From Lutibacter agarilyticus (GTDB lineage: Bacteria > Bacteroidota > Bacteroidia > Flavobacteriales > Flavobacteriaceae), in assembly GCF_900188235.1 (NCBI RefSeq), contig NZ_FZNT01000002.1:248001-312000 (forward strand): a DNA stretch of 64,000 bases, given 5' to 3'. Shown here one piece after another: positions 1 to 64,000 of the stretch. Position numbers and translations under genes: made by a program. The notes under the pieces were generated by a model that was not told the origin of the DNA, made no database searches, and worked only from the letters and a program-made list of their open reading frames with translations. Positions within the stretch are counted from its first letter, which is position 1; each line of letters starts with the position of its first letter.

Positions 1-3000
1 GTAAGGTCTTTAATTTTTGTAGTTATTGTAACTCTTGGATCAGCGCCTACATTTGTTGTACCATCAGGCAGTAGTGGAAAATTAGCAATTATTGCAGAAG
101 TATTTTCAGCATCAACTCTTGAAATCAAATGATTAATTATCCCATCTGTATCTATTTCTAATTCTATTAAGGCTTGTTCAAAGCTCTCATCTATGATATA
201 TACCATACGGCAATCTTCATTCAATCTACCATCTGAAAATGCAGTCATATTCTCATGCACATTCGCATCAGCTGTAATACAACTTAGTTTTGACGTACCA
301 CTCACAATGAAATTATCCATATTTACATTGTTTCCGTTTTCCACATTTAAATAGGATAGCTCTAAGTTATCCTGAACTCTTAATTGATTTAAACTTCTAT
401 TTTTTGAAAGATTTAAACCTGTAAGATTCGTTTCCCAAGCCCATAATCTTTCCAAGTTTAAATTTTTCGAAAAATCAATAGAAGTTATTGGGTTTTGGTG
501 AATCTCTAATCCAATAAGATTGCTGTTATTTGAAAGATCTAACGCTGTTATATTGTTCTGTCCTAACCACAATTCTTCTAATAACGGATTGTTAGACGTG
601 TTTAACGATTCTAATTGATTCGTCCAAGCCCATAATTCTCTTAATTTTTGATTATTGCTTATATCTAAACTAGTCAATTCATTAGCACCAGCTTGTAACA
701 CTTCTAATTCAGTATTGCTGCTTAAATCTATTTCAGATATGGGATTAGAATAAATGATTAAATGATTTAAATTCTTAAACGCAGATAACCCTGTTAGATC
801 TGTTATTTCTTTACCACCTAAGTTTAAATATGTGATATTGTGAACTTCTACCCTTAGCACATCACCGGTTTCACCATTGGTATCAATGCCCGCATTAATT
901 AATGCAAGTTCAAAATTTGGGTCTGGAATTGGAACGACATCATTACATCCATCTTCACTATAAAATGTATTGTTTTCTTTGGCCCAATCTGATGGGATAT
1001 TATTTACCAAACCTGCATCAACTTGAATACAGGATAAATTATAATTAAATCTAACATCAAAAGAATAAGGCCACCATTCTGGAGCTGCAAAATTCAAATT
1101 ATTCCCATTCTCAATATTTATACTGTATAAATCGTTCCCATTAGCCCTTAAAAAAGTTAAATTAGGATTGTTAGAAGCGTCTAATGAAGTTAAATTATTA
1201 TTGGCAATGGATAATTCCATAAGTAGCGGGTTGCTACTTATATCAATGGCTTCCAACTGATTTTGTGAAATGTGTAAATACACTAAACTTGGACAATTCT
1301 TTAAATTAATCGAAGTTACAGGATTGTTATTAATCCATATCCCATTTAAATTTGTATGGGTATTTAACTGTAACTCAGTTAAATTATTATTGTTGCAAAA
1401 CAGTTGTTCTAGATTCACAAAATATTTAATCCCAGTAACATCATTAATTCCTTTGTCAACGATATTAAGCGAATAAATATTTTCAGCATCTATCTGAGAT
1501 ATTTGACCATTCACGGTTTCATCTGTATCTAACCCTAATTCAATTAAAGCAGCTTCAAAAATTGGATCTGGGATAGCAACACTACCACTACAATTGTTGC
1601 TAATAGCAACTGCAGGATCAAGGTTTAAATTAGAATTATCTGCATTCTCATCATCAACCGTGATACAAGACAAACTTGGTAAATTTTGCATTGTTGAATA
1701 AACAATATTTTTGTTGTTTCCGTTTTTTATGGATAGACTTGTTAATGGATTATCAGAAAAACCATACACTTTTAAGTTCGTGTTCGCATCTACATTTAAA
1801 CTTGTAATATTATTATTTGTAAACCAAATACCTTCTAGTAATAAATTTTGACTGACATCTAATTCTGACAGATTATTATTTGCACAACCAATGGTCTTTA
1901 ATACTTTATTTTGACTTAAATCTAATGCTGTAAATTGATTGCTTTCACATTCTAAAATTGATAATACCGAATTTTTGGTAACATCAAGATTTGCAAGTTG
2001 GTTCCTTTGACAGTATAAATCTTCTAAACTTGAAAATGCTTCAATTCCAATTAAACTAGTAATTCCTAAATCATTTACGTTTAGATTTGTAACACCTTCA
2101 ACACTGCTTTTTAATGTTAAATGGTTCATCACACCATCACCCATACTTGATGGGTCACCTATTAAAACCTCATCTCCATTAGCAGTGTGCGTTTCTAAAT
2201 AGGCTTCAAAATTAGTGTCCGGAATGGATACAACATTTTGGCTGATAAGTTTATACGTCCAAAACACACCCGAACCAGCTTCAATTGAAAGCGTCATTAC
2301 ATTGTCATTTTCGGAAAACACAACATTGTAGGTAATAGATTCTGGAACATTAGTAAATTCAGTTAAACTCCCTTCATTAGTGGCTTTAGGTAATCCTAAA
2401 TAAGCACCTTGACCATTTATAGTGATTGTTCCTGCTATTTCATCATAGCTATAAGTTGCTGTTACGGTACCATTATGAGGTGCTTTGGGCGCACCGCATT
2501 GCCCGTTTGGTTCTGCGCCACCTTGCCATGGCTCTAGCCATGTTTCTTCCCCTAAAATATTTTGAAAAGAGCCATCCAAATTAAATACATATTCATCATC
2601 AAAATAGCATGCTCTATCTATTAATGTCTGCTCATCATTTGACCACCATTGATCTGAGCCTTCCGTTGGTCCAACTTTTAAGGCCCCAGCTTCAGATGCA
2701 ATTTTCCAAGCCCTGACTAACAAAAATTCAAAAGGTTCTAAGGTATAAGTTTGTGTATTTAAATTTAAGCTGACGCTATAATAACCTGCTGAAACAGGAA
2801 TATTTGCTCCACCGGCTTCTAAAGAACCATCAATACCGTTATCACCATAATTATTCGCCCAATCATTGTTTTCTCTAAACTTAACTTCACCATCAGTGAA
2901 TTCAACAGTTGCCTCCCAAATATCTAAATCAACATTAAAAGTCATTGGAATATCGGGTCCACCCCAACCATTTGGAGTCGCAGAACCTACAATCCCCCAG

Positions 3001-3062
3001 CCCTGGGAGAAAGAAAAATTTACACATAAAATAAATGCGAAAAAGAGTAGCAATCTTTTCAT
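1..3062 (-). CDS. Secreted leucine-rich-repeat protein with N-terminal glycan-binding-like modules (C-terminus beyond window)
   Basis: An open minus-strand frame runs from the ATG at 3062 off the left edge, giving about 1020 visible residues. A signal peptide (residues 1-20, ending FSFSQ) precedes a SusE/SusF-like module (about 21-110, starting GWGIVGSATPNGW). A second module (about 118-270) is rich in Trp and Cys, with WW, CYFDDEY and GAYLGLPK patches; I associate it with surface polysaccharide-binding proteins of flavobacteria from memory. The rest consists of LRR blocks, each opened by an IPDxxFExxL header, at about residues 276, 493, 708 and 952, followed by LxxLxLxxN-type repeats. The likely role is a surface adhesin or glycan-binding protein. 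A type IX sorting domain would be expected at the missing C-terminus, but it is not visible. It is transcribed divergently from the sensor kinase at 3334, separated by two palindromes. A smaller paralogue with the same header lies at 17559-18467. Confidence 0.85.
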   Translation of the reverse strand, partial: MKRLLLFFAFILCVNFSFSQGWGIVGSATPNGWGGPDIPMTFNVDLDIWEATVEFTDGEVKFRENNDWANNYGDNGIDGSLEAGGANIPVSAGYYSVSLNLNTQTYTLEPFEFLLVRAWKIASEAGALKVGPTEGSDQWWSNDEQTLIDRACYFDDEYVFNLDGSFQNILGEETWLEPWQGGAEPNGQCGAPKAPHNGTVTATYSYDEIAGTITINGQGAYLGLPKATNEGSLTEFTNVPESITYNVVFSENDNVMTLSIEAGSGVFWTYKLISQNVVSIPDTNFEAYLETHTANGDEVLIGDPSSMGDGVMNHLTLKSSVEGVTNLNVNDLGITSLIGIEAFSSLEDLYCQRNQLANLDVTKNSVLSILECESNQFTALDLSQNKVLKTIGCANNNLSELDVSQNLLLEGIWFTNNNITSLNVDANTNLKVYGFSDNPLTSLSIKNGNNKNIVYSTMQNLPSLSCITVDDENADNSNLNLDPAVAISNNCSGSVAIPDPIFEAALIELGLDTDETVNGQISQIDAENIYSLNIVDKGINDVTGIKYFVNLEQLFCNNNNLTELQLNTHTNLNGIWINNNPVTSINLKNCPSLVYLHISQNQLEAIDISSNPLLMELSIANNNLTSLDASNNPNLTFLRANGNDLYSINIENGNNLNFAAPEWWPYSFDVRFNYNLSCIQVDAGLVNNIPSDWAKENNTFYSEDGCNDVVPIPDPNFELALINAGIDTNGETGDVLRVEVHNITYLNLGGKEITDLTGLSAFKNLNHLIIYSNPISEIDLSSNTELEVLQAGANELTSLDISNNQKLRELWAWTNQLESLNTSNNPLLEELWLGQNNITALDLSNNSNLIGLEIHQNPITSIDFSKNLNLERLWAWETNLTGLNLSKNRSLNQLRVQDNLELSYLNVENGNNVNMDNFIVSGTSKLSCITADANVHENMTAFSDGRLNEDCRMVYIIDESFEQALIELEIDTDGIINHLISRVDAENTSAIIANFPLLPDGTTNVGADPRVTITTKIKDL

Positions 3063-3095
3063 AATAAGATAGTTTTAGTTAGTAGTTATATCCAT

Positions 3096-3125
3096 GCCTT
3101 TTTGAACATAATAATTCAAAAAGGC
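3096..3125. promoter_or_regulatory. Perfect 11-bp inverted repeat in the leader of the LRR gene
   Basis: GCCTTTTTGAA (3096-3106) and its exact reverse complement (3115-3125) flank an 8-nt loop, about 35 nt upstream of the LRR protein's ATG. It has no long U-run on the gene side, so it looks more like a leader hairpin or operator than a terminator. Confidence 0.5.
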
Positions 3126-3242
3126 AGGTTTAAAAATAATTTGTGGGGCAATTATTTTGATTTTAATTAGTTGGTGGGGCAATAAAAAATGGATAGCAAT
3201 TTCCCTCTATACAAACATAACATCAACTATTGACAAAGTAAA

Positions 3243-3258
3243 TACCAAATTGTTGGTA
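3243..3258. promoter_or_regulatory. Palindrome TACCAA-N4-TTGGTA between divergent genes
   Basis: A 6-bp perfect inverted repeat, 7 bp counting the flanking A/T, lies about 75 bp upstream of the sensor kinase at 3334 and 180 bp upstream of the LRR gene. The size and place suit a dimeric regulator site; no regulator is assigned. Confidence 0.35.
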
Positions 3259-3333
3259 TATTTTGTATCCCTAATTTTACTATCTTAAGGCCGTGTTATT
3301 TTCAATACTCCTTTTGAATACTCCTATTATTTT

Positions 3334-6300
3334 ATGAACAGATTTGTCCTAATATATTTTGCGATCTTTATTAATTGTTTAAGTTCTCAAACAATTAAGC
3401 CCATAGACACGCTGCATGTGAACTACATTGGTCAAGAACATGGCCTTTTGCAACTTAATGTAAAAGATATGGCGCTTGATGAATTAGGTTATTTATGGGC
3501 TGGAACAGAAGATGGTTTACATCGATTTAATGGTTACGAGTTTAAGACTTATTTACACAATCCGTTAGACAGTAGCTCTATAAAAGATGACCATGTAAGA
3601 GGATTGCTTTTTACAAAAGATACGCTTTGGGTTGCTACAAACTCGAAGGGTATTTTGGGATTTGTCCCTTCTGAAAATCGATTTTTTAGTATCAAAAAAA
3701 ATGAAAATATAGATTTAAACATCAGTTATAAAATAATGCCTCTTGATGAAAAAGAATTACTCTTTTCTGTTAAAAACAATTTAATTCTTTTTAACAGGCC
3801 TGCTAAAAACAGTAAAATAATTAAGTTGCCAGAAACAACGAAAGATAGTTATATTTCGGCCATTTTAAAAATAGACATTAACAACTATTGGTTAGCAAAC
3901 ACTACTGGAATTTTAATACTTAATACCAAAACTTATGATGTTCAAAAAACAACCACTCTAGAAGGTGAAAATATCAAATGCTTTTATAAAAACAACAATA
4001 ACATATATATAGGAACTGAAAATGGATTGTTTATTTATAACATTTTAAATCAACAAATTAGTAAAACACCACTTACATTTTCAATTAATTGCTTTAATAA
4101 ATTACAGGAAAATCAATTTTACATAGGCTCAGACAAAGGATTGTTTTTATATGATATTTTGGAAGAAAGTATCACCCCTTTTGTTTTAAAAATAAACGAA
4201 AATAAACTTCAAGAAAAAATTGACATAAACCAAATTATAAATGACGAAAAAGGGAACTTATGGTTTGGCTCAGATGGTGAAGGATTGTATCATTACAATT
4301 CTTTTCAAAAAAAGTTTAATACCATAAAACTTTCATTAAAAGAATATCCATTAATGAATAATATAAGTTCTTTTCAATTTTTAAAAGGAAAAGATTCTAC
4401 TTTATGGATTGGAACCAAATATGGTATTGTAAAATATTTTCATAAAAACAAAAATTTTAAACTTTATGCTACAGAGGGAGACCCTTTAATTTATGCCATT
4501 ACAAAAGATAAAAACAATACTATTTGGGGCGGTGGTTTTACAACCGGTTTATTGAAATATGATGCTAATACTGATTCATTCATTAAAATTCAAAACACGA
4601 AAAATAATTTACCTGATGATGATATTGTAGATATTATACCTATTGATAACAATACTCTTTGGGTTGCTACCTGGGCTGGAGGAATTCACAAATTTGACAT
4701 TAAAAACGAAAACTTTGAAGAAGTTTTTATTAATGGTAAAAGAATTAATAGAGCCAGGACCTCTTTAATAGATTCCAAAAAAAATATTTGGTTAGGAACT
4801 GACCAAGGTGTATTTAAAATATCTAAATCTGGTATTATTCAAAACTATAACGAAGAAGGTGCATTAGACCAAAAATTAAGTGGAAATAGGGTTTTTAATA
4901 TTAAAGAAGATTACAACGGAAATATTTGGATAGGCACGAATACGGGCTTGACAAAATTAGATATTCAACAGCATAAAACAACTCTTTTCTATAAACAAAA
5001 AGGGTTACCTAATGATTTTATATATTCTATTTTAATAGCTAAAAACAATGATATATGGGTAAGTACAAATTATGGAATTTCTGTTTTAAACACCGAAACA
5101 AATAAATTTAAAAACTATACAACTAGTGATGGTTTACAAAACAATGAATTCAACGGGAAAGCTGGCTATAAAGATCAACATGACAACTTTTACTTTGGTG
5201 GAATTTCTGGGATAAATATTTTTAAAGCTACTAATATTAAGGAAAACCAAAATATCCCTGAGATCTACATAGAATCTGTTGATTTGTTCAACGAACCACT
5301 ACAAAAAAATGAATTATATAAGAACGTGCTAGCATTTAAAAGTGATGAAAACGTACTTACTTTTAACTTTTCAGCCCTGAACTATTTAAATCCAGAAAAA
5401 TGCAGTTATACCTATATGATGGAAGGTTTTGATAATGATTGGCGACCTATAACGAACTCTAGAAATACTACATATACCAACTTAAACCCAGGCAAATACA
5501 CATTTAAAGTGAAAGCCAGTAATGATGTTGGTGTTTGGAATGATGTCCCAGCAACTATAGCTATTGTTATCATCCCTCCTTGGTATCAAACCACGCTATT
5601 TAGATTTAGTTTTGTCATACTTTTTTTACTGAGTGGTATCTCTTTTTATTTCTACAAAACTACTAGACTTAAGAGAGACAAACTAAAATTAGAAAAAATA
5701 GTTACTCAAAGAACACAAGAGATATTAGGTAAAAATGAAGCCTTAAAATTAGCCTACAATAAGTCAGAAAAACAGCGAGATAGCATTAAATTTTTAATGA
5801 GAGAGTTAACACATCGTGTAAAAAACAATCTTCAAATCATTTCAAGCTTATTGAATATTCAGGCCAATACATCAGACAATAAAGAAGCTATTGACGCTTT
5901 AAAGATTGCTAAAAACAGAATTTTAGCAATTGCACATCTTGAAAGTAAAATGACAATTGAGAAAGAAACTATAAAAATTGACGAATTTATTAAGGAATTG
6001 TCTCAAAGTATCATAACAGCACTTTCAGATGATGAAAAACTGAATTTCACTGTTATTTATGACTTAGCTGATGTGTACATTAAAAAAGTAAACACCGTTA
6101 TGATAGGTTTAATATTGAATGAATTAATTACCAATACTACAAAATATGCATTTGATGATTTTAAGCCAGAAAATAAATTAAGTATTAGTTGTAAATTTAA
6201 CAAAACCACTTTAAGACTGATTATTAGTGATAATGGTAAAGGATATTCACTTCAAAAAGATGTACTCCCAAAATCTCTAGGAATTGAATTGGTAACTGAA

Positions 6301-6378
6301 ATGGTGAATCAATTAAATGCCACAATTACCATAAACTCAACAAAAGGCACAGAAAACATTATTGAAATTCCAATATAA
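3334..6378 (+). CDS. Membrane sensor histidine kinase with Reg_prop/Y_Y_Y periplasmic sensor
   Basis: This is a 1014-residue sensor kinase. After an N-terminal signal segment (about 1-20) come many two-component-regulator propeller repeats (WxGTxxGL-type motifs, to about residue 640), a Y_Y_Y domain (about 660-745) and one transmembrane helix (about 755-777). A cytoplasmic HisKA_2-type kinase follows: ELTHRVKNNLQ with phosphoacceptor His827, an N-box (LNELITNTTKYAF), DNGKG, and a second glycine box (LGIELV). The sensor half matches the polysaccharide-sensing hybrid regulators of Bacteroidota. Here, however, the kinase is HisKA_2 and the output is a separate LuxR-type regulator, 40 bp downstream at 6419. 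Its ligand is unknown. The divergent LRR/glycan-binding gene is a plausible target. Confidence 0.9.
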   Translation: MNRFVLIYFAIFINCLSSQTIKPIDTLHVNYIGQEHGLLQLNVKDMALDELGYLWAGTEDGLHRFNGYEFKTYLHNPLDSSSIKDDHVRGLLFTKDTLWVATNSKGILGFVPSENRFFSIKKNENIDLNISYKIMPLDEKELLFSVKNNLILFNRPAKNSKIIKLPETTKDSYISAILKIDINNYWLANTTGILILNTKTYDVQKTTTLEGENIKCFYKNNNNIYIGTENGLFIYNILNQQISKTPLTFSINCFNKLQENQFYIGSDKGLFLYDILEESITPFVLKINENKLQEKIDINQIINDEKGNLWFGSDGEGLYHYNSFQKKFNTIKLSLKEYPLMNNISSFQFLKGKDSTLWIGTKYGIVKYFHKNKNFKLYATEGDPLIYAITKDKNNTIWGGGFTTGLLKYDANTDSFIKIQNTKNNLPDDDIVDIIPIDNNTLWVATWAGGIHKFDIKNENFEEVFINGKRINRARTSLIDSKKNIWLGTDQGVFKISKSGIIQNYNEEGALDQKLSGNRVFNIKEDYNGNIWIGTNTGLTKLDIQQHKTTLFYKQKGLPNDFIYSILIAKNNDIWVSTNYGISVLNTETNKFKNYTTSDGLQNNEFNGKAGYKDQHDNFYFGGISGINIFKATNIKENQNIPEIYIESVDLFNEPLQKNELYKNVLAFKSDENVLTFNFSALNYLNPEKCSYTYMMEGFDNDWRPITNSRNTTYTNLNPGKYTFKVKASNDVGVWNDVPATIAIVIIPPWYQTTLFRFSFVILFLLSGISFYFYKTTRLKRDKLKLEKIVTQRTQEILGKNEALKLAYNKSEKQRDSIKFLMRELTHRVKNNLQIISSLLNIQANTSDNKEAIDALKIAKNRILAIAHLESKMTIEKETIKIDEFIKELSQSIITALSDDEKLNFTVIYDLADVYIKKVNTVMIGLILNELITNTTKYAFDDFKPENKLSISCKFNKTTLRLIISDNGKGYSLQKDVLPKSLGIELVTEMVNQLNATITINSTKGTENIIEIPI

Positions 6379-6418
6379 TTATTAACTTACTCATTATTTT
6401 TTAGCAACTCTCCTTTAG

Positions 6419-7036
6419 ATGATTGAAATTTTACTTATTGAAGATGAATTTATTATTGCAAAAGATATTAAAGTTTTATTAAGTAAGAACAACTTTGCTT
6501 TAGTACACTATGCTAGAAATTACGATTCTGCATTAGATTTATTTGTAAAAAATTCTTACGATTTAATTATATCTGACATTAACCTAAATGGCAAAAAAGA
6601 CGGTATTGAAATCATTACTGAATTTAGCAAAATAAAAAAAGTACCTGTAGTGTATTTAACAGCATATTCTGACTTAGATTTTATTAAACGTGCTGAAAGA
6701 ACAATGCCATTTGCTTATATTTTAAAGCCCTTCAATAATAACCAGCTAAAAACAACAATAAATTTAGCTTTATTAAACTTTAATAAACAATCAATTAAAA
6801 TCTCAGAAAATGAAGAAAATACATCTAAATTAGAGCTTTTAACAATTCGAGAAAAAGAAGTACTTATTACTTTATCTTCTGGAAAAATAACTAAGGAAAT
6901 TGCAGAAGAACTAAATATTTCTAATCATACAGTAGAGCAACATAAAAAAAATATTAGAAAAAAATTAAATCTTACAACTGTTGGAGAGTTGATAAATTTT
7001 ACAATCTCAACTCAGTTATTGAAATTATTTAAATAA
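6419..7036 (+). CDS. Response regulator, receiver plus LuxR-type HTH
   Basis: This 205-residue protein has a receiver domain (about 1-120) with acidic pocket E8/D9, phosphoacceptor D53, T81 and K103, all visible in their expected order. A C-terminal LuxR/GerE helix-turn-helix (about 138-200) contains LTIREKEVL and SNHTVEQHKKNIRKKL. It lies 40 bp behind the propeller kinase on the same strand and is the evident cognate regulator. The pair would transfer phosphate from His827 of the kinase to D53. A 13-bp-stem hairpin at 7104-7135 follows and probably terminates this operon. Confidence 0.93.
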   Translation: MIEILLIEDEFIIAKDIKVLLSKNNFALVHYARNYDSALDLFVKNSYDLIISDINLNGKKDGIEIITEFSKIKKVPVVYLTAYSDLDFIKRAERTMPFAYILKPFNNNQLKTTINLALLNFNKQSIKISENEENTSKLELLTIREKEVLITLSSGKITKEIAEELNISNHTVEQHKKNIRKKLNLTTVGELINFTISTQLLKLFK

Positions 7037-7103
7037 AATTTTAAATCAGTTTACTTTTTGCTGATGATTTATGTCTCAATCACTTATAAACTTTAAAAAA
7101 CAA

Positions 7104-7135
7104 AAAACCTGTTAATCAAATAATTAACAGGTTTT
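7104..7135 (+). terminator. Rho-independent terminator hairpin
   Basis: A 13-bp perfect stem (AAAACCTGTTAAT and its complement) surrounds a 6-nt loop, with A-rich and T-rich arms on either side, 68 bp after the response regulator stop. It abuts the att-like 16-mer at 7137, so it may originally have been the terminator behind a tRNA-Leu locus. Confidence 0.7.
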
Positions 7136-7136
7136 A

Positions 7137-7152
7137 TAGTACCTCGAGTGGG
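7137..7152. repeat. Candidate attachment site: exact 16-bp copy of the tRNA-Leu 3' end
   Basis: TAGTACCTCGAGTGGG is identical to 30012-30027, which covers the acceptor and T-stem 3' portion of the tRNA-Leu(CAA) gene. This is the duplication expected when an element integrates at a tRNA 3' end. Together the two copies enclose about 22.9 kb including the integrase. A diverged copy lies at 18970-18980. Confidence 0.65.
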
Positions 7153-7205
7153 TACTTTTTTATATATCTATATTTCTGTTTATCAGTCTTTTATACTTAT
7201 TCAAA

Positions 7206-7220
7206 TACCATATTAGTACC
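7206..7220. repeat. 15-bp integrase arm-site-like motif, copy 1
   Basis: TACCATATTAGTACC lies 54 bp to the right of the att-like GGG at 7152. The same 15-mer with one change is at 19034-19048, also 54 bp from its own att-like sequence. Another one-change copy, TACCATATCAGTACC, is just upstream of the integrase at 29886-29900. The shared spacing suggests integrase arm-binding sites. Confidence 0.5.
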
Positions 7221-7488
7221 ATTTAATTGAAAGAAAAGAGATTGTTTATTTCTTGAGAATAACACTCAAAATTTTCTGAATTATTATTTTTTTAACTATA
7301 AATAAATCGTCGCCAAACTCTACCAAAATATCAATTTCAATCTGGAATGTCGTTTTTTCATAATTCTAAGATATTTGTTTTTAGTTAAACAGTCTTAAAA
7401 TACTGTCCAAGTAAATGTAGTAACTCCAGTTTAGGAGTATGCTTTTTTATAGCCATACTATTTTGGTTTTTATTTGTGTATGAAATGA

Positions 7489-8013
7489 TTAGAATTTGAA
7501 AATAATAGGGTGGCATTTTCTAATGAATAGATCAACTTCTTTTGAAGTTATTTGGTTTGGGTATGACATTAGTAATAACGGTAATGGAGGCTCGTTTATT
7601 TTTGCATTAGGAACTTCATAAGGATGTTGATTAAGTTTAAACCCAATTCTTTCGTAAAACTTAATTCTTCGCTGATTAGTACTTGATGTAGGTAATTCAA
7701 CTTCTAGTAAAATTGGTTTGCTATTATCATTAATAAACTCATTGAGAATTAATTTCCCATAGCCTTTATTTCTTTGTTCTGCAGATGTTGCAAAATGGTC
7801 TATATATTTTAGGGTTTCAAAATCCCACCATAAAATAAAACCAATGAATTGATTTTCATTAATTACAACTTCAAAATGATACTTGCTATTTTTTAAAACA
7901 GAAATTTGGTCATCCAATATTCTTCTTTCTTCAAAAGGAAATGCCTCTTCGTATAGCTGCCAAGCTTCTTGGAAATAAGTATCCGAAATATTTCTTAGTC
8001 TAATTAAGTTCAT
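7489..8013 (-). CDS. GNAT family N-acetyltransferase
   Basis: This 174-residue protein has a GNAT acetyl-CoA-binding core: the FATSAEQRNKGYGKLIL segment (about 75-90) corresponds to motif A (Q/RxxGxG/A). ATSTNQRRIKFYERIGF-like sequence (about 110-125) matches the usual motif B region. The substrate is unknown. It starts 28 bp after the peptidase gene on the same strand and is likely the last gene of a lipoprotein-peptidase-acetyltransferase operon. It sits first inside the left att-like site at 7137, so it may be cargo of an old island. Confidence 0.85.
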   Translation of the reverse strand: MNLIRLRNISDTYFQEAWQLYEEAFPFEERRILDDQISVLKNSKYHFEVVINENQFIGFILWWDFETLKYIDHFATSAEQRNKGYGKLILNEFINDNSKPILLEVELPTSSTNQRRIKFYERIGFKLNQHPYEVPNAKINEPPLPLLLMSYPNQITSKEVDLFIRKCHPIIFKF

Positions 8014-8041
8014 TGAGTTACTATTTACGAATCTATATATA

Positions 8042-10267
8042 CTATTCCTTTGTGAAATTCCATATAGGTAAAGAAATACTACTATTGCCTGTAAAGGTTA
8101 TTTTTAACGGAACTTCAGCATCTGTTATACTTTCTGCATTTACATCTTTACCCGTTCCATAATTAAGTTGTGCATTGTTGTTTTTATTTACATTTACAAT
8201 AACTACAAACCGACTTCCTTTTTTTATTTTCTTACTAATTAATTTAGAATTACTGAATGAAACTTGAGTCATTTCATTTGGCGTTAATAAATTTCTATGC
8301 TCTTTATCTTTTGCATAACTAGCTCTACCAATATAATAGCTTAAATGAAAATATTTTCCTTCTGGAGTTAGTTGGTATAAAATAACAGAATAATCTACAT
8401 CTTTTTTATTAATTGAAAGCTCAAGGTTTCCTAAAAAAGATCCATTTATAATTACATCTTCATTTAATTCTTCAGATTTAAAAATTAAACCGTCTTTTAA
8501 GTTGATGTTGTCTTTTTCTAAAGGCCAAGGATAATACTCAGTATTATTCATATTTTCTCGATCTTTAAAATCAACAGTCATTTCAATTTTAGAAGAATTA
8601 GCTTTCGATTTTAAAGCATAAAAATTATCTGTTTTTGTAGCGCTTAAATGAAACGTTAATGTATCATTGGTCATGGCACTTAAACTCGGTTTGTGCATCC
8701 AAGTATCTGTATCCATTACCTGAAAATTTACTTTATCTTTTAAAATACTAGGTTTTTCTTTTCCATTTAAAATGTAATCAAACCATTGATAAATAATATC
8801 TTCTTCAATGTTTATCAATGCAACTTTGTCTAATTTATAATTTCTTAAGCTTTCTTCTGGTTTTGTTTGTGCAGTCCAATGATCATATGGTCCAACCAAT
8901 AAGTAATGATTTGGATTTTTCGCATATTTATGATGTTCATTGTAATAATACATTGCCCCTCTTTGTGAGTCATCATAATAACCTGTAATTGTTAAAATAG
9001 GAATGTTAATTTTTGCAAACTCTTTTTTGTATGGAATCATTTTTTTCCAATAATCATCATAACTAGGATGTTGCATATATGTGTTCCATAATTTATTTAC
9101 TTGCCCATCTAAACTATCTAACTTATTAAATGCAACTCCGGTTTTGTACCAAGTATTTTTTAAGGCATTCCAACGATTAAAATCATTTGAAGCCTTAAAG
9201 TCTAAAAACTTATTATTGGTTACATAAAAATTCCAAGAGTACGAATAATTGTGTAGTACATTGTTTTCCATCGGATAATCAATCCCTGGAGCAATAGCCA
9301 CCATTGGAACAATGGTTTTTAATGCTGGATGCACTTTGTGTTTCATAGAAGCCCATTGTGTAAAACCATTATAACTACCACCAAACATGGCTACTTTTTG
9401 GTTTGACCAAGATTGTTTACTAATCCAATCAATTACTTCATAAACATCTGTGTTTTCATATTCAAGAGGCTTTATTTCACTTTTACTCAATCTTTTTCCT
9501 CTTGTATTAGCTATAACTCCAATATAGCCTTTAGATGCTGATAACATTGCAGCAGCTTCATTGGTTCCTGTGTAAATAGAAAAAGCTAATATGGCAGATA
9601 TTTTTTTGGTTATATTTCCTTTTCTTTGAACTAAAACTATAGAGACTTCTGCCCCATCTTTCATTGGAATTACAATACTATCATTTACAACATATCTACG
9701 TTTATGATCTTGTTTTATTTCTTCAAAGAAAATAGCTCTGGTTGATGAAAATACAATACTTAAAAAATATTTTTTCACCAAATTCTTGGCTGTTGATTGT
9801 GATATATTTTCAGATTTAATAGCATTATATGTATTTTTAAAATTACTAATATAATAATCTGTAGGATCTCTAATTACCAATGCTTTATCTAAATTGATAA
9901 CTTGTGTATCATTAGAGTTATCTAAGTACTTTCTATAAGATTTTCTAAAACTTTCTTTAAAGTTATCAGAAAACTTAGCCTCTACATAATGCATGTATAT
10001 ATCTAAATACTGTCTTTGATCAATAGGTGTTTCTTTTATTCTTTTTTTTACAGTAACCAATGCATCACTATAATTACCTCTAATTAACTGGAATTTAAAT
10101 AAGTCTAATTCTGATAAATTTTGAGTGTCACATAATACAGCTAATTGTTGCATCTGATCTGCAAGTGCTACCGAATCTGATAGGTTTACTTTCTTAAATG
10201 GCAATTCTTGTCCAAAAGAAGCAATACTAATAGCTGTAAAAAATAATAACAGGATTGATTTTCTCAT
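8042..10267 (-). CDS. Secreted CocE/NonD (S15-like) alpha/beta hydrolase
   Basis: A 741-residue exported hydrolase with a signal peptide (about 1-19, ending ASFGQ). The catalytic domain shows the nucleophile elbow GGSYNG with Ser298, the acid in GYYDDSQRG (Asp432 or Asp433) and His463 in GPYDHW, which is the CocE/X-Pro dipeptidyl-peptidase arrangement. A C-terminal jelly-roll-like beta domain (about 520-741) is typical of the family. An N-terminal helical region of about 180 residues precedes the catalytic domain. It probably cleaves peptides or esters in the periplasm or at the surface. It follows a lipoprotein gene by 32 bp and is likely cotranscribed with it under the LytTR-type operator at 10978-11017. 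Confidence 0.88.
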   Translation of the reverse strand: MRKSILLLFFTAISIASFGQELPFKKVNLSDSVALADQMQQLAVLCDTQNLSELDLFKFQLIRGNYSDALVTVKKRIKETPIDQRQYLDIYMHYVEAKFSDNFKESFRKSYRKYLDNSNDTQVINLDKALVIRDPTDYYISNFKNTYNAIKSENISQSTAKNLVKKYFLSIVFSSTRAIFFEEIKQDHKRRYVVNDSIVIPMKDGAEVSIVLVQRKGNITKKISAILAFSIYTGTNEAAAMLSASKGYIGVIANTRGKRLSKSEIKPLEYENTDVYEVIDWISKQSWSNQKVAMFGGSYNGFTQWASMKHKVHPALKTIVPMVAIAPGIDYPMENNVLHNYSYSWNFYVTNNKFLDFKASNDFNRWNALKNTWYKTGVAFNKLDSLDGQVNKLWNTYMQHPSYDDYWKKMIPYKKEFAKINIPILTITGYYDDSQRGAMYYYNEHHKYAKNPNHYLLVGPYDHWTAQTKPEESLRNYKLDKVALINIEEDIIYQWFDYILNGKEKPSILKDKVNFQVMDTDTWMHKPSLSAMTNDTLTFHLSATKTDNFYALKSKANSSKIEMTVDFKDRENMNNTEYYPWPLEKDNINLKDGLIFKSEELNEDVIINGSFLGNLELSINKKDVDYSVILYQLTPEGKYFHLSYYIGRASYAKDKEHRNLLTPNEMTQVSFSNSKLISKKIKKGSRFVVIVNVNKNNNAQLNYGTGKDVNAESITDAEVPLKITFTGNSSISLPIWNFTKE

Positions 10268-10299
10268 TGTTTTTGTTTGAAAATTAACAGTAAACTATG

Positions 10300-10920
10300 T
10301 TAATTATTACTTGAGTTTGAATACTTTATTAATTCCTCTACATACAAAAAGTCGTCTTGAGTTTGAGTCATTTTAATAAAGTTTTTTACTTCTGGAGCGT
10401 ACAACCAAACTTCATTTGCTTTTGCGCTGTAACCTCTTGAATTTGAAATTGTTCCTTTGTATTCTATTGTGTAAGCCATAAATGTTCCTCCTTCTACCGT
10501 TTCTTCTTTAAATGATAAAACTTCAACATTTTGGCTTTGTTTTCCTGTGGTACCATCTTGACTTGTCCAATTCTTTTCATATTTCCATTTTTCACCAACT
10601 TTTAAAGGCCATTTATATTTTGGTGTTTCGCTTTCTTCTGGTTTTACAATGTCTGATACTGGAATTGTGTCATTTTCAATTAACATATATAAAACACCAT
10701 CTTCACTAACTATTTTTCTGGTATCTTTTCCATCTGAACGAACCACGCCTTCCGTTGTTACGCCTTTATATTTCCAAATCCATTTTTCTCCAACTGAATA
10801 ATCTGTAACCGTTGGTTGCTTTGTTGTAATTGAAGTGTTCTCATCGCAAGAAAACACCAGTGATATTAATCCTAAATAGATAAGTTTAGTTATATATATT
10901 GATGCTTTAAAATGATTCAT
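10300..10920 (-). CDS. Lipoprotein, function unknown
   Basis: This 206-residue protein has a lipoprotein signal peptide with the lipobox LVFSCD, the Cys being near residue 25. The mature part is beta-rich and has repeated patterns (SVGEKWIWKYKG and KVGEKWKYEKNW), suggesting two related segments. I do not recognise a named family. It is the first gene of a probable operon with the secreted peptidase downstream and starts about 58 bp from the LytTR-operator-like sequence at 10978-11017. Secretion with a peptidase suggests a cell-envelope role, which is inference. Confidence 0.75.
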   Translation of the reverse strand: MNHFKASIYITKLIYLGLISLVFSCDENTSITTKQPTVTDYSVGEKWIWKYKGVTTEGVVRSDGKDTRKIVSEDGVLYMLIENDTIPVSDIVKPEESETPKYKWPLKVGEKWKYEKNWTSQDGTTGKQSQNVEVLSFKEETVEGGTFMAYTIEYKGTISNSRGYSAKANEVWLYAPEVKNFIKMTQTQDDFLYVEELIKYSNSSNN

Positions 10921-10977
10921 AATCTTTATTGTTTATAATTATAACACAAATAAAAGGTATCTGTCTCTATCAAAAAA

Positions 10978-11017
10978 GGAAAAGTACAAGAGCGTAAATA
11001 AATGCAAATGAACGTTA
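10978..11017 (-). promoter_or_regulatory. LytTR-operator-like sequence, copy 1 (lipoprotein-peptidase operon)
   Basis: Read on the minus strand it has a TAACGTTCA box followed by a TACGCTCTTGTACTTTTCC box. The box positions are conserved with 18661-18699, and the second box with 12876-12918. AACGTTCAT fits the general LytTR half-site form (W-M-M-GTT-N-R-K). It lies between the response-regulator stop and the start of the lipoprotein operon. Confidence 0.5.
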
Positions 11018-11038
11018 GAAAACTATAAGGTTATTTCT

Positions 11039-11764
11039 TTATAAACTATTCCAGTTTTTAAACTTAACAGATTGCCTGCTAGACACTTCTATTTTTTCTC
11101 CAGTAGTTAATATAATTTGCAATTTATTATTGAAGTATGGGTGAATCTCTTTGATGTAATGTATGTTAATTATTTGACTTCGATTAACTCTAAAAAAGAC
11201 TTTAGGGTCTAATTTCTCTGCTAATAAATTTAAAGAACGCTTAATCATCGCTTTATCTGAACCAAAATAAAGGCGTGCATAATTTTCTAAAGATTCAATA
11301 AAATGAATATTCGTTAAAGGAATAAAATAACATTTTTCACCATCTTTTATAAATATCTTTTGATGCATTGGCAGGGTTGTTGGTTCCGATATTACCCTTT
11401 TAGATAATTCTACCTTGACCTTCTCAATAGTTTTAGAAAAACGTTCATCTCTCAAAGGCTTTACTAAATAATCTAGAGCATTCATCTCAAAAGCTTTTAC
11501 AGCATATTGATCATAAGCTGTTGTAAAAACGACGTCTGGTACATTTGTTAATTCTTCCAATAAATCAAATCCAGATTTACCTGGCATGTGAATATCTAAA
11601 AATAAAATATCTGGTTTTAATTCTTCAATTAAAGATATTGCCTCATCTACATGACTTGCTTCTCCAATAATTTCAAACTCTTGATGTTTTTCTAATGCGC
11701 GTTTTACTTCTTCTCTTGCTAAACGTTCATCATCAATGATTATGGTTTTATATCTTTTCATCAT
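11039..11764 (-). CDS. LytTR-family response regulator
   Basis: The 241-residue protein has a receiver domain (1-120) with D11/D12, phosphoacceptor Asp57 in LFLDIHMPG, a TTAYD switch region and Lys in LVKPL. A LytTR DNA-binding domain (about 140-241) contains FIESLENYARLY and FFRVNRSQIINIHYI and ends VKFKNWNSL. Its start overlaps the histidine kinase gene by 17 bp, so the two are translationally coupled. Likely targets are the operator-like sequences at 10978-11017 and 12876-12918, the second giving autoregulation. A decayed paralogue of its C-terminus lies at 18723-18826. Confidence 0.94.
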   Translation of the reverse strand: MMKRYKTIIIDDERLAREEVKRALEKHQEFEIIGEASHVDEAISLIEELKPDILFLDIHMPGKSGFDLLEELTNVPDVVFTTAYDQYAVKAFEMNALDYLVKPLRDERFSKTIEKVKVELSKRVISEPTTLPMHQKIFIKDGEKCYFIPLTNIHFIESLENYARLYFGSDKAMIKRSLNLLAEKLDPKVFFRVNRSQIINIHYIKEIHPYFNNKLQIILTTGEKIEVSSRQSVKFKNWNSL

Positions 11765-12839
11765 CTATATTCATTGGAATTATTATTTCAGCACAGACTA
11801 GGTCATTATCAATCTCTTTTAAACTAAACCTAGCCTCACCTTTATATTGAATCTCTAATCGTTTTTTTAAGTTTTCTAAACCCAATCCAACACTTTTATT
11901 TTTATTAATTTTTCCAGGATTCTCAACTGTAATATAAATATTGTTATCCATCTTTTTAATTTTCAAGAAAATAATGCCACCACCAACTTTTAAGTCGATT
12001 CCATGTTTAATAGCGTTTTCTACTAACAACTGAATACTTAACGTAGGAATCTTATAATTAATGAGGTCGTTATCAATATTGGTTTTTAGTTGAAGTCGTT
12101 CTTCAAAGCGCATTTTTTCTAATTCAATATAATCATAAACTAAAGAAAGTTCATTTTTAATACTTATTAAATCTTTGTCTTTTTCATATAATGATGAACG
12201 CAACAAATCTGATAATAAATCAATGGCTCTTCTTGCAACCTTAGGGTTTTCTATCACTAATGATTTAATAGAATTTAAGGAGTTGAATAAAAAATGTGGA
12301 TTTAATTGAGCCGATAAATTATCTAACTGGGCTTGTTTAACTATAATAGATAATTGAGAGTTTTCTTTGGCTGTAACCACTTCTTTTTGGTAATAATGAT
12401 ATAAGTGATACGCTAAAATCCAGATAGACATTAATCTTAACCCTGTTAGTAATATTGGATCCCAGTAAATAATAGATTTTAATAAATTTTCATCCTCGCC
12501 TGCAATGATAGTCCAGTAGGTATACCATTTTAAATTGTTTATTACTACATATAAAACAGCTAATATAAGTATAGCAGGCACTAAACGGATTAGTAATTTT
12601 TTTATAGGTAAGCTACTCCATTTTGCTTTTAGGGCAAATCGTCTGTACATATGTGTTAAAAATATTCCTATAAAAATGTCTAATGCATAATTTAGTAACG
12701 TATAAAAAGCTCCATAATTATCTCTTGTATATACTGTATATGCCCAATAAATAGAAACGATACTCCATCCTAATAATTGACATCTCCAATAGAGAGAAAT
12801 TGGAATATTACTTTCAATTTTTTTTCTACTTATATCCAT
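11748..12839 (-). CDS. LytS/YehU-type sensor histidine kinase
   Basis: This 363-residue kinase has four transmembrane helices in its N-terminal part (about 15-150), and a His_kinase domain (PF06580 type) with phosphoacceptor His in LSAQLNPHFLFNSLNSI near residue 190. A degenerate HATPase region follows (LLVENAIKHGI N-box, VGLGLENLKKRL glycine box). No separate sensory domain is visible, so the signal is probably sensed in or near the membrane. It is the first gene of the pair and has an operator-like sequence just upstream (12876-12918), consistent with autoregulation. Confidence 0.93.
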   Translation of the reverse strand: MDISRKKIESNIPISLYWRCQLLGWSIVSIYWAYTVYTRDNYGAFYTLLNYALDIFIGIFLTHMYRRFALKAKWSSLPIKKLLIRLVPAILILAVLYVVINNLKWYTYWTIIAGEDENLLKSIIYWDPILLTGLRLMSIWILAYHLYHYYQKEVVTAKENSQLSIIVKQAQLDNLSAQLNPHFLFNSLNSIKSLVIENPKVARRAIDLLSDLLRSSLYEKDKDLISIKNELSLVYDYIELEKMRFEERLQLKTNIDNDLINYKIPTLSIQLLVENAIKHGIDLKVGGGIIFLKIKKMDNNIYITVENPGKINKNKSVGLGLENLKKRLEIQYKGEARFSLKEIDNDLVCAEIIIPMNIDDEKI

Positions 12840-12875
12840 TCTTTACAAAGGAACAAATTTCTTTTAAACATGGAA

Positions 12876-12918
12876 AGGAAAAGTACATGTACGTAGAAAA
12901 GAAGGTTTAAGTGTTCTT
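12876..12918 (-). promoter_or_regulatory. LytTR-operator-like sequence, copy 2 (kinase-regulator promoter)
   Basis: On the minus strand TACGTACATGTACTTTTCC corresponds to the proximal box of copies 1 and 3 and includes a GTACATGTAC palindrome. The distal box is weaker (GAACACTTA) and about 2 bp further away. It lies 37-79 bp upstream of the kinase ATG. Confidence 0.45.
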
Positions 12919-12960
12919 TAAAATGTTAAAATTGATCTTCTCTTTAAATTTTTAAAAATA

Positions 12961-12993
12961 AAAATCCATTTATCGAAATGACAAATGGATTTT
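12961..12993 (-). terminator. Terminator of the 13033-13629 lipoprotein gene
   Basis: AAAATCCATTT and its perfect 11-bp complement surround an 11-nt loop and, on the minus strand, end in U-rich sequence, 40 bp after the lipoprotein stop. Confidence 0.7.
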
Positions 12994-13032
12994 CTTATAC
13001 CAATTTTTGATAAAGCAAATGTTACCCATAAA

Positions 13033-13629
13033 TTATTCATCCGCCTTTTCAAATACATAGCCGAAAGTATATTCTCCTATGTATGCTGCATTTGAAAAAA
13101 CCATTCTATCGTCAGTAAGTTCAACCAAACGAAAAGCATCTTGATCACATTTTGTAAATGTTCCTTCGGTACCATTCTCGTCTACTATGTTTTCAATGCT
13201 ACAGCTCTTTAAAATCAATGTAGTTTCAACGACATCTATTCCGTTAAATTTATAGGGCACGTACAACAACTTGCCTTCAAAACGCTCTGCCTCGCTAAAG
13301 GTGTCAAAACAACGAATTTCACCAAGTTCAATTATAATATCTTCTACACTTTCGTATGTTGTTGAAGTTGATGCCGAAACCGTAAACGTGTCATCTGCAA
13401 CACATGTGTTGTTCAATAGGTTTGGATGATCTTTATATTTTTCAGGAAGAATTACTTCTGTTAATTTCCAAGATTTCTCGGAACCACCATGTAGTTTAAT
13501 TAATTCTTCTTTTGTAAAATCTGTAACCGCTGTTTTAGTGAATTGATCGTCGTTGTCAGTATCGCAACTTGCAATTACTGAAAATAAACAAAGGGCAATA
13601 ATTAGTTTTGTAATCTTGTAGTTTTTCAT
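13033..13629 (-). CDS. Lipoprotein, lipocalin-like fold suspected
   Basis: The 198-residue protein has a lipoprotein signal with lipobox VIASCD (Cys near residue 22). After an acidic linker comes LHGGSEKSWKLTEVIL, the GxxSKxWKLT-type opening common to lipocalin-like lipoproteins of Bacteroidota. The remainder is beta-rich with four or more cysteines that could form disulfides. The function is unknown. It appears monocistronic, with a terminator at 12961-12993. Confidence 0.75.
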   Translation of the reverse strand: MKNYKITKLIIALCLFSVIASCDTDNDDQFTKTAVTDFTKEELIKLHGGSEKSWKLTEVILPEKYKDHPNLLNNTCVADDTFTVSASTSTTYESVEDIIIELGEIRCFDTFSEAERFEGKLLYVPYKFNGIDVVETTLILKSCSIENIVDENGTEGTFTKCDQDAFRLVELTDDRMVFSNAAYIGEYTFGYVFEKADE

Positions 13630-13747
13630 TTTTTTCTATTGTTAAAATTATACTAGTTAAATTTTAGTTTATTAAATATGAATGGGTATTAGCAAATCAT
13701 ATGCCAAAAATCAGTGAATGTTCCTTATTTTTATATTAGTTATCTCC

Positions 13748-14317
13748 TTAATTGGTAAAGCCTTTTTTCTTGATTAATTTAACACCAAGGAATATTAAGA
13801 TCACTAATAAAATCATAAAAAATATACTTGTTGAAATACTTTTTATAACAGAAAACAGACTAGTTACATTAACTGTGGTTTCTGTAATTTCAGGAAAACT
13901 CTTCAGCATTATAATAATTCCGATATTTTCAAGATAATCTGCAATTCCTGCTATCACAGGTAAAAAGCACAAGTAAATATATGATGTATTAATTTTGTTA
14001 AGTTTCTTTAGAAAATATGCTATTAGTAAGCAATAGGAAATTCCAAAAAGTAATGGATAAACCATATCCGCGGGTATTTGGCTGGTTAGATAAGTTTTAC
14101 GCCCATTCTCTCCAAGAGTTCTGAACAATTGGTTTACATAATTAAAATCATACCCTATTGGCATCATATCTAATAATTTCATTCCTTTGGAAAACCCCAT
14201 TATTTTTGGAATTGTTACGCTTAACATAATAGCATAAACTACATTGGTTAGAATGAAAAGTCCTAAAACCTTTTTACCTGATATATGTCGCTCTATGATT
14301 ATTTTAAATTTCTCCAC
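13748..14317 (-). CDS. Integral membrane protein, function unknown
   Basis: A 189-residue protein with about four hydrophobic helices (near 17-40, 88-105, 117-137 and 155-182) and a soluble loop around 40-85. The frame starts at GTG (14317); no nearby upstream ATG is available, and the next Met would remove part of the first helix. The conserved-looking PADMVYPLLFG and AGIADYLEN segments lie next to helices. I cannot assign a family. It lies 21 bp downstream of the frameshifted lipoprotein on the same strand. Confidence 0.65.
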   Translation of the reverse strand: MEKFKIIIERHISGKKVLGLFILTNVVYAIMLSVTIPKIMGFSKGMKLLDMMPIGYDFNYVNQLFRTLGENGRKTYLTSQIPADMVYPLLFGISYCLLIAYFLKKLNKINTSYIYLCFLPVIAGIADYLENIGIIIMLKSFPEITETTVNVTSLFSVIKSISTSIFFMILLVILIFLGVKLIKKKGFTN

Positions 14318-14338
14318 TTTTAATATAACTTTTATCTT

Positions 14339-15239
14339 TTATTTGTATTCATAATTATAAACAACAACAGGATTTCCATAATGACTTTCTTCCATTTTAA
14401 TTGGATAATTTTGCGCATCATATTCATAGGTTCTTTTAAGAACTTCTGAATAACAAGAAGTACAATTTTTATACTCTAATACCATTGGATTGTTTTTTAA
14501 GTATGAAAAATCATATTGATTGTTTCTAAAGAAAATATCAATTCCATAAAAATGCAGAATCGCTAAAATAATCAATAAAACGCTCTAAATAACTAGCAGT
14601 AAGTTGTCCATAAAATGGATTTGGGCTTGTATCATATAAAATTTCATAATCGTGTAAAAGTTGATTATCTAATTTGAAATCTTTAGCATGAATCATATTT
14701 CCATTGGCATCATAATCAAAAGTAGAGTAACCATCAGCTCTTGATAATTTAGTCACCAATCCATTAGAATTTGTATCTAAAATAATTGCTATATTTGACT
14801 TTACATTAATTATTCCTTCAACAAAAACTTTATTATCTACATATCTTAATGTATAGTCATGTAAATAACGATCTTTTGTTTTGTATGCAATTATTCTATT
14901 ATTACTATCATAAGAATATTCATATTTAGTAATATTTGTTTTATTTTCTATAGTACTAATAGCATTACTGCATTTATAATTATAGTTTAACTGTGCTTCA
15001 GTATCAAAAGTATAATTATTTACACTACTTAATAAATTATAAGTATTATAGGTATACTCATAATTTCTAATTGAAGGTAACGGTCCTGTTTGTGTTGTTG
15101 TTAATCTTTTTATAAATCTATTTACTACTATTGTGTAATTTTCTCCAGTGCATTCCGTGACATCATCTATTTCATCTTCTGAACACGAAACAAATAAAAT
15201 TGACGTAATTAGTAGTACTTTAATTGATAATTTCATCAT
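14339..15239 (-). pseudogene. YD-repeat-like lipoprotein broken by a one-base frameshift
   Basis: The first part (15239 to 14538) encodes a lipoprotein signal (lipobox LFVSCS) and tyrosine-rich YD-type repeats such as YEYSYDSNNRI and FDYDANGNMI. It ends in a stop after SDSAFLWN. The adjacent frame continues without interruption as FYGIDIFFRNNQYDF to a stop at 14339. The junction is a run of five T on the coding strand (plus positions 14548-14552). With four T the reading is SDSAFYGIDIFF and the whole gene is 900 nt, exactly in frame. So this looks like a single-base expansion of a homopolymer, either a real mutation or a sequencing error. Confidence 0.8.
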
Positions 15240-15250
15240 TTTCGTTTAAT

Positions 15251-16108
15251 TTATTTTTTGATGATTTCTACTATTTTCTTATTGTCTGATCTACTTTGTA
15301 CATGTTTAGATTGTTCAAGTAATAGTGTTGTATTTTTTAATGATGGAAATATTTTTTTAGCACGCTTTATCATCTTCTCACTAGGAAACATTAAGTCATT
15401 TTTTGCAGCAATTATAGTTATTGGTGTTTTTATAGGTTTGGCTGCTTGTGTTTTAATAACGGGCACAGGTGTAAAATCCATTTTAAAATGCAAGAATACT
15501 TTGGAGAGGAATTGTATTGCAAACTCATCTCTTTCAGTAAACAGTTCATTTAAAAAACGCTCTACATACTTTATTTTTTGCGATTTTATATAGCGTTTCA
15601 TAGGTATGAATACTTTTAATAGCGCTTTTAAGGGATTTCCATTTACAAGATATGCAGGAGCTGTTAAAAACACTTCTTTTACATTTTCATCCTTAAACTC
15701 TAAAGCCTTTAAAATAACCAAGCCACCTAATGAAAACCCAGCAAGAGTTACATTTTTTAACTTTAAAATAGCAATCACTTCGTGCAACCACTTACCGTAA
15801 TCTTCATTTTTAATTGACAATCGCGTTTCTGTACTTTTATTAGGTTGTGCCAATACATCAACTGCAAAAACTTGAAAATGAGACTCTAAACCTGAATAAG
15901 TTTCTAAAGCAATAGGCGCGCAGCCATTTGAACCATGAACAATTAATATTGGTGGTTTTGATGCATCACCGGTAATAATTAAATTGGTTTTACCAAAAGA
16001 GGTTTAAACTTCTTTATATTGGTAATCTATATTTAAATCCTTTAGTTTTTCATCATAAAGGTTTAAAATTTCAGACTTTCCAGTATCAGACTTATATAAT
16101 GTTTCCAT
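15251..16108 (-). pseudogene. Alpha/beta hydrolase interrupted by one in-frame stop
   Basis: From the ATG at 16108 the frame encodes METLYKSDTGKSEILNLYDE and continues to YKEV (residue 34). It then meets TAA at 16006-16004 and resumes in the same frame with TSFGKTNLIITGD, HGSNG (oxyanion region), AGFSLGG (nucleophile Ser) and an IIAAKNDLMFP acid-region motif, ending with a His in SKHVQSR at the usual place. No frameshift is needed; only the stop breaks a 285-codon gene. A start further down could give at best a protein lacking the first strands and the HGSNG motif. It lies 15 bp after the SDR gene on the same strand. Confidence 0.82.
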
Positions 16109-16123
16109 TTTATGCTTTTAGAA

Positions 16124-16855
16124 TTAATCTTTTTTCGATTTGCTATAGATTACTGGCATTTGTCCTTTCCATTTAGCCCATAAGTTGTTATCATTGATTA
16201 GACTAGCCATAAAGTGACCAACATTTATACGACTAACTTTACCTGCATTAAAAATGGCACTTCTTGTAGGTGAAGTGTGTATCTCATAACTGGTAACATC
16301 TTTCTCATTAATTAAACTGTCTGGTCTCACTGCAACCCATTCAATAAAATCATTGTTTTGACCAATTTGAGCCCTTAAATAATCTGCGGCTTTTTCGTTA
16401 TCTACATGTGGAGGCAATAACAAACGAAGAAGACCAATAACACATTTTTGAGCAAAAGAGATAGGCTCATTTAAATCGCGATTTCTATTTCCTGTAGTAT
16501 TCATTAAAACATACTTTATTGGTTTTCTTGGATTGTTTGATTTTATGGCACTGCATAATCGTTGAGTAGCATCTGTAACAAGTCTTCTTGGTTGCCCGTA
16601 AACTCCTTTCCAAGTTAAATTGTGACCAAGGCAAGAAGCTACTGCATGACAATCTTTAACAATTTCAATCATTTCTATATCACTTAATTCTAATACACTC
16701 GCAGATATAATTTGAATCGAATCATTATCCCTCCATAATTCAGGTAATTTTTTAGGAGATCTTACAATTACTTTTACTTTATGTTTTTGAATAAGAAGTT
16801 GTTCAACTAATTTACTTCCTGTTGCACCATTTGCTCCTACTACTAAAACTATCAT
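16124..16855 (-). CDS. NAD(P)-binding SDR/NmrA-like protein
   Basis: This 243-residue protein opens with a Rossmann nucleotide-binding motif VVGANGATGSKLVEQLL (GxxGxxG, residues 7-13) typical of atypical short-chain dehydrogenases (NmrA/BVR-B-like). A further marker is the VASCLGHN region near 90. The function and substrate are not evident. It precedes the broken hydrolase by 15 bp and follows the Vat-like acetyltransferase by 62 bp on the same strand, so the three may have formed a detoxification-type operon. Confidence 0.85.
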   Translation of the reverse strand: MIVLVVGANGATGSKLVEQLLIQKHKVKVIVRSPKKLPELWRDNDSIQIISASVLELSDIEMIEIVKDCHAVASCLGHNLTWKGVYGQPRRLVTDATQRLCSAIKSNNPRKPIKYVLMNTTGNRNRDLNEPISFAQKCVIGLLRLLLPPHVDNEKAADYLRAQIGQNNDFIEWVAVRPDSLINEKDVTSYEIHTSPTRSAIFNAGKVSRINVGHFMASLINDNNLWAKWKGQMPVIYSKSKKD

Positions 16856-16917
16856 GTTATTATATTTTTTTTCTTAATGACCGGTATATTTTTTTTTATT
16901 ACACTCATTAAAATTAT

Positions 16918-17538
16918 TTATTGCAGTTGTTCAATATTATCATCTGTTAAATTTCCAACATTAGCTGTTATTTTCTCTATACTCCAATTCCACCATTTCA
17001 ATTCTAAAATTTTTTCAATGTTTTTTTTAGGAAAACGTTTTTTAATTTCAGCTGCTGGACTTCCACCTACAATTGTATACGGTGCTACATCTTTAATTAC
17101 TGTTGAATTTGTTGCAATTATAGCTCCATCTCCAATTTTCACTCCTGCCATAATTGTTGCATTGTATCCAAGCCAAACATCGTTTCCGATAAGAATATCA
17201 CCTTTGTTTGGATAAAGTTTTCCTTCCATTGCTTTTTCCCATCCATTTCCAAATATGGCAAAAGGGTAGGTTGATAATGAATCTGTAAGATGGTTGGCTC
17301 CATTCATAACGAATTTAACTCCTGAAGCTATCATACAAAATTTTCCAATTACTAATTTATCACCAGTAAAGTCAAAATGATATTTTACATTCTTTTCAAA
17401 ATTCTCAACATTTTCAAAATCATCATAATACGTATAATCTCCAACTATAATATTTGGGTTTTTAATTATGTTTTTCAAAAAACAGAGTCTTTTATAATTA
17501 TCAAGTGGAAACTTATTGTTCTTATCAGGTCCTATCAT
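16918..17538 (-). CDS. Vat-like xenobiotic (streptogramin A-type) O-acetyltransferase
   Basis: A 206-residue left-handed beta-helix acetyltransferase. The line DYTYYDD, HFDFTGDKLVIGKFC, ASGVKFVMNGANH, GNDVWLGYNATIMAGVKIGDGAII and PYTIVGGSPAAEIKKRF closely follows Vat enzymes, with the catalytic His83 in NGANH. I chose the ATG at 17538 over a TTG at 17562 because it matches the usual short N-terminus. Known Vat proteins acetylate streptogramin A at the expense of acetyl-CoA; related XATs act on chloramphenicol. Which substrate this one uses cannot be told. It lies 20 bp after the LRR lipoprotein gene, in the accessory stretch between att-like sites. Confidence 0.85.
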   Translation of the reverse strand: MIGPDKNNKFPLDNYKRLCFLKNIIKNPNIIVGDYTYYDDFENVENFEKNVKYHFDFTGDKLVIGKFCMIASGVKFVMNGANHLTDSLSTYPFAIFGNGWEKAMEGKLYPNKGDILIGNDVWLGYNATIMAGVKIGDGAIIATNSTVIKDVAPYTIVGGSPAAEIKKRFPKKNIEKILELKWWNWSIEKITANVGNLTDDNIEQLQ

Positions 17539-17558
17539 TTGTTTATGTTTTAGTAAAA

Positions 17559-18467
17559 TCAATTACAGTTAATATTTAATTCTTGATAATCAGATTTCAT
17601 AATATATGGATTTTGACTATTCTGAATTTTAATACAAGTTAAATCAGGATTTCTATCCAATCTTACATCTACCAATTCTAGGTTGTTGCTCACATCGAGA
17701 CTGGTTAGTGAATTACTTGAAATATATAGATGAGTTAAACTAGTATTACTTTCAAGATCAATATATTGAAGTTTATTTCCAGCAATTAATAAGGTTTCCA
17801 ATGCTATATTGGTACTAAAGTCTACTGTTTCAAGTTTATTAAGTGGCATATAAATGTTTCTTAGATTTACAGCTCCATTTGTATTTATCGATTTCAATTC
17901 ATTATGACTAATGTGTAAAACCTCTAATGATTCATTATGAATATTAAATTCTTTCAAGTAATTCCATGACAAATCCAATTCTTTTAAATTTGTCATATCT
18001 GCGAGTCCACTAATAGCGTTAAATGAGTTAAATCCATTTGACTGAAGATCTACAAAAACTAAATTTGTATTGTTGCTTAGATCAATATTGGTTAAATAAT
18101 TTCCAAGCATATTTAAAGTATCTAACTTTATATTATTACTTAAATCAATAGTTTCTATTTTTTGGTTAGCCGCGGACAGTAGCGTAAGGTTTACAAACCC
18201 CTCAATGCCAGTTAAATTACTAATTTCACCAAAATTATCGAAAAGGTTTAAATCTAAAATACTTACTGTCTCGGCATCAGACTTTAACATTTGTTGATTA
18301 ACAATACCGTCTGAGTCTATACCTTGCTCAATTAATTTAGTTTCAAAATGATTATCTGGAATACTCAAATAAGCAGTCCTTTCAATTTCATCTTCGTTGC
18401 TTTGGCAAGATGCAAAGACACAAAGTGTCAGTAGCATTATTATGTATATTATTTTTATACTTTTCAT
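17559..18467 (-). CDS. Leucine-rich-repeat lipoprotein
   Basis: This 302-residue protein has a lipobox (VFASCQ, Cys near residue 21) and then the header YLSIPDNHFETKLIEQGIDSDG, the same IPDxxFExxL header seen in the giant LRR protein at 1-3062. About nine LRRs (LxxLxLxxNxL type) follow, and a C-terminal Cys pair (LTCIKIQNS...NINCN). It is probably anchored to the outer membrane and binds proteins or glycans, which is inference. About 194 bp upstream lies LytTR-operator-like copy 3, beside the remains of a LytTR gene, mirroring the layout at 10.3-11.8 kb. Confidence 0.85.
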   Translation of the reverse strand: MKSIKIIYIIMLLTLCVFASCQSNEDEIERTAYLSIPDNHFETKLIEQGIDSDGIVNQQMLKSDAETVSILDLNLFDNFGEISNLTGIEGFVNLTLLSAANQKIETIDLSNNIKLDTLNMLGNYLTNIDLSNNTNLVFVDLQSNGFNSFNAISGLADMTNLKELDLSWNYLKEFNIHNESLEVLHISHNELKSINTNGAVNLRNIYMPLNKLETVDFSTNIALETLLIAGNKLQYIDLESNTSLTHLYISSNSLTSLDVSNNLELVDVRLDRNPDLTCIKIQNSQNPYIMKSDYQELNINCN

Positions 18468-18660
18468 CTTAGATTTAGTTTTTTTTAGGATCTTTTGATA
18501 TAAGACTTCTTTATAATTAAATTGTTACAGTTTTTATTTTCAATCAACAATTACTCTGCAGCAGTTTTCCCCAATTTAGGAGATGTTTAGAATAGACTTT
18601 TTGTTGATATTTATACTTATTTCCGATTCAAAGAAAAAAAATATTCATCCATAAAAAAAC

Positions 18661-18699
18661 AGAAAGTACAGAAGCGCAGATAAAAACTATTGAACGTTA
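18661..18699 (-). promoter_or_regulatory. LytTR-operator-like sequence, copy 3 (LRR lipoprotein)
   Basis: On the minus strand it has TTAACGTTCA and, with the same 26-bp offset as copy 1, TGCGCTTCTGTACTTTC. It stands between the LytTR remnant and the LRR lipoprotein start at 18467, the same order as regulator, operator and lipoprotein at 10.9-11.0 kb. Confidence 0.45.
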
Positions 18700-18722
18700 A
18701 AATAATGTATACGTTAACACTT

Positions 18723-18826
18723 TTATAAGCTAATCCAATTTTTAAACTTCATAGACTGTGGGCTAGAAAACTCTTTTTAACTACCCAAGTAAAAGGTAAT
18801 CTACCGATTAATTTTAAAATGCTAGT
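18723..18826 (-). pseudogene. Remnant of a LytTR response regulator C-terminus
   Basis: The minus strand reads EFSSPQSMKFKNWISL then stop, matching the end of the intact regulator at 11039 (VSSRQSVKFKNWNSL). Further upstream, ITFYLGS and FKINR keep the frame but are broken by stops. About 100 bp are recognisable; the rest of the gene is gone. Confidence 0.7.
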
Positions 18827-18931
18827 TTTTAACAATATTGAAAAATCACATTTTCAATCAAAAACAGAGTCTGAACAGGATTCGATTATATTACTAAATA
18901 CGTTAATCTTATAAAGATTATTAAAAAATAA

Positions 18932-18961
18932 AAACCTGATAGTCTTTTAACTATCAGGTTT
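18932..18961. terminator. Hairpin with 12-bp perfect stem beside the inner att-like site
   Basis: AAACCTGATAGT and its complement surround a 6-nt loop; the form and distance to the adjacent CCTCGAG sequence resemble the hairpin at 7104-7135. It could be a tRNA-type terminator displaced by integration. Confidence 0.55.
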
Positions 18962-18969
18962 AACATGCG

Positions 18970-18980
18970 CCTCGAGCGGG
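18970..18980. repeat. Diverged attachment-site-like sequence
   Basis: CCTCGAGCGGG matches the core of the tRNA-Leu 3' end (CCTCGAGTGGG at 30017-30027) with one change, while the five bases to its left differ mostly. It is followed 54 bp on by arm-like motif copy 2, the same distance as at 7152-7206. It is a candidate left end of the integrase-bearing element. Confidence 0.5.
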
Positions 18981-19033
18981 CACTTTTAATCAACTTAAAT
19001 ACGCTGATTTACAAATATTTAACAAACAACAAG

Positions 19034-19048
19034 TACCATATTAGCACC
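19034..19048. repeat. 15-bp integrase arm-site-like motif, copy 2
   Basis: TACCATATTAGCACC differs from copy 1 (7206-7220) at one position and lies the same 54 bp from its att-like GGG. Confidence 0.5.
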
Positions 19049-19131
19049 GTAAACATCATTTTTATGGGAAAGATAAAACTCTATATTCTGACAATCTACC
19101 AATAAAAAATTTGACTATTCATCAAAAAAAA

Positions 19132-19154
19132 AGCCTAGAGCAAATGTCTAGGCT
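19132..19154 (-). terminator. Terminator of the HigB-HigA operon
   Basis: AGCCTAGA and its complement (19147-19154) surround a 7-nt loop. On the minus strand the stem is followed by a run of nine U, about 85 bp after the antitoxin stop. Confidence 0.8.
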
Positions 19155-19238
19155 AAATATATTTTTTTTGAGTGCAACACTAAAGCGTAATGAATAGCTA
19201 GGCACTTTTGTGTGATACAAAAATCCAAGATTTATTCT

Positions 19239-20330
19239 CTATGAGCAAAAATCAATTGAATTAAATAAATTATTCCCCAATCCAAAGGGAACTAATTTTA
19301 AATATTGCAACCGTCCAATTATAATGGCTGGATGCGTATTAAACTTTTCAGCATAATTAATAATATCACCCTCACTTAATCTTCGATTAGATAATATTTC
19401 TGCTTCTTGCTCTTTGCTTAATAATAAATTTGCAGAAAACTTATTTGCTTCTTCTTCATAGATTTGATTTTCTCCATCATACTTAATATTTTCAATTGCA
19501 ATATATTTCTTCCCATGAAGCAAAATATGTCCTATTTCATGAAAGAATGTAAACCAAAATATATCATTCCTTTTATATCTCCCACTTAATTGAATTAGAG
19601 GAATATCACCCAACCATCTTGTTGAACCATGAATTGGTGCTTTTGGCAAGCAGGGCGTATGTACCACTTTTAAACCAACACCCATACATAAATTCTGAAT
19701 TTGACTAAAAAAATCATTTGGTTGAAATGCCATAATCATTTTTAATTCTGGAAGTAGTTTTATTAGCTTTTTTTTATCAAATTTAGGCACATCTAATTTA
19801 CAAGACTCTATCTCTCCTTGTCTTAACCAAGCTGCAATAGCACCTGAATTTTCATTATTTTTTAATGAAATTCTGAAATTTACTAACAATTTTTGATGAT
19901 GATAAAAATCATAATAACCTTTTATGTTAGACACTCCAAAATAATTATACAAATTAATAACCTTAACTTCTTTTTTAAGCGTTGGTTCAACCCAACCCAA
20001 TGAAGCCATTTTGGCGTAAGGAAAAGTTTTAATCCATTCAATCCCTTCTTCTATTGTTTTTTTATATTCAACTCTTGCTAAATATTCGTCATAAGTTCTT
20101 TGCCTGTTAATCCAAAAATGTGCAGGAATTTTTAATACTTGCTCAAATAAAATTGCCATTTCAGGTGTAATTCCACTTTTACCATTTAAAACATCAGATA
20201 TTGTTTTTTCGGGTTTACCAGTTCTAACAGCAAATTCTTTTGAACCCATTTGTTTTTCTCCCAAAATTTCAACTAAAGTTGTGCCGGGGTGTGAAACAGT
20301 TTGAGGGTAATATTGTGTGGTAGTAGTCAT
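19239..20330 (-). CDS. higA: HigA-type antitoxin fused to an ImmA/IrrE-like metalloprotease
   Basis: The 363-residue protein begins with a HigA-type XRE helix-turn-helix (about 11-85: HPGTTLVEIL, GSKEFAVRTGKPEKTISDVLNG). Its C-terminal domain (about 200-345) carries HEIGH at 264-268 and YEEEANKFSANLLL near 291, the zinc ligands of ImmA/IrrE peptidases. I chose the ATG at 20330 because AAAAGG lies just before it; a longer frame to 20357 would begin at TTG and overlap the toxin. HigA normally binds and neutralises HigB and represses the operon. The added protease-like half may sense damage or phage, as ImmA does for immunity repressors. It follows the toxin by 10 bp. Confidence 0.88.
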   Translation of the reverse strand: MTTTTQYYPQTVSHPGTTLVEILGEKQMGSKEFAVRTGKPEKTISDVLNGKSGITPEMAILFEQVLKIPAHFWINRQRTYDEYLARVEYKKTIEEGIEWIKTFPYAKMASLGWVEPTLKKEVKVINLYNYFGVSNIKGYYDFYHHQKLLVNFRISLKNNENSGAIAAWLRQGEIESCKLDVPKFDKKKLIKLLPELKMIMAFQPNDFFSQIQNLCMGVGLKVVHTPCLPKAPIHGSTRWLGDIPLIQLSGRYKRNDIFWFTFFHEIGHILLHGKKYIAIENIKYDGENQIYEEEANKFSANLLLSKEQEAEILSNRRLSEGDIINYAEKFNTHPAIIIGRLQYLKLVPFGLGNNLFNSIDFCS

Positions 20331-20340
20331 TTTTCCTTTT

Positions 20341-20673
20341 TTAGTGATAATCTTCAATTTCTATTATTTCAACTCCTTTTATCTCAATCCATAAATATTG
20401 ACCGTCTTCATTGGTAGGGATTGGGTCTTCGTGAGGTTCAAAAATTAATCTATGAGGATGAACTAAGTTACAAGCCCATTGCCCTTTTCTATTGCCAACT
20501 AATTCATGGTATTTGCCTGGTAAATATCTAACATCTTCTAAAGTTTGTGAAGCTTCTAATTCATCAAGTCGTTGTTTAAATAGTAAAGCTTCACGCTTTC
20601 CTAATTTTCTTTCAGCCAACCTATCATCATTAGCGTACTTTTTTAATTTGTTATCGTCAAATGTAATTTTCAT
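20341..20673 (-). CDS. higB: HigB/RelE-like toxin (plasmid killer family)
   Basis: A 110-residue protein of the HigB plasmid-maintenance-killer family. Characteristic segments are NDDRLAERKLGKREALLFKQRL, DVRYLPGKYHELVGNRKGQWACNL and HPHRLIFEP. Family members are ribosome-dependent mRNA nucleases. It precedes HigA, the usual reversed order of higBA. The promoter motif CAAATATA (minus-strand TATATTTG, 20675-20682) directly abuts the ATG, and a 7-bp palindrome further upstream (20692-20710) is a likely operator. Confidence 0.88.
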   Translation of the reverse strand: MKITFDDNKLKKYANDDRLAERKLGKREALLFKQRLDELEASQTLEDVRYLPGKYHELVGNRKGQWACNLVHPHRLIFEPHEDPIPTNEDGQYLWIEIKGVEIIEIEDYH

Positions 20674-20674
20674 G

Positions 20675-20710
20675 CAAATATAAATATTTTTATTAACACT
20701 AAATGTTAAT
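20675..20710 (-). promoter_or_regulatory. higBA promoter with ATTAACA-N5-TGTTAAT operator
   Basis: A TAnnTTTG-type -7 motif (20675-20682) lies 1 nt from the ATG at 20673. A perfect 7-bp inverted repeat (20692-20698, 20704-20710) covers the region where the -33 element would be. This suits repression by HigA and suggests a leaderless transcript. Confidence 0.5.
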
Positions 20711-20784
20711 AATTTTTATTTTTTTGTTAAATTTTATTTTGTCCGTTCAAACATTTCTGATAAAGTTGAACATCTATTTACTTC

Positions 20785-23700
20785 TTAATTTTCATGAATA
20801 ATATTAATGTTTTCCGTTGGAAAACCAATATTTCTTAAATCGTGTATTCGCTCTATAGAAGTGCCCTTTTTCTTAATTTTATATAACCAACTATACAAAA
20901 CTTTAAACTCTTCATCCTTTTGATTTACCCTGAAATGACCATACTTTTTGAAGTGTTTTTCTAATTGATTTACCCTTAACCCCCAACGGTTATCACGAGG
21001 GTTCCAAACCACACCCAAATCATTCAGTAACTCCTCTCTCTCTTCACTTAAATAATAAGTTTTACCATTTGCGTTTTTCCCATATTTAAATAACCTTTGT
21101 TCATTCAACCATTTCCCTAATCTTTTATAAACTGGACTTACTTGGGAAACATTTGTATCTCCAAATTTTTCTTTATATATTTTTAATTGTAATAACATAT
21201 CAAACCAACCATCATCATCTGGAGAACCTGTATTCTCAGGATGCCAATTAAAATTTATATTGTTAAATTTTAATATTTTCCCTTTTGTTAATTTACCTTT
21301 CTTATTATTACCTCGTTGAATTAATGTCCAATTATATAATGTCCTGTTTTCATCTGTTTTCTTATAATTTGAATGCCCATTCTTATCAAAAAAAGCTTTT
21401 AATTCTAAATAATGATTATTCCAAGTGTTAGATCTAAAATCAAACTCAAATTCAATCAACTTTAACTTCTCAATTTTATCATTATCTAGCTCATTGTTTC
21501 TATATAAATTGCGCTGGCTATTTACGAAATTAGCTAAACTCCTATCTTCATAGCTTCTAGGTACATTACAGTTGCCATTTTTCAATTTATAATCAATTAA
21601 TTTAAGATACTTATTTTTCCAAGTTTCAGAATTACCCCTTACATGTGTCTTTTTTACTTTTGGGTTTGTTTCATGTTCAAATTTCTTACCCCTAAAATCT
21701 AGATCAAATGAATAGCCTATTTCTAATAACCTGCTTTTTCTTTCCGAAGTTATACGTCCTAATTTATTAAATCTTTTTTGTTCTTGAAGCCAACTTCTTA
21801 AGGGTTTGTATTGTTCTTGTTTATTCGGTATGAGAAACGTTTTAAACTTTAAATGAAAATCTTTAAACTCTTCAAATTTTTCATTCCAATCATTTTCTGA
21901 TTTAATTGGGTCTTCAAATTTATTCCCTCTATAATTAAGCTCAAAAGAAAAACCAATTGACTTTAATAGTTTAATTTTACTTTTATCTAATTTCTTCTTT
22001 TTATAAATATTTTTTTGGTATTGTAACCACGACCTTAAAGGCATTAAATCCTTCTTAGAATTAGGAATATGAAAAGTATTATTCGATTTATAATAGTCTT
22101 CTAGTTTTCTTAAATTAACCATCCAAGTCTCATCAATCTTTTTGTTAATTGAATTAATTGAAGGTTCTACAATCGTATTTATTTTGTTTTTCTTTGTTCC
22201 TTTTCTTTTTGAGCCTGATTTACCTAAAGATTTTTTTCTCTTAAAATTAAAATGTATTTTCTCTAATAATTCTCTTCTAACTTTAGTTAAACCATCCTGT
22301 TTCTCCCTCATCCTATAACACCAATGATAGAGATCTAAATTATCAGATTGTTTTGGACTTGAATGACCATGTTGTTCAAAATAAGTTTTCAACTCATCAT
22401 AATGACCTTCCCAATTCAACCTCCCTGCAGATTTCTTAAAACCAAGCCCTATTAACTTATTAATCTGCTCCTTTGTTAAAGTACCTGCACTATGTTTAAC
22501 AGAGCCATCCTCTTGAGTAACCCCGTTATTAAGTATCGTTCTATATCTATTTGTCCATTTTGCAAACTTAGGAAAGTCATCACTACCAGCTTGAACCATA
22601 GTATGTCCATACTTTAACTTAAACTCTTCTAATCTTTTAATAAATTTCTCAAAAACGCCACCTCTTCCTTCCCACTTGAAATTTAACTCATTTAATAAAT
22701 CAATTCTCTCTTGTGAAATTCTATTAAGCTTTTTATTTCGTCTCTGAGAAACAACCCACGTTCCAAGTTGTTTATCTTTAGAATATTTTGCAGGCACATC
22801 ACAATTACCAAATTCTGTATGATAATCTAATAATCTATCAAAGGTGCTCAGCCATATTTCATCTACATCTGTTATCTCTTTGAAAGATTCACTTTTCCAA
22901 TCAAATCCAATTTCATTTAACCTTTCTTTCTTTTTTGAGTCAAGTTTGTTACCTCTATTATACCTTCTAAGCTCAGACATCCAATTATGTAATTTTGGAT
23001 GATCTAATTTTGAAACATTAAGATTATTATTTTCTTTTTTAAAACTTATTAATTGTAAAAATCTCACTTCCCATAAAGTTCTAGTTTTTTCAATTATTTC
23101 ATCAAAAAGAACATTTTTTAATTTATTCTCTAACCCATCTAACTTAATTACTCTTTCAGTTTCACCGCCTGAAAAATCTATTTCAATTTTAGAGTTTCCT
23201 TTTTTACCTTTCTCAAAAGCTATCGTGTCTATGTATGCTTGTAAACGCTCATCTTGATCACAAAGAGAACGAACAACTTGTATTAAATGATTAAATATGG
23301 GCTTTCGCTTAATTTCAGCTTCTAAATTTTCTTCAATATGATGGAATATTGGAACTACAATGTACCCCATCGTTTTATTATTTATTTTACTAATTCTTAA
23401 TGCTCTCCCTGATGCTTGAACAATATCTATTTTAGACGTTTTTGGATCACAGAAATAAATTAAATCAATTGCAGGAACATCTACACCCTCTGTTAAACAC
23501 CTAGCATTTGATACAATTCCTCTTTTACTTTTTTTAAATTCATTTAAAACCCTAGCACGATAAGTAGTTGATTGCTTCCCTTCAACATGTTTTGAGAAAA
23601 TTTCATTAAAAAACAGACTATGTCTTTCAGAAAATTCTTTCGCAAAAGCAACTTTTGAATGAAAAGATAACGCATGAAAGGCATTATATTTTTTCATTAC

Positions 23701-25083
23701 CAGTTCCAAAGCAAAATTATGAGCCAAATCAGTTGCGGAATAATCACCTAAATAATTTTGACGGTCTATAAATTCTTTAATCTGTTTATCTGTAACACCA
23801 ATTCCAATAATTTTATAATCTACTAATATATCCTGCTCAATAGCCTCTCCAAAAGTCATTCTAAAAGCCTCTTCTCCATAAATACTAGAATTACTCATGT
23901 CACAAAGCAATTCATAATCACCACCTAATTTAGCCTTAAAACTTGTGGAAACTACTTTTGGAGTAGCTGTCATGTAGAGCCTTTTTTTACTTGGAATTTT
24001 ATCGTTATAATGAACTAATGTGAAAATGCTTTTATTTTTACTTCCAGTGGTTCTATGAGCTTCATCACATATTATTAAATCAAAACTAAATTTTTCTTTT
24101 TCTTCGCAGGCTTCTTGAATAACTTTAAGTGACTGATAAGTTGAGAAAATAACTTTACTTCCTTTTTCATTAATAAAGTTACTAACAATTATAGGATCTG
24201 TCGAAACTAAACCGCTTATTTCGTAAGTATGAACTATTACGCTATCAGGCCTATATTTATCAATATCTTTTTCTGAACAAACACACATATATTTATAATC
24301 CGTACTTCTCTGTTCAGCCCAATCATTTTTAATTTGTTTAAGTAAAGCTAGTGATGGCACCAAAACTAAAATAGTCTTATATTTTAATTCTTCTTTAATC
24401 CATAATGCTGTTAACGTTTTACCTGCTCCACAGGGTAATATCAATTGCCCCCTATCATTATTTTCTAAATGTTTTACAACTTCATTTATAGCCTTCAATT
24501 GGTGTTCTTGAGGAACGTATTTTTTAATTTCCTTAGGTTGTTCTCCTAAAGCTAAAAGCAAAATATTTTTAAAGACTTCAGGTTTAATATCAATTAAAGC
24601 ATCATAAACAAAATGTGAATATTTATCAAAACTCTTAGCAACACCAGTAACATCAGCAGCATTTGAAAAAACAATAACTTTTTGACATAAAGTACCCGAA
24701 GCTAAGACATTTGCAATTTTATCACCTGACCAACTTAATTTTTTCAGCTCATCATTTTTAAATTTACATTGTACAGCATGATAATCATCATTTGTACTTT
24801 GTAAAAGCAAATCGATTCCGTGATCTACAGATGGTAAATTCAGTTTTTTACGAATATCTATCGGAATATCATCATAAAGCCAAACTTTCTTATAATCTGA
24901 TTTAACCTTAGTTTCAGCTAAAAAATAATATTTAGTAAAATATTCAAATATTTTACCTGCTGTTGTCTTCTTTTTCGTTGTTTCAGTTTGGGAAGTATTG
25001 AATTTCTCTAACTTAAATTTTAAACCCTCCCAATTTTCAACACCTTTTAATATTTCTATTAATGCTTGGTTATAACTATCCAT
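20785..25083 (-). CDS. Nuclease-helicase: PD-(D/E)XK domain, SF2 helicase, about ten helicase-associated repeats
   Basis: I chose the ATG at 25083 (1432 residues) over a TTG ten codons earlier. Domain 1 (about 40-170) looks like an Mrr/restriction-type PD-(D/E)XK nuclease: Glu47, Asp91 in HGID, and Gln105-x-Lys107 in AVQCKFK. Domain 2 (about 190-620) is an SF2 helicase with a Q-motif-like QEHQ, Walker A LPCGAGKT (216-223), DEAH (340-343), TAT (372-374) and a C-terminal half with QASGRALR. The rest (about 683-1430) is a string of roughly ten helicase-associated (PF03457-type) modules, each with a WxxxxxxLxxYxxxxGxxxVP...LxxWxxxQR...RxxxLxxxGFxW pattern. Such modules are thought to bind nucleic acid. 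The gene lies alone between the iteron region and higBA on an integrative element, so a phage-defence role is the best inference. No methylase or specificity subunit is near, so it is not an ordinary type I system. Confidence 0.88.
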   Translation of the reverse strand: MDSYNQALIEILKGVENWEGLKFKLEKFNTSQTETTKKKTTAGKIFEYFTKYYFLAETKVKSDYKKVWLYDDIPIDIRKKLNLPSVDHGIDLLLQSTNDDYHAVQCKFKNDELKKLSWSGDKIANVLASGTLCQKVIVFSNAADVTGVAKSFDKYSHFVYDALIDIKPEVFKNILLLALGEQPKEIKKYVPQEHQLKAINEVVKHLENNDRGQLILPCGAGKTLTALWIKEELKYKTILVLVPSLALLKQIKNDWAEQRSTDYKYMCVCSEKDIDKYRPDSVIVHTYEISGLVSTDPIIVSNFINEKGSKVIFSTYQSLKVIQEACEEKEKFSFDLIICDEAHRTTGSKNKSIFTLVHYNDKIPSKKRLYMTATPKVVSTSFKAKLGGDYELLCDMSNSSIYGEEAFRMTFGEAIEQDILVDYKIIGIGVTDKQIKEFIDRQNYLGDYSATDLAHNFALELVMKKYNAFHALSFHSKVAFAKEFSERHSLFFNEIFSKHVEGKQSTTYRARVLNEFKKSKRGIVSNARCLTEGVDVPAIDLIYFCDPKTSKIDIVQASGRALRISKINNKTMGYIVVPIFHHIEENLEAEIKRKPIFNHLIQVVRSLCDQDERLQAYIDTIAFEKGKKGNSKIEIDFSGGETERVIKLDGLENKLKNVLFDEIIEKTRTLWEVRFLQLISFKKENNNLNVSKLDHPKLHNWMSELRRYNRGNKLDSKKKERLNEIGFDWKSESFKEITDVDEIWLSTFDRLLDYHTEFGNCDVPAKYSKDKQLGTWVVSQRRNKKLNRISQERIDLLNELNFKWEGRGGVFEKFIKRLEEFKLKYGHTMVQAGSDDFPKFAKWTNRYRTILNNGVTQEDGSVKHSAGTLTKEQINKLIGLGFKKSAGRLNWEGHYDELKTYFEQHGHSSPKQSDNLDLYHWCYRMREKQDGLTKVRRELLEKIHFNFKRKKSLGKSGSKRKGTKKNKINTIVEPSINSINKKIDETWMVNLRKLEDYYKSNNTFHIPNSKKDLMPLRSWLQYQKNIYKKKKLDKSKIKLLKSIGFSFELNYRGNKFEDPIKSENDWNEKFEEFKDFHLKFKTFLIPNKQEQYKPLRSWLQEQKRFNKLGRITSERKSRLLEIGYSFDLDFRGKKFEHETNPKVKKTHVRGNSETWKNKYLKLIDYKLKNGNCNVPRSYEDRSLANFVNSQRNLYRNNELDNDKIEKLKLIEFEFDFRSNTWNNHYLELKAFFDKNGHSNYKKTDENRTLYNWTLIQRGNNKKGKLTKGKILKFNNINFNWHPENTGSPDDDGWFDMLLQLKIYKEKFGDTNVSQVSPVYKRLGKWLNEQRLFKYGKNANGKTYYLSEEREELLNDLGVVWNPRDNRWGLRVNQLEKHFKKYGHFRVNQKDEEFKVLYSWLYKIKKKGTSIERIHDLRNIGFPTENINIIHEN

Positions 25084-25275
25084 TCTTGAAGTATGATTAA
25101 TAAAGGGTTGCAATTTTTACCGACTAAATTAAGGATAATTGAGTTATGATTAAAATATGAATGACTATTTAAAATGAGTTTAATTAATTGCCACCTGTTT
25201 CAATAAGAACAAACTGGCTAAAAACGACAAATAACATTAAAATTAAAGAATAAGTTAGGAATTTATTGTCTTCAT

Positions 25276-25305
25276 AGCCAGTTGGCAAATTAGTAGCAAC
25301 TGGCT
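25276..25305. promoter_or_regulatory. Inverted repeat upstream of the nuclease-helicase
   Basis: AGCCAGTTG and its exact complement flank 12 nt, about 190 bp upstream of the ATG at 25083. A partial third copy (AACTGGC) is at 25212-25218. It could be an operator or a leader hairpin. Confidence 0.4.
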
Positions 25306-25425
25306 TAAACTTATGCTAAAACCATTTATTTCAACTCTCTTTAATAAAAACATAAGATTGTTACCCATTGCAACTGTAATAACATAGAAACATTTTTATT
25401 TTCTCTCTAATTGGTTTGCAGTATG

Positions 25426-25465
25426 AGACAAGACAAGACAAGACAAGACAAGACAAGACAAGACA
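25426..25465. repeat. Pentanucleotide microsatellite (AGACA)8
   Basis: Eight perfect tandem copies of AGACA occupy 40 bp with no interruption. They lie about 340 bp upstream of the nuclease-helicase start. Confidence 0.97.
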
Positions 25466-25655
25466 AAAATTAATAAAACCCTTGATACCATTAGCTAAAC
25501 GACACCTTACAACACAAGACAAAAGCACGACAAAACCGTAGATAAGTATTTACAAATGTTTTAACATAACCTTTTAGTTACAATTATTACTTCACACCTC
25601 TAATTAGAAAATTTCTTAAAATTGCAATACATAGCCCATCAGGAGTTCTAAAATA

Positions 25656-25681
25656 AAAGCTCCCAAATTAATGAGAGCTTT
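25656..25681 (-). terminator. Hairpin downstream of the primase-helicase gene
   Basis: AAAGCTC and its complement (25675-25681) surround a 12-nt loop, with A- and T-rich arms on both sides. It lies beyond the iteron array and may end transcription from the integrase-side operon. Confidence 0.55.
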
Positions 25682-25701
25682 AAAAGTTTACATAAAAAAT
25701 G

Positions 25702-25904
25702 TTGTTGAATTGTTGATTACTACCCTAAACACCTAAAAACTAGACTCATCCTAATCAACAAGAAATCAACAAAGTGTCAACAAATACAATATTATCATTT
25801 TTTTTATAAAACATCTCCTGCTAATGTTGACGAGATGTTGATCTAATGTTTTGATGTATTTCACTGATTTAAAACACATTACGACACTAATCAACAAATC
25901 AACA
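25702..25904. repeat. Iteron-like array of nine TCAACA/TGTTGA hexamers
   Basis: Copies start at 25702 and 25710 (TTGTTGA, 8 bp apart), 25755, 25766 and 25777 (TCAACAA, 11 bp apart), 25825 and 25836 (TGTTGA, 11 bp apart) and 25891 and 25899 (TCAACA, 8 bp apart). The orientation alternates group by group. Fewer than one copy would be expected by chance in such a stretch. The array begins right after the stop of the primase-helicase gene, as in replication origins read by a neighbouring initiator. Confidence 0.65.
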
Positions 25905-25909
25905 TGAAT

Positions 25910-27118
25910 TTAGTCTTTTATAAAATCTTCTTTTTTAAATGAGAAGTATCTCCCTTTAAGTTTTAATTCTTCAACAAAATGAGAATTACTATTTGGTAGA
26001 ATTGATAAATAATACTTGGAATATGACCCATTTTTACTTTTAATGTTAAAATAGCTCTTTAAAACTTCGGAAACTTTTGAAGTAGAAGCTCTTACATTAT
26101 TTTTTGATAAAATTTCAACTAAATCACTTAAAGAATATTTTAATTCATCAACATCATATTTATAAAAATCATCAATTAAAATTTCTTCAATTTCTTTATT
26201 TAAATAGGTTGTATTTCCTTTTACCAATCTTGAAAGAGCCTTTGTAAAAATTTGCTCTTTCGTAAACCACATTCTTGTTTTTTTAGCAGATTTAATCCTT
26301 CTTTCATTTAAAAAACACATAAAATAAGGCAACTCTTTTTCAAGGTCATTCAAAAGATTAGGATTTTCATCTGCATCAGGCAATGATGGAACTTTACGAA
26401 CCCAGTACCTGATTTCATCTTTATCAACAATTATAAAGTTCTCTTCATTATTAGAGCAAAGAATAAATTTTCCAAAGAAAAAACTTTCCACCTTATCAAC
26501 TCCTTTTGATTCGGTTTTATAACTAACAGCAGTTGCAAGGTTTTTTATTCGTTCACTATCTTCTTTTTTATCCAATAAAACTTCATCAACCGAAACAATT
26601 AATTTTGAAGCCCAATCAGAGTTAAAACGACTTCTAAAGTCTTCATTTTTATTAATGGTCATATTACCTTGAAAAACCAATTTTAACCAATTTAAAAAAG
26701 TGGTTTTACCTGTTTTACGCTCTTCACTTACCAAACATAAAATTGGAAGTACTTGTGTTGGATGTTTCCAAAGTATGGTTAAATAATCTAAACCTAAATC
26801 ATATTGCTCATTAAAAATATGTTTTAAAAATGCTTTCGTTTTAGGAAAATCACCCATTAAAAATTGATGTTCAATCTTTTCATACCTGTTATAATAGCCT
26901 TGAATTTGTTGTTTATAATCTGTATGAGAAGGAATTAAACAAAAGCCATCATACTTTTCAATTTCCTGTAAATAATCCTTGCCCTCATCAGTAACAATTT
27001 CACTTTTATTCCACTTTAACAAAGCACTATAAGTGTCACCACTAAAAAGGGGGACTAACCCCTTTTTGTAGTAATCTGTCCCTATCCTTAAATAACTATT
27101 TTCCTTTTTCATTTTCAT
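25910..27118 (-). CDS. Primase-helicase (SF3/DUF5906-like) replication protein
   Basis: The 402-residue protein has an SF3-type ATPase core: Walker A EERKTGKT (132-139), Walker B LIVSVDE (173-179) and a sensor Asn in KFILCSNNEENF (223-224). A likely arginine finger follows in IRYWVRKVP. A winged-helix-like C-terminus follows. It matches the primase-helicase family found on bacterial integrative elements and phages. No catalytic primase motif is visible in the N-terminus, so it may act only as helicase or initiator. I chose the ATG at 27118; the frame also opens with a TTG one codon earlier. It overlaps the upstream small gene and is directly followed by the iteron-like array. Confidence 0.8.
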   Translation of the reverse strand: MKMKKENSYLRIGTDYYKKGLVPLFSGDTYSALLKWNKSEIVTDEGKDYLQEIEKYDGFCLIPSHTDYKQQIQGYYNRYEKIEHQFLMGDFPKTKAFLKHIFNEQYDLGLDYLTILWKHPTQVLPILCLVSEERKTGKTTFLNWLKLVFQGNMTINKNEDFRSRFNSDWASKLIVSVDEVLLDKKEDSERIKNLATAVSYKTESKGVDKVESFFFGKFILCSNNEENFIIVDKDEIRYWVRKVPSLPDADENPNLLNDLEKELPYFMCFLNERRIKSAKKTRMWFTKEQIFTKALSRLVKGNTTYLNKEIEEILIDDFYKYDVDELKYSLSDLVEILSKNNVRASTSKVSEVLKSYFNIKSKNGSYSKYYLSILPNSNSHFVEELKLKGRYFSFKKEDFIKD

Positions 27119-27440
27119 CAATTTTAATTATTCGAATCAAAGCTCTTTTTGACTCTTTACTTTCTTTAAAATCAAACTGAATATTGTAACCTGTCAAAGA
27201 ATTATCTATTTTATATAACCGATCCATTTCATTTTGAATTTTCAACCATTCAAATCGAACATTGACTTTCACTAATCTTATTAGCATTTCATTTTTTTCA
27301 ATTAAGGTTTCAATTGATTTACAGAAGACATAATTTTTATTATTACTAATCTGCATTCTATATAAATCAGCTATTAATTTTTCTAAATGATCTACTATAT
27401 CATTCGAATAATCTTCACCTAGGTTCTTCAAATTATTCAT
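27096..27440 (-). CDS. Small hypothetical protein upstream of the primase-helicase
   Basis: A 114-residue, mostly helical and charged protein with no family I recognise. Its 3' end overlaps the primase-helicase start by 23 bp, so the two are probably translationally coupled. It begins 4 bp after the HTH gene. The place between an excisionase-like gene and the replication gene suggests an accessory replication or regulatory role, which is inference. Confidence 0.7.
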   Translation of the reverse strand: MNNLKNLGEDYSNDIVDHLEKLIADLYRMQISNNKNYVFCKSIETLIEKNEMLIRLVKVNVRFEWLKIQNEMDRLYKIDNSLTGYNIQFDFKESKESKRALIRIIKIDENEKGK

Positions 27441-27444
27441 ATAC

Positions 27445-27726
27445 CTACCTTCTTTTAGTTAATGAATATTTTGTTGCTTCACGCTGTAATTCATCCATTG
27501 ATGATTGTCGGTTTCGCAATAACCATTGGTCAAGTTCTTCTCTTTTAAAGAATATTAGCTTCCCTTCTGGTTTGTAAAATGCTATGTTACTTGAAGAAGT
27601 ATGTTTGTACATTTTACTTTTTGAAATTGAGCAATACTTACATGCTTCGTCAAAAGACAAGACTGCTTTTTGAAGAAATAGATTATTATTTATTTCTTCT
27701 AATTTATTTAAAATGATTTGATCCAT
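27445..27726 (-). CDS. Excisionase-like helix-turn-helix protein
   Basis: The 93-residue protein has an HTH_17/MerR-like fold: VLSFDEACKYCSISKSKMYKHTSSSNIAFYKPEGKLIFFKREELDQWL. It includes the typical turn to a wing (KPEGKLIFF) and an ending ELDQWL helix. Proteins of this type serve as excisionases or AlpA-like regulators of integrative elements. It lies between the orphan gene and the replication genes in the minus-strand operon. Confidence 0.88.
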   Translation of the reverse strand: MDQIILNKLEEINNNLFLQKAVLSFDEACKYCSISKSKMYKHTSSSNIAFYKPEGKLIFFKREELDQWLLRNRQSSMDELQREATKYSLTKRR

Positions 27727-27862
27727 TTTTTAATGGTGTTAAAATTAAAAATGGAATAGCGCTATTCCGTTACCATTTTGATAACAGTGCAAATATTTAA
27801 AATAGGCAATAAAAGGAAAGTGTCTTATTAACTATAGATTAACTTGTTAATAGAATTTAACT

Positions 27863-28786
27863 TTATTTCACTTTTTGAAGTATATGGTTTATTTCATTTA
27901 TTAATAAATCCACCTCTTGTTCTCCAATTTTATTAATAAATGATTTTTTACTATTTGATAGATTTTTTTGCTTAAGCTCTCTATCCGTACATGAAATAAA
28001 TAATTTTGATTTTTCAATATTCGTGAAATTTAATTTTTTAAAAGCAAAATTTAATTCCCACAATAAATAAGCTGCAACCTCTGTATTACAAAAAAAATAA
28101 ATTTTTGATTTGTGCTTTTTGTTTTTAAATAAAAAAACATTCTCAAAATCCTCAATACTAGTTCGCTTTTCATCAATAAAACTAACTGTTAAATCTTCAT
28201 AAACATTTTTAAATATTGCCTTATATTTTGCTGAAATTTCAAAATCAAATAAATTTTCTTCAACCGCATAATGATTAGGGTATAATTCCCTATGATATTT
28301 CTTAAAAATTTCACCTCCTTCACTAAAAGCAGCGTTTCTAATAATTTTAAATTCTGTAAGATCTTTCAATTCAAACATCATTTTATAAACAGTTGACCAA
28401 TTTGAATACCAAGAATACAAAGTTTGAGAAGCTTCAGAAATAGCAATTTCTTCTATATAAATTTCTATTTCAACTTCCTTTAACCCAATTTTCAATTTTT
28501 CATAAGCAGGGATGATATGTTTTAAATACAATCTATTTGGGTTTGACTCTTGCACTAACTCACTTCTTCGTTTATAGATTGAGTACAATCTATAAAAAGG
28601 TTCATCATTAATTTTTAACTCGCCTCTTTTTCCAGTTAAAGTAGAAGTACACCAATCATAAACAAAATCATGAGCATCTCCCTCTTTTAAAGACCGTTTA
28701 TAGAAGCTTTGAATTTCATTAATATACTCTTCTAAATATTGATTAAAATATTTTTCATAAATAGAGTGATAATCTTTTTCTTTCAT
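27863..28786 (-). CDS. Conserved-looking orphan of integrative elements
   Basis: A 307-residue soluble protein with no catalytic motif I can name. Its C-terminal third (AAYLLWELNFAFKKLNF, SKLFISCTDRELKQ, IGEQEVDLLINEI) resembles, from memory only, RteC/DUF6617-type proteins next to integrases in Bacteroidota elements. It ends with a helix-rich region. The stop is 136 bp before the HTH gene and the start is 3 bp downstream of the integrase stop, so it is probably cotranscribed with the integrase. Confidence 0.7.
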   Translation of the reverse strand: MKEKDYHSIYEKYFNQYLEEYINEIQSFYKRSLKEGDAHDFVYDWCTSTLTGKRGELKINDEPFYRLYSIYKRRSELVQESNPNRLYLKHIIPAYEKLKIGLKEVEIEIYIEEIAISEASQTLYSWYSNWSTVYKMMFELKDLTEFKIIRNAAFSEGGEIFKKYHRELYPNHYAVEENLFDFEISAKYKAIFKNVYEDLTVSFIDEKRTSIEDFENVFLFKNKKHKSKIYFFCNTEVAAYLLWELNFAFKKLNFTNIEKSKLFISCTDRELKQKNLSNSKKSFINKIGEQEVDLLINEINHILQKVK

Positions 28787-28789
28787 TTT

Positions 28790-29869
28790 TTAAAAATTTA
28801 TATCTGGCAAGTTATCTATGGCTTCATCTTTTAAATTTTCTATGTAATTCAAGTATTTAATAGTACTTTTTGTAGAAGTATGCCCCATTGCATCTGCAAC
28901 AGTTTTTAAATTAGCCCCATATTGAAGTAACTGAGTTGCAAAAGTATGTCTTGCACAATAGAAAGTAATATGCTTTTCAATCTTAGCTCTTTCAACCCAG
29001 TTTTTTATACACTTGTTAATAGCATTTGTAGATAACGAATTATTTTTATCGTTTACCAACTTAAAAATATGAGCACTTTTAGATTGCTTCTCTCCAATTA
29101 ATTTTAGCAAACCTTCTTTTAACTTAATTTCAACTTTTTGTTTTGTCTTTTCACGATTTGTAACCAATTTACCATTTATAACATTTTTCCACGTCAATAC
29201 TTTTATTTCAGCCAACCCCAAACCTGTGTAACAAGCAAATAAAAAAGCCTTTTTAGTTTCTTCATTTCCACATTTAGTTTTAACCAAAGTTTTTAATTCA
29301 TCAGTTGTTAGAATTTGTTTCTTTAAAACACCTTCCCCAACTGTTTTTCTAAACTTAATTTCTTTTGTTGGGTTGTTAATGAGTAAACCTTTTAATTCAG
29401 CACTTTTTAATATTTTTTTAAATCTTGTAAAATAATTATGAGGTGTTTCACCAGTTAATCCACATTCGTCAGTTAAATAATCTTTATAGCCATACATCAT
29501 GGTAGGTGTTAATTGTAATATCGCTAAATTATTATCATTAACATTTTCTTTAAAATAATTCAAAGATGCTTGTATCATTCTAACATCTTTCTTCTTATAA
29601 TTTTTAATATAGTCATTTGCAAAATCAAAGAAGTTAACACCTTTTAGGTGTTTTGGAACGTAAGAAGTGCTTTCGGTAAGTAATTCAATCTCCCTATTAG
29701 ACCGCATTAACTCTGCTAAATTCTTTTTGTCAGCCTTAATTTGTTTTGTATCTGTTGGAAAAATCTTAATGTCTAAGAAATCGTAATATCTTTTACCATT
29801 ATGATTAATATCTAAAAAATACTTAATAGCGCCTTTACTTTGCGTTCTCGTTCTTAAATTAACACTCAT
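28790..29869 (-). CDS. Tyrosine recombinase/integrase (IntDOT-like)
   Basis: This 359-residue integrase starts at the ATG at 29869. It has an arm-binding N-terminus, a SAM-like core-binding domain (about 80-175) and a catalytic domain. Read from that ATG, the nucleophile is Tyr339, nine residues after His330 in MGHTS; Arg307 is in CARHTFAT. The Arg I position in the TGLR box is Gly218 (TGLGLAEI). IntDOT of CTnDOT also lacks Arg I, so this is a known variation in Bacteroidota. The box II His is replaced by Tyr304. The gene reads away from the tRNA-Leu it lies beside (146 bp), the usual layout of a tRNA-inserted element. Confidence 0.92.
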   Translation of the reverse strand: MSVNLRTRTQSKGAIKYFLDINHNGKRYYDFLDIKIFPTDTKQIKADKKNLAELMRSNREIELLTESTSYVPKHLKGVNFFDFANDYIKNYKKKDVRMIQASLNYFKENVNDNNLAILQLTPTMMYGYKDYLTDECGLTGETPHNYFTRFKKILKSAELKGLLINNPTKEIKFRKTVGEGVLKKQILTTDELKTLVKTKCGNEETKKAFLFACYTGLGLAEIKVLTWKNVINGKLVTNREKTKQKVEIKLKEGLLKLIGEKQSKSAHIFKLVNDKNNSLSTNAINKCIKNWVERAKIEKHITFYCARHTFATQLLQYGANLKTVADAMGHTSTKSTIKYLNYIENLKDEAIDNLPDINF

Positions 29870-30014
29870 AGCAATCAAATTTTAGTACCATATCAGTACC
29901 AAATATATGAAAAAAAGAACCAAAAAAGGGAAATTAGCAAAAACTTTTATTGATCTAAACTGTTGATTTACAGCTGTCTAAGCTTTTATTAATTTCCCTT
30001 AATATCTAATCTAG
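29870..30014. other. Right end of the element: integrase promoter and arm site
   Basis: It contains arm-like copy 3 (29886-29900) overlapping the likely integrase promoter (CAAATATA, minus-strand TATATTTG, 29900-29907). The rest is AT-rich up to the tRNA 3' end. Confidence 0.5.
29886..29900. repeat. 15-bp integrase arm-site-like motif, copy 3
   Basis: TACCATATCAGTACC differs from copy 1 at one position. It overlaps the -7 motif of the integrase promoter at its last base, so binding by integrase could repress its own gene. Confidence 0.5.
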
Positions 30015-30027
30015 TACCTCGAGTGGG
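30012..30027. repeat. attR-like 16-bp repeat within the tRNA-Leu 3' end
   Basis: TAGTACCTCGAGTGGG is repeated exactly at 7137-7152 and, diverged, at 18970-18980. It includes the acceptor and part of the T-stem of the tRNA gene. Confidence 0.65.
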
Positions 30028-30096
30028 AATCGAACCCACACTCCCGAAAGAACTGGATTTTGAATCCAGCGCGTCTACCAGTTCCGCCATCGAGGC
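30015..30096 (-). tRNA. tRNA-Leu(CAA)
   Basis: The minus strand folds as a class II tRNA: acceptor GCCTCGA paired with TCGAGGT (one G-U pair), a D-arm with GGTAGACGC, anticodon stem CTGGA/TCCAG with loop TTCAAAA (anticodon CAA), a long variable arm (CTTTCGGGAG) and a T-arm TGGGTTCGATTCCCA. The CCA end is not encoded. Its 3' half is part of the att duplication. Confidence 0.95.
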
Positions 30097-30159
30097 ATTT
30101 CTAAATTGGAATGCAAATTTATAATTTTTTTTCATCTAAAACACAAAAACTTTACTAAG

Positions 30160-30193
30160 TTGTTTAATTCCTACTTAAATAATTTTAAATTTG
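30160..30193 (+). promoter_or_regulatory. prs promoter
   Basis: TTG (30160-30162), 23-bp spacing and TAAATTTG (30186-30193) fit the Bacteroidota -33/-7 consensus. The start codon of prs follows 54 nt later. Confidence 0.65.
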
Positions 30194-30247
30194 CACCCAA
30201 CAAACAACAACACAAAGAAAATCTAATAATTAACACAACTAGAAAAA

Positions 30248-31189
30248 ATGCAAAATAATCAATTAGCTCCTAAAATATTTGCTTGTAGACAAAGCAGAGT
30301 ATTGGCTGAAAAAATCGCTGAAAGTTACGGTCTTCCACTAGGAAATGTAATAATTTCAAACTTTAGCGATGGAGAATTTCAACCTGCTTTGGTTGAATCG
30401 GTAAGAGGTAGACGCGTATTTATTATAGGTTCTACTTTTCCTAATTCAGACAATTTAATGGAACTTCTGTTAATGTTAGACGCTGCTAAAAGAGCTTCCG
30501 CAAGACATATTACAGCTGTAATCCCTTATTTTGGATGGGCAAGACAAGACCGAAAAGACAGACCTCGTGTAGCAATTGGCGCTAAATTAGTGGCTAATTT
30601 AATTCAAGCTGCTGGCGCAACTAGAATTATGACGATGGATTTACATGCAGATCAAATTCAAGGATTTTTTGAAAAACCTGTTGACCACTTATATGCATCT
30701 ACAGTGTTTTTACCTTACATCAATAAATTAGGATTAGACAATATTACTGTAGCTTCTCCAGATATGGGTGGATCTAAACGTGCGTATGCTTATTCTAGAT
30801 ATTTAGAAAGTGATGTAGTAATTTGCTATAAAGAACGTATCAAAGCTAACGAAATTGATTCTATGGAATTAATTGGAAACGTAAAAGGTCGTAATGTAAT
30901 TTTAGTTGACGATATGATTGATACAGGTGGTACACTTGCAAAAGCTGCTGATGTAATGATGGAAAAAGGAGCCATAAGTGTTCGCGCTATATGTACGCAC
31001 CCAATATTATCAGGCGGAGCTTATGATAAAATTGAAAACTCAAAACTTACAGAATTAATTGTTACAGACACAATTCCTTTAAAAAGAGAGAGTTCTAAAA
31101 TAAAAGTTGTATCTTGCGCGCCTTTGTTCGCAGATGTAATGCATAAGGTTCAAGATAACCGATCTATCAGCGGACAATTTTTAATGTAA
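30248..31189 (+). CDS. prs: Ribose-phosphate pyrophosphokinase
   Basis: The 313-residue enzyme makes PRPP from ribose-5-phosphate and ATP for nucleotide, His and Trp synthesis. Visible signatures are the FSDGEF loop, RQDRKDRPRVAIGAKL, DLHADQIQGFF and the PRPP-binding loop VILVDDMIDTGGT (near 216-228). The length is standard. It is followed by rplY after 21 bp, the usual prs-rplY-pth order of bacteria. It is the first core gene to the right of the integrated element and has a clear promoter at 30160-30193. Confidence 0.98.
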   Translation: MQNNQLAPKIFACRQSRVLAEKIAESYGLPLGNVIISNFSDGEFQPALVESVRGRRVFIIGSTFPNSDNLMELLLMLDAAKRASARHITAVIPYFGWARQDRKDRPRVAIGAKLVANLIQAAGATRIMTMDLHADQIQGFFEKPVDHLYASTVFLPYINKLGLDNITVASPDMGGSKRAYAYSRYLESDVVICYKERIKANEIDSMELIGNVKGRNVILVDDMIDTGGTLAKAADVMMEKGAISVRAICTHPILSGGAYDKIENSKLTELIVTDTIPLKRESSKIKVVSCAPLFADVMHKVQDNRSISGQFLM

Positions 31190-31210
31190 ATAATTAATAA
31201 ATAAATAAAA

Positions 31211-31822
31211 ATGAAATCAATTACAATCAAAGGATCTCAAAGAGAAAGCGTGGGCAAAGTAAGTACTAAAGCCTTACGTAATGCTGGAAAGGTACCTTGC
31301 GTATTATACGGAGGGGATAAACCATTACACTTTTCAGCTGACGAAGTATCGTTCAAAAAATTAGTGTATACCGCTAACGTATATACTGCAACGATTGAAG
31401 TAGAAGGGGCAACATATCATGCAATTTTGCAAGATATTCAGTTTCACCCAGTTTCTGACAAAATTTTACACGTTGACTTTTACCAATTATTTGATGATAA
31501 ATTGGTAACTATGAATATACCTGTAGTATTAGTTGGAACTTCTCCAGGTGTAATTAATGGTGGTTCTTTACGTTTTGCAATGCGTAAATTAAGTGTAAGA
31601 GCTTTACCTGCTGATTTACCTGATTTTATCAATGCTGATATTTCTAAATTAAAAATTGGAAGTAAATTAATCGTTTCTGAATTAGCAGATGATAAATTCT
31701 CAATTCTACATCCTGAAAACTCTGTAGTTGTTCAAGTTAGAACTTCTAGAAGTGCTGTTGCATCTGATGATGATGAAGAAGAAGGTGAAGAAGGAGCAAC
31801 TGAAGAAGCTGCTGCTGAATAA
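31211..31822 (+). CDS. rplY: 50S ribosomal protein L25/general stress protein Ctc
   Basis: A 203-residue Ctc-type L25 that binds 5S rRNA. The N-terminal L25 domain (about 1-90) has [16 protein letters not shown] and [11 protein letters not shown]. The TL5-like C-terminal beta domain (about 95-185) is followed by an acidic tail rich in Asp, Glu and Ala ([18 protein letters not shown]). A strong terminator (31846-31871) follows. Confidence 0.97.
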
Positions 31823-31845
31823 TTCAACTTTAATAAAAGTATTTA

Positions 31846-31871
31846 AAAGCGTTGCATATTTGCAACGCTTT
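31846..31871 (+). terminator. rplY terminator
   Basis: AAAGCGTTGCA and its exact complement surround a 4-nt loop and end in TTTCTTTTT. The TTTG at 31859-31862 in the hairpin doubles as the likely -33 element of the pth promoter. Confidence 0.85.
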
Positions 31872-31889
31872 TTCTTTTTAGTACTTTTG
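31859..31889 (+). promoter_or_regulatory. pth promoter overlapping the rplY terminator
   Basis: TTTG (31859-31862), a 19-bp spacer and TACTTTTG (31882-31889) fit the consensus. The first ATG of the pth frame is only 4 nt further on at 31894. Confidence 0.55.
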
Positions 31890-31893
31890 CAGC

Positions 31894-32529
31894 ATGCAAA
31901 TATTCGAATTCATTAAAAAATTATTCGGTTCAAAAAAAGAAAAGGAAACTACAGAAGAGCTTATGAAAAAATTCTTAATTGTTGGTTTAGGGAATATTGG
32001 TGCAACATATGATGATACACGTCATAATATTGGTTTTAAAATTTTAGATGAAATAGCCTCTAAAGAAAATGCTGCTTTTGAAAGTCAAAAATTAGGAAGC
32101 ATTGCAAAGTTCAGGTTTAAAGGAAGAACTTTTATACTTTTAAAGCCTTCAACTTATATGAATTTAAGTGGAAAGGCTGTTAAATATTGGATGACTAAAG
32201 AAAATATTCCGCTAGAAAATGTATTGATTATTTGCGATGATTTAAACTTAAACTTTGGTGCTATTAGAGTAAAAGCGAAAGGAAGTGATGGAGGTCACAA
32301 CGGTTTAAAAGATATAAATGCTGTGTTGCAAACTCAAAAATACGCGCGCTTTAGATTTGGCGTTGGAGATGAGTTTTCTAAAGGTCGACAAGTAGATTAT
32401 GTTTTAGGAAAATGGAATGAAGACGAATTCAAACTATTACCTGAACGCCTAGAAAAAGCACACGAACTTGTAAAATCATTTGGTACTGCTGGTTTAAATA
32501 ATACGATGAATTCCTTCAACGGAACATAA
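31894..32529 (+). CDS. pth: Peptidyl-tRNA hydrolase
   Basis: The 211-residue enzyme frees stalled tRNAs by hydrolysing peptidyl-tRNA. Markers are [24 protein letters not shown] with the catalytic His, [23 protein letters not shown] and [12 protein letters not shown]. The first 23 residues ([17 protein letters not shown]...) are an extra charged extension. The usual Pth would begin at the ATG at 31963 ([11 protein letters not shown]). If the promoter at 31859-31889 is right, the longer start would be nearly leaderless, so either start is possible. The stop is 1 nt from the queD stop on the other strand. Confidence 0.95.
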
Positions 32530-32530
32530 A

Positions 32531-32983
32531 TTACAAATTATCGCTTGCAAACCACTCTGCATGTGATGTACCAGTTTCTTGTAGTTTTAATGAGTGTAAT
32601 TGAATAGTTTCAGGCAAACGATTTTTTATTTTTTCAGCAAAATCTATCAACATCATTTCACTGGTTGGCTGATAATTTACTAAAATAACATTATGTCCAC
32701 GTTTTTCCAATTCTGCAGCTAATTCAACATGTGGCGTGTTTTTATTAAAAACAGTAGCGTGATCAAATTTATCTACAATTTCAGATAACACAATTTTCTT
32801 TAAATCACCAAAATCTATCACCATTCCAAATTTCACATTTGAAGTATCACTAATTGGCGTTCCAATTACTGTAACAGATAATTTATAGCTATGCCCGTGT
32901 ACATTTTTACATTTTCCGTCGTAACCATATAATGCATGGCCAGTTTCAAAATCAAACTGCTTTGTTATTCTAATATTACTCAT
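32531..32983 (-). CDS. queD: 6-carboxytetrahydropterin synthase QueD family
   Basis: This 150-residue enzyme of the PTPS/QueD family catalyses a step from dihydroneopterin triphosphate to 6-carboxytetrahydropterin in queuosine synthesis. Zinc ligands are seen in FETGHALYG and VHGHSYKL, and the catalytic Cys in GKCKNVHGH. DFGDLK and LQETGTSHAEW are family motifs. It is the last gene of a minus-strand operon starting with the AddB-like gene at 39390. Confidence 0.93.
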   Translation of the reverse strand: MSNIRITKQFDFETGHALYGYDGKCKNVHGHSYKLSVTVIGTPISDTSNVKFGMVIDFGDLKKIVLSEIVDKFDHATVFNKNTPHVELAAELEKRGHNVILVNYQPTSEMMLIDFAEKIKNRLPETIQLHSLKLQETGTSHAEWFASDNL

Positions 32984-32992
32984 ACTTATAAA

Positions 32993-33175
32993 TTAATCGT
33001 CTAAATCTTTTCTGTTTTTCGCCTTATGGTACACAAAATAAGCAATCGCTACTAAAAACACAAAAGGTAAATAAGTACCAATAACAACACCTATTTCGTA
33101 GCCGCTATCAGGTGCATTTTTCATTTTTTCTTCAATATCTACCTGCTGTAATAATGCAATAAAACTTGCTAACAT
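32993..33175 (-). CDS. Small single-pass membrane protein
   Basis: A 60-residue protein with one hydrophobic helix (about 28-48, IGVVIGTYLPFVFLVAIAYFV) followed by a basic tail (YHKAKNRKD). No function is known. It lies 9 bp upstream of queD and 3 bp after the enoyl-CoA hydratase-like gene in the same operon. Confidence 0.7.
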   Translation of the reverse strand: MLASFIALLQQVDIEEKMKNAPDSGYEIGVVIGTYLPFVFLVAIAYFVYHKAKNRKDLDD

Positions 33176-33178
33176 GTG

Positions 33179-33934
33179 TTACTTTTTAAATTTTTGAAGT
33201 GCTTTTTTTGTTGCCTCAGACAAAACCAAATTACCGCTAATTTCGGCACGTTTATTTAACAATATGTCCCAATCCTCAGTTCCTTCCCAAAAGGTCTTTT
33301 TTAAAGCTACTAATGCTTCAGCATTATATGTTGAAAGTTTTAAAGCTAAATTTTCAACTTCAGTATCCATTTCATTTATGGAATTAAATACACTTGCAAA
33401 CAACCCTTTTTCTTTTGCCCAATACGCCGTTTTCCAACTAGTAGCATCTAAAGCTAATTCAGAAAATGATGCAATACCTATTTTACGCGTTACGGCAGGT
33501 TCAATAACAAACGGTCCAATACCAATAGTTAATTCTGAAAGTTTTATAGCAGCTTGTTCTGTGGCAAAACAATAATCACAAGCAGCAGCTATACCAACTC
33601 CACCACCAACAGCTTTCCCTTGTACACGCCCAATAATTATTTTTGAACAGTTTCGCATCGCATTTAGTACGTTTGCAAAACCTAAAAAGAATTGTTTCCC
33701 TTCTTCAAAATTAGAAATAGCAACCAGTTCATCAAAAGAAGCACCAGCACAAAAAGCTTTTTCTTTTTCACTTTTTAAAACAATTATATGAACTTCTGGG
33801 TTTGAACTAAGCTCTTTAAATTCAGCAGCTAGCCTAGCTAATAATTCACTTGGAAACGAATTACTAGCAGGGTGAAAAAACTCAACCGTTGCAATATTAT
33901 TTTGAATATGCGTATATAAACTTCCGTTACTCAT
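33179..33934 (-). CDS. Enoyl-CoA hydratase/isomerase family protein
   Basis: The 251-residue crotonase-fold protein shows the oxyanion-hole motifs CAGASFDEL (near 63) and GKAVGGGVGIAAACDYCF (near 105). The two Glu residues of true hydratases are not evident in their usual spots: the second position is near LSELTIGIGPF. The exact reaction, hydration or isomerisation of enoyl-CoA, is open. It is in the middle of the 39390-32531 operon, 12 bp after the MATE gene. Confidence 0.87.
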   Translation of the reverse strand: MSNGSLYTHIQNNIATVEFFHPASNSFPSELLARLAAEFKELSSNPEVHIIVLKSEKEKAFCAGASFDELVAISNFEEGKQFFLGFANVLNAMRNCSKIIIGRVQGKAVGGGVGIAAACDYCFATEQAAIKLSELTIGIGPFVIEPAVTRKIGIASFSELALDATSWKTAYWAKEKGLFASVFNSINEMDTEVENLALKLSTYNAEALVALKKTFWEGTEDWDILLNKRAEISGNLVLSEATKKALQKFKK

Positions 33935-33946
33935 AAGAGTTCAAAG

Positions 33947-35281
33947 TTACGTGTTTTTATGCAAATATTTTCGTCTAAATTTCACAACCAAAATTCCAGA
34001 TCGCAATAACATCCAAACCGTAAAAGCAATCCAAATGGCATATAATTTTAAGTCAAAATAATCACCAATTAACAATGCAGGAATAAAACCTAAAAAAGTA
34101 GCCACAATTAATAAATTTCTTAACGTAACTGCTTCTGCCAATCCTTTAAAAATACCATCAAAAACAAACGCTACAGCATTTATAGGTTGCATTAATAGTA
34201 CAATCCAAAAAACTCCGTAAAACGATTCTAACACAAATGCATCTTTTGAAAATAGCAGTCCAATTTCATGATAAAACAATCCACAAATTGAAGCTAATAA
34301 TACGGCAATAACAATGGAATATCGACTTAATTTAATACTTAGCTTCCACATTGTTTCGTAGTTTTTTTCTCCCAATAATTTTCCTGAAACAATGTTACCA
34401 ACACTTGCATATCCATCAATAAAAAAAGCAAAAAACAACCAAATTTGAAAAGCGATGGTTTGTGCTGCAATATAATTTTGACCATATTTTGTTGCGTACG
34501 AATTAGCTAAATACAAAGCCACATTTAAAGACATTGCTCTAATAATAAGGTTGAAGCTAATAGCTAATAAGTTTTTAATTTCTTTATTGAATTTAAATGT
34601 AAATTTCAAATTAAAAGGTGTTTTGTTTAACAATAATCCCAAAGCTAAAATTGCCATTACTCCTTGAGCTATTACACTTGCCCATGCAGCCCCTTTTACG
34701 TTCATAGGAGCTATAAATCCTTCAATTCCGTAAACCAATGCAAAGTCTAACCCAATATTTAAACAAGCACCAACAATACTTATAACCATAGGCCAAAAGG
34801 TGTTTTGTAAGCCTCTAAAAACACCAAATACTGAAAACACAAACAACGTTAAAGGAAAACCAATAGCTCTAATTTTGTAATAATCTACGGCATAATTTAA
34901 AATAAGTCCATCAGCATTGTACAACTTAAAAATTTGCTCGGTAAAAAAAATGGTTACTACATAAATAACAACACTTAAAAATAGATTGATAGCTATAATT
35001 TGCGCCGGTAAGGTTGCAATTTCATCTAATTTTTTTGCACCTAAATACTTTGCTACAATTGCTGAAATTGCTGAACGTGTTTGGGCCAAAATCCAAACCA
35101 ATGCTGAAATAAATGAACCTGCAATACCAACCGCAGCCAAAGCTTCAGTAGGATTTACTTGAATATTTCCAACAATTGCGGTATCTGTTATTGAAAGTAA
35201 AGGTTCTGCAATTCCAGAAATAATAGCCGGAATGGCTAATTTATTTATTCCTTTAAAAGTAATATTTGATTCTTTATACAT
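33947..35281 (-). CDS. MATE family (DinF-like) efflux transporter
   Basis: A 444-residue inner-membrane protein with about twelve transmembrane helices. MATE/DinF features are NKLAIPAIISGIAEPLLSITDTAIVG at the N-terminus and GVFRGLQNTFWPMVISIVG near residue 155. Such proteins export drugs or metabolites using Na+ or H+ gradients. Its start overlaps the end of the GNAT gene by 8 bp. Confidence 0.93.
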   Translation of the reverse strand: MYKESNITFKGINKLAIPAIISGIAEPLLSITDTAIVGNIQVNPTEALAAVGIAGSFISALVWILAQTRSAISAIVAKYLGAKKLDEIATLPAQIIAINLFLSVVIYVVTIFFTEQIFKLYNADGLILNYAVDYYKIRAIGFPLTLFVFSVFGVFRGLQNTFWPMVISIVGACLNIGLDFALVYGIEGFIAPMNVKGAAWASVIAQGVMAILALGLLLNKTPFNLKFTFKFNKEIKNLLAISFNLIIRAMSLNVALYLANSYATKYGQNYIAAQTIAFQIWLFFAFFIDGYASVGNIVSGKLLGEKNYETMWKLSIKLSRYSIVIAVLLASICGLFYHEIGLLFSKDAFVLESFYGVFWIVLLMQPINAVAFVFDGIFKGLAEAVTLRNLLIVATFLGFIPALLIGDYFDLKLYAIWIAFTVWMLLRSGILVVKFRRKYLHKNT

Positions 35282-35783
35282 TCACTATTTTTTCGAAACA
35301 ATAAAAAGGATACTCACTTTGCTTTGGAAAATAAATACTTCCTAATTGCTTATAATTTTGTTGTTTATAAAATTTCTGATTTCGTTTATTTTGACTAAAA
35401 GTGTCTAATCTAATTGAAATAAATTTGTGTTGTTTAGCATAATTTTCAGCAAAACTCATTAATTTTTGAGCATATCCTTTCCCTTGAAATTCAGGATGAA
35501 CTGCCAAACGGTGAATGTATAAATTTTGATCGTTTTTAGTCAACCATTTTATATCTTTATATTCTGCATCTTCAATATCAGTTAGAACAATCAAACCAAT
35601 AATTTTATCATCAACTTCTAACTTCCAAAGCTGCTGTAATTCAATATCATTTTGAAGTACTTCTTTTGATGGGTACAATTCATTCCATTGATAAATTTTC
35701 TTATCAATCATGTGTTTTGCACAACACTTTGTTATTGCTAACAAATCATTTAAATCTGATATAATTGCTCTTTTAATCATCAA
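35274..35783 (-). CDS. GNAT family N-acetyltransferase
   Basis: The 169-residue protein has the GNAT motif A IHRLAVHPEFQGKGYAQKLM (about 89-108, QGKGY) and the motif B IRLDTFSQNKRNQKFYKQQNYK. The substrate is unknown. It is in the same operon as the MATE transporter and overlaps it by 8 bp. Confidence 0.9.
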   Translation of the reverse strand: MMIKRAIISDLNDLLAITKCCAKHMIDKKIYQWNELYPSKEVLQNDIELQQLWKLEVDDKIIGLIVLTDIEDAEYKDIKWLTKNDQNLYIHRLAVHPEFQGKGYAQKLMSFAENYAKQHKFISIRLDTFSQNKRNQKFYKQQNYKQLGSIYFPKQSEYPFYCFEKIVNV

Positions 35784-35796
35784 ATTATAAATAACA

Positions 35797-36645
35797 TTAT
35801 TTTTTTATAAAATCTACACTGTAGTTTACTACTTCAGCTAAATGAACAGGCATTTTAGCAGCAGTCCAAGGTTGCGTGCAACCTAGCGGATGATTCATTC
35901 CTTCCACTACTATCAATTCACTTTTTGGATTCCAACGGTGTAAATTTTCTGCCTCATTGGTTTTTACAACATCATCTAATTCACCTTGAATGATCAAATG
36001 CGGAATGCTTAAATTAGTAACTGCATTTTTAATGGTCAATCGTTCTTCATTTTCTTTGAAGTTGGTATAAAACTGAAAATAATGCGGCATTTGCTGTTTT
36101 GTTCTTGCGTTTTCAATGTACGAAACTCCTTCTTTTTCCCAATATTGAAGAATTTTTTCATCCTTTGGAAAACGAGCGCCAAAATCTGAAACACCAGCCC
36201 AAGAAATTACTTTTGAAATTTTATTATTTTCAGCAGCTTTTAACGTTACAATTCCACCACCACGAGAATGCCCAATTAAGGTAATATTTTCAAAATCAGC
36301 TTCATTTTCAAAGTCTGAATTACTGATTAGCCAATTAATTACCGTTTCTAAATCGTCTAATTCTAAAGTAAAATTATTTTGACCAAAAGCTTCTAAATCT
36401 GGAAAATCAATTGGGTTTTCAGTGGTACCGCCATTGTGTGAAAAATTAAATTTTACAAAAAATAAATCTTGCTTCATAAATTCTTCCGCAGCTAAATTCC
36501 AAGCACCCCAATCTTTATAACCTTTATAGCCATGACAAAAAATAACTACTGGTTTTTTAGTATTGGTTTCTTTATAAAATAAATCGGTTAAAATTGGTTT
36601 ATTATGGTACTTACTTTTTACAATGGTATTGCGTATTGAACTCAT
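35797..36645 (-). CDS. Alpha/beta hydrolase
   Basis: A 282-residue cytoplasmic hydrolase. It has an oxyanion HGYKGYKDWG (near 36), the nucleophile elbow GHSRGGG (Ser near 126), an acid in IQGELDDVV and a C-terminal His in GMNHPLG, all in order. The family includes dienelactone hydrolase-like and prolyl-oligopeptidase-like esterases; the substrate is unknown. It is 13 bp upstream of the GNAT gene and 9 bp downstream of the AddB-like gene in the operon. Confidence 0.9.
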   Translation of the reverse strand: MSSIRNTIVKSKYHNKPILTDLFYKETNTKKPVVIFCHGYKGYKDWGAWNLAAEEFMKQDLFFVKFNFSHNGGTTENPIDFPDLEAFGQNNFTLELDDLETVINWLISNSDFENEADFENITLIGHSRGGGIVTLKAAENNKISKVISWAGVSDFGARFPKDEKILQYWEKEGVSYIENARTKQQMPHYFQFYTNFKENEERLTIKNAVTNLSIPHLIIQGELDDVVKTNEAENLHRWNPKSELIVVEGMNHPLGCTQPWTAAKMPVHLAEVVNYSVDFIKK

Positions 36646-36654
36646 ATTTTTTAT

Positions 36655-39390
36655 TTAAAATGGTAAATCTTGATTTTGCTTAAACGGTAATTCTGGATTC
36701 AAAATTTCTACAATTAACTTTTTAATTTCTAACATAAAATCTGCAATTCGTTCTTCAGAAACATGATTATCCTGACCTCTTGATGCTGAAAAATTCATTT
36801 TCATAAAGCCTGCTCTTAAATTTTTGAATGAAATAATTCCGCTTTCTAATTCGTTAAATTCATTGTTTGAAGTTTGTAAAAACATATAAGCATACAACAT
36901 TACTTGCATTGCTTTGGTATATTTATAATCTTCACTTATAACACTAAAATCGGTCATTTTTAATTGACCACTTTCAACCTTGCCTGTTTTATAATCTATA
37001 ATTCTGGTTACACCGTCTAACTCATCTACACGGTCTACAATCCCTCTTAATTTAATAGGAAAATCAACTCCTTCAATAACTATTTCACAGTTTAGTTTTC
37101 CTTCTAAAGCAATTATTTTCAATTCCTTTTTCTGGTTCAGGATCTGTAACTCTTGATTTAAAAAACGATCAATATAACTTTTACTTACTTCAAAAATTAA
37201 CTTGTTTTTCCCGGTTTGAATATTTCCTTTAAAATAATGTTTTTCAAAATAAGTATTCAATAAAGGAATGGTACTTTTTTGCATTGCTGCAATATTATCT
37301 TTGGTTAAAAACTTACCAATAAAGGGTTTGTACATATGCTCTAAAACATCATGAATTACTGACCCCATTGTATTTGCAGCAATGGTTTCTTCAACCTCAT
37401 CATCTTCTCTAATACCCAATACTTTTTGCTCGTAAAAACTAATCGGATTGTATATGTAATTTGCCAATGCCGATGGCGAAATACCAGCTGTAAAAACTTC
37501 TTTTAATTTTTGAATTATTGCTGGCGTTTTTTCAACTTCTAAAAGTTTGGTTTCTACTGGTTGCACTTTTGGACTTATAATGGTTTTTATGATTGCTGGA
37601 TTGTTGATTTCTAACTGGGTTAAAAAACGACTTTTTTCACCTGAACCATAACCGTCAGTTTCTGTATTGTAAATTAAATAAATGTTTTTTGCTCTTTGTA
37701 ATAATCGTTGAAAATGATACGAAAAAATGGCATCTTTTTCTTGATACGTTGGTAAATCAAAATATTTTTTCACATCGTAAGGTATAAACGAAAACTCATT
37801 TTTTCCTCCTGGTAAAATCCCTTCGTTTACTGAAGTTATTACAACGGTATCAAAATCTAAAGCACGGGTTTCTAACATTCCCATTAACTGTAAACCTCGC
37901 AACGGCTCACCTTGAAATGATAATTTTTCATTTTGTAGTAATTGACCGTAAAACAAGGTTAAAGTTTTTAAATTTTCAATATGATTATACGTTGTGTTTA
38001 ATGTTTCTAATTGTTGAAAAACATTGTAAAAACGGAATAAATATTCCTTTTCAACACCTTCAACAAAAGGTTTTAAGGCATTTATCAACGCACTACATTG
38101 CGCTATAATTTTATTGGTATCTGTTGACAAACTAAATAATGAAAATACAATTGAAAGTTCAGATTGCTCTTCTTTTGAAATCCCATTTTTTAAATTTTCA
38201 AGCGTTAAAAATATGCGGTTTTCCTTATTTATTTTTGAAATTATTTTTTGAAGTTTTTCTGTATATAATTTATTTAAAAAGGGGTCATTTAATAAACTCA
38301 ACACATCTTTATAATAAAACTCGGTAGTTTTTTTATTGAATTTTAGTTGGTTTAAATGCATTTTAAACAACTTGTTAAACAAACCTGCTAATGGCATATC
38401 TTTTAATGGATATCCCATGGTAATATTAATATTATTTATGTTGCTTGGTAAAGAATTTAAGGTTAATGTTAATAAATTTTCATCGGCTAACACTAACGCT
38501 GTTTTACTAAAATTATCAAATTTTGATAACAATTCTCCAGCATATTTAATTTGGGTAATGTTTTTGGGTGCACCAATTAAATGAATATTTTGTGCTTGAT
38601 TAAAACTGTTTTCAGCCCATAAAAACTCGTTTTCTTTATAATAAAGCCATTCCGATTTATATTTTCTTAAAAAAACTCCAGCTTCATTTGATTTCTTAAA
38701 AAAACGTTCATTAGCATCCCAATAAACGGTTGCTATGCCGTTATTTAATAATTCCTGAAAAATGTATTCTTCCGCTTTATTTAACGCATTAAACCCAATA
38801 AAAACAATCTTTTTATCAGAATTACTATTGATATAAAATTCTAAATTCTCGGTTGCTTCTTTATAAATTAAACCTTGATATCCAACTTTATTTGTTTTTA
38901 AGCTATCATACAAAGCGCTGTACAAAACATTTAAATTTTCAAAAAAATGCAAATAATTGACTGCTAATTTACTTGGCTTTTTTTCTTGAAACCATTTATC
39001 TAGTTTTTTAATATCCTTTAAATTTTCAAAAAAATCTTTGGTGTTTACTAAATAACAATCAATATCATTAAAATCATGCAAAGCTATTGTTGCCCATTGT
39101 GAAAATGCTTCAAAAGACTCTAAATTATCCTTTGGAATAGTAGCTTTGTAAATAGAATAAAATTCAAAAAGAAGTTGGGTGTTATCAATTAAATGAAGAT
39201 CGGCCAATTCTTGAATGTAATTTTCAATACTTTCAATCTTTGGAAGAAAAGCTGTTGTTGAAATTTTAGTTAATAACTCCTCTTTTAAAAACACACAAGC
39301 ACGTTGACTTGGAAGCACAAATGTTACTTCGTTCAAATTTTTGTGGTTCTTTAAAACTTCTTCAACTACATTTGAAATAAATGAATTCAT
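36655..39390 (-). CDS. addB: AddB-like PD-(D/E)XK nuclease/inactive helicase
   Basis: This 911-residue protein of the RecB-type exonuclease family has an AddB-like layout. The N-terminal helicase-like half lacks a Walker A lysine (TFVLPSQRACVFL at the expected site). The C-terminal PD-(D/E)XK domain has LRGIVDRVDEL and IIDYKTGKVESGQ (catalytic Asp and Lys). With the AddA-like enzyme at 43700 it would resect double-strand breaks for RecA, and degrade linear phage DNA. It is the first gene of a seven-gene minus-strand operon. The two subunit genes are separated by three other genes. No iron-sulphur Cys set is obvious. Confidence 0.88.
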   Translation of the reverse strand: MNSFISNVVEEVLKNHKNLNEVTFVLPSQRACVFLKEELLTKISTTAFLPKIESIENYIQELADLHLIDNTQLLFEFYSIYKATIPKDNLESFEAFSQWATIALHDFNDIDCYLVNTKDFFENLKDIKKLDKWFQEKKPSKLAVNYLHFFENLNVLYSALYDSLKTNKVGYQGLIYKEATENLEFYINSNSDKKIVFIGFNALNKAEEYIFQELLNNGIATVYWDANERFFKKSNEAGVFLRKYKSEWLYYKENEFLWAENSFNQAQNIHLIGAPKNITQIKYAGELLSKFDNFSKTALVLADENLLTLTLNSLPSNINNINITMGYPLKDMPLAGLFNKLFKMHLNQLKFNKKTTEFYYKDVLSLLNDPFLNKLYTEKLQKIISKINKENRIFLTLENLKNGISKEEQSELSIVFSLFSLSTDTNKIIAQCSALINALKPFVEGVEKEYLFRFYNVFQQLETLNTTYNHIENLKTLTLFYGQLLQNEKLSFQGEPLRGLQLMGMLETRALDFDTVVITSVNEGILPGGKNEFSFIPYDVKKYFDLPTYQEKDAIFSYHFQRLLQRAKNIYLIYNTETDGYGSGEKSRFLTQLEINNPAIIKTIISPKVQPVETKLLEVEKTPAIIQKLKEVFTAGISPSALANYIYNPISFYEQKVLGIREDDEVEETIAANTMGSVIHDVLEHMYKPFIGKFLTKDNIAAMQKSTIPLLNTYFEKHYFKGNIQTGKNKLIFEVSKSYIDRFLNQELQILNQKKELKIIALEGKLNCEIVIEGVDFPIKLRGIVDRVDELDGVTRIIDYKTGKVESGQLKMTDFSVISEDYKYTKAMQVMLYAYMFLQTSNNEFNELESGIISFKNLRAGFMKMNFSASRGQDNHVSEERIADFMLEIKKLIVEILNPELPFKQNQDLPF

Positions 39391-39414
39391 ATAACTTTTT
39401 TAGATGATAAAAAT

Positions 39415-39446
39415 AAAAAAGCCATTTCGATTGAAATGACTTTTTT
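39415..39446 (-). terminator. Terminator of the first OmpA gene
   Basis: An A6-G-C-CATTTC stem pairs with GAAATG-A-C-T6 with one mismatch, 20 bp after the stop at 39466; the minus-strand 3' arm is a U-run. Confidence 0.75.
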
Positions 39447-39465
39447 AAAAGTATTTTTTCCTTTT

Positions 39466-40881
39466 TTAATTTGTGATTTTAATTTCAACTCTTCTATTTA
39501 AAGCTCTTCCTTCAGGAGTAGCATTGCTTGCAATTGGATACAATTCTCCAAAACCTTTCACTGATAAATTTAACTGATTCACACCTTTAAAAATTAAATA
39601 ATTTAATACTGTATTCACTCTTTTTACTGAAAGCCTATAGTTTGTATCGGTAGAACCAACATTATCGGTATAACCTTCAATTCTATATTTTAATTGACCG
39701 TTTTGTTTCATTAATTCAGCCATTTCATCTAATTTAACTTTGTATTCTGGGTAAATAACATCTGATGCATTCTTAAATAAAATACTACTCGCTAATTCAT
39801 TTAATGTAGCAGCTAATTCTTCTTTAACTATTGGGCAACCATTATTGGATTTTAACCCCGGTTCAAGTTTGCATTTATCTATATTATCTGGAACACCATC
39901 TCCATCAGTATCTATATCTGGGCAACCATTTCTTGAACCTGACCCAGCAACTGTTGGACAAGCGTCACGCGGATCAATAATACCATCTCCATCTGTATCA
40001 GGACACCCCTTAAATTCAGGTTTTCCTTTAATGGTACTACAAAGATCATCTTTATCCAATACACCATCATCATCTGTATCAAGACAGCCATTTAATGCTA
40101 CAACTCCAAAAACATCAGGGCATTCATCTAAAGAATCGGGCACACCGTCATTATCTGAATCTGGACAACCATCAAACTCCTTTAAACCATATATTTCAGG
40201 ACATTTATCTTTGTGATCATCAATTCCGTCATTATCTCCATCATAAGCACCAAATTTATAAATAATACTTGCTGAATGTTGAAAATGCCTGTAAGAACCA
40301 TCATTAAAAAAATACTTAAGCATTGATTGCACTCTAAGCCCCAAACCTTTATAAATCCAAAACTTTGCGCCTAAACCACTATTAAAAGAGCCTTGATTTT
40401 TAAACACAACATTATTATCACGGTTTCCACTTTGCATGGTGAAACCAGCTCCTAATAACGCATAGGGATCAAAAAAACCAGTATCACCAATTAGCATATT
40501 TATATTATAGCTTGCATTTGCATCAATAGCAAAATAGGGTACACTTTTAGTTAAAGTTGTATTCCCTAACTGTGTAATTTGATTTATAGTAAAAGCTAAT
40601 TCAGCATTGAAACTTTTATTAATGTAACGGGATAATGATAATTTTGAAGGAGCTGAAATATAGTTATAATGAGCATTTAAATTAAAAAATTGATCATACC
40701 ATTTGGTTGGGTTACCCACATTAGAAGTCATTCCTTTAATATTTGTTGAGTAATGATCTATTGCATTTACACCAAAACCAATCATCCAAGGGTTAGCCTT
40801 ATCTTGAGACCTTGTAGTTGTTATAAAAAGAAAATTAATGGCAATAAAAAAAAAGCAGCTAGTTAAGTTACACGTTTTCAT
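39466..40881 (-). CDS. OmpA family protein with thrombospondin type-3 repeats (copy 1)
   Basis: A 471-residue outer-membrane protein: a signal peptide (about 1-25), a beta-barrel domain (about 30-210), calcium-binding TSP3 repeats (DNDGIDDHKDKCP and the like, about 212-345) and an OmpA peptidoglycan-binding domain (about 365-470: IEGYTDNVGSTDTNYRLSVKRVNTV, LNRRVEIKI). It anchors the outer membrane to the wall. It is a diverged tandem paralogue of the next gene (40994-42358). Both genes have their own terminator, so they may be separately transcribed. Confidence 0.93.
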   Translation of the reverse strand: MKTCNLTSCFFFIAINFLFITTTRSQDKANPWMIGFGVNAIDHYSTNIKGMTSNVGNPTKWYDQFFNLNAHYNYISAPSKLSLSRYINKSFNAELAFTINQITQLGNTTLTKSVPYFAIDANASYNINMLIGDTGFFDPYALLGAGFTMQSGNRDNNVVFKNQGSFNSGLGAKFWIYKGLGLRVQSMLKYFFNDGSYRHFQHSASIIYKFGAYDGDNDGIDDHKDKCPEIYGLKEFDGCPDSDNDGVPDSLDECPDVFGVVALNGCLDTDDDGVLDKDDLCSTIKGKPEFKGCPDTDGDGIIDPRDACPTVAGSGSRNGCPDIDTDGDGVPDNIDKCKLEPGLKSNNGCPIVKEELAATLNELASSILFKNASDVIYPEYKVKLDEMAELMKQNGQLKYRIEGYTDNVGSTDTNYRLSVKRVNTVLNYLIFKGVNQLNLSVKGFGELYPIASNATPEGRALNRRVEIKITN

Positions 40882-40942
40882 ATCTTTTTTTCCACTAATT
40901 TAAGTCATATATAATGAAATCACAAAGTAATTTAAAGCAAAA

Positions 40943-40967
40943 AAGCCATCCTTTTTGAGGATGGCTT
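40943..40967 (-). terminator. Terminator of the second OmpA gene
   Basis: AAGCCATCCT and its perfect 10-bp complement surround a 5-nt loop, with A- and T-rich flanks, 27 bp after the stop at 40994. Confidence 0.85.
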
Positions 40968-40993
40968 CTTTAAAATTTATAAATTATTATAAA

Positions 40994-42358
40994 TTATTTT
41001 ACTAATTTAATTTCAACACGTCTGTTGATTGCTCTTCCAGATCTTGTTTTGTTAGAATCGATTGGCTGAGATTCACCATAACCTTTAGCAGTTAAGTTTT
41101 CAGCTTTAACTCCTTTAGAAATTAAGTAATCTTTTACTGCATCAGCTCTTTCTTGAGAAAGTTTAAGGTTGAATGCCTCACTACCAGTGCTATCAGTATG
41201 TCCTTCAATATGGAATTTTGAGTTTGGATATTCAGTAAGTATTTTAGAAGCAATATCTAAACGACCTGTTGTTTCTGATTTAAAAGAAGCTCTTGAAGAA
41301 TCAAAATATACAGTTCTAGCTAATTCTTTTAAAGTTTCAGCGTGTTCTTCAGATAATTCTACTGGACATCCATTGTTTGAAGCTGGACCAGGAACTGTAG
41401 GACAAGCATCATCTTTATCAAGTACACCGTCACCGTCTGTATCTGGCCAAGGACAACCTTTGTTTGCTGCTGGACCTGCTACTGTAGGACAAGCATCATC
41501 AATATCAACTACACCGTCACCATCTGTATCAGGACAACCTTGGTTAGCTTTTGTTCCTTTTTCATTTGGACATCTATCATCTTTATCTGGAACACCATCA
41601 CCATCTGTATCAGGACAACCATTGAATTCAGCTAAACCAAATACATCTGGACATTCATCTTCAGAATCGATAACACCATCACCATCTGTATCAGGACAAC
41701 CATCAAATTCAGCTAAACCAAATACATCTGGACAAGCATCAAATTTGTCATATACGCCATCTCCATCAGTATCAGTTCCTCCCATTTTGAAAATAATTCC
41801 AAGAGAATGTTGAAAATGAGCTTTAAGATCGCTTTCAAAAGTTTGTCTTAATTTAGACTCTAAGTTTAAACCAACTTTGTCATTAAACCAAAAGTTCATA
41901 CCTACACCTGCATTTAATGCTGCTGTATTATAATCATCCATCCAAGTGTAACCACCACCTACTAATAAGTATGGCTCCCACCATCCTAATTCAGCAACAC
42001 TAGCAATTGACCATTTAACTGTACCATCAACTGTCCAGAAAGCATAATCGCTAACGCTCATATCTCCCATTTTTTCAATTTTATTGAAACTTCCCGCAGC
42101 CTCAAAACTGAATCCATCAGCTAAATGTCTTCCAACAGTTAATCTGCTAATTGCTGGAACAATATTCCAGTGATCCTCAGCATTCATAAACTCGTTGAAC
42201 CAATTCCCTCCCCAATCTGTATTAGGGTTGGTTGGATAAAAATCTACTGCGTTTACACCAAAGCCTACTGCCCAAGGATTGTTTTCGTCCTGTGCATTTA
42301 CATTGCTGAAACCTGTAACTAATAACAAAGCCAATAAGGCTACTTTTAAATGTTTCAT
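40994..42358 (-). CDS. OmpA family protein with thrombospondin type-3 repeats (copy 2)
   Basis: A 454-residue outer-membrane protein; the ATG at 42358 gives the signal peptide [22 protein letters not shown]. The barrel (about 25-195) is followed by about five regular TSP3 repeats (DTDGDGVxDxxDxCP, about 197-335) and the OmpA domain (about 345-454: [34 protein letters not shown]). Regular Asp/Gly repeats give near-repeated DNA and long open frames on the other strand, which are shadows. A minus-strand -7 motif (CAAAATTA at 42437-42444) is about 80 nt upstream. Confidence 0.95.
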
Positions 42359-42474
42359 TTTCAAAATTTTAAATTAAATGTTCTTTTGTTAATAAATAAA
42401 TAAGCCGTTAAAACTTAATATATCTAGACAAAAATACAAAATTATCTTGAACATGGTATTTTTTTTTAATTTTT

Positions 42475-43668
42475 CTAAACTATATTCAACTTTAACCCAA
42501 TTTTAACAAACGCTTCAATAGCCTTATCTAGATTATTTTTAGTATGTACTGCGGATAGTTGGACCCTAATTCTTGCTTTTCCTTTAGGTACTACTGGGAA
42601 AAAGAATCCTATTACATAAATACCTTCTTCCAAAAGCAAATTTGCCATTTTCTGAGCTAATTTAGCATCATACAACATTACTGGTACTATTGCTGAATCT
42701 CCTTTAACAATATCAAAACCAGCATTCACCATTCCCTCTTTAAAATAATTAGTATTCCACTCTAACTTATCTCTTAGAGAAGTATCTTTTGATAACATTT
42801 CAAAAACTTTTAATGAAGCCCCTACAATTGCTGGCGCTAATGAATTTGAAAATAAATAAGGCCTTGAACGTTGACGTAATAATTCTATGATTTCTTTTTT
42901 TCCTGTTGTGTAACCTCCCATCGCACCTCCTAACGCTTTACCCAAAGTGCCTGTAATAATATCAACTCGTCCCATTGCGTTTTTTAACTCTAAAGTACCT
43001 CTACCTGTTTTACCTATAAATCCGGCAGCATGACATTCATCAACCATAACCAACGCATCATATTTATCGGCTAAATCACATATTTTATCTAAACTAGCAA
43101 CAACACCATCCATAGAAAAAACACCATCGGTTACAATAATTTTAAATCGATGCTCTTGCTTATTGGCTTCAATTAATTGTTCTTCTAATGAAACCATATC
43201 GTTATTATTATACCTATAGCGTGCGGCTTTGCATAAACGAACACCATCAATTATTGACGCATGATTTAAAGCGTCAGAAATAATAGCATCCTCTTGCGAA
43301 AATAATGGCTCAAAAACACCTCCGTTTGCATCAAAAGCTGCGGCGTATAGTATGGTATCTTCAGTTTCATAAAATTCAGCAATTTTTTCTTCTAATTGCT
43401 TATGAATATCTTGAGTTCCACAAATAAAACGAACTGACGACATTCCAAACCCATGCGTATCCATGGTATCTTTTGCTGCTTGAATAACTTCAGGGTGATT
43501 TGATAAACCTAAATAATTATTAGCACAAAAATTGATAACTTCTTTACCTGTACTTAATTTTATTACAGCGTCTTGAGACGAAGTAATAATTCGCTCTGAC
43601 TTGTATAAACCAGCTTCCTTAATTTCTTGCAATTCTTTTTGTAAGTGTTGTTTTATAGTACCGTACAT
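42475..43668 (-). CDS. kbl: Glycine C-acetyltransferase (2-amino-3-ketobutyrate CoA ligase)
   Basis: The 397-residue PLP enzyme of the alpha-oxoamine synthase family cleaves 2-amino-3-ketobutyrate with CoA to glycine and acetyl-CoA in threonine degradation. The PLP Lys is Lys244 in GTLGKALGG, and [12 protein letters not shown] (near 210-221) binds the cofactor ring. [11 protein letters not shown] and FANNYLGLS-like ([10 protein letters not shown]) segments are typical of Kbl. No threonine dehydrogenase gene is adjacent. It follows the AddA-like gene by 31 bp on the same strand. Confidence 0.96.
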
Positions 43669-43699
43669 AATAGTTGATTTTTATAAATTTTCTTAATTT

Positions 43700-46600
43700 T
43701 TAAACTGCTTCAACAGTAATTTCTTCATTAATATAAACCAATAGTTTTTCAGAAATTTGATACTGTAAGCTTTCCAATACTTGAGCATATTCATTCACTT
43801 GATACCTGTGTTTTTTTTCTGGCTTTCCTGTTTTATAATCTATAATTGTTACTTTATTATCGTTAAAAACCAAACGATCTGGTATCACAATTTTTTTTTC
43901 AGAAGTTAAAATTTCACGTTCGTTAAAAACTACATTATTTTGATCAAAATATTGTGCTAATTTTTCATGAGTTACAATTTTAGTAACTAAAAAAACTATT
44001 TCGTCATAATAAGCTGAAGTAATAATTCCTTTAAACAAGTATTGTTTTACTACTTCAGAAATATCATTACTCGTTTTTATTTTTGATAAAATTTCATGAA
44101 TTAAATTACCATAAACTATCGCTTTTCCTTGTTCGGTATCCCAAAGCAATGATGAATTTGCAACGATAGCTATATTGTGATTTTTCCATGAATTGCTAAT
44201 AAATTGATGTTGCGTAGTATTTTTACTTTCTTCTTTTATTTCAAAGTTTCCTCTTTCAGGGTTTCCAAAGCTGTACACCAATTGTTCTGAGTTCCATAAA
44301 TTTTGACTTTTTAAATAGTTGATAAAAAGTCCAGATGTGAATTTTAAATTTTCTTCAGAAGTACTTTTTGAAATTTTTAATTTTGTAACCACATATAATT
44401 GCTCAACCGCTCTGGTTAGCGCAACATATAAAATATTGTAATTATCTAACTCTAGCTCTTCTTTTCTTTCGTCAAACAATTGAATTCCTTGTTCGCCTAT
44501 GTAATTTAGTTTATTGCTGTAACTTACAAGTAACGACTTTAAATTGCTTGTTTCGCTTTTATAAGAATACCAAACTTTTGGATCAATTTGATTGTAAATA
44601 TCAATATCATACGGATAAATTACAATAGGAAATTCCAAACCTTTTGACTTGTGAATGGTCATAATTCGTACTGCATTTTTAGCTTCAGGAGCAACAATAC
44701 TTAACTTGTCTTTTTTTAGTTCCCAATACTCTAAAAAACCACCTATTGAGACCTGCTTTTTTTGTTGATATTCAAAAACTACATCTAAAAAGAATTGAAC
44801 ATTTGAGTCTGATTCGTTTATCAATTGAAAACTACGAATGCAATACTCTATACTTTCGTAAAATGGACTTTGAACAAATTCGTTGTAATTAAACATGATA
44901 TTGAACTTCCTCAATTCTTCAAAAAATGGCTGATTTTCTAGGTGTACAAATTCGTTTAAAAAATGATGTTTATCTTCAGTGATTTCTAGCTTTTCATATA
45001 AATAATACAAAAGCTGTACCTTGAATTCTTTATTCAACGGGTTTTGAATTACATTCAATAGATTGATGATAAAATCTACCTTCGGACTGTTTTTTAACAG
45101 CAGTGTTTCCGACGAAATAATTTCAATTCCTTGTTCTGTTAAATAATCGGCAACTTCAACTCCTTGTTTTTTTGTTCTCACCAATACGCATACTTCATTT
45201 TTTTGAAATTTAGGATCGAGATTATCAATAATTCCAAATACTTTTTTTGGAAATAAAAGTGCTTTTTCTTCTGCATCATCAACCTCTTCAACAAAGTCTA
45301 TTTGCACATAACCACCTTCATTTGAGTTTAGTTTTTGATTGTTTCCTTCAGCATATAAATTACGATAGGCTTCGTTTCCTAAAAATTGTGAAATATGTGT
45401 AAAAAAAGCATTATTGAAGTTGATTACTTCGCTAAAACTCCTAAAATTCGTCCCTAAATTTGAAACTTCTTTTTCAACATAAAAAGGTTTTCCTTTAGCG
45501 TCTTTATTAGAAAGTTCTATAAATTGCTCTGCTTTTCCGCCTCGCCAACGGTAAATCGATTGCTTTGCATCGCCCACCAACAACAACTTCCCTTTTTCAC
45601 CCAAATCATTTTCAGAAGTAATTGCATTTTCAACCAACGGAATTAAATTTTGCCATTGCAATACTGAAGTATCTTGCATTTCATCAATAAAATAATAGCG
45701 AAATTTCTCCCCAATTCGCTCATAAATAAATGGTGCTGGTTCGTCTTTTATGGTATCACTAATTAGCTGATTAAATTCAACGTTTAGCAATATATTATTT
45801 TCTTGTTTTATGTCTTGTAAAGCATTGTTTATGTGACTTAAAACAGCTAACGGAATTAAGCTATTCAAAAATAAATCGTTCAATGTTTTTTTCTGAAATA
45901 AAACTTCTGATTGGTTGTATAAATTCAGCAACTCAGGTACAGCTTCATCAATAGCAGATTTAATGGCATCAGATTTAGATTTTGAATAAAAAGTTCCTTC
46001 TTCAATTCGTTCCTTTAATTTTCCTTGATCAAAAAACTTTGCTTTTTTATAATCGGAAGCTAATTGCTGAAAGTGCTTTGGAATTAACGAATAATAAAAA
46101 TCTTTATCTGCAACTCCCGTGTTTTGAATAATTTCTAGGCCTTCTTCTCCAATAGTTTTAAAAGCAGCTGCTATATTTTTATTTTCGGTTACAAGTTGTT
46201 GCTTTAAATTGGTGAATTCATCCTTAGGTATTTCAAGTAACGATTTTAAATATTTTCCGTGATTTTCGTTTAAAATAAGTTTGGCAAATTTTTTAAGATC
46301 TAACGAAATATCCCACGATTTATCATCGTCTAATTTTTCAATAGCATAACTTACCAAAGCCGAAGTTAGCTCTTTACTTTCTCCTATTTTTGAAATTACA
46401 ATATCAACCGCTTCGTTCAATAAACTTTCGGTATCCATTTCAACTTCCGAATTCAAAGGAAGATCTAAATCATACGCAAAAGTTCTTATTAATTTATGTG
46501 TAAAACTATCAATGGTAGTAATATTAAATGCCGAATAATTTTGCAAAATGGCATTTAAAACAATTTTTGATCTGCTAAAAATAACCGCTTCGGTTAAATT

Positions 46601-46846
46601 GGTTTCTTCACAAATTATTGGAAGCATGTTATTCTGCTTTTTTAGCGAAAAATCTTGCAAATTTTCAATAACACGCTCTTTCATTTCACCCGCGGCTTTA
46701 TTTGTAAATGTAACGGCTAAAATTTGTTGAAATTTATAAGCACTATCGCTTGATAGCAGTATTTTTAAAAATTCTTTTACTAAGGTAAATGTTTTTCCGC
46801 TTCCGGCAGAAGCATTGTATATTTGATAAGATGCTGAATTTTGCAT
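43700..46846 (-). CDS. addA: AddA-like UvrD helicase/exonuclease
   Basis: The 1048-residue SF1A helicase-nuclease has Walker A NASAGSGKT (11-19), motif II FIDEMQD, motif III GDAKQSIYRWRGG, motif V/VI regions (TIHKSKGLEFP and LYVALTRA), and a C-terminal PD-(D/E)XK domain with IPDRLVFNDNKVTIIDYKTGKP. This is the AddA architecture. It should pair with the AddB-like protein at 36655. The two genes are on the same strand but split by OmpA1, OmpA2 and kbl. Confidence 0.92.
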   Translation of the reverse strand: MQNSASYQIYNASAGSGKTFTLVKEFLKILLSSDSAYKFQQILAVTFTNKAAGEMKERVIENLQDFSLKKQNNMLPIICEETNLTEAVIFSRSKIVLNAILQNYSAFNITTIDSFTHKLIRTFAYDLDLPLNSEVEMDTESLLNEAVDIVISKIGESKELTSALVSYAIEKLDDDKSWDISLDLKKFAKLILNENHGKYLKSLLEIPKDEFTNLKQQLVTENKNIAAAFKTIGEEGLEIIQNTGVADKDFYYSLIPKHFQQLASDYKKAKFFDQGKLKERIEEGTFYSKSKSDAIKSAIDEAVPELLNLYNQSEVLFQKKTLNDLFLNSLIPLAVLSHINNALQDIKQENNILLNVEFNQLISDTIKDEPAPFIYERIGEKFRYYFIDEMQDTSVLQWQNLIPLVENAITSENDLGEKGKLLLVGDAKQSIYRWRGGKAEQFIELSNKDAKGKPFYVEKEVSNLGTNFRSFSEVINFNNAFFTHISQFLGNEAYRNLYAEGNNQKLNSNEGGYVQIDFVEEVDDAEEKALLFPKKVFGIIDNLDPKFQKNEVCVLVRTKKQGVEVADYLTEQGIEIISSETLLLKNSPKVDFIINLLNVIQNPLNKEFKVQLLYYLYEKLEITEDKHHFLNEFVHLENQPFFEELRKFNIMFNYNEFVQSPFYESIEYCIRSFQLINESDSNVQFFLDVVFEYQQKKQVSIGGFLEYWELKKDKLSIVAPEAKNAVRIMTIHKSKGLEFPIVIYPYDIDIYNQIDPKVWYSYKSETSNLKSLLVSYSNKLNYIGEQGIQLFDERKEELELDNYNILYVALTRAVEQLYVVTKLKISKSTSEENLKFTSGLFINYLKSQNLWNSEQLVYSFGNPERGNFEIKEESKNTTQHQFISNSWKNHNIAIVANSSLLWDTEQGKAIVYGNLIHEILSKIKTSNDISEVVKQYLFKGIITSAYYDEIVFLVTKIVTHEKLAQYFDQNNVVFNEREILTSEKKIVIPDRLVFNDNKVTIIDYKTGKPEKKHRYQVNEYAQVLESLQYQISEKLLVYINEEITVEAV

Positions 46847-46991
46847 TGTAAAAATTTAGAATGCAAGTTAGTAAAATATACGATTTTAACGTGTGATTTA
46901 ATTGCAGTTTCTATACGAATAATTTTTACCTGAATTTAGCTTACAAACCAAACTTAAACCATGATAAAAATGAGACATTATCTAAAACTTG

Positions 46992-47432
46992 CTATCGATT
47001 AATTTTATCTACTTTTTTAATTGCAGCTTTAAAATCATCTATATCTGGTTCAATTAAAAAGAAATCTATGGCTGCTTTTACAACCTCTCTCGCAGTATCA
47101 ATAGGAAACCCCAAACCAACGGCAATTCTATCCATAATAGAAGTTTTATCTATGGTTGGGTTTTTATCAATAAACATCATTTTTGTTAAATCGTATAAGC
47201 GCTCTAAACGATCCTCATAACTCACAGGTGGGTTTACAGGATAATTGGCTGGATTTTTTAAAATATCCTTGAATTCAGTTTTAGAAATATCTAGCCTTTT
47301 CGCCAATCTTTTCAATAATTCATACTCATCGGCGTCAATTATTTTATCCAATAATGCAAGTCTAACAATATTCGCAAAGTGCCCCTTATTTTCTTCGTGT
47401 AATCCTGATGGATATAAATCTGAAATTGTCAT
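46992..47432 (-). CDS. TerB-like protein
   Basis: A 146-residue helical protein related to the TerB/tellurite-resistance fold: HFANIVRLALLDKIIDADEYELLKRLAKRLDISKTEF is a typical TerB metal-binding helix pair (acidic residues at DADE). TerB-like proteins in flavobacteria commonly stand alone, so tellurite resistance is not implied. It is 59 bp from the mfd promoter on the other strand. Confidence 0.8.
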   Translation of the reverse strand: MTISDLYPSGLHEENKGHFANIVRLALLDKIIDADEYELLKRLAKRLDISKTEFKDILKNPANYPVNPPVSYEDRLERLYDLTKMMFIDKNPTIDKTSIMDRIAVGLGFPIDTAREVVKAAIDFFLIEPDIDDFKAAIKKVDKINR

Positions 47433-47487
47433 AACTTTTAAAATTTAAATTCTTCCTTATAAATTTAAGGAATTATTGTTAATTTTT

Positions 47488-47516
47488 TTTGCTTTTTTAT
47501 TAAAATGCTACCTTTG
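47488..47516 (+). promoter_or_regulatory. mfd promoter
   Basis: TTTG (47488-47491), a 17-bp spacer and TACCTTTG (47509-47516) match the Bacteroidota consensus. The presumed TTG start codons (47524 or 47533) are only 7 or 16 nt away, implying almost no leader. Confidence 0.6.
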
Positions 47517-47523
47517 ACAAAAT

Positions 47524-50500
47524 TTGAAGTTTTTGAGTAAGCAAAATATTTTAAAAAGTTACGAGCAATTGGTTCAAAAAAAACAATTAGCTCAATTATT
47601 ATCAAAAGACAAACACCATTTTCAAATCTCGAATTTGGTTGGATCTTCATTGTCTTTTGTTGTTTCTGAAAGCTTTAAAGAAACCGAAAAACCATTCCTT
47701 TTAATTTTTAATGATAAAGAGGAAGCTGCCTATTATTTAAACGACTTAGAGCAGCTAATTGGCGAAAAAGATGTCCTTTTTTATCCAGGATCGTATAGAA
47801 GACCTTATCAAATTGAAGAAGTTGACAACGCCAATGTGTTGTTGCGCTCTGAAGTTTTAAATCGAATCAATTCGCGCAAAAAACCTGCAGTTATTGTAAC
47901 GTATCCTGATGCCTTGTTTGAACAAGTGGTTACCAAAGCCGAATTGAACCGAAACACGTTAAAAATTGCTGTTGACGATAATTTAAGTCTAGATTTTGTA
48001 AATGAAGTGCTGTTTGAATACAAATTCAACAGGGTAGATTTTGTAAGTGAACCTGGTGAATTTTCTGTTCGTGGTGGAATTATTGATGTGTTTTCGTTTT
48101 CGCACGACGAACCTTACAGAATAGAATTTTTTGGTGATGATGTAGATAGCATCAGAACTTTTGATGTTGAAACACAACTTTCAACTGAAAAATTGACCAA
48201 AATTAGCATAATGCCTAATGTTGAAGACAAAACATTAGATGAAAAACGAGAAAGTTTTCTAAAATATATTTCTTCAAAAACAGTCGTTTTTACCAAAAAT
48301 TTAGATGTACTTTCAAACAGATTAGACAAACTTTTTCGCAAAGCTACAGAAACTTTTAAAGAACTTTCAACCGCTATAAATCACGCAGAGCCTGTTGAGC
48401 TTTTTTGCCACGGCGAATTGATAAAAAAACAACTCAACGATTTTACCAGTGTTGAAATTTTAAATGCACATCATACAGAACTCGATTCAAAAACAACTCA
48501 AAAAATACTAAAAAACAGCTCAAAAGAAGTGGTGGTTTTCAACACAAAACCGCAACCCTCATTTAATAAACAATTTGATTTATTAATTGAGAATTTACAA
48601 CAAAATACCGAAAAAGGGTTTACCAATTATTTGTTTTGTGATTCGCAAAAACAAGCCGAACGATTTCATGATATTTTTAATGAAGTAGAACAAACAGTAA
48701 CCTACGAAACCATTGTTTTTCCTTTATATCAAGGATTTATTGATCTTGAAAATGAAATAGTTTGTTATACAGACCATCAAATATTTGAGCGTTACCATAA
48801 ATTCAGATTAAAAAATGGTTATGCTAAAAAGCAGTCCATTTCTTTAAAAGAATTAACCAATCTTGAAATTGGCGATTACGTGACGCACATAGATCACGGA
48901 ATTGGAAAATTTGGCGGACTTCAAAAAATAGATGTTGAAGGCAAAAAACAGGAAGCTATTAAATTAATGTATGACGATCGTGATATTTTATACATTAGCA
49001 TTCACTCGTTACATAAAATTTCAAAATACGCTGGTAAAGATGGTAAACCTCCTAAAGTTTACAAATTAGGATCTCCGGCTTGGAAAACATTAAAGCAAAA
49101 AACAAAAACACGCATTCGTCATATTGCCTACAATTTAATTGAATTGTATGCCAAACGTAAAATGCAAAAAGGGTTTCAATACCAACCCGATAGTTATTTA
49201 CAACATGAGTTAGAGGCTAGCTTTTTATACGAAGACACACCTGATCAATCATCTTCAACCCAAGATGTGAAAAATGATATGGAAAGCGAACAACCTATGG
49301 ATCGATTGGTTTGTGGAGATGTTGGTTTTGGAAAAACAGAAGTTGCTATTAGAGCTGCTTTTAAAGCTGTTGATAACGGAAAACAAGTGGCTATTTTAGT
49401 ACCAACCACCATTTTAGCTTTTCAACATTTTAAAACCTTTAGTGAACGTTTAAAAGATTTCCCTGTAACTGTTGATTATTTAAACCGTTTTAGAACGGCT
49501 AGTCAAAGAAAAGGTGTATTAGCAGGTTTAGAAGACGGATCAATTGATATTGTAATTGGTACACATCAACTAACAAATGCAGCAATTAAATACAAAGATT
49601 TAGGCTTGTTAATTGTTGATGAAGAACAAAAATTTGGAGTTGCCGTAAAAGACAAACTAAAAACCATTAAAGAAAATATTGATACGCTTACATTAACCGC
49701 AACACCAATTCCTAGAACCTTACAATTTTCGTTAATGGCAGCACGTGATTTATCGGTAATAAGTACACCACCGCCAAACCGTGTTCCTATTGAAAGTCAT
49801 GTAATTCGTTTTTCAGAAGAAAATATAAGAGATGCTATTCGGTATGAAATTCAACGTGGCGGACAAGTATTTTTTATTCATAACCGAATTGAAAATATTA
49901 AAGAAGTTGCCGGTTTATTACAACGTTTGGTTCCTGATGCTAAAATTGGCATTGGTCACGGACAAATGGAAGGTAAAAAGCTTGAAAACTTAATGCTTTC
50001 GTTCATCAATAATGAATTTGACGTATTGGTTTCAACCACAATTATTGAAAGTGGTTTAGATGTTCCAAATGCAAACACCATTTTTATAAATAATGCCAAC
50101 AACTTTGGATTGTCTGATTTACACCAAATGCGAGGACGTGTTGGTAGATCTAACAAAAAAGCCTTTTGTTATTTTATAACGCCGCCTTATCATATGATGA
50201 CGGATGATGCGCGTAAAAGAATTGAAGCTATTTCATTATTTACAGATTTAGGGAGCGGAATTAACATTGCCATGAAAGATTTAGAAATTCGTGGTGCAGG
50301 TGATTTGTTAGGTGGAGAACAAAGTGGTTTTATAAACGATATTGGTTTTGATACGTATCAAAAAATACTTAGTGAAACTATTGAAGAACTAAAAGAAAAT
50401 GAGTTTAAGGAATTGTACAAAGGTGAAGCCGACAGCAAACCTAAAGAATATGTAAAAGATATTCAAATTGACACCGATTTTGAAATTTTATTTCCAGATG

Positions 50501-50910
50501 ATTATGTGAATGTAATTTCTGAACGGTTGAATTTATACAACCAATTAAGCGCACTAAAAACAGAAGAAGAATTACATACGTTTGAAACTGAAATTATTGA
50601 CCGTTTTGGAGAGTTCCCAGCACAGGTTGACGATTTATTAGACAGTGTTCGTATTAAATGGATTGCCAAACATTTAGGAATTGAACGCATTATTTTAAAG
50701 AAAAAAAGAATGCTTTGTTATTTTATTTCAGATCAACAAAGCGAATTTTACAATACGCAAATTTTTAAGAATGTTATTAATTACACAACTAGCAATCCTA
50801 CAACCTGCGTTATGAAAGAAAAAGAAACTAAAAACGGCTTGCGTTTATTGTTGACATTTATTCACATAGATTCTATAAAAAAAGCATTAGAAATACTTCA
50901 AAAAATATAA
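47524..50910 (+). CDS. mfd: Transcription-repair coupling factor
   Basis: This 1128-residue protein removes RNA polymerase stalled at damage and recruits UvrA. The UvrB-homology region (about 30-280) is followed by the RNAP-interacting domain (about 440-500, IGDYVTHIDHGIGKFGG) and a RecG-like SF2 translocase with GDVGFGKTEVA (about 598-608), VDEEQKFGV, TATPIPRTLQ and MRGRVGRS. A C-terminal TRCF domain completes it. No ATG opens the frame; TTG at 47524 or, more like homologues (xSKQNILKSYE), TTG at 47533 must be used. Confidence 0.97.
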   Translation: MKFLSKQNILKSYEQLVQKKQLAQLLSKDKHHFQISNLVGSSLSFVVSESFKETEKPFLLIFNDKEEAAYYLNDLEQLIGEKDVLFYPGSYRRPYQIEEVDNANVLLRSEVLNRINSRKKPAVIVTYPDALFEQVVTKAELNRNTLKIAVDDNLSLDFVNEVLFEYKFNRVDFVSEPGEFSVRGGIIDVFSFSHDEPYRIEFFGDDVDSIRTFDVETQLSTEKLTKISIMPNVEDKTLDEKRESFLKYISSKTVVFTKNLDVLSNRLDKLFRKATETFKELSTAINHAEPVELFCHGELIKKQLNDFTSVEILNAHHTELDSKTTQKILKNSSKEVVVFNTKPQPSFNKQFDLLIENLQQNTEKGFTNYLFCDSQKQAERFHDIFNEVEQTVTYETIVFPLYQGFIDLENEIVCYTDHQIFERYHKFRLKNGYAKKQSISLKELTNLEIGDYVTHIDHGIGKFGGLQKIDVEGKKQEAIKLMYDDRDILYISIHSLHKISKYAGKDGKPPKVYKLGSPAWKTLKQKTKTRIRHIAYNLIELYAKRKMQKGFQYQPDSYLQHELEASFLYEDTPDQSSSTQDVKNDMESEQPMDRLVCGDVGFGKTEVAIRAAFKAVDNGKQVAILVPTTILAFQHFKTFSERLKDFPVTVDYLNRFRTASQRKGVLAGLEDGSIDIVIGTHQLTNAAIKYKDLGLLIVDEEQKFGVAVKDKLKTIKENIDTLTLTATPIPRTLQFSLMAARDLSVISTPPPNRVPIESHVIRFSEENIRDAIRYEIQRGGQVFFIHNRIENIKEVAGLLQRLVPDAKIGIGHGQMEGKKLENLMLSFINNEFDVLVSTTIIESGLDVPNANTIFINNANNFGLSDLHQMRGRVGRSNKKAFCYFITPPYHMMTDDARKRIEAISLFTDLGSGINIAMKDLEIRGAGDLLGGEQSGFINDIGFDTYQKILSETIEELKENEFKELYKGEADSKPKEYVKDIQIDTDFEILFPDDYVNVISERLNLYNQLSALKTEEELHTFETEIIDRFGEFPAQVDDLLDSVRIKWIAKHLGIERIILKKKRMLCYFISDQQSEFYNTQIFKNVINYTTSNPTTCVMKEKETKNGLRLLLTFIHIDSIKKALEILQKI

Positions 50911-51774
50911 ATGAAAAATACACATTTAAAACACCTTGTTGAATTAAACATTGCAATGATGTTTGTAAGCACTTCAGGTGTTTTAGGAAAGTTTATTGCA
51001 ATGCCTCCACCCTTAACAATTTGGTGGAGAAGCTTTTTAACAATTTTTTGTTTAGGAGCCTATATTTGGTACAAAAAAATAAACTTAAAAGTCCATTCAA
51101 AAAGAGATTTAACCACCATTTTAATAAGTGGTTTTTTTATGGGAGCCCATTGGATAACTTATTTTTACGCCTTAAAACTTTCAGGGGTAGCTATTGGAAT
51201 GTTGGCGATGTTTACCTACCCTATAATTACCGTTTTTTTAGAACCTATATTTTTTAAAACAAAGCTTGACTTAAAACATGTTTTTTTAGGCGGCTTGGTA
51301 CTGGTTGGTATTTACTTTTTAACTCCCGAGTTGACTATAGAAAACAATGTTTCTTTAGGAGTTTTATCAGGAATTGTTTCGGCTGTTTTTTATTCCATCA
51401 GAAATATTTTAATGAAAAAGAAAACTTCAAACTACCATGGTTCTATGCTAATGTTTTATCAAATGATTGTGATAACCATTTTATTAGTCCCTGTATTTTT
51501 TATTTTTGAAGCAAATCCATCAACAAATGATTGGCTTGGTTTAGCTGCTTTGGCATTGTTTACAACCGCCATTGGTCATACGCTTTTTGTATTAAGTATG
51601 AAGCATTTTTCTATAGGAACCATTAGTATTATAAGTAGCATACAACCTATTTACGGTATTTTATTTGGCATGTTATTTTTAAGTGAAATACCTGCTTCAA
51701 AAACCATTATTGGAGGATTTTTAATTCTTTCAACAGTTGTAATTGAAAGTTATTATTCACATAAAAACAGGTAA
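50911..51774 (+). CDS. EamA/DMT family transporter
   Basis: A 287-residue inner-membrane protein with ten predicted helices in two EamA repeats (PPLTIWWRSFLTIFCL and GVLSGIVSAVFYSIRNI are typical). It starts right after the mfd stop and is probably cotranscribed with it. The substrate is unknown. Confidence 0.93.
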   Translation: MKNTHLKHLVELNIAMMFVSTSGVLGKFIAMPPPLTIWWRSFLTIFCLGAYIWYKKINLKVHSKRDLTTILISGFFMGAHWITYFYALKLSGVAIGMLAMFTYPIITVFLEPIFFKTKLDLKHVFLGGLVLVGIYFLTPELTIENNVSLGVLSGIVSAVFYSIRNILMKKKTSNYHGSMLMFYQMIVITILLVPVFFIFEANPSTNDWLGLAALALFTTAIGHTLFVLSMKHFSIGTISIISSIQPIYGILFGMLFLSEIPASKTIIGGFLILSTVVIESYYSHKNR

Positions 51775-51780
51775 TTAATT

Positions 51781-52149
51781 ATGGAATTTTTTAGAATTAT
51801 CGACAAGCAAGTTACAGAAGAAATAATTCAAAATAAAATTACACCTGAAAATTTAGAACTTTTTACTGAAAGTATGTTCCTGCTTGAAAAAGTTAAAAAC
51901 AATTTTAGCGGCGCAACGCTTTGGGGTGGATTTTTAATTAGTTACGATCAAATTAAAGGCGGTATACGATTTGCTTTATTAGATTGCCCCAACGCATTAC
52001 AATGGACCATTACAACTGGTTTTTCTCCTGAAAGAACTAAAATTCTAATTCACGCCACCATAAATAGAACTCAAAAACCTTTAGATTTTATTAAGGAAGT
52101 GAATGAATTTTTAGATGAATGGGAAACAGGTTTAACTACTCAATTTTAA
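51781..52149 (+). CDS. Hypothetical protein
   Basis: A 122-residue cytoplasmic protein with no family I recognise. It has no signal peptide or membrane segment. It begins 6 bp after the EamA gene, probably in the mfd operon, and its stop overlaps the end of the HAD gene on the other strand by 4 bp. Confidence 0.7.
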   Translation: MEFFRIIDKQVTEEIIQNKITPENLELFTESMFLLEKVKNNFSGATLWGGFLISYDQIKGGIRFALLDCPNALQWTITTGFSPERTKILIHATINRTQKPLDFIKEVNEFLDEWETGLTTQF

Positions 52150-52742
52150 ACCGTAAATTTCATTTCAAAATAATCGTTCACATCAACAACCATCATACCT
52201 ACAGCTTCTGCAGCTTGAATTCCTAAAATTCCGTCTTCAAAAACCACACAATCTTTTGGAGCAACCCCCATTAATTCGGCACATTTTAAAAAGGTGTCTG
52301 GTGCTGGTTTAAAATTCATGACATCATCAGCGGTAATAATTGGATTAAAATAATGCTTCATCCCTAAAATAGATAAGGTTCTTTGCGCTCCAATTTGCGT
52401 ACTTCCTGTACCAATAGACATGGGTAATTTTCCGTGATATTTTCGAACAACATTGGTCACCACTTTAATTTCCTGTGTTTTGGTAACCAATTCTTTATAA
52501 ACTTTGGCTTTTGCTTTTCCAACCTCATCGGTATTCATATCAGTTCCAAACGATTCATTTAACTTTATAATAGTTGCTGCTTTTGGCATTCCGGTTAATG
52601 TTAAAAACAACTCTGGCGTAAAATCTATTCCAAAAGGAGCAACTGCAGTTCTCCAAGCTTCAAAATGACTTTGCATAGTATTTGCTACTGTTCCGTCTAA
52701 ATCAAAAATTAATCCTTTGGCTCTTTTTGGTATTTCAATCAT
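52146..52742 (-). CDS. HAD-family phosphatase (beta-phosphoglucomutase-like)
   Basis: The 198-residue protein has the HAD motifs FDLDGTVANT (near 13-22), SIGTGSTQIG (motif II Thr/Ser), and VFEDGILGIQAAEAVGM (motif IV acidic pair). The small helical cap places it with beta-phosphoglucomutase-type phosphatases; the substrate is probably a sugar phosphate. Confidence 0.92.
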   Translation of the reverse strand: MIEIPKRAKGLIFDLDGTVANTMQSHFEAWRTAVAPFGIDFTPELFLTLTGMPKAATIIKLNESFGTDMNTDEVGKAKAKVYKELVTKTQEIKVVTNVVRKYHGKLPMSIGTGSTQIGAQRTLSILGMKHYFNPIITADDVMNFKPAPDTFLKCAELMGVAPKDCVVFEDGILGIQAAEAVGMMVVDVNDYFEMKFTV

Positions 52743-52814
52743 AAAAAAAATTTAAGTATCAAAAATAGGCATAAAATTAACTTCAACATACGTTTTAACA
52801 ATAAGCTTTGTTAA

Positions 52815-53918
52815 TTAAATGGCCTCATACAATTTACCGGGCAAAGGTTTTACAACACCTTTCATTTCTAAATTGAACAAAATAGTGGTTGTTTGGTAAA
52901 TAGGTAGGTTACAATTTATTGAAATGATATCTAACAATTCTTTTCCATTTTCCATCAAAAAATCATAAATGAGTTGCTCTTTTTCATCTAACTCAACAAA
53001 TAATTTCTTTTGAATTGGAGCACTTACTTTTTTCTCTACATCCCAATTCAACATTTCAATTAAATCTGTTGCTGAAGTTAAAATTGCTGCCTTATTTCGT
53101 TTAATTAAATCGTTACACCCTTTGCTAAAACTATCTGTTGTTCTTCCAGGAACTGCAAAAACATCTCTACTATAAGAGTTTGCAATATCAGCGGTTACTA
53201 AAGAGCCTCCTTTATCAGCCGATTCAATAATAATAGTCGCTTCAGAAATTCCAGCAACAACCCTATTTCGTTTTAAAAAATTTTCACGAATTAAAACATC
53301 ATTATGCCAAAAATCAGTAAAAAAACCACCGTTTTTATGCATTTCTGAAATGTACTTTTTGTGTGATTTTGGATATACTTCTTCAAAACCATGCGCCAAT
53401 ACTCCAACAGTTGTTAGGTTGTTTTTAATGGCAGCTTTGTGAGCACAAATATCAACTCCGTAAGCAAATCCGCTTACAATAATAGGTTTGTACTGCGCAA
53501 TATCTGCAATAAGTTTCTCGCAAAAATCGCGACCATAACTAGTGATTTTTCGAGTTCCAACAATACTAATAATAGGTTGATTGGTTAATTCAAAATTTCC
53601 TTCTTTAAATAATAAAATAGGAGCATCAATACAATGTTTTAATTTTTCGGGATAATTAGCATCAGCAAAATACAAGGTTTCAATGGCATTTTTCTGAATA
53701 TAATTTAATTCCTTTTCGGCTGCTTTTAAGTTATTTTTGTCGAATAAATATTGCAGCGTACTTACACCAATACCGTTAATTTTTTCAAGGTTACTACGCT
53801 TCTCATTTAGTACATTTTTTGCACTTCCACAGTGAGCTATTAACTTTTTTGCGTTGATATCACCAACGCCTTTTACCCGTTGCAACGCCAAAACGTACAA
53901 CAATTCTTCTTCAAGCAT
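52815..53918 (-). CDS. dprA: DNA processing protein DprA
   Basis: A 367-residue protein that loads RecA on incoming single-stranded DNA in transformation. Helix-hairpin-helix-like N-terminus (VKGVGDINAKKLI, INGIGVSTL), the DprA Rossmann core (SIVGTRKITSYG, VSGFAYGVDICAHKAAI, VPGRTTDSFSKGCNDLI) and a C-terminal winged-helix-like domain are visible. It runs back to back with the HU-SPOR gene. Confidence 0.96.
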   Translation of the reverse strand: MLEEELLYVLALQRVKGVGDINAKKLIAHCGSAKNVLNEKRSNLEKINGIGVSTLQYLFDKNNLKAAEKELNYIQKNAIETLYFADANYPEKLKHCIDAPILLFKEGNFELTNQPIISIVGTRKITSYGRDFCEKLIADIAQYKPIIVSGFAYGVDICAHKAAIKNNLTTVGVLAHGFEEVYPKSHKKYISEMHKNGGFFTDFWHNDVLIRENFLKRNRVVAGISEATIIIESADKGGSLVTADIANSYSRDVFAVPGRTTDSFSKGCNDLIKRNKAAILTSATDLIEMLNWDVEKKVSAPIQKKLFVELDEKEQLIYDFLMENGKELLDIISINCNLPIYQTTTILFNLEMKGVVKPLPGKLYEAI

Positions 53919-54001
53919 ATTTTAACAATTTGAGTGTCAAGTTATAAAATTATTGTTAATAAAAAATAGGATAACTCTTTATTTTTAGATTGCTTTTCTC
54001 T

Positions 54002-54009
54002 TATATTTG
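54002..54009 (+). promoter_or_regulatory. -7 motif of the HU-SPOR gene
   Basis: TATATTTG ends 5 nt before the ATG at 54015, so transcripts would start at or next to the start codon. No good -33 element is visible. Confidence 0.4.
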
Positions 54010-54014
54010 TTTTG

Positions 54015-54947
54015 ATGACTTTAGCAAACTACATAGGCGATTTATTATACCGGTATGAATGTGTAATTGTTCCTAATTTTGGAGGTTTTGTAACCAATGA
54101 AATTTCGGCAAAAGTAAACCACTTTACACATTCTTTTTACGCACCTTCAAAACAGTTAACTTTTAATGCCCATTTACAAAATAACGATGGGTTATTGGTA
54201 AATTACGTGGCTTCGGTTAAAAGTGTTTCGTATTCAAAAGCTCTTGAACTTATAGAACAAGAGGTTGCTTCTTGGAAAACTAGTATTGCTAATGAAGAAT
54301 TTGAATTAGAAAACATAGGTTCGTTTCACTTAAATACTGAAGGAAAATATATTTTTGAGCCTACAAATTCAGTCAATTATCTAACTTCTTCTTTCGGATT
54401 AAGTTCGTATGTTTCACCTGCTGTTAAACGTATTGAATACAAAGAAAAAGTAACACAATTAGAAACAGTTGCACCAATTCTTCCTTCGGAAGAAAACAAG
54501 CGTAAAACACCTGCTTTTATTAAATATGCAGCTGCTGCAGCTATTGTTTTTACTTTAGGTTCGGTTGGCTGGAATCAATATCAAAAAGCTGAATACAATA
54601 CGTTAGTTGCCGAAGCTGAACAACAGCAACAAAAAGTTGAAAAAACAATACAAGAGGCTACTTTTGTAATTGAAAATCCGTTACCTGCAATTACACTTAA
54701 TGTAACTAAAGAAACGTATAATTACCATATTATTGCTGGAGCTTTTAGAGAACCTGTAAACGCTGAAAAGAAATTAAACGTGTTACTTAAAAAAGGGTAT
54801 AATGCTAAAATTTTAGGTGTTAATAAATGGAATTTGACACAGGTTTCTTATGAAAGCTTTAACTCTAGAAATGAAGCTGTAAATTCTTTAAACACTATCA
54901 AAAAATCTGAATCTAAAGATGCTTGGTTATTAGTAAAAGAGTACTAA
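54015..54947 (+). CDS. HU-like/SPOR domain membrane protein
   Basis: The 310-residue protein has two HU-CCDC81-type domains at the N-terminus (about 1-130, LANYIGDLLYRYECVIVPNFGGFV), a transmembrane helix (about 167-184, AAAAAIVFTLGSVGW), a coiled linker rich in Gln and a C-terminal SPOR domain (about 230-310) that binds denuded peptidoglycan. It probably acts at the septum. A TTG one codon upstream is also in frame. Confidence 0.88.
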   Translation: MTLANYIGDLLYRYECVIVPNFGGFVTNEISAKVNHFTHSFYAPSKQLTFNAHLQNNDGLLVNYVASVKSVSYSKALELIEQEVASWKTSIANEEFELENIGSFHLNTEGKYIFEPTNSVNYLTSSFGLSSYVSPAVKRIEYKEKVTQLETVAPILPSEENKRKTPAFIKYAAAAAIVFTLGSVGWNQYQKAEYNTLVAEAEQQQQKVEKTIQEATFVIENPLPAITLNVTKETYNYHIIAGAFREPVNAEKKLNVLLKKGYNAKILGVNKWNLTQVSYESFNSRNEAVNSLNTIKKSESKDAWLLVKEY

Positions 54948-54991
54948 AACCACAACACTTTAGCTTGTCCTTTTTTTTATAAAAATAGCTA

Positions 54992-54999
54992 TATCTTTG
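54992..54999 (+). promoter_or_regulatory. -7 motif of the thioesterase gene
   Basis: TATCTTTG lies 16 nt before the ATG at 55016; a TTG at 54965-54967 is a slightly distant -33 candidate (24-bp spacing). Confidence 0.45.
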
Positions 55000-55015
55000 C
55001 TAAAACTTCAATAGC

Positions 55016-55522
55016 ATGATAAAAACACCTAAAGAATCTTTAACTATTTTAACTGATGTTGTTTTACCAGGTGAAACAAATCCGCTAGGAAACTTGTTTG
55101 GTGGCGAATTGTTGGCAAGAATGGACAGAGCTTGCAGCATTGCTGCCCGAAGACACTCACGTCAAATAGCAGTTACAGCCACCGTAAATCATGTAGCGTT
55201 TACCAAAGCCATTAAACTTGGAAGTGTTGTAACTATTGAAGCCAAAGTATCTCGCGCCTTTAAATCGTCTATGGAAGTCTATGCTGATGTTTGGGTTGAA
55301 GACAGAGAAACTCAAGAAATTACAAAAGTAAATGAAGGTATATACACTTTTGTAGCTGTTGATAAATCTGGAACTCCCATTGAAATTCCGCAAATAAAAC
55401 CCGAAACCGAGTTAGAAATAGCACGTTATGATGGCGCTTTGCGCAGAAAACAATTAAGTTTGATACTTTCAGGAAAAATGAAGCCTGCTGAAGCTACTGA
55501 ATTAAAAGCGTTATTTTCTTAG
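55016..55522 (+). CDS. Acyl-CoA thioesterase (hotdog fold)
   Basis: A 168-residue BFIT/YciA-type hotdog thioesterase: LPGETNPLGNLFGGELLARMDRACSIAA is the signature with the catalytic Asp in RMDRAC, and TVNHVAFTKAIKLGSVV follows. It hydrolyses acyl-CoA to free acid and CoA; chain length cannot be told. Confidence 0.93.
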   Translation: MIKTPKESLTILTDVVLPGETNPLGNLFGGELLARMDRACSIAARRHSRQIAVTATVNHVAFTKAIKLGSVVTIEAKVSRAFKSSMEVYADVWVEDRETQEITKVNEGIYTFVAVDKSGTPIEIPQIKPETELEIARYDGALRRKQLSLILSGKMKPAEATELKALFS

Positions 55523-55652
55523 TTAAATCCTTGTTTAAAACACTGTAATTAAACCAAATACACCCTTGTCCTAATTTTGTCCATATGCTTTTGTGCATAT
55601 TTGATTTTTCAAATTCTAATTTTGAAATAGAATTAAATTAAATCAAATATTT

Positions 55653-58220
55653 ATGAAACAAAAAGCACTATTTAGCTGTTTACTTTTTATTGTTATTAGC
55701 ATTTCTGTAAATGCACAGGTTTGGAAAAACTCAAATGCGAATATTGATGAACGCGTTGAAAGCTTACTGTCAGAAATGACCCTTGAAGAAAAAATTAGTT
55801 ACTGCGGTTCAAAAATCCCTGGAATTGAGCGATTGGGAATTTCAGATTTTGAATGGTACGGAGAAGCCTTGCATGGAATTATAGCTTGGAACTGCACTCA
55901 ATTCCCACAAAACATAGCAATGGGCGCTACTTGGAACCCCGATTTAATGTTTGATGTTGCAACAGCAATTTCTAATGAAGCAAGAGCATTAAAAAATATA
56001 GGTAAAAAAGAAGTGATGATGTTCTCTCCAACGGTAAATATGCCACGTGATCCTCGCTGGGGTCGAAATGGAGAATGTTATGCTGAAGATCCTTTTTTAA
56101 TGTCTGAAATGGCTAGAATGTATGTAAGAGGAATGCAAGGTAACGACCCTAATTATGTAAAAACGGTTACTACAGTAAAACATTATGTTGCTAATAATGT
56201 TGACAAAAATAGAGAAAGAATTCATTCAAATATTAACAAAAAAGATTTGTATGAATATTATTTCCCGGCTTATAAAACCTGTGTTATAGATGAAAAAGCT
56301 ACAGGTATTATGACAGCTCTTAACGGTTTAAATGGTGTTCCTTGCTCTGCAGATAAATGGCTTGTAAATAATGTCTTAAGAGATCAATGGGGCTTTAAAG
56401 GTTATGTAATTGCAGATTGGGCTGCTGTTCAAGGAATTGAAATAAATATGAACTATGCCAAATCTCAACCGGAAGCTGCGGCTATGGCAATAAAAGCAGG
56501 AGTTGACCAAGAATGTTATCGAAACGAGGTGAAATTAGCTCCAATGGTAAACGCTTTAAAACCTGCAATTGAACAAGGTTTATTAACTGAAGAAGAACTA
56601 AATGTTACCGTTCGTAGATTACTACGCCTTCGTTTTATGACTGGTGATTTTGATGAAGCTTCGTTAAATCCATATTCAAAAATTACTGAAGATGTGCTTG
56701 AATCTGAAACACATAAAGCACTAGCACTTAAAGCTGCTGAAGAATCTATTGTTTTATTGAAAAATGATGACATTCTTCCTTTAAAAAAGAATAGTCAAAA
56801 AAAATTAGCTGTTATTGGACCATTTGCAAATAGATGTTGGATGGGTATTTACTCTGGAATTCCAAAAAGTAAAATAACGCCTCTTGATGGAATTAAAAAT
56901 GCTATCAATGCTGAAATTAAATATGCTGAAGGCTGTTCTGTAACGGCTGATGCTTTGGATGCTGAAAAAATTGAAGAAGCTGTTAAAGTGGCAAAAGAAT
57001 CTGACTATGTAGTGTTAGTTGTTGGTAATGATGAAAGTACCTCAACAGAAAATATAGATCGAAATTCACTAAAACTTCCTGGAAATCAACACAAATTGAT
57101 AACAGCAGTTCAAAAAGTGAATAAGAATGTAATATTAGTTTTAATTCCAAGTGGTCCAACCGCAATTGCTTGGGAACAAGAAAATATTCCTGGAATTATT
57201 TGTGCTTGGCCAAATGGACAAGAACAAGGAAATGCTTTGGCAAATGTATTATTTGGAAACGTAAATCCAGGGGGAAAGTTAACTTCAACTTGGTACAAAT
57301 CAGACAATGATTTACCTAATATGCACGATTATTCTATTCAAACTGGAAGAACTTATATGTATTTCAAAGGCGATCCATTATACCCTTTTGGTTACGGTTT
57401 AAGTTATACTAATTTTGAAATTAATTCAATAAAAACTGATAAAGAAACTGTTAATACTTCTGAAGATATTATCGTTTCAACAAGTGTTTCAAATAAAGGA
57501 AAAATGGATGGAGATGAAATTGTTCAAGTTTACATTAAAGATCTAAAATCATCACAAACCTCACCTATAAAAGCACTTAAAGGTTTTAAAAGAATTCATA
57601 TTCCTGTTGGAGAAATAAAAAAAGTGGATATTAAAATTCCTTATGAAGCGTTTGCACATTACGACACTATTTCAAATCAATTTATGGTTGAAGCTGGGAA
57701 GTTTGAAATAATGATTGGTAAATCAAGCAACAACATTATTAAAAGAAAAGCTATCGAAGTTAAAGGAGGAATTATTCCTGCTATTAAAGTTGGCCAAAAA
57801 AGCGGATATTTTAACGAAAAAGACCAAAACCGAACTAAAAATTGGGATTATCTTTATAAAAACAGCGCTAATTTGAAGGTTTCTACCAAAGAAAAAGACA
57901 ATAACGCTCCATGGGCTGCATATGAAATTACATTTATTGATCCTGGATTTTATGTAAACTCTTGGAATGCCGAATTAAATTTTAAATCTGCCTCAAAAAA
58001 TGCGGTTATTGAAACTTCAATGGAAGGTGCAAAAATTAGTTCATATCAAGTACCCGAAAGTTTAAAACTTAAAATAAAAATCCCAATTCCACCAGAATAT
58101 GGAAAACCTGTTAAACTTAAAATTAAAACTCTTGAAGGCGAAGTAATTCATAAATCAATAACAATAATTCCTCCAGGAGTTAAAAAACCGTTTGTAATTA
58201 GTGAAATAATTACTGAATAA
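55653..58220 (+). CDS. Secreted glycoside hydrolase family 3 protein (beta-glucosidase/xylosidase type)
   Basis: An 855-residue exported enzyme with a signal peptide (1-21, ending VNAQ). The GH3 N-terminal TIM barrel has EWYGEALHGI, PRDPRWGRNGECYAEDP, KHYVANN and the nucleophile Asp255 in GYVIADWAAV. The C-terminal sandwich (PNGQEQGNALANVLFGNVNPGGKL) and the Fn3-like domain follow; the last 120 residues are an added beta domain. The Fn3-like domain reads VQVYIKD. This cluster of motifs is closest to beta-xylosidase/beta-glucosidase GH3 members. It appears alone, with a bidirectional terminator after it. Confidence 0.93.
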   Translation: MKQKALFSCLLFIVISISVNAQVWKNSNANIDERVESLLSEMTLEEKISYCGSKIPGIERLGISDFEWYGEALHGIIAWNCTQFPQNIAMGATWNPDLMFDVATAISNEARALKNIGKKEVMMFSPTVNMPRDPRWGRNGECYAEDPFLMSEMARMYVRGMQGNDPNYVKTVTTVKHYVANNVDKNRERIHSNINKKDLYEYYFPAYKTCVIDEKATGIMTALNGLNGVPCSADKWLVNNVLRDQWGFKGYVIADWAAVQGIEINMNYAKSQPEAAAMAIKAGVDQECYRNEVKLAPMVNALKPAIEQGLLTEEELNVTVRRLLRLRFMTGDFDEASLNPYSKITEDVLESETHKALALKAAEESIVLLKNDDILPLKKNSQKKLAVIGPFANRCWMGIYSGIPKSKITPLDGIKNAINAEIKYAEGCSVTADALDAEKIEEAVKVAKESDYVVLVVGNDESTSTENIDRNSLKLPGNQHKLITAVQKVNKNVILVLIPSGPTAIAWEQENIPGIICAWPNGQEQGNALANVLFGNVNPGGKLTSTWYKSDNDLPNMHDYSIQTGRTYMYFKGDPLYPFGYGLSYTNFEINSIKTDKETVNTSEDIIVSTSVSNKGKMDGDEIVQVYIKDLKSSQTSPIKALKGFKRIHIPVGEIKKVDIKIPYEAFAHYDTISNQFMVEAGKFEIMIGKSSNNIIKRKAIEVKGGIIPAIKVGQKSGYFNEKDQNRTKNWDYLYKNSANLKVSTKEKDNNAPWAAYEITFIDPGFYVNSWNAELNFKSASKNAVIETSMEGAKISSYQVPESLKLKIKIPIPPEYGKPVKLKIKTLEGEVIHKSITIIPPGVKKPFVISEIITE

Positions 58221-58270
58221 GAATAAGAAATTTCACAACAATTGTTCAATAATAAAAGGTATTACAGCGA

Positions 58271-58312
58271 AATGAAGCAATCTGTTTTTCTAAAATAGAT
58301 TGCTTCATTTTT
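58271..58312. terminator. Bidirectional terminator between converging genes
   Basis: AATGAAGCAATCT and its exact 13-bp complement surround a loop of about 14 nt and end in U-rich runs in both directions, serving the GH3 gene (+) and the TPR-LuxR gene (-). Confidence 0.85.
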
Positions 58313-58356
58313 ACATTCCTCGCATAATGTTTTGTAGTTGCTTTTTGATTAACTTT

Positions 58357-59871
58357 TTATATCGTATTTATATAAGTTACTAAATTTTCATCTCTAGTTA
58401 AATTCATTTTTTTACGCAACCTATACCTAGCCTTGTTAATACTATCTGCCGAAACACCTAAAATTTGAGCCATTTCTTTACTCGAAAAATTTAATTTAAT
58501 CAATGCGCAAAGCTTTAATTCATTTCGACTTAAATCACTGTGCTTCTTGTAAAGAGAATCATAAAACAAATTGTTTATTTGCACAAATCTAGCCTCAAAC
58601 TCCTCCCAATTCTTCTTGGAATTTACATTAATAGTGTTCCTAATTTTATGTATAGATGCATCACCTTTATCTTGCTGAATTTTTTCTAAATCAGTCTTTA
58701 TTTCATCTAACAACCTATCTTTTTCCATCAATTGTAAAGCTGTTAAAGTCAATTCTTTTTTCTTCATTTCAACTTCAGAACGCGTACGCTCTGTAATCAA
58801 TTTTTTTTCTAATTGGTATTTCTTTTTTAAGGAAGTTACCACAACAATAGCTGCTATTATAAGGGTAATTAACAGAGCAATTGAAAAGCCTAACTGAAGA
58901 TTTAATTTTTCTTCTTCACTTTTTAAATTTTCCAACTCTTGTTGTTTTTGAATTCGTTGGTTTTCAAGTTTAATTTCTCTATAAGAATCTTTAATTTCAA
59001 AAAGCTGCTTATTTCTTATACTTTGACTCCCAAACAAACTATCTCCTAACTGTTTAGATGCTTCCATTTGTTCAAAAGCAATTTTATTGTTTCCTAAACT
59101 GTAATTTAATTTTGAGGCTTTAGAAAGAAGTTCAACCCTTAAACCAATTCTAGTATTTTGTTTAGAAATAGCTATTAAACTTTTATTGTAATACTCCAAA
59201 GCTTTGTTTTTATTATTCATTTCTGAATAAAAATCTCCCCACATTGAGTACAATATAGAAACGTAAGAATGATTTGAAGGTGTTTGTTTTGTGATATCAA
59301 TTAATAGTTCTTCAGCCTTTTTATAATTACCTTGTAACGTATTTAAGTGTGCTTTTTCAGTTAAAATATATAATTTTTGGTCTATTGGATTGTTCAATGA
59401 ATCAAATAGTTGTTCGCAAATTTTTAATTGGCTTGCAGCTTCATCATATTTTTTTTGCATTCTGTACGTAATTGCTGCTGAAAAGTGTAAATTTCCTTTA
59501 GCTTTTACTGATAATTCTTTGGTTTTATTGGCATAATAAAACATTGAATCTACACAAGAATAAGCCTTTTCATAATTATGAAAAATAGAATAAAGCATTG
59601 AAAGTTGTTTGTATGCTTTGTACTTTAAACTTGGATTTTTAATTGAGTCTGCCACGTTTAAAACAATCCATAAATTATCGTAAGCATTCGGATAATCTGC
59701 TGAATCTGTTAGGTTTTTTGCTTCAATCAATTTATTTTCTGTAGAGATAAAGAGCGAATCTAATAAATGATTAGAATGTGAATTTTGAATTGTATCTTGA
59801 GATGGAATTGCAAATAGAGAACTGCAAACCATTAAATAAAGGAAGGTAAATGTGAAATGACAATTTTTCAA
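58357..59871 (-). CDS. TPR-containing membrane protein with LuxR-type HTH
   Basis: The 504-residue protein begins with a signal-like segment (TTG start; about 1-23), then a TPR domain (about 40-290), a transmembrane helix (about 325-345) and a C-terminal LuxR/GerE-like HTH (about 440-500: RNELKLCALIKLNFSSKEMAQILGVSADSINKARYRLRKKMNL). It resembles flavobacterial one-component membrane regulators that sense in the periplasm through TPRs. The target is unknown. Confidence 0.85.
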   Translation of the reverse strand: MKNCHFTFTFLYLMVCSSLFAIPSQDTIQNSHSNHLLDSLFISTENKLIEAKNLTDSADYPNAYDNLWIVLNVADSIKNPSLKYKAYKQLSMLYSIFHNYEKAYSCVDSMFYYANKTKELSVKAKGNLHFSAAITYRMQKKYDEAASQLKICEQLFDSLNNPIDQKLYILTEKAHLNTLQGNYKKAEELLIDITKQTPSNHSYVSILYSMWGDFYSEMNNKNKALEYYNKSLIAISKQNTRIGLRVELLSKASKLNYSLGNNKIAFEQMEASKQLGDSLFGSQSIRNKQLFEIKDSYREIKLENQRIQKQQELENLKSEEEKLNLQLGFSIALLITLIIAAIVVVTSLKKKYQLEKKLITERTRSEVEMKKKELTLTALQLMEKDRLLDEIKTDLEKIQQDKGDASIHKIRNTINVNSKKNWEEFEARFVQINNLFYDSLYKKHSDLSRNELKLCALIKLNFSSKEMAQILGVSADSINKARYRLRKKMNLTRDENLVTYINTI

Positions 59872-59934
59872 TGATTAAGTTATTGAGTTTGGTTTCTACT
59901 TTCTTCAGAACTAATAATTACTATTTTTTACAAC

Positions 59935-61158
59935 TTACATTCTATAAATCCAATTCTTTGGATTTTCAGTAGTTGTATTTTTTGACAATACAAATCCAAT
60001 AATAGTTTTACCTGATACTTTATCTGTAAAAATTGTACCTATTTCTTGTTTTGTTTTTACTTTATCGCCTTTACTAACAAATACGTTTTCTAAATTTTTA
60101 TACACGGTAATATAATTACCGTGCTGTATTAAAACCGCTTTTTTATTTCCAGTAGTTACCTGAACGGCTAAAACTGTTCCATTAAAAACTGCGCGTGCTT
60201 TACTTCCTTTATCGGTTACAATTCTAACACCATTACTTTGAATGGTTGCTGTTTTAACAATTGGATGGCGTTGTTTACCGTAATACATCGTCACAAATCC
60301 TTTTTCAACAGGCCAAGGTAATTTCCCCTTATTTGCCACAAATTGAGAAGCCAACGCTTCTGCTTCAGCCGTTAAGGCAAAAGAAGTTGATTTAGATTTT
60401 GTCTTAGATTTCGTATTTGAAGCTGCAATGGCATCTCTAATTATTTTATCAATTTGAGCATTTATACGTTCTTCTTCTTTTAAAAATTGCCTAATCTGCT
60501 TTTTGTATTTATTTTCTTTTTCTTGAACTTGACTCAATAAACCTTGACGTTGTTGTTTTTTCTTTTCAATAGCAAGTTGCTCTTGTTTTTTCTGATCTAA
60601 CAGTTTTTGTTTTAACTGTTTTTTCTCTTTTAAGGTTTCGCCCATTGCTAGCAATTCAACAGTTTTAAGTTGAATTTGATCCCCTTGTGCTTTTCTAAAA
60701 GAGGTGTATTGTTTCATATACTGAAACCGCTTATATGCTTGAAAAAAGCTTTGAGAAGACAGTAAAAACATAATTCGGCTATTTTGAGATTTACTTTTGT
60801 AAGATTTGTAAATCATAGCTCCGTAATCTTTTTTTAGCGCTTCTAAATCTCTTTTGTTTTGGTTAATTTCTAACTGGTTAAGGTATATCTCGTTGGCTAG
60901 TTCTTTTGATTCTTTTGAAATTACATGAATTAACTCGTCACTAGTTTTAATTTTCCCATCAAGTTCAAGCAACTCAACCAATACATTTTTTTCCTTCCTT
61001 ATAGTGTTTGAAAGTAGTGCGTTAATATATACTTTGTCTTTTTGAAGTTGAATTCTACGCGCTTCTAAAACTTCTCGTTTTGTTTTTTTTTGAGCCGAAA
61101 TATGCACACTAAAAATTAGTGCTATCAAAATAAAAATGTACTTAGTTTTAAGCTGCAT
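59935..61158 (-). CDS. envC: EnvC-like murein hydrolase activator (degenerate LytM domain)
   Basis: A 407-residue exported coiled-coil protein. The N-terminal coiled coil (about 25-250) has the EnvC-type SFRKAQGDQIQLKTVE and KQEQLAIEKKK stretches. The C-terminal LytM/M23-like domain (about 275-405) lacks key zinc ligands: the usual GxDI reads GVRIV and the HxH region reads HGNYITVYKNL. This fits EnvC-type activators, which are not themselves hydrolases and stimulate amidases during division. Its start overlaps the DUF4292 lipoprotein stop by 1 bp. Confidence 0.88.
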   Translation of the reverse strand: MQLKTKYIFILIALIFSVHISAQKKTKREVLEARRIQLQKDKVYINALLSNTIRKEKNVLVELLELDGKIKTSDELIHVISKESKELANEIYLNQLEINQNKRDLEALKKDYGAMIYKSYKSKSQNSRIMFLLSSQSFFQAYKRFQYMKQYTSFRKAQGDQIQLKTVELLAMGETLKEKKQLKQKLLDQKKQEQLAIEKKKQQRQGLLSQVQEKENKYKKQIRQFLKEEERINAQIDKIIRDAIAASNTKSKTKSKSTSFALTAEAEALASQFVANKGKLPWPVEKGFVTMYYGKQRHPIVKTATIQSNGVRIVTDKGSKARAVFNGTVLAVQVTTGNKKAVLIQHGNYITVYKNLENVFVSKGDKVKTKQEIGTIFTDKVSGKTIIGFVLSKNTTTENPKNWIYRM

Positions 61159-61934
61159 TATTTTAAGGTAATTTCTGTGTAACCACTTGGTATTGAAAAT
61201 GGAAAGGTTAACTGTTTATTCAACTCAACCGAACGATATTCAATAGCTATATTGGTTGTTTTTTTATCATCAATAGTTACAATATCTAAATTTTTAGGAA
61301 TTTGCTGCCCTTGTATATCTTGGTAATTTGGATATGAGACTAATAACAATTGTTCTTTTTCAGGATGACGAATTTCCTGCTTGTCTAATTTAAAGTTTTT
61401 TGGGTTCAGAAAAAATAAAATACCAAATAAATCATTTTCTTTTCTTGGAACTAATTGATAGGTTTTATTTATTATTGAAGAATTATATTTTCCATCTTTT
61501 AAATTTAAAACTGCCTCTCCTAATAATAAATTTTGAACTTTTTTATAATCTAAATCTGTTCCCAACCATTTACTTAGCAGTGAAAAATCTCCATCAAAAT
61601 ATGTGTTTTCTAATTTTTCATAATAACTAACACGTGTTGGCGTAATCATTACTTTAGCAATAGGTATCCCAAATTTGGTTGCACTCATCCAAATGGCTTT
61701 ATCTTTCTCTAAACGCAGTTTAATATTTATAGAAACTGATTTATTTTTGTCTTTATACTTCGCATTTAATTTGGCATCAATTGTGTGCTGGTTAAAACCA
61801 CTTTCGTAATGATTTTTAATCATTTTTTTGGTTGAAACCACTTCAATAGTATTAGAATCTATCATGTTTTTTTTGGACTTACACGAAGTAATTCCCAAGA
61901 AAACAAATACTATTATTATTAATCTATAGTTCAT
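61158..61934 (-). CDS. DUF4292 lipoprotein
   Basis: A 258-residue lipoprotein with lipobox GITSCK (Cys near residue 19). The body is mainly beta with DUF4292-type segments (LRLEKDKAIWMSATKFGIPIAKVMITPTRVSYYEKLENTYFDGDF, in parts). It commonly precedes EnvC-like genes in Bacteroidota and may have a cell-envelope role. Its start directly follows the TPR protein's stop. Confidence 0.85.
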   Translation of the reverse strand: MNYRLIIIVFVFLGITSCKSKKNMIDSNTIEVVSTKKMIKNHYESGFNQHTIDAKLNAKYKDKNKSVSINIKLRLEKDKAIWMSATKFGIPIAKVMITPTRVSYYEKLENTYFDGDFSLLSKWLGTDLDYKKVQNLLLGEAVLNLKDGKYNSSIINKTYQLVPRKENDLFGILFFLNPKNFKLDKQEIRHPEKEQLLLVSYPNYQDIQGQQIPKNLDIVTIDDKKTTNIAIEYRSVELNKQLTFPFSIPSGYTEITLK

Positions 61935-62891
61935 TTAATTATGTTGTCTTAATTTTTCAGCTTTCTGTTTGTATTTTAAAGCTTCATTTTTTTTATCCAA
62001 ACCTTCATAAGCAATTGATAGCTGCTCATAATAACTGGCTTCTAGTTCATTGTTATCTATAACAAAATCAATGCCAATACTTAAAACGGCAATTGCTTCA
62101 TTATATTTCACTAACTTATTTAAGGCCAACCCGTTCATTAAATACAAAAATGGCTGAGTTGGAAACAATTCCAACGCATCTTTACTGTCACTATATAACA
62201 AATCAAAACTTTCAGTACTTAGTTCTGTTTTTAAAATTTGCTGTAAAATTTTAAACTCTTTATTATTAGCGTATTCCTTTTTTAAGGTTGAAATATCAAC
62301 TATTTCAGTGTTAATTTTAGGTTTATCTGTTGTTTTTTCAATGGCTTTTTTTCTATTTTCAAGATATTGTTTGTAGCCTTTTATTTTTGAAGTTGCTAAA
62401 GCTTTATCCTCAATTTCAACAATCAAAGATGCTGCTTTTTCAAAATTTCGGTTTTGCAAATACAATAAAACTAACTCATCCGAATATTCAGTGCGTGTTT
62501 CAACTATTTTTTGTTGAATTTTAATTGCAGCTTCAAAATTACGTTGCGCTTTATAAATAGCCACTTTATGTTTTAATAAATGCACATTATTTGTATCTTT
62601 CAACAACGCTTTATCTATAAATATTTCGGCTTCAAAATATTTTTTTAACTCCAAGTAATTTTTTGAAAATTCAAATTCAACTGCCTTACTGCTGGCATCT
62701 ATAGCCATACATAACTCTAAACTTTCAATAGCTTTTGCATAATTATTGATTGCTTTTTGCTTTAAAGCTTCAAAAAAATGGGTTTGAAATTCTAATTTTT
62801 TTTCTTCATCTATTAATTCTTGCGCATAGAAACTACTGGAAATTGCTAGAATTCCCACAAAAATTAAATTGAATAAAAATTTACGTTTCAT
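61935..62891 (-). CDS. Periplasmic TPR protein
   Basis: The 318-residue protein has a signal peptide (ATG at 62891; MKRKFLFNLIFVGILAISSSFYA) and several TPR repeats (AINNYAKAIESLELCMAID, AIKIQQKIVETRTEYSDEL, LNKLVKYNEAIAVLSIGID). It probably acts as a scaffold for envelope assembly. The ABC ATPase gene ends 29 bp upstream. Confidence 0.85.
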   Translation of the reverse strand: MKRKFLFNLIFVGILAISSSFYAQELIDEEKKLEFQTHFFEALKQKAINNYAKAIESLELCMAIDASSKAVEFEFSKNYLELKKYFEAEIFIDKALLKDTNNVHLLKHKVAIYKAQRNFEAAIKIQQKIVETRTEYSDELVLLYLQNRNFEKAASLIVEIEDKALATSKIKGYKQYLENRKKAIEKTTDKPKINTEIVDISTLKKEYANNKEFKILQQILKTELSTESFDLLYSDSKDALELFPTQPFLYLMNGLALNKLVKYNEAIAVLSIGIDFVIDNNELEASYYEQLSIAYEGLDKKNEALKYKQKAEKLRQHN

Positions 62892-62920
62892 AGATGGGCG
62901 CAATATACAATTTATTGAAG

Positions 62921-64000
62921 TTAAATTCCTTTTGGAATGGCGTCAATTAATTTTTGAGTGTAGGTTGTTTTCGGTGTTTTATAAACTAGATCTGCGTCTC
63001 CAATTTCTTCAATTTTTCCTAGATTCATCACTACTAATTGATCAGACATATATTTTACAACTGCTAAATCGTGCGATATAAAAATATAGGTAAACCCAAA
63101 ATCTTGCTTTAATTCATTCAACAAATTTAAAACTTGTGCTTGCACTGAGACATCTAAAGCCGAAACCGATTCGTCACAAATAATCAATTTTGGTTTTAAG
63201 GCAATGGTACGTGCAATTCCAATACGTTGACGCTGCCCACCCGAAAATTCGTGCGGATAACGGTAAAAATGTTCCTCATGTAATCCAACACGCTTTAAAA
63301 TATCAAATACGTATTGTTTTCTTTCTGCGGAAGAATTCAAAATACCGTGCACTTTCATAGGTTCTATAATGGCTTTTCCAACCGGAATTCTAGGATTTAA
63401 AGAAGAAAAAGGATCTTGAAATATAATTTGTACTTCCTTTCTAAAACTTTTTAAGGCTTTTTTTGAAAGCGTAGTTACATCTTGTTGTTTGTAAAATAGT
63501 TGTCCTTTTGTAGCCTTTTCTAAATGTAAAATAGTACGACCCAATGTTGTTTTACCACAACCAGACTCTCCAACCAACCCTAAAGTTTCACCTTCAAACA
63601 AGCTAAAAGAAACACCATCAACAGCTTTTACTGTTGTTGGTTTTCCAAAGAAAAAACTGGTATCAGTATTAAAATAAGTAGCTAAATTATGTACTTCTAA
63701 CAAAGGTTTGTTTGCATATATTTTTTTATGAAATTCATTTCTTTGTTCCGAAGTATACACCTCGTTTTTAATCGTTTGTTCAACAAAATCTTGTACCGTT
63801 GGCAATATTTTTATGCGCTCGGTTAAACTAGGTTTTGAATTAATTAATGCTTTGGTATAATTATGTGTTGGCGATTTAAAAACTTGCTTTGCAGCTCCTT
63901 GCTCCACAATTTCTCCTTGATACATTACTAAAACTGAATCGGCTATTTCTGAAACCAATGCCAAATCATGCGTTATAAAAATAATACTCATTTGGGTTTC
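62921..64000 (-). CDS. Dual ABC transporter ATPase for oligopeptides (N-terminus beyond window)
   Basis: The visible 360 residues are open to the right edge. The first part ([31 protein letters not shown]) is the end of a first nucleotide-binding domain. A full second domain follows with [17 protein letters not shown] (Walker A), [32 protein letters not shown] (signature and Walker B) and a switch His in FISHDLAVV. The fused DppD-DppF architecture fits a peptide importer such as the YejF/GsiA type. It heads the TPR-DUF4292-EnvC operon. Confidence 0.93.

Follow-up and report, generated by a model that had tools for sequence, protein, structure and literature searches.

The window analyzed here (64 kb, G000:C11:248001-312000) begins within a gene for a giant leucine-rich repeat (LRR) protein. 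In our assessment this giant is likely an exported, glucan-binding surface adhesin, with a starch-type and a laminarin-type domain at its tip and an LRR stalk. LRR giants with shuffled modules are a recurring architecture and not a one-off, as they are also found in two other genomes of the genus.

The giant gene has an open frame on the minus strand that runs from position 3062 to the window edge (1..3062). This 5′ part holds 1,020 of the 2,578 codons of the complete gene (L005:7326-15062, minus strand), and the remainder lies beyond the window at G000:C11:243326-248000. The encoded protein consists, in order, of a signal peptide (residues 1-19, MKRLLLFFAFILCVNFSFS; 3006..3062, minus strand; read by eye), two head modules (A and B), eight blocks of an internalin-type cap and LRRs, two HYR/PKD-like stretches and a match to the Por_Secre_tail family. 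We saw no lipobox in a by-eye reading of the N-terminus. The two HYR/PKD-like stretches were likewise read by eye, from about residue 2310, and weak PKD matches are located at residues 2447-2475. The earlier note had raised a type IX sorting domain as a feature that the completed gene might reveal. A match is present (PF18962, residues 2496-2570), but its 17.1 bits fall below the Pfam cut-off of 27. The giant gene is not within a polysaccharide locus, a SusC/SusD locus or a beta-glucan locus; its nearest neighbors are regulators.

The earlier note also suggested that the N-terminus holds two modules of polysaccharide-binding type. Structure prediction agrees, as both modules are confidently predicted with carbohydrate-binding folds. 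The head could have turned out to lack any such fold; the models instead show a SusE/SusF fold and an SGBP-B fold. The modules were folded separately and the head as one piece was abandoned, because a mixed alignment had placed module-B rows on module A. Hits with less than 80% coverage and identical copies were left out of the fold alignments, which kept 71 rows for module A and 40 for module B; 40 rows of each were used beside the window row. A sequence search of the PDB with the whole head returned nothing at E 1.

Module A (residues 19-115; 2718..3008, minus strand) is predicted to have the alpha-glucan-binding fold of the SusE/SusF type, based on the predicted structure and a sub-threshold match to PF16411. 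The AlphaFold model has a pLDDT of 95.6. In predicted-structure comparison it aligns with SusF over 96 residues (Z 12.3, 2.2 Å), and it also resembles the X25 domain of Sca5 (Z 10.5) and SusE with maltoheptaose (Z 9.5). Foldseek alone found nothing for module A at E 0.001 (best 2.4e-3), and the PF16411 (SusF_SusE) match scores 22.3 bits, under the cut-off of 27.5. Module A shares its predicted fold with the starch-binding domains of SusE and SusF (PF16411; PDB 4fe9, 4fch, 4fem), and two of its tryptophans, W33 and W68, align with tryptophans of the related BT3088 (SGBPdex). It differs from them in falling under the Pfam cut-off and in its carrier, which is a predicted exported LRR giant and not a lipoprotein of a starch locus.

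Module B (residues 110-283; 2214..2735, minus strand) is predicted to have the fold of the beta-glucan-binding protein SGBP-B (PDB 7kv5, 7kv6, 7kv7). Its AlphaFold model (pLDDT 92.5) aligns with SGBP-B of Bacteroides fluxus over 144 residues (Z 14.2, 2.8 Å), and the three SGBP-B structures, two of which have a bound glucan trisaccharide, all match at Z 14.1-14.2. Foldseek gives the same match at E 1.1e-6. The next protein reaches Z 9.2; lipocalins and other barrels, at that score and below, were rejected as the identity of module B and were taken to reflect a common barrel arrangement. SGBP-B of B. fluxus is described as binding laminarin and barley mixed-linkage glucan, and specificities are stated to differ among SGBPs (PMC7157763). 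Module B differs from SGBP-B in sequence, with 20% identity, and it is not encoded in a beta-glucan locus, where the sampled relatives mostly are. A PDB sequence search with module B found nothing at E 1. The analysis assigns a fold to this module, which is common in marine laminarin loci and lacks a sequence match in the PDB at that threshold.

The relatives of the two modules come from different kinds of loci. We scanned the neighboring genes of eight chosen loci for each module (51 of 76 frames for module B, 52 of 99 for module A), with small, edge and more distant frames excluded. The eight module-A loci (52 neighbor proteins) contain eight each of SusD, TonB plug, alpha-amylase, LacI and MFS matches, and the relatives themselves are SusE-like proteins, judged by eye and from SusE/SusF matches. 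The eight module-B loci (51 neighbor proteins) contain nine GH16, seven SusD, seven plug, seven Y_Y_Y, three GH17 and three GH3 matches. Based on these sampled neighbors, module A comes from starch loci and module B mostly from laminarin-type loci. The relatives with module B are mostly about 700 codons long, with some shorter and some longer. A scan of named genomes with the head gave 46 loci, whose hosts suggest that the giant belongs to a member of a flavobacterial family. Identity to module B is up to 61% among named loci and 65% among unnamed loci. Among the laminarin-locus proteins of marine bacteria with tandem module B, that of Meridianimaribacter flavus (L006) is 55% identical to the module of the giant; it differs in its length of 714 codons, its two module-B copies and its position next to SusC/SusD- and GH16-type genes. 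Module B was also seen in contigs labeled Halieaceae and Marinimicrobia (L011, L015, L025, L008, L051), where binning errors are possible, and L011 and L015 have it in three tandem copies.

The stalk is made of eight cap+LRR blocks, with caps at residues 280, 497, 712, 956, 1185, 1429, 1764 and 2099. Three of them are complete in the window, all on the minus strand: block 1 (1575..2225, cap IPDTNFEAYL), block 2 (930..1574, cap IPDPIFEAAL) and block 3 (198..929, cap IPDPNFELAL). Block 4 (1..197, cap IIDESFEQAL) is cut by the window edge. The four blocks described in the earlier note are therefore there, but the IPDxxFExxL header that it called identical is found in only three of the four. The strict motif occurs seven times in the whole protein and three times in the window part; 2,000 shuffles of the residues gave it 0.0 times on average. 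The LRRs match Pfam LRR_4 (E 7.9e-31), and their best match among solved structures is Internalin-J (PDB 3bz5, E 5.6e-36). Against the NCBIfam class 1 InlJ model the giant scores 385.9 bits, far below that model's own cut-off of 1700. A spacing of 21 residues accounts for 13 of the 34 spacings between strict repeats. This spacing and the InlJ-type LRRs are shared with internalin-J-like adhesins, including InlJ of Porphyromonas gingivalis, a bacterium with type IX secretion in which this member of the internalin family is described as an adhesin (PMC5915736). The giant differs from them in its eight cap+LRR blocks, its predicted glucan-binding head and its weak type IX tail.

As an adhesin, the giant would be exported via the ordinary signal peptide and then the type IX system, and may be held at the cell surface via its C-terminal end. 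The eight stacked internalin-like blocks would provide reach, and perhaps protein contacts. At the N-terminal tip, a starch- or glycogen-type domain like those of SusE/SusF and a beta-1,3-glucan (laminarin)-type domain like that of SGBP-B could together let the cell hold algae or particles that bear storage glucans or release them. This reading is supported by the folds of the head, the tryptophan positions shared with BT3088, the loci of its relatives, the Internalin-J match, the sorting tails of related LRR proteins, and the content of the own genome, which encodes SprA (TIGR04189, 2531 bits against a cut-off of 200; found in 0 of 14 control genomes), four GH16 genes and a starch uptake locus with module A. 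Counted against it are the sub-threshold matches of the sorting tail and of SusF_SusE, the weak Foldseek result for module A, the location outside a polysaccharide locus and the sporadic occurrence of the gene. In addition, the shared fold of modules A and B, which is itself predicted, is no proof of a shared ligand. Within the own starch locus, the SusD-like protein (L086:9555-11411) has an apparent internal type-A module (sub-threshold PF16411, residues 368-439), which the head matches too.

An alternative that we regard as unlikely is that the giant is a nutrient-capture protein, which concentrates glucans at the surface for SusC/SusD systems encoded elsewhere rather than serving in attachment. 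Both modules derive from capture proteins (SusE/SusF and SGBP-B), and the starch uptake locus and the GH16 genes of the own genome would fit such a role. The giant is far longer, however, than the complete module-bearing frames examined among the relatives, which have 344 to 930 codons with two exceptions (L008, 1,127; L033, 1,576). The long LRR stalk, the N-terminus with no visible lipobox and the position outside a SusC/SusD locus also argue against capture, as does the own genome, in which we did not find a second module-B gene. 

Laminarin is a major storage sugar of algae and is contested by marine bacteria; small lipoproteins of uptake loci usually get the credit for capturing it. If laminarin and starch are bound by the giant, such domains would also serve on long surface proteins outside uptake loci, perhaps in attachment to algae.

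We searched for the head and the LRR chain in related genomes. The head matched in 191 of 397 family genomes and in 34 of 38 genus genomes, and the listed family rows are almost all single-module. Among the matches listed for the family, the own gene alone is a giant frame that matches the entire head. Two other rows span most of the head query. One is a 288-codon protein with module B (G067), located beside SusD-, GH16- and GH3-like genes (by eye), and the other is a 745-codon protein (G268) that has module B along with two different N-terminal domains and an end that resembles a sorting tail (by eye). The C-terminal 819 residues of the giant matched only in the own genome at E 1e-40 (1 of 38 in the genus), which makes the giant a sporadic gene. 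The C-terminal 267 residues found matches in 66 of 299 family genomes, the best outside the own genome being G266, G048 and G292 at 41-42%, and a single LRR block matched in 16 of the 38 genus genomes at E 1e-15.

The two other genus genomes with modules in LRR giants are G417 and G406. The LRR giant of G417 is 2,531 codons long and has module A close to its N-terminus; this protein (L111:2881-10476) also has seven SprB repeats (PF13573, E 1.4e-44). The G406 giant, cut by its contig, has module A close to its start, and its module B follows four LRR blocks. Their cap+LRR blocks are up to 47-49% identical to those of the window giant over the full query block, and module A is near the N-terminus in each. 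They differ in that another N-terminal stretch precedes module A and, in G406, in the placement of module B between LRR blocks. They also adjoin a LuxR-like regulator (by eye) and not a propeller kinase. LRR giants in three genomes (L110, L111, L103) were seen next to a gene of 266-278 codons with a LuxR-like end, again by eye. The earlier note called the combination of head and LRRs uncommon. It is rare among the listed family rows, yet with related giants in two more of the 38 genus genomes it is not confined to this gene. We did not find the combination in the titles and abstract beginnings of open-licence literature; one paper mentions BACON-domain proteins with LRR_5 or Por_Secre_tail C-termini (PMC11216935).

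Other related giants have different heads or no head. Five more giants or large pieces were read by eye. Some have an ELWxxDGT-like run or a P-domain-like stretch, and in G414, G430 and G405 a cap follows shortly after the signal peptide. A homologous 1,960-codon LRR giant of another genus (G266) starts with a cap and is headless. The LRR chain is thus the common part and the heads vary. Sorting-tail scores vary as well (PF18962, cut-off 27): the G417 giant (28.7) and an LRR protein of G193 (45.2) pass, and the G266 giant (20.4) is below.

The headless giants and the shared LRRs would suit a protein-binding LRR adhesin of the InlJ type, in which the head is an inherited decoration that does not bind glucan. 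We consider this quite improbable. A tree built from 109 module-B copies places those of the window giant and of G406 as sisters (support 0.951), which argues that the module has been kept since the two giants split, and both modules are predicted to fold with high confidence. A tree of module A did not resolve whether module A in the giants has a common origin. Hits that cover less than 75% of the profile and identical copies were left out of both trees.

The giant is divergent from a Reg_prop kinase, as the earlier note had stated. The kinase gene (3334..6378, plus strand) encodes a Reg_prop propeller, Y_Y_Y and HisKA_2, and is followed by a response regulator gene (6419..7036, plus strand) with a receiver and a GerE domain (LuxR type). 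We rejected a hybrid two-component regulator (HTCS), since kinase and regulator are separate genes. A search at E 1e-100 recovered the kinase from 2 of 60 relatives; these two, the own genome and G415, belong to the 37 genus genomes that it covered. At E 1e-150, it was found in 14 of 397 family genomes, the own genome included; two candidates per genome were scored in this search, and kinase relatives could be missed. We compared 15 kinase loci, i.e., the own locus, G415 and 13 others, and each of the 14 besides the own has the regulator as well. The opposite-strand upstream neighbor of the kinase is a giant or an LRR surface protein in three loci (own, G415 and G193, the last with 1,277 codons, LRRs and the sorting tail scored above). 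The other 12 of the 15 have other upstream neighbors; in G030, for instance, this is a divergent protein of 613 codons whose start resembles that of a lipoprotein. The suggestion that the kinase senses glycans, as its relatives were said to do, thus gains no support from the gene neighborhood, nor is the kinase a hybrid regulator on a single chain. That the giant presents glucan to the adjacent kinase, as one surface-sensing device, is very improbable, although the two genes are divergent and share a conserved promoter: the same kinase faces a different giant in G415, most kinase loci have no adjacent giant or LRR protein, and kinase propellers of the Reg_prop/Y_Y_Y kind lie in the periplasm, whereas the giant is expected outside.

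The divergent promoter region (3063..3333) is identical to that of G415 at 217 of 271 positions. It is part of a block of DNA homology (3056..7043; counterpart L102:5455-9444; 85% over 3,994 columns) that comprises the kinase, the regulator and the shared promoter. The homology ends 7 bases past the stop codon of the regulator and 7 bases into the reading frame of the giant. Opposite the kinase, G415 has a different, HYR-type giant that is cut by its contig. A search with the first 560 codons of that giant at E 1e-10 found nothing in the 37 remaining genus genomes, including the own. When the six G415 genes that flank the block were compared to the window and L005 only, one matched: a 135-aa stretch of the G415 giant, at 40%, to the HYR-like part of the window giant. 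As the homology stops close to gene borders and the flanking genes differ, the promoter, the kinase and the regulator resemble a unit that is joined to different giants. With the G415 giant truncated by its contig end, and with other genes beyond the regulator as well, a moved unit and a replaced giant look alike here. An assembly error at the G415 junction is possible, but it would be unusual for one to fall on a start codon. It is possible, though doubtful, that this flavobacterial genus has a class of modular giant adhesins that grip two storage glucans of opposite linkage type at once. In that reading, glucan modules would be exchanged among LRR giants, and expression would come from a portable control unit (divergent promoter, propeller kinase and LuxR regulator) that has been fused, only a few bases from the start codon, to different giants in different species. 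A conserved promoter joined to exchanged surface genes makes a case for testing.

The conservation of this promoter suggests that it is probably controlled by the kinase and the LuxR-type regulator. The earlier note reported two palindromes between the genes, and both are there. Palindrome 1 (3096..3125; 11-nt arms 3096-3106/3115-3125) is within repeat I1 in the leader of the giant gene. It is kept in G415 at 17 of 28 positions (3097-3124), less than the regional average of 217/271, which speaks against a shared role for it. Palindrome 2 (3243..3258, TACCAAATTGTTGGTA) was read from the sequence, as its arms are below the minimum length of the repeat search, and is kept at 14 of 16 positions (3244-3259). 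A candidate regulator site, absent from the earlier note, is the direct repeat GTGGGGCAAT, which occurs at 3143 and 3174 (3143..3183, plus strand; starts 31 bases apart). It has two matches in the window compared to 0.01 expected. G415 has kept its GTGGGG twice, and 3134-3183 is kept at 39 of 50 positions, about the regional average. An operator conserved across the kinases was rejected: in the 300 bases before each kinase start (271 for the window) at the 15 loci, the GTGGGG pair is found only in the own genome and G415, G245 has a single copy and the other 12 have none. Shortly before the kinase start, at 3299-3324, are tandem 13-base copies (TTTTCAATACTCC / TTTTGAATACTCC).
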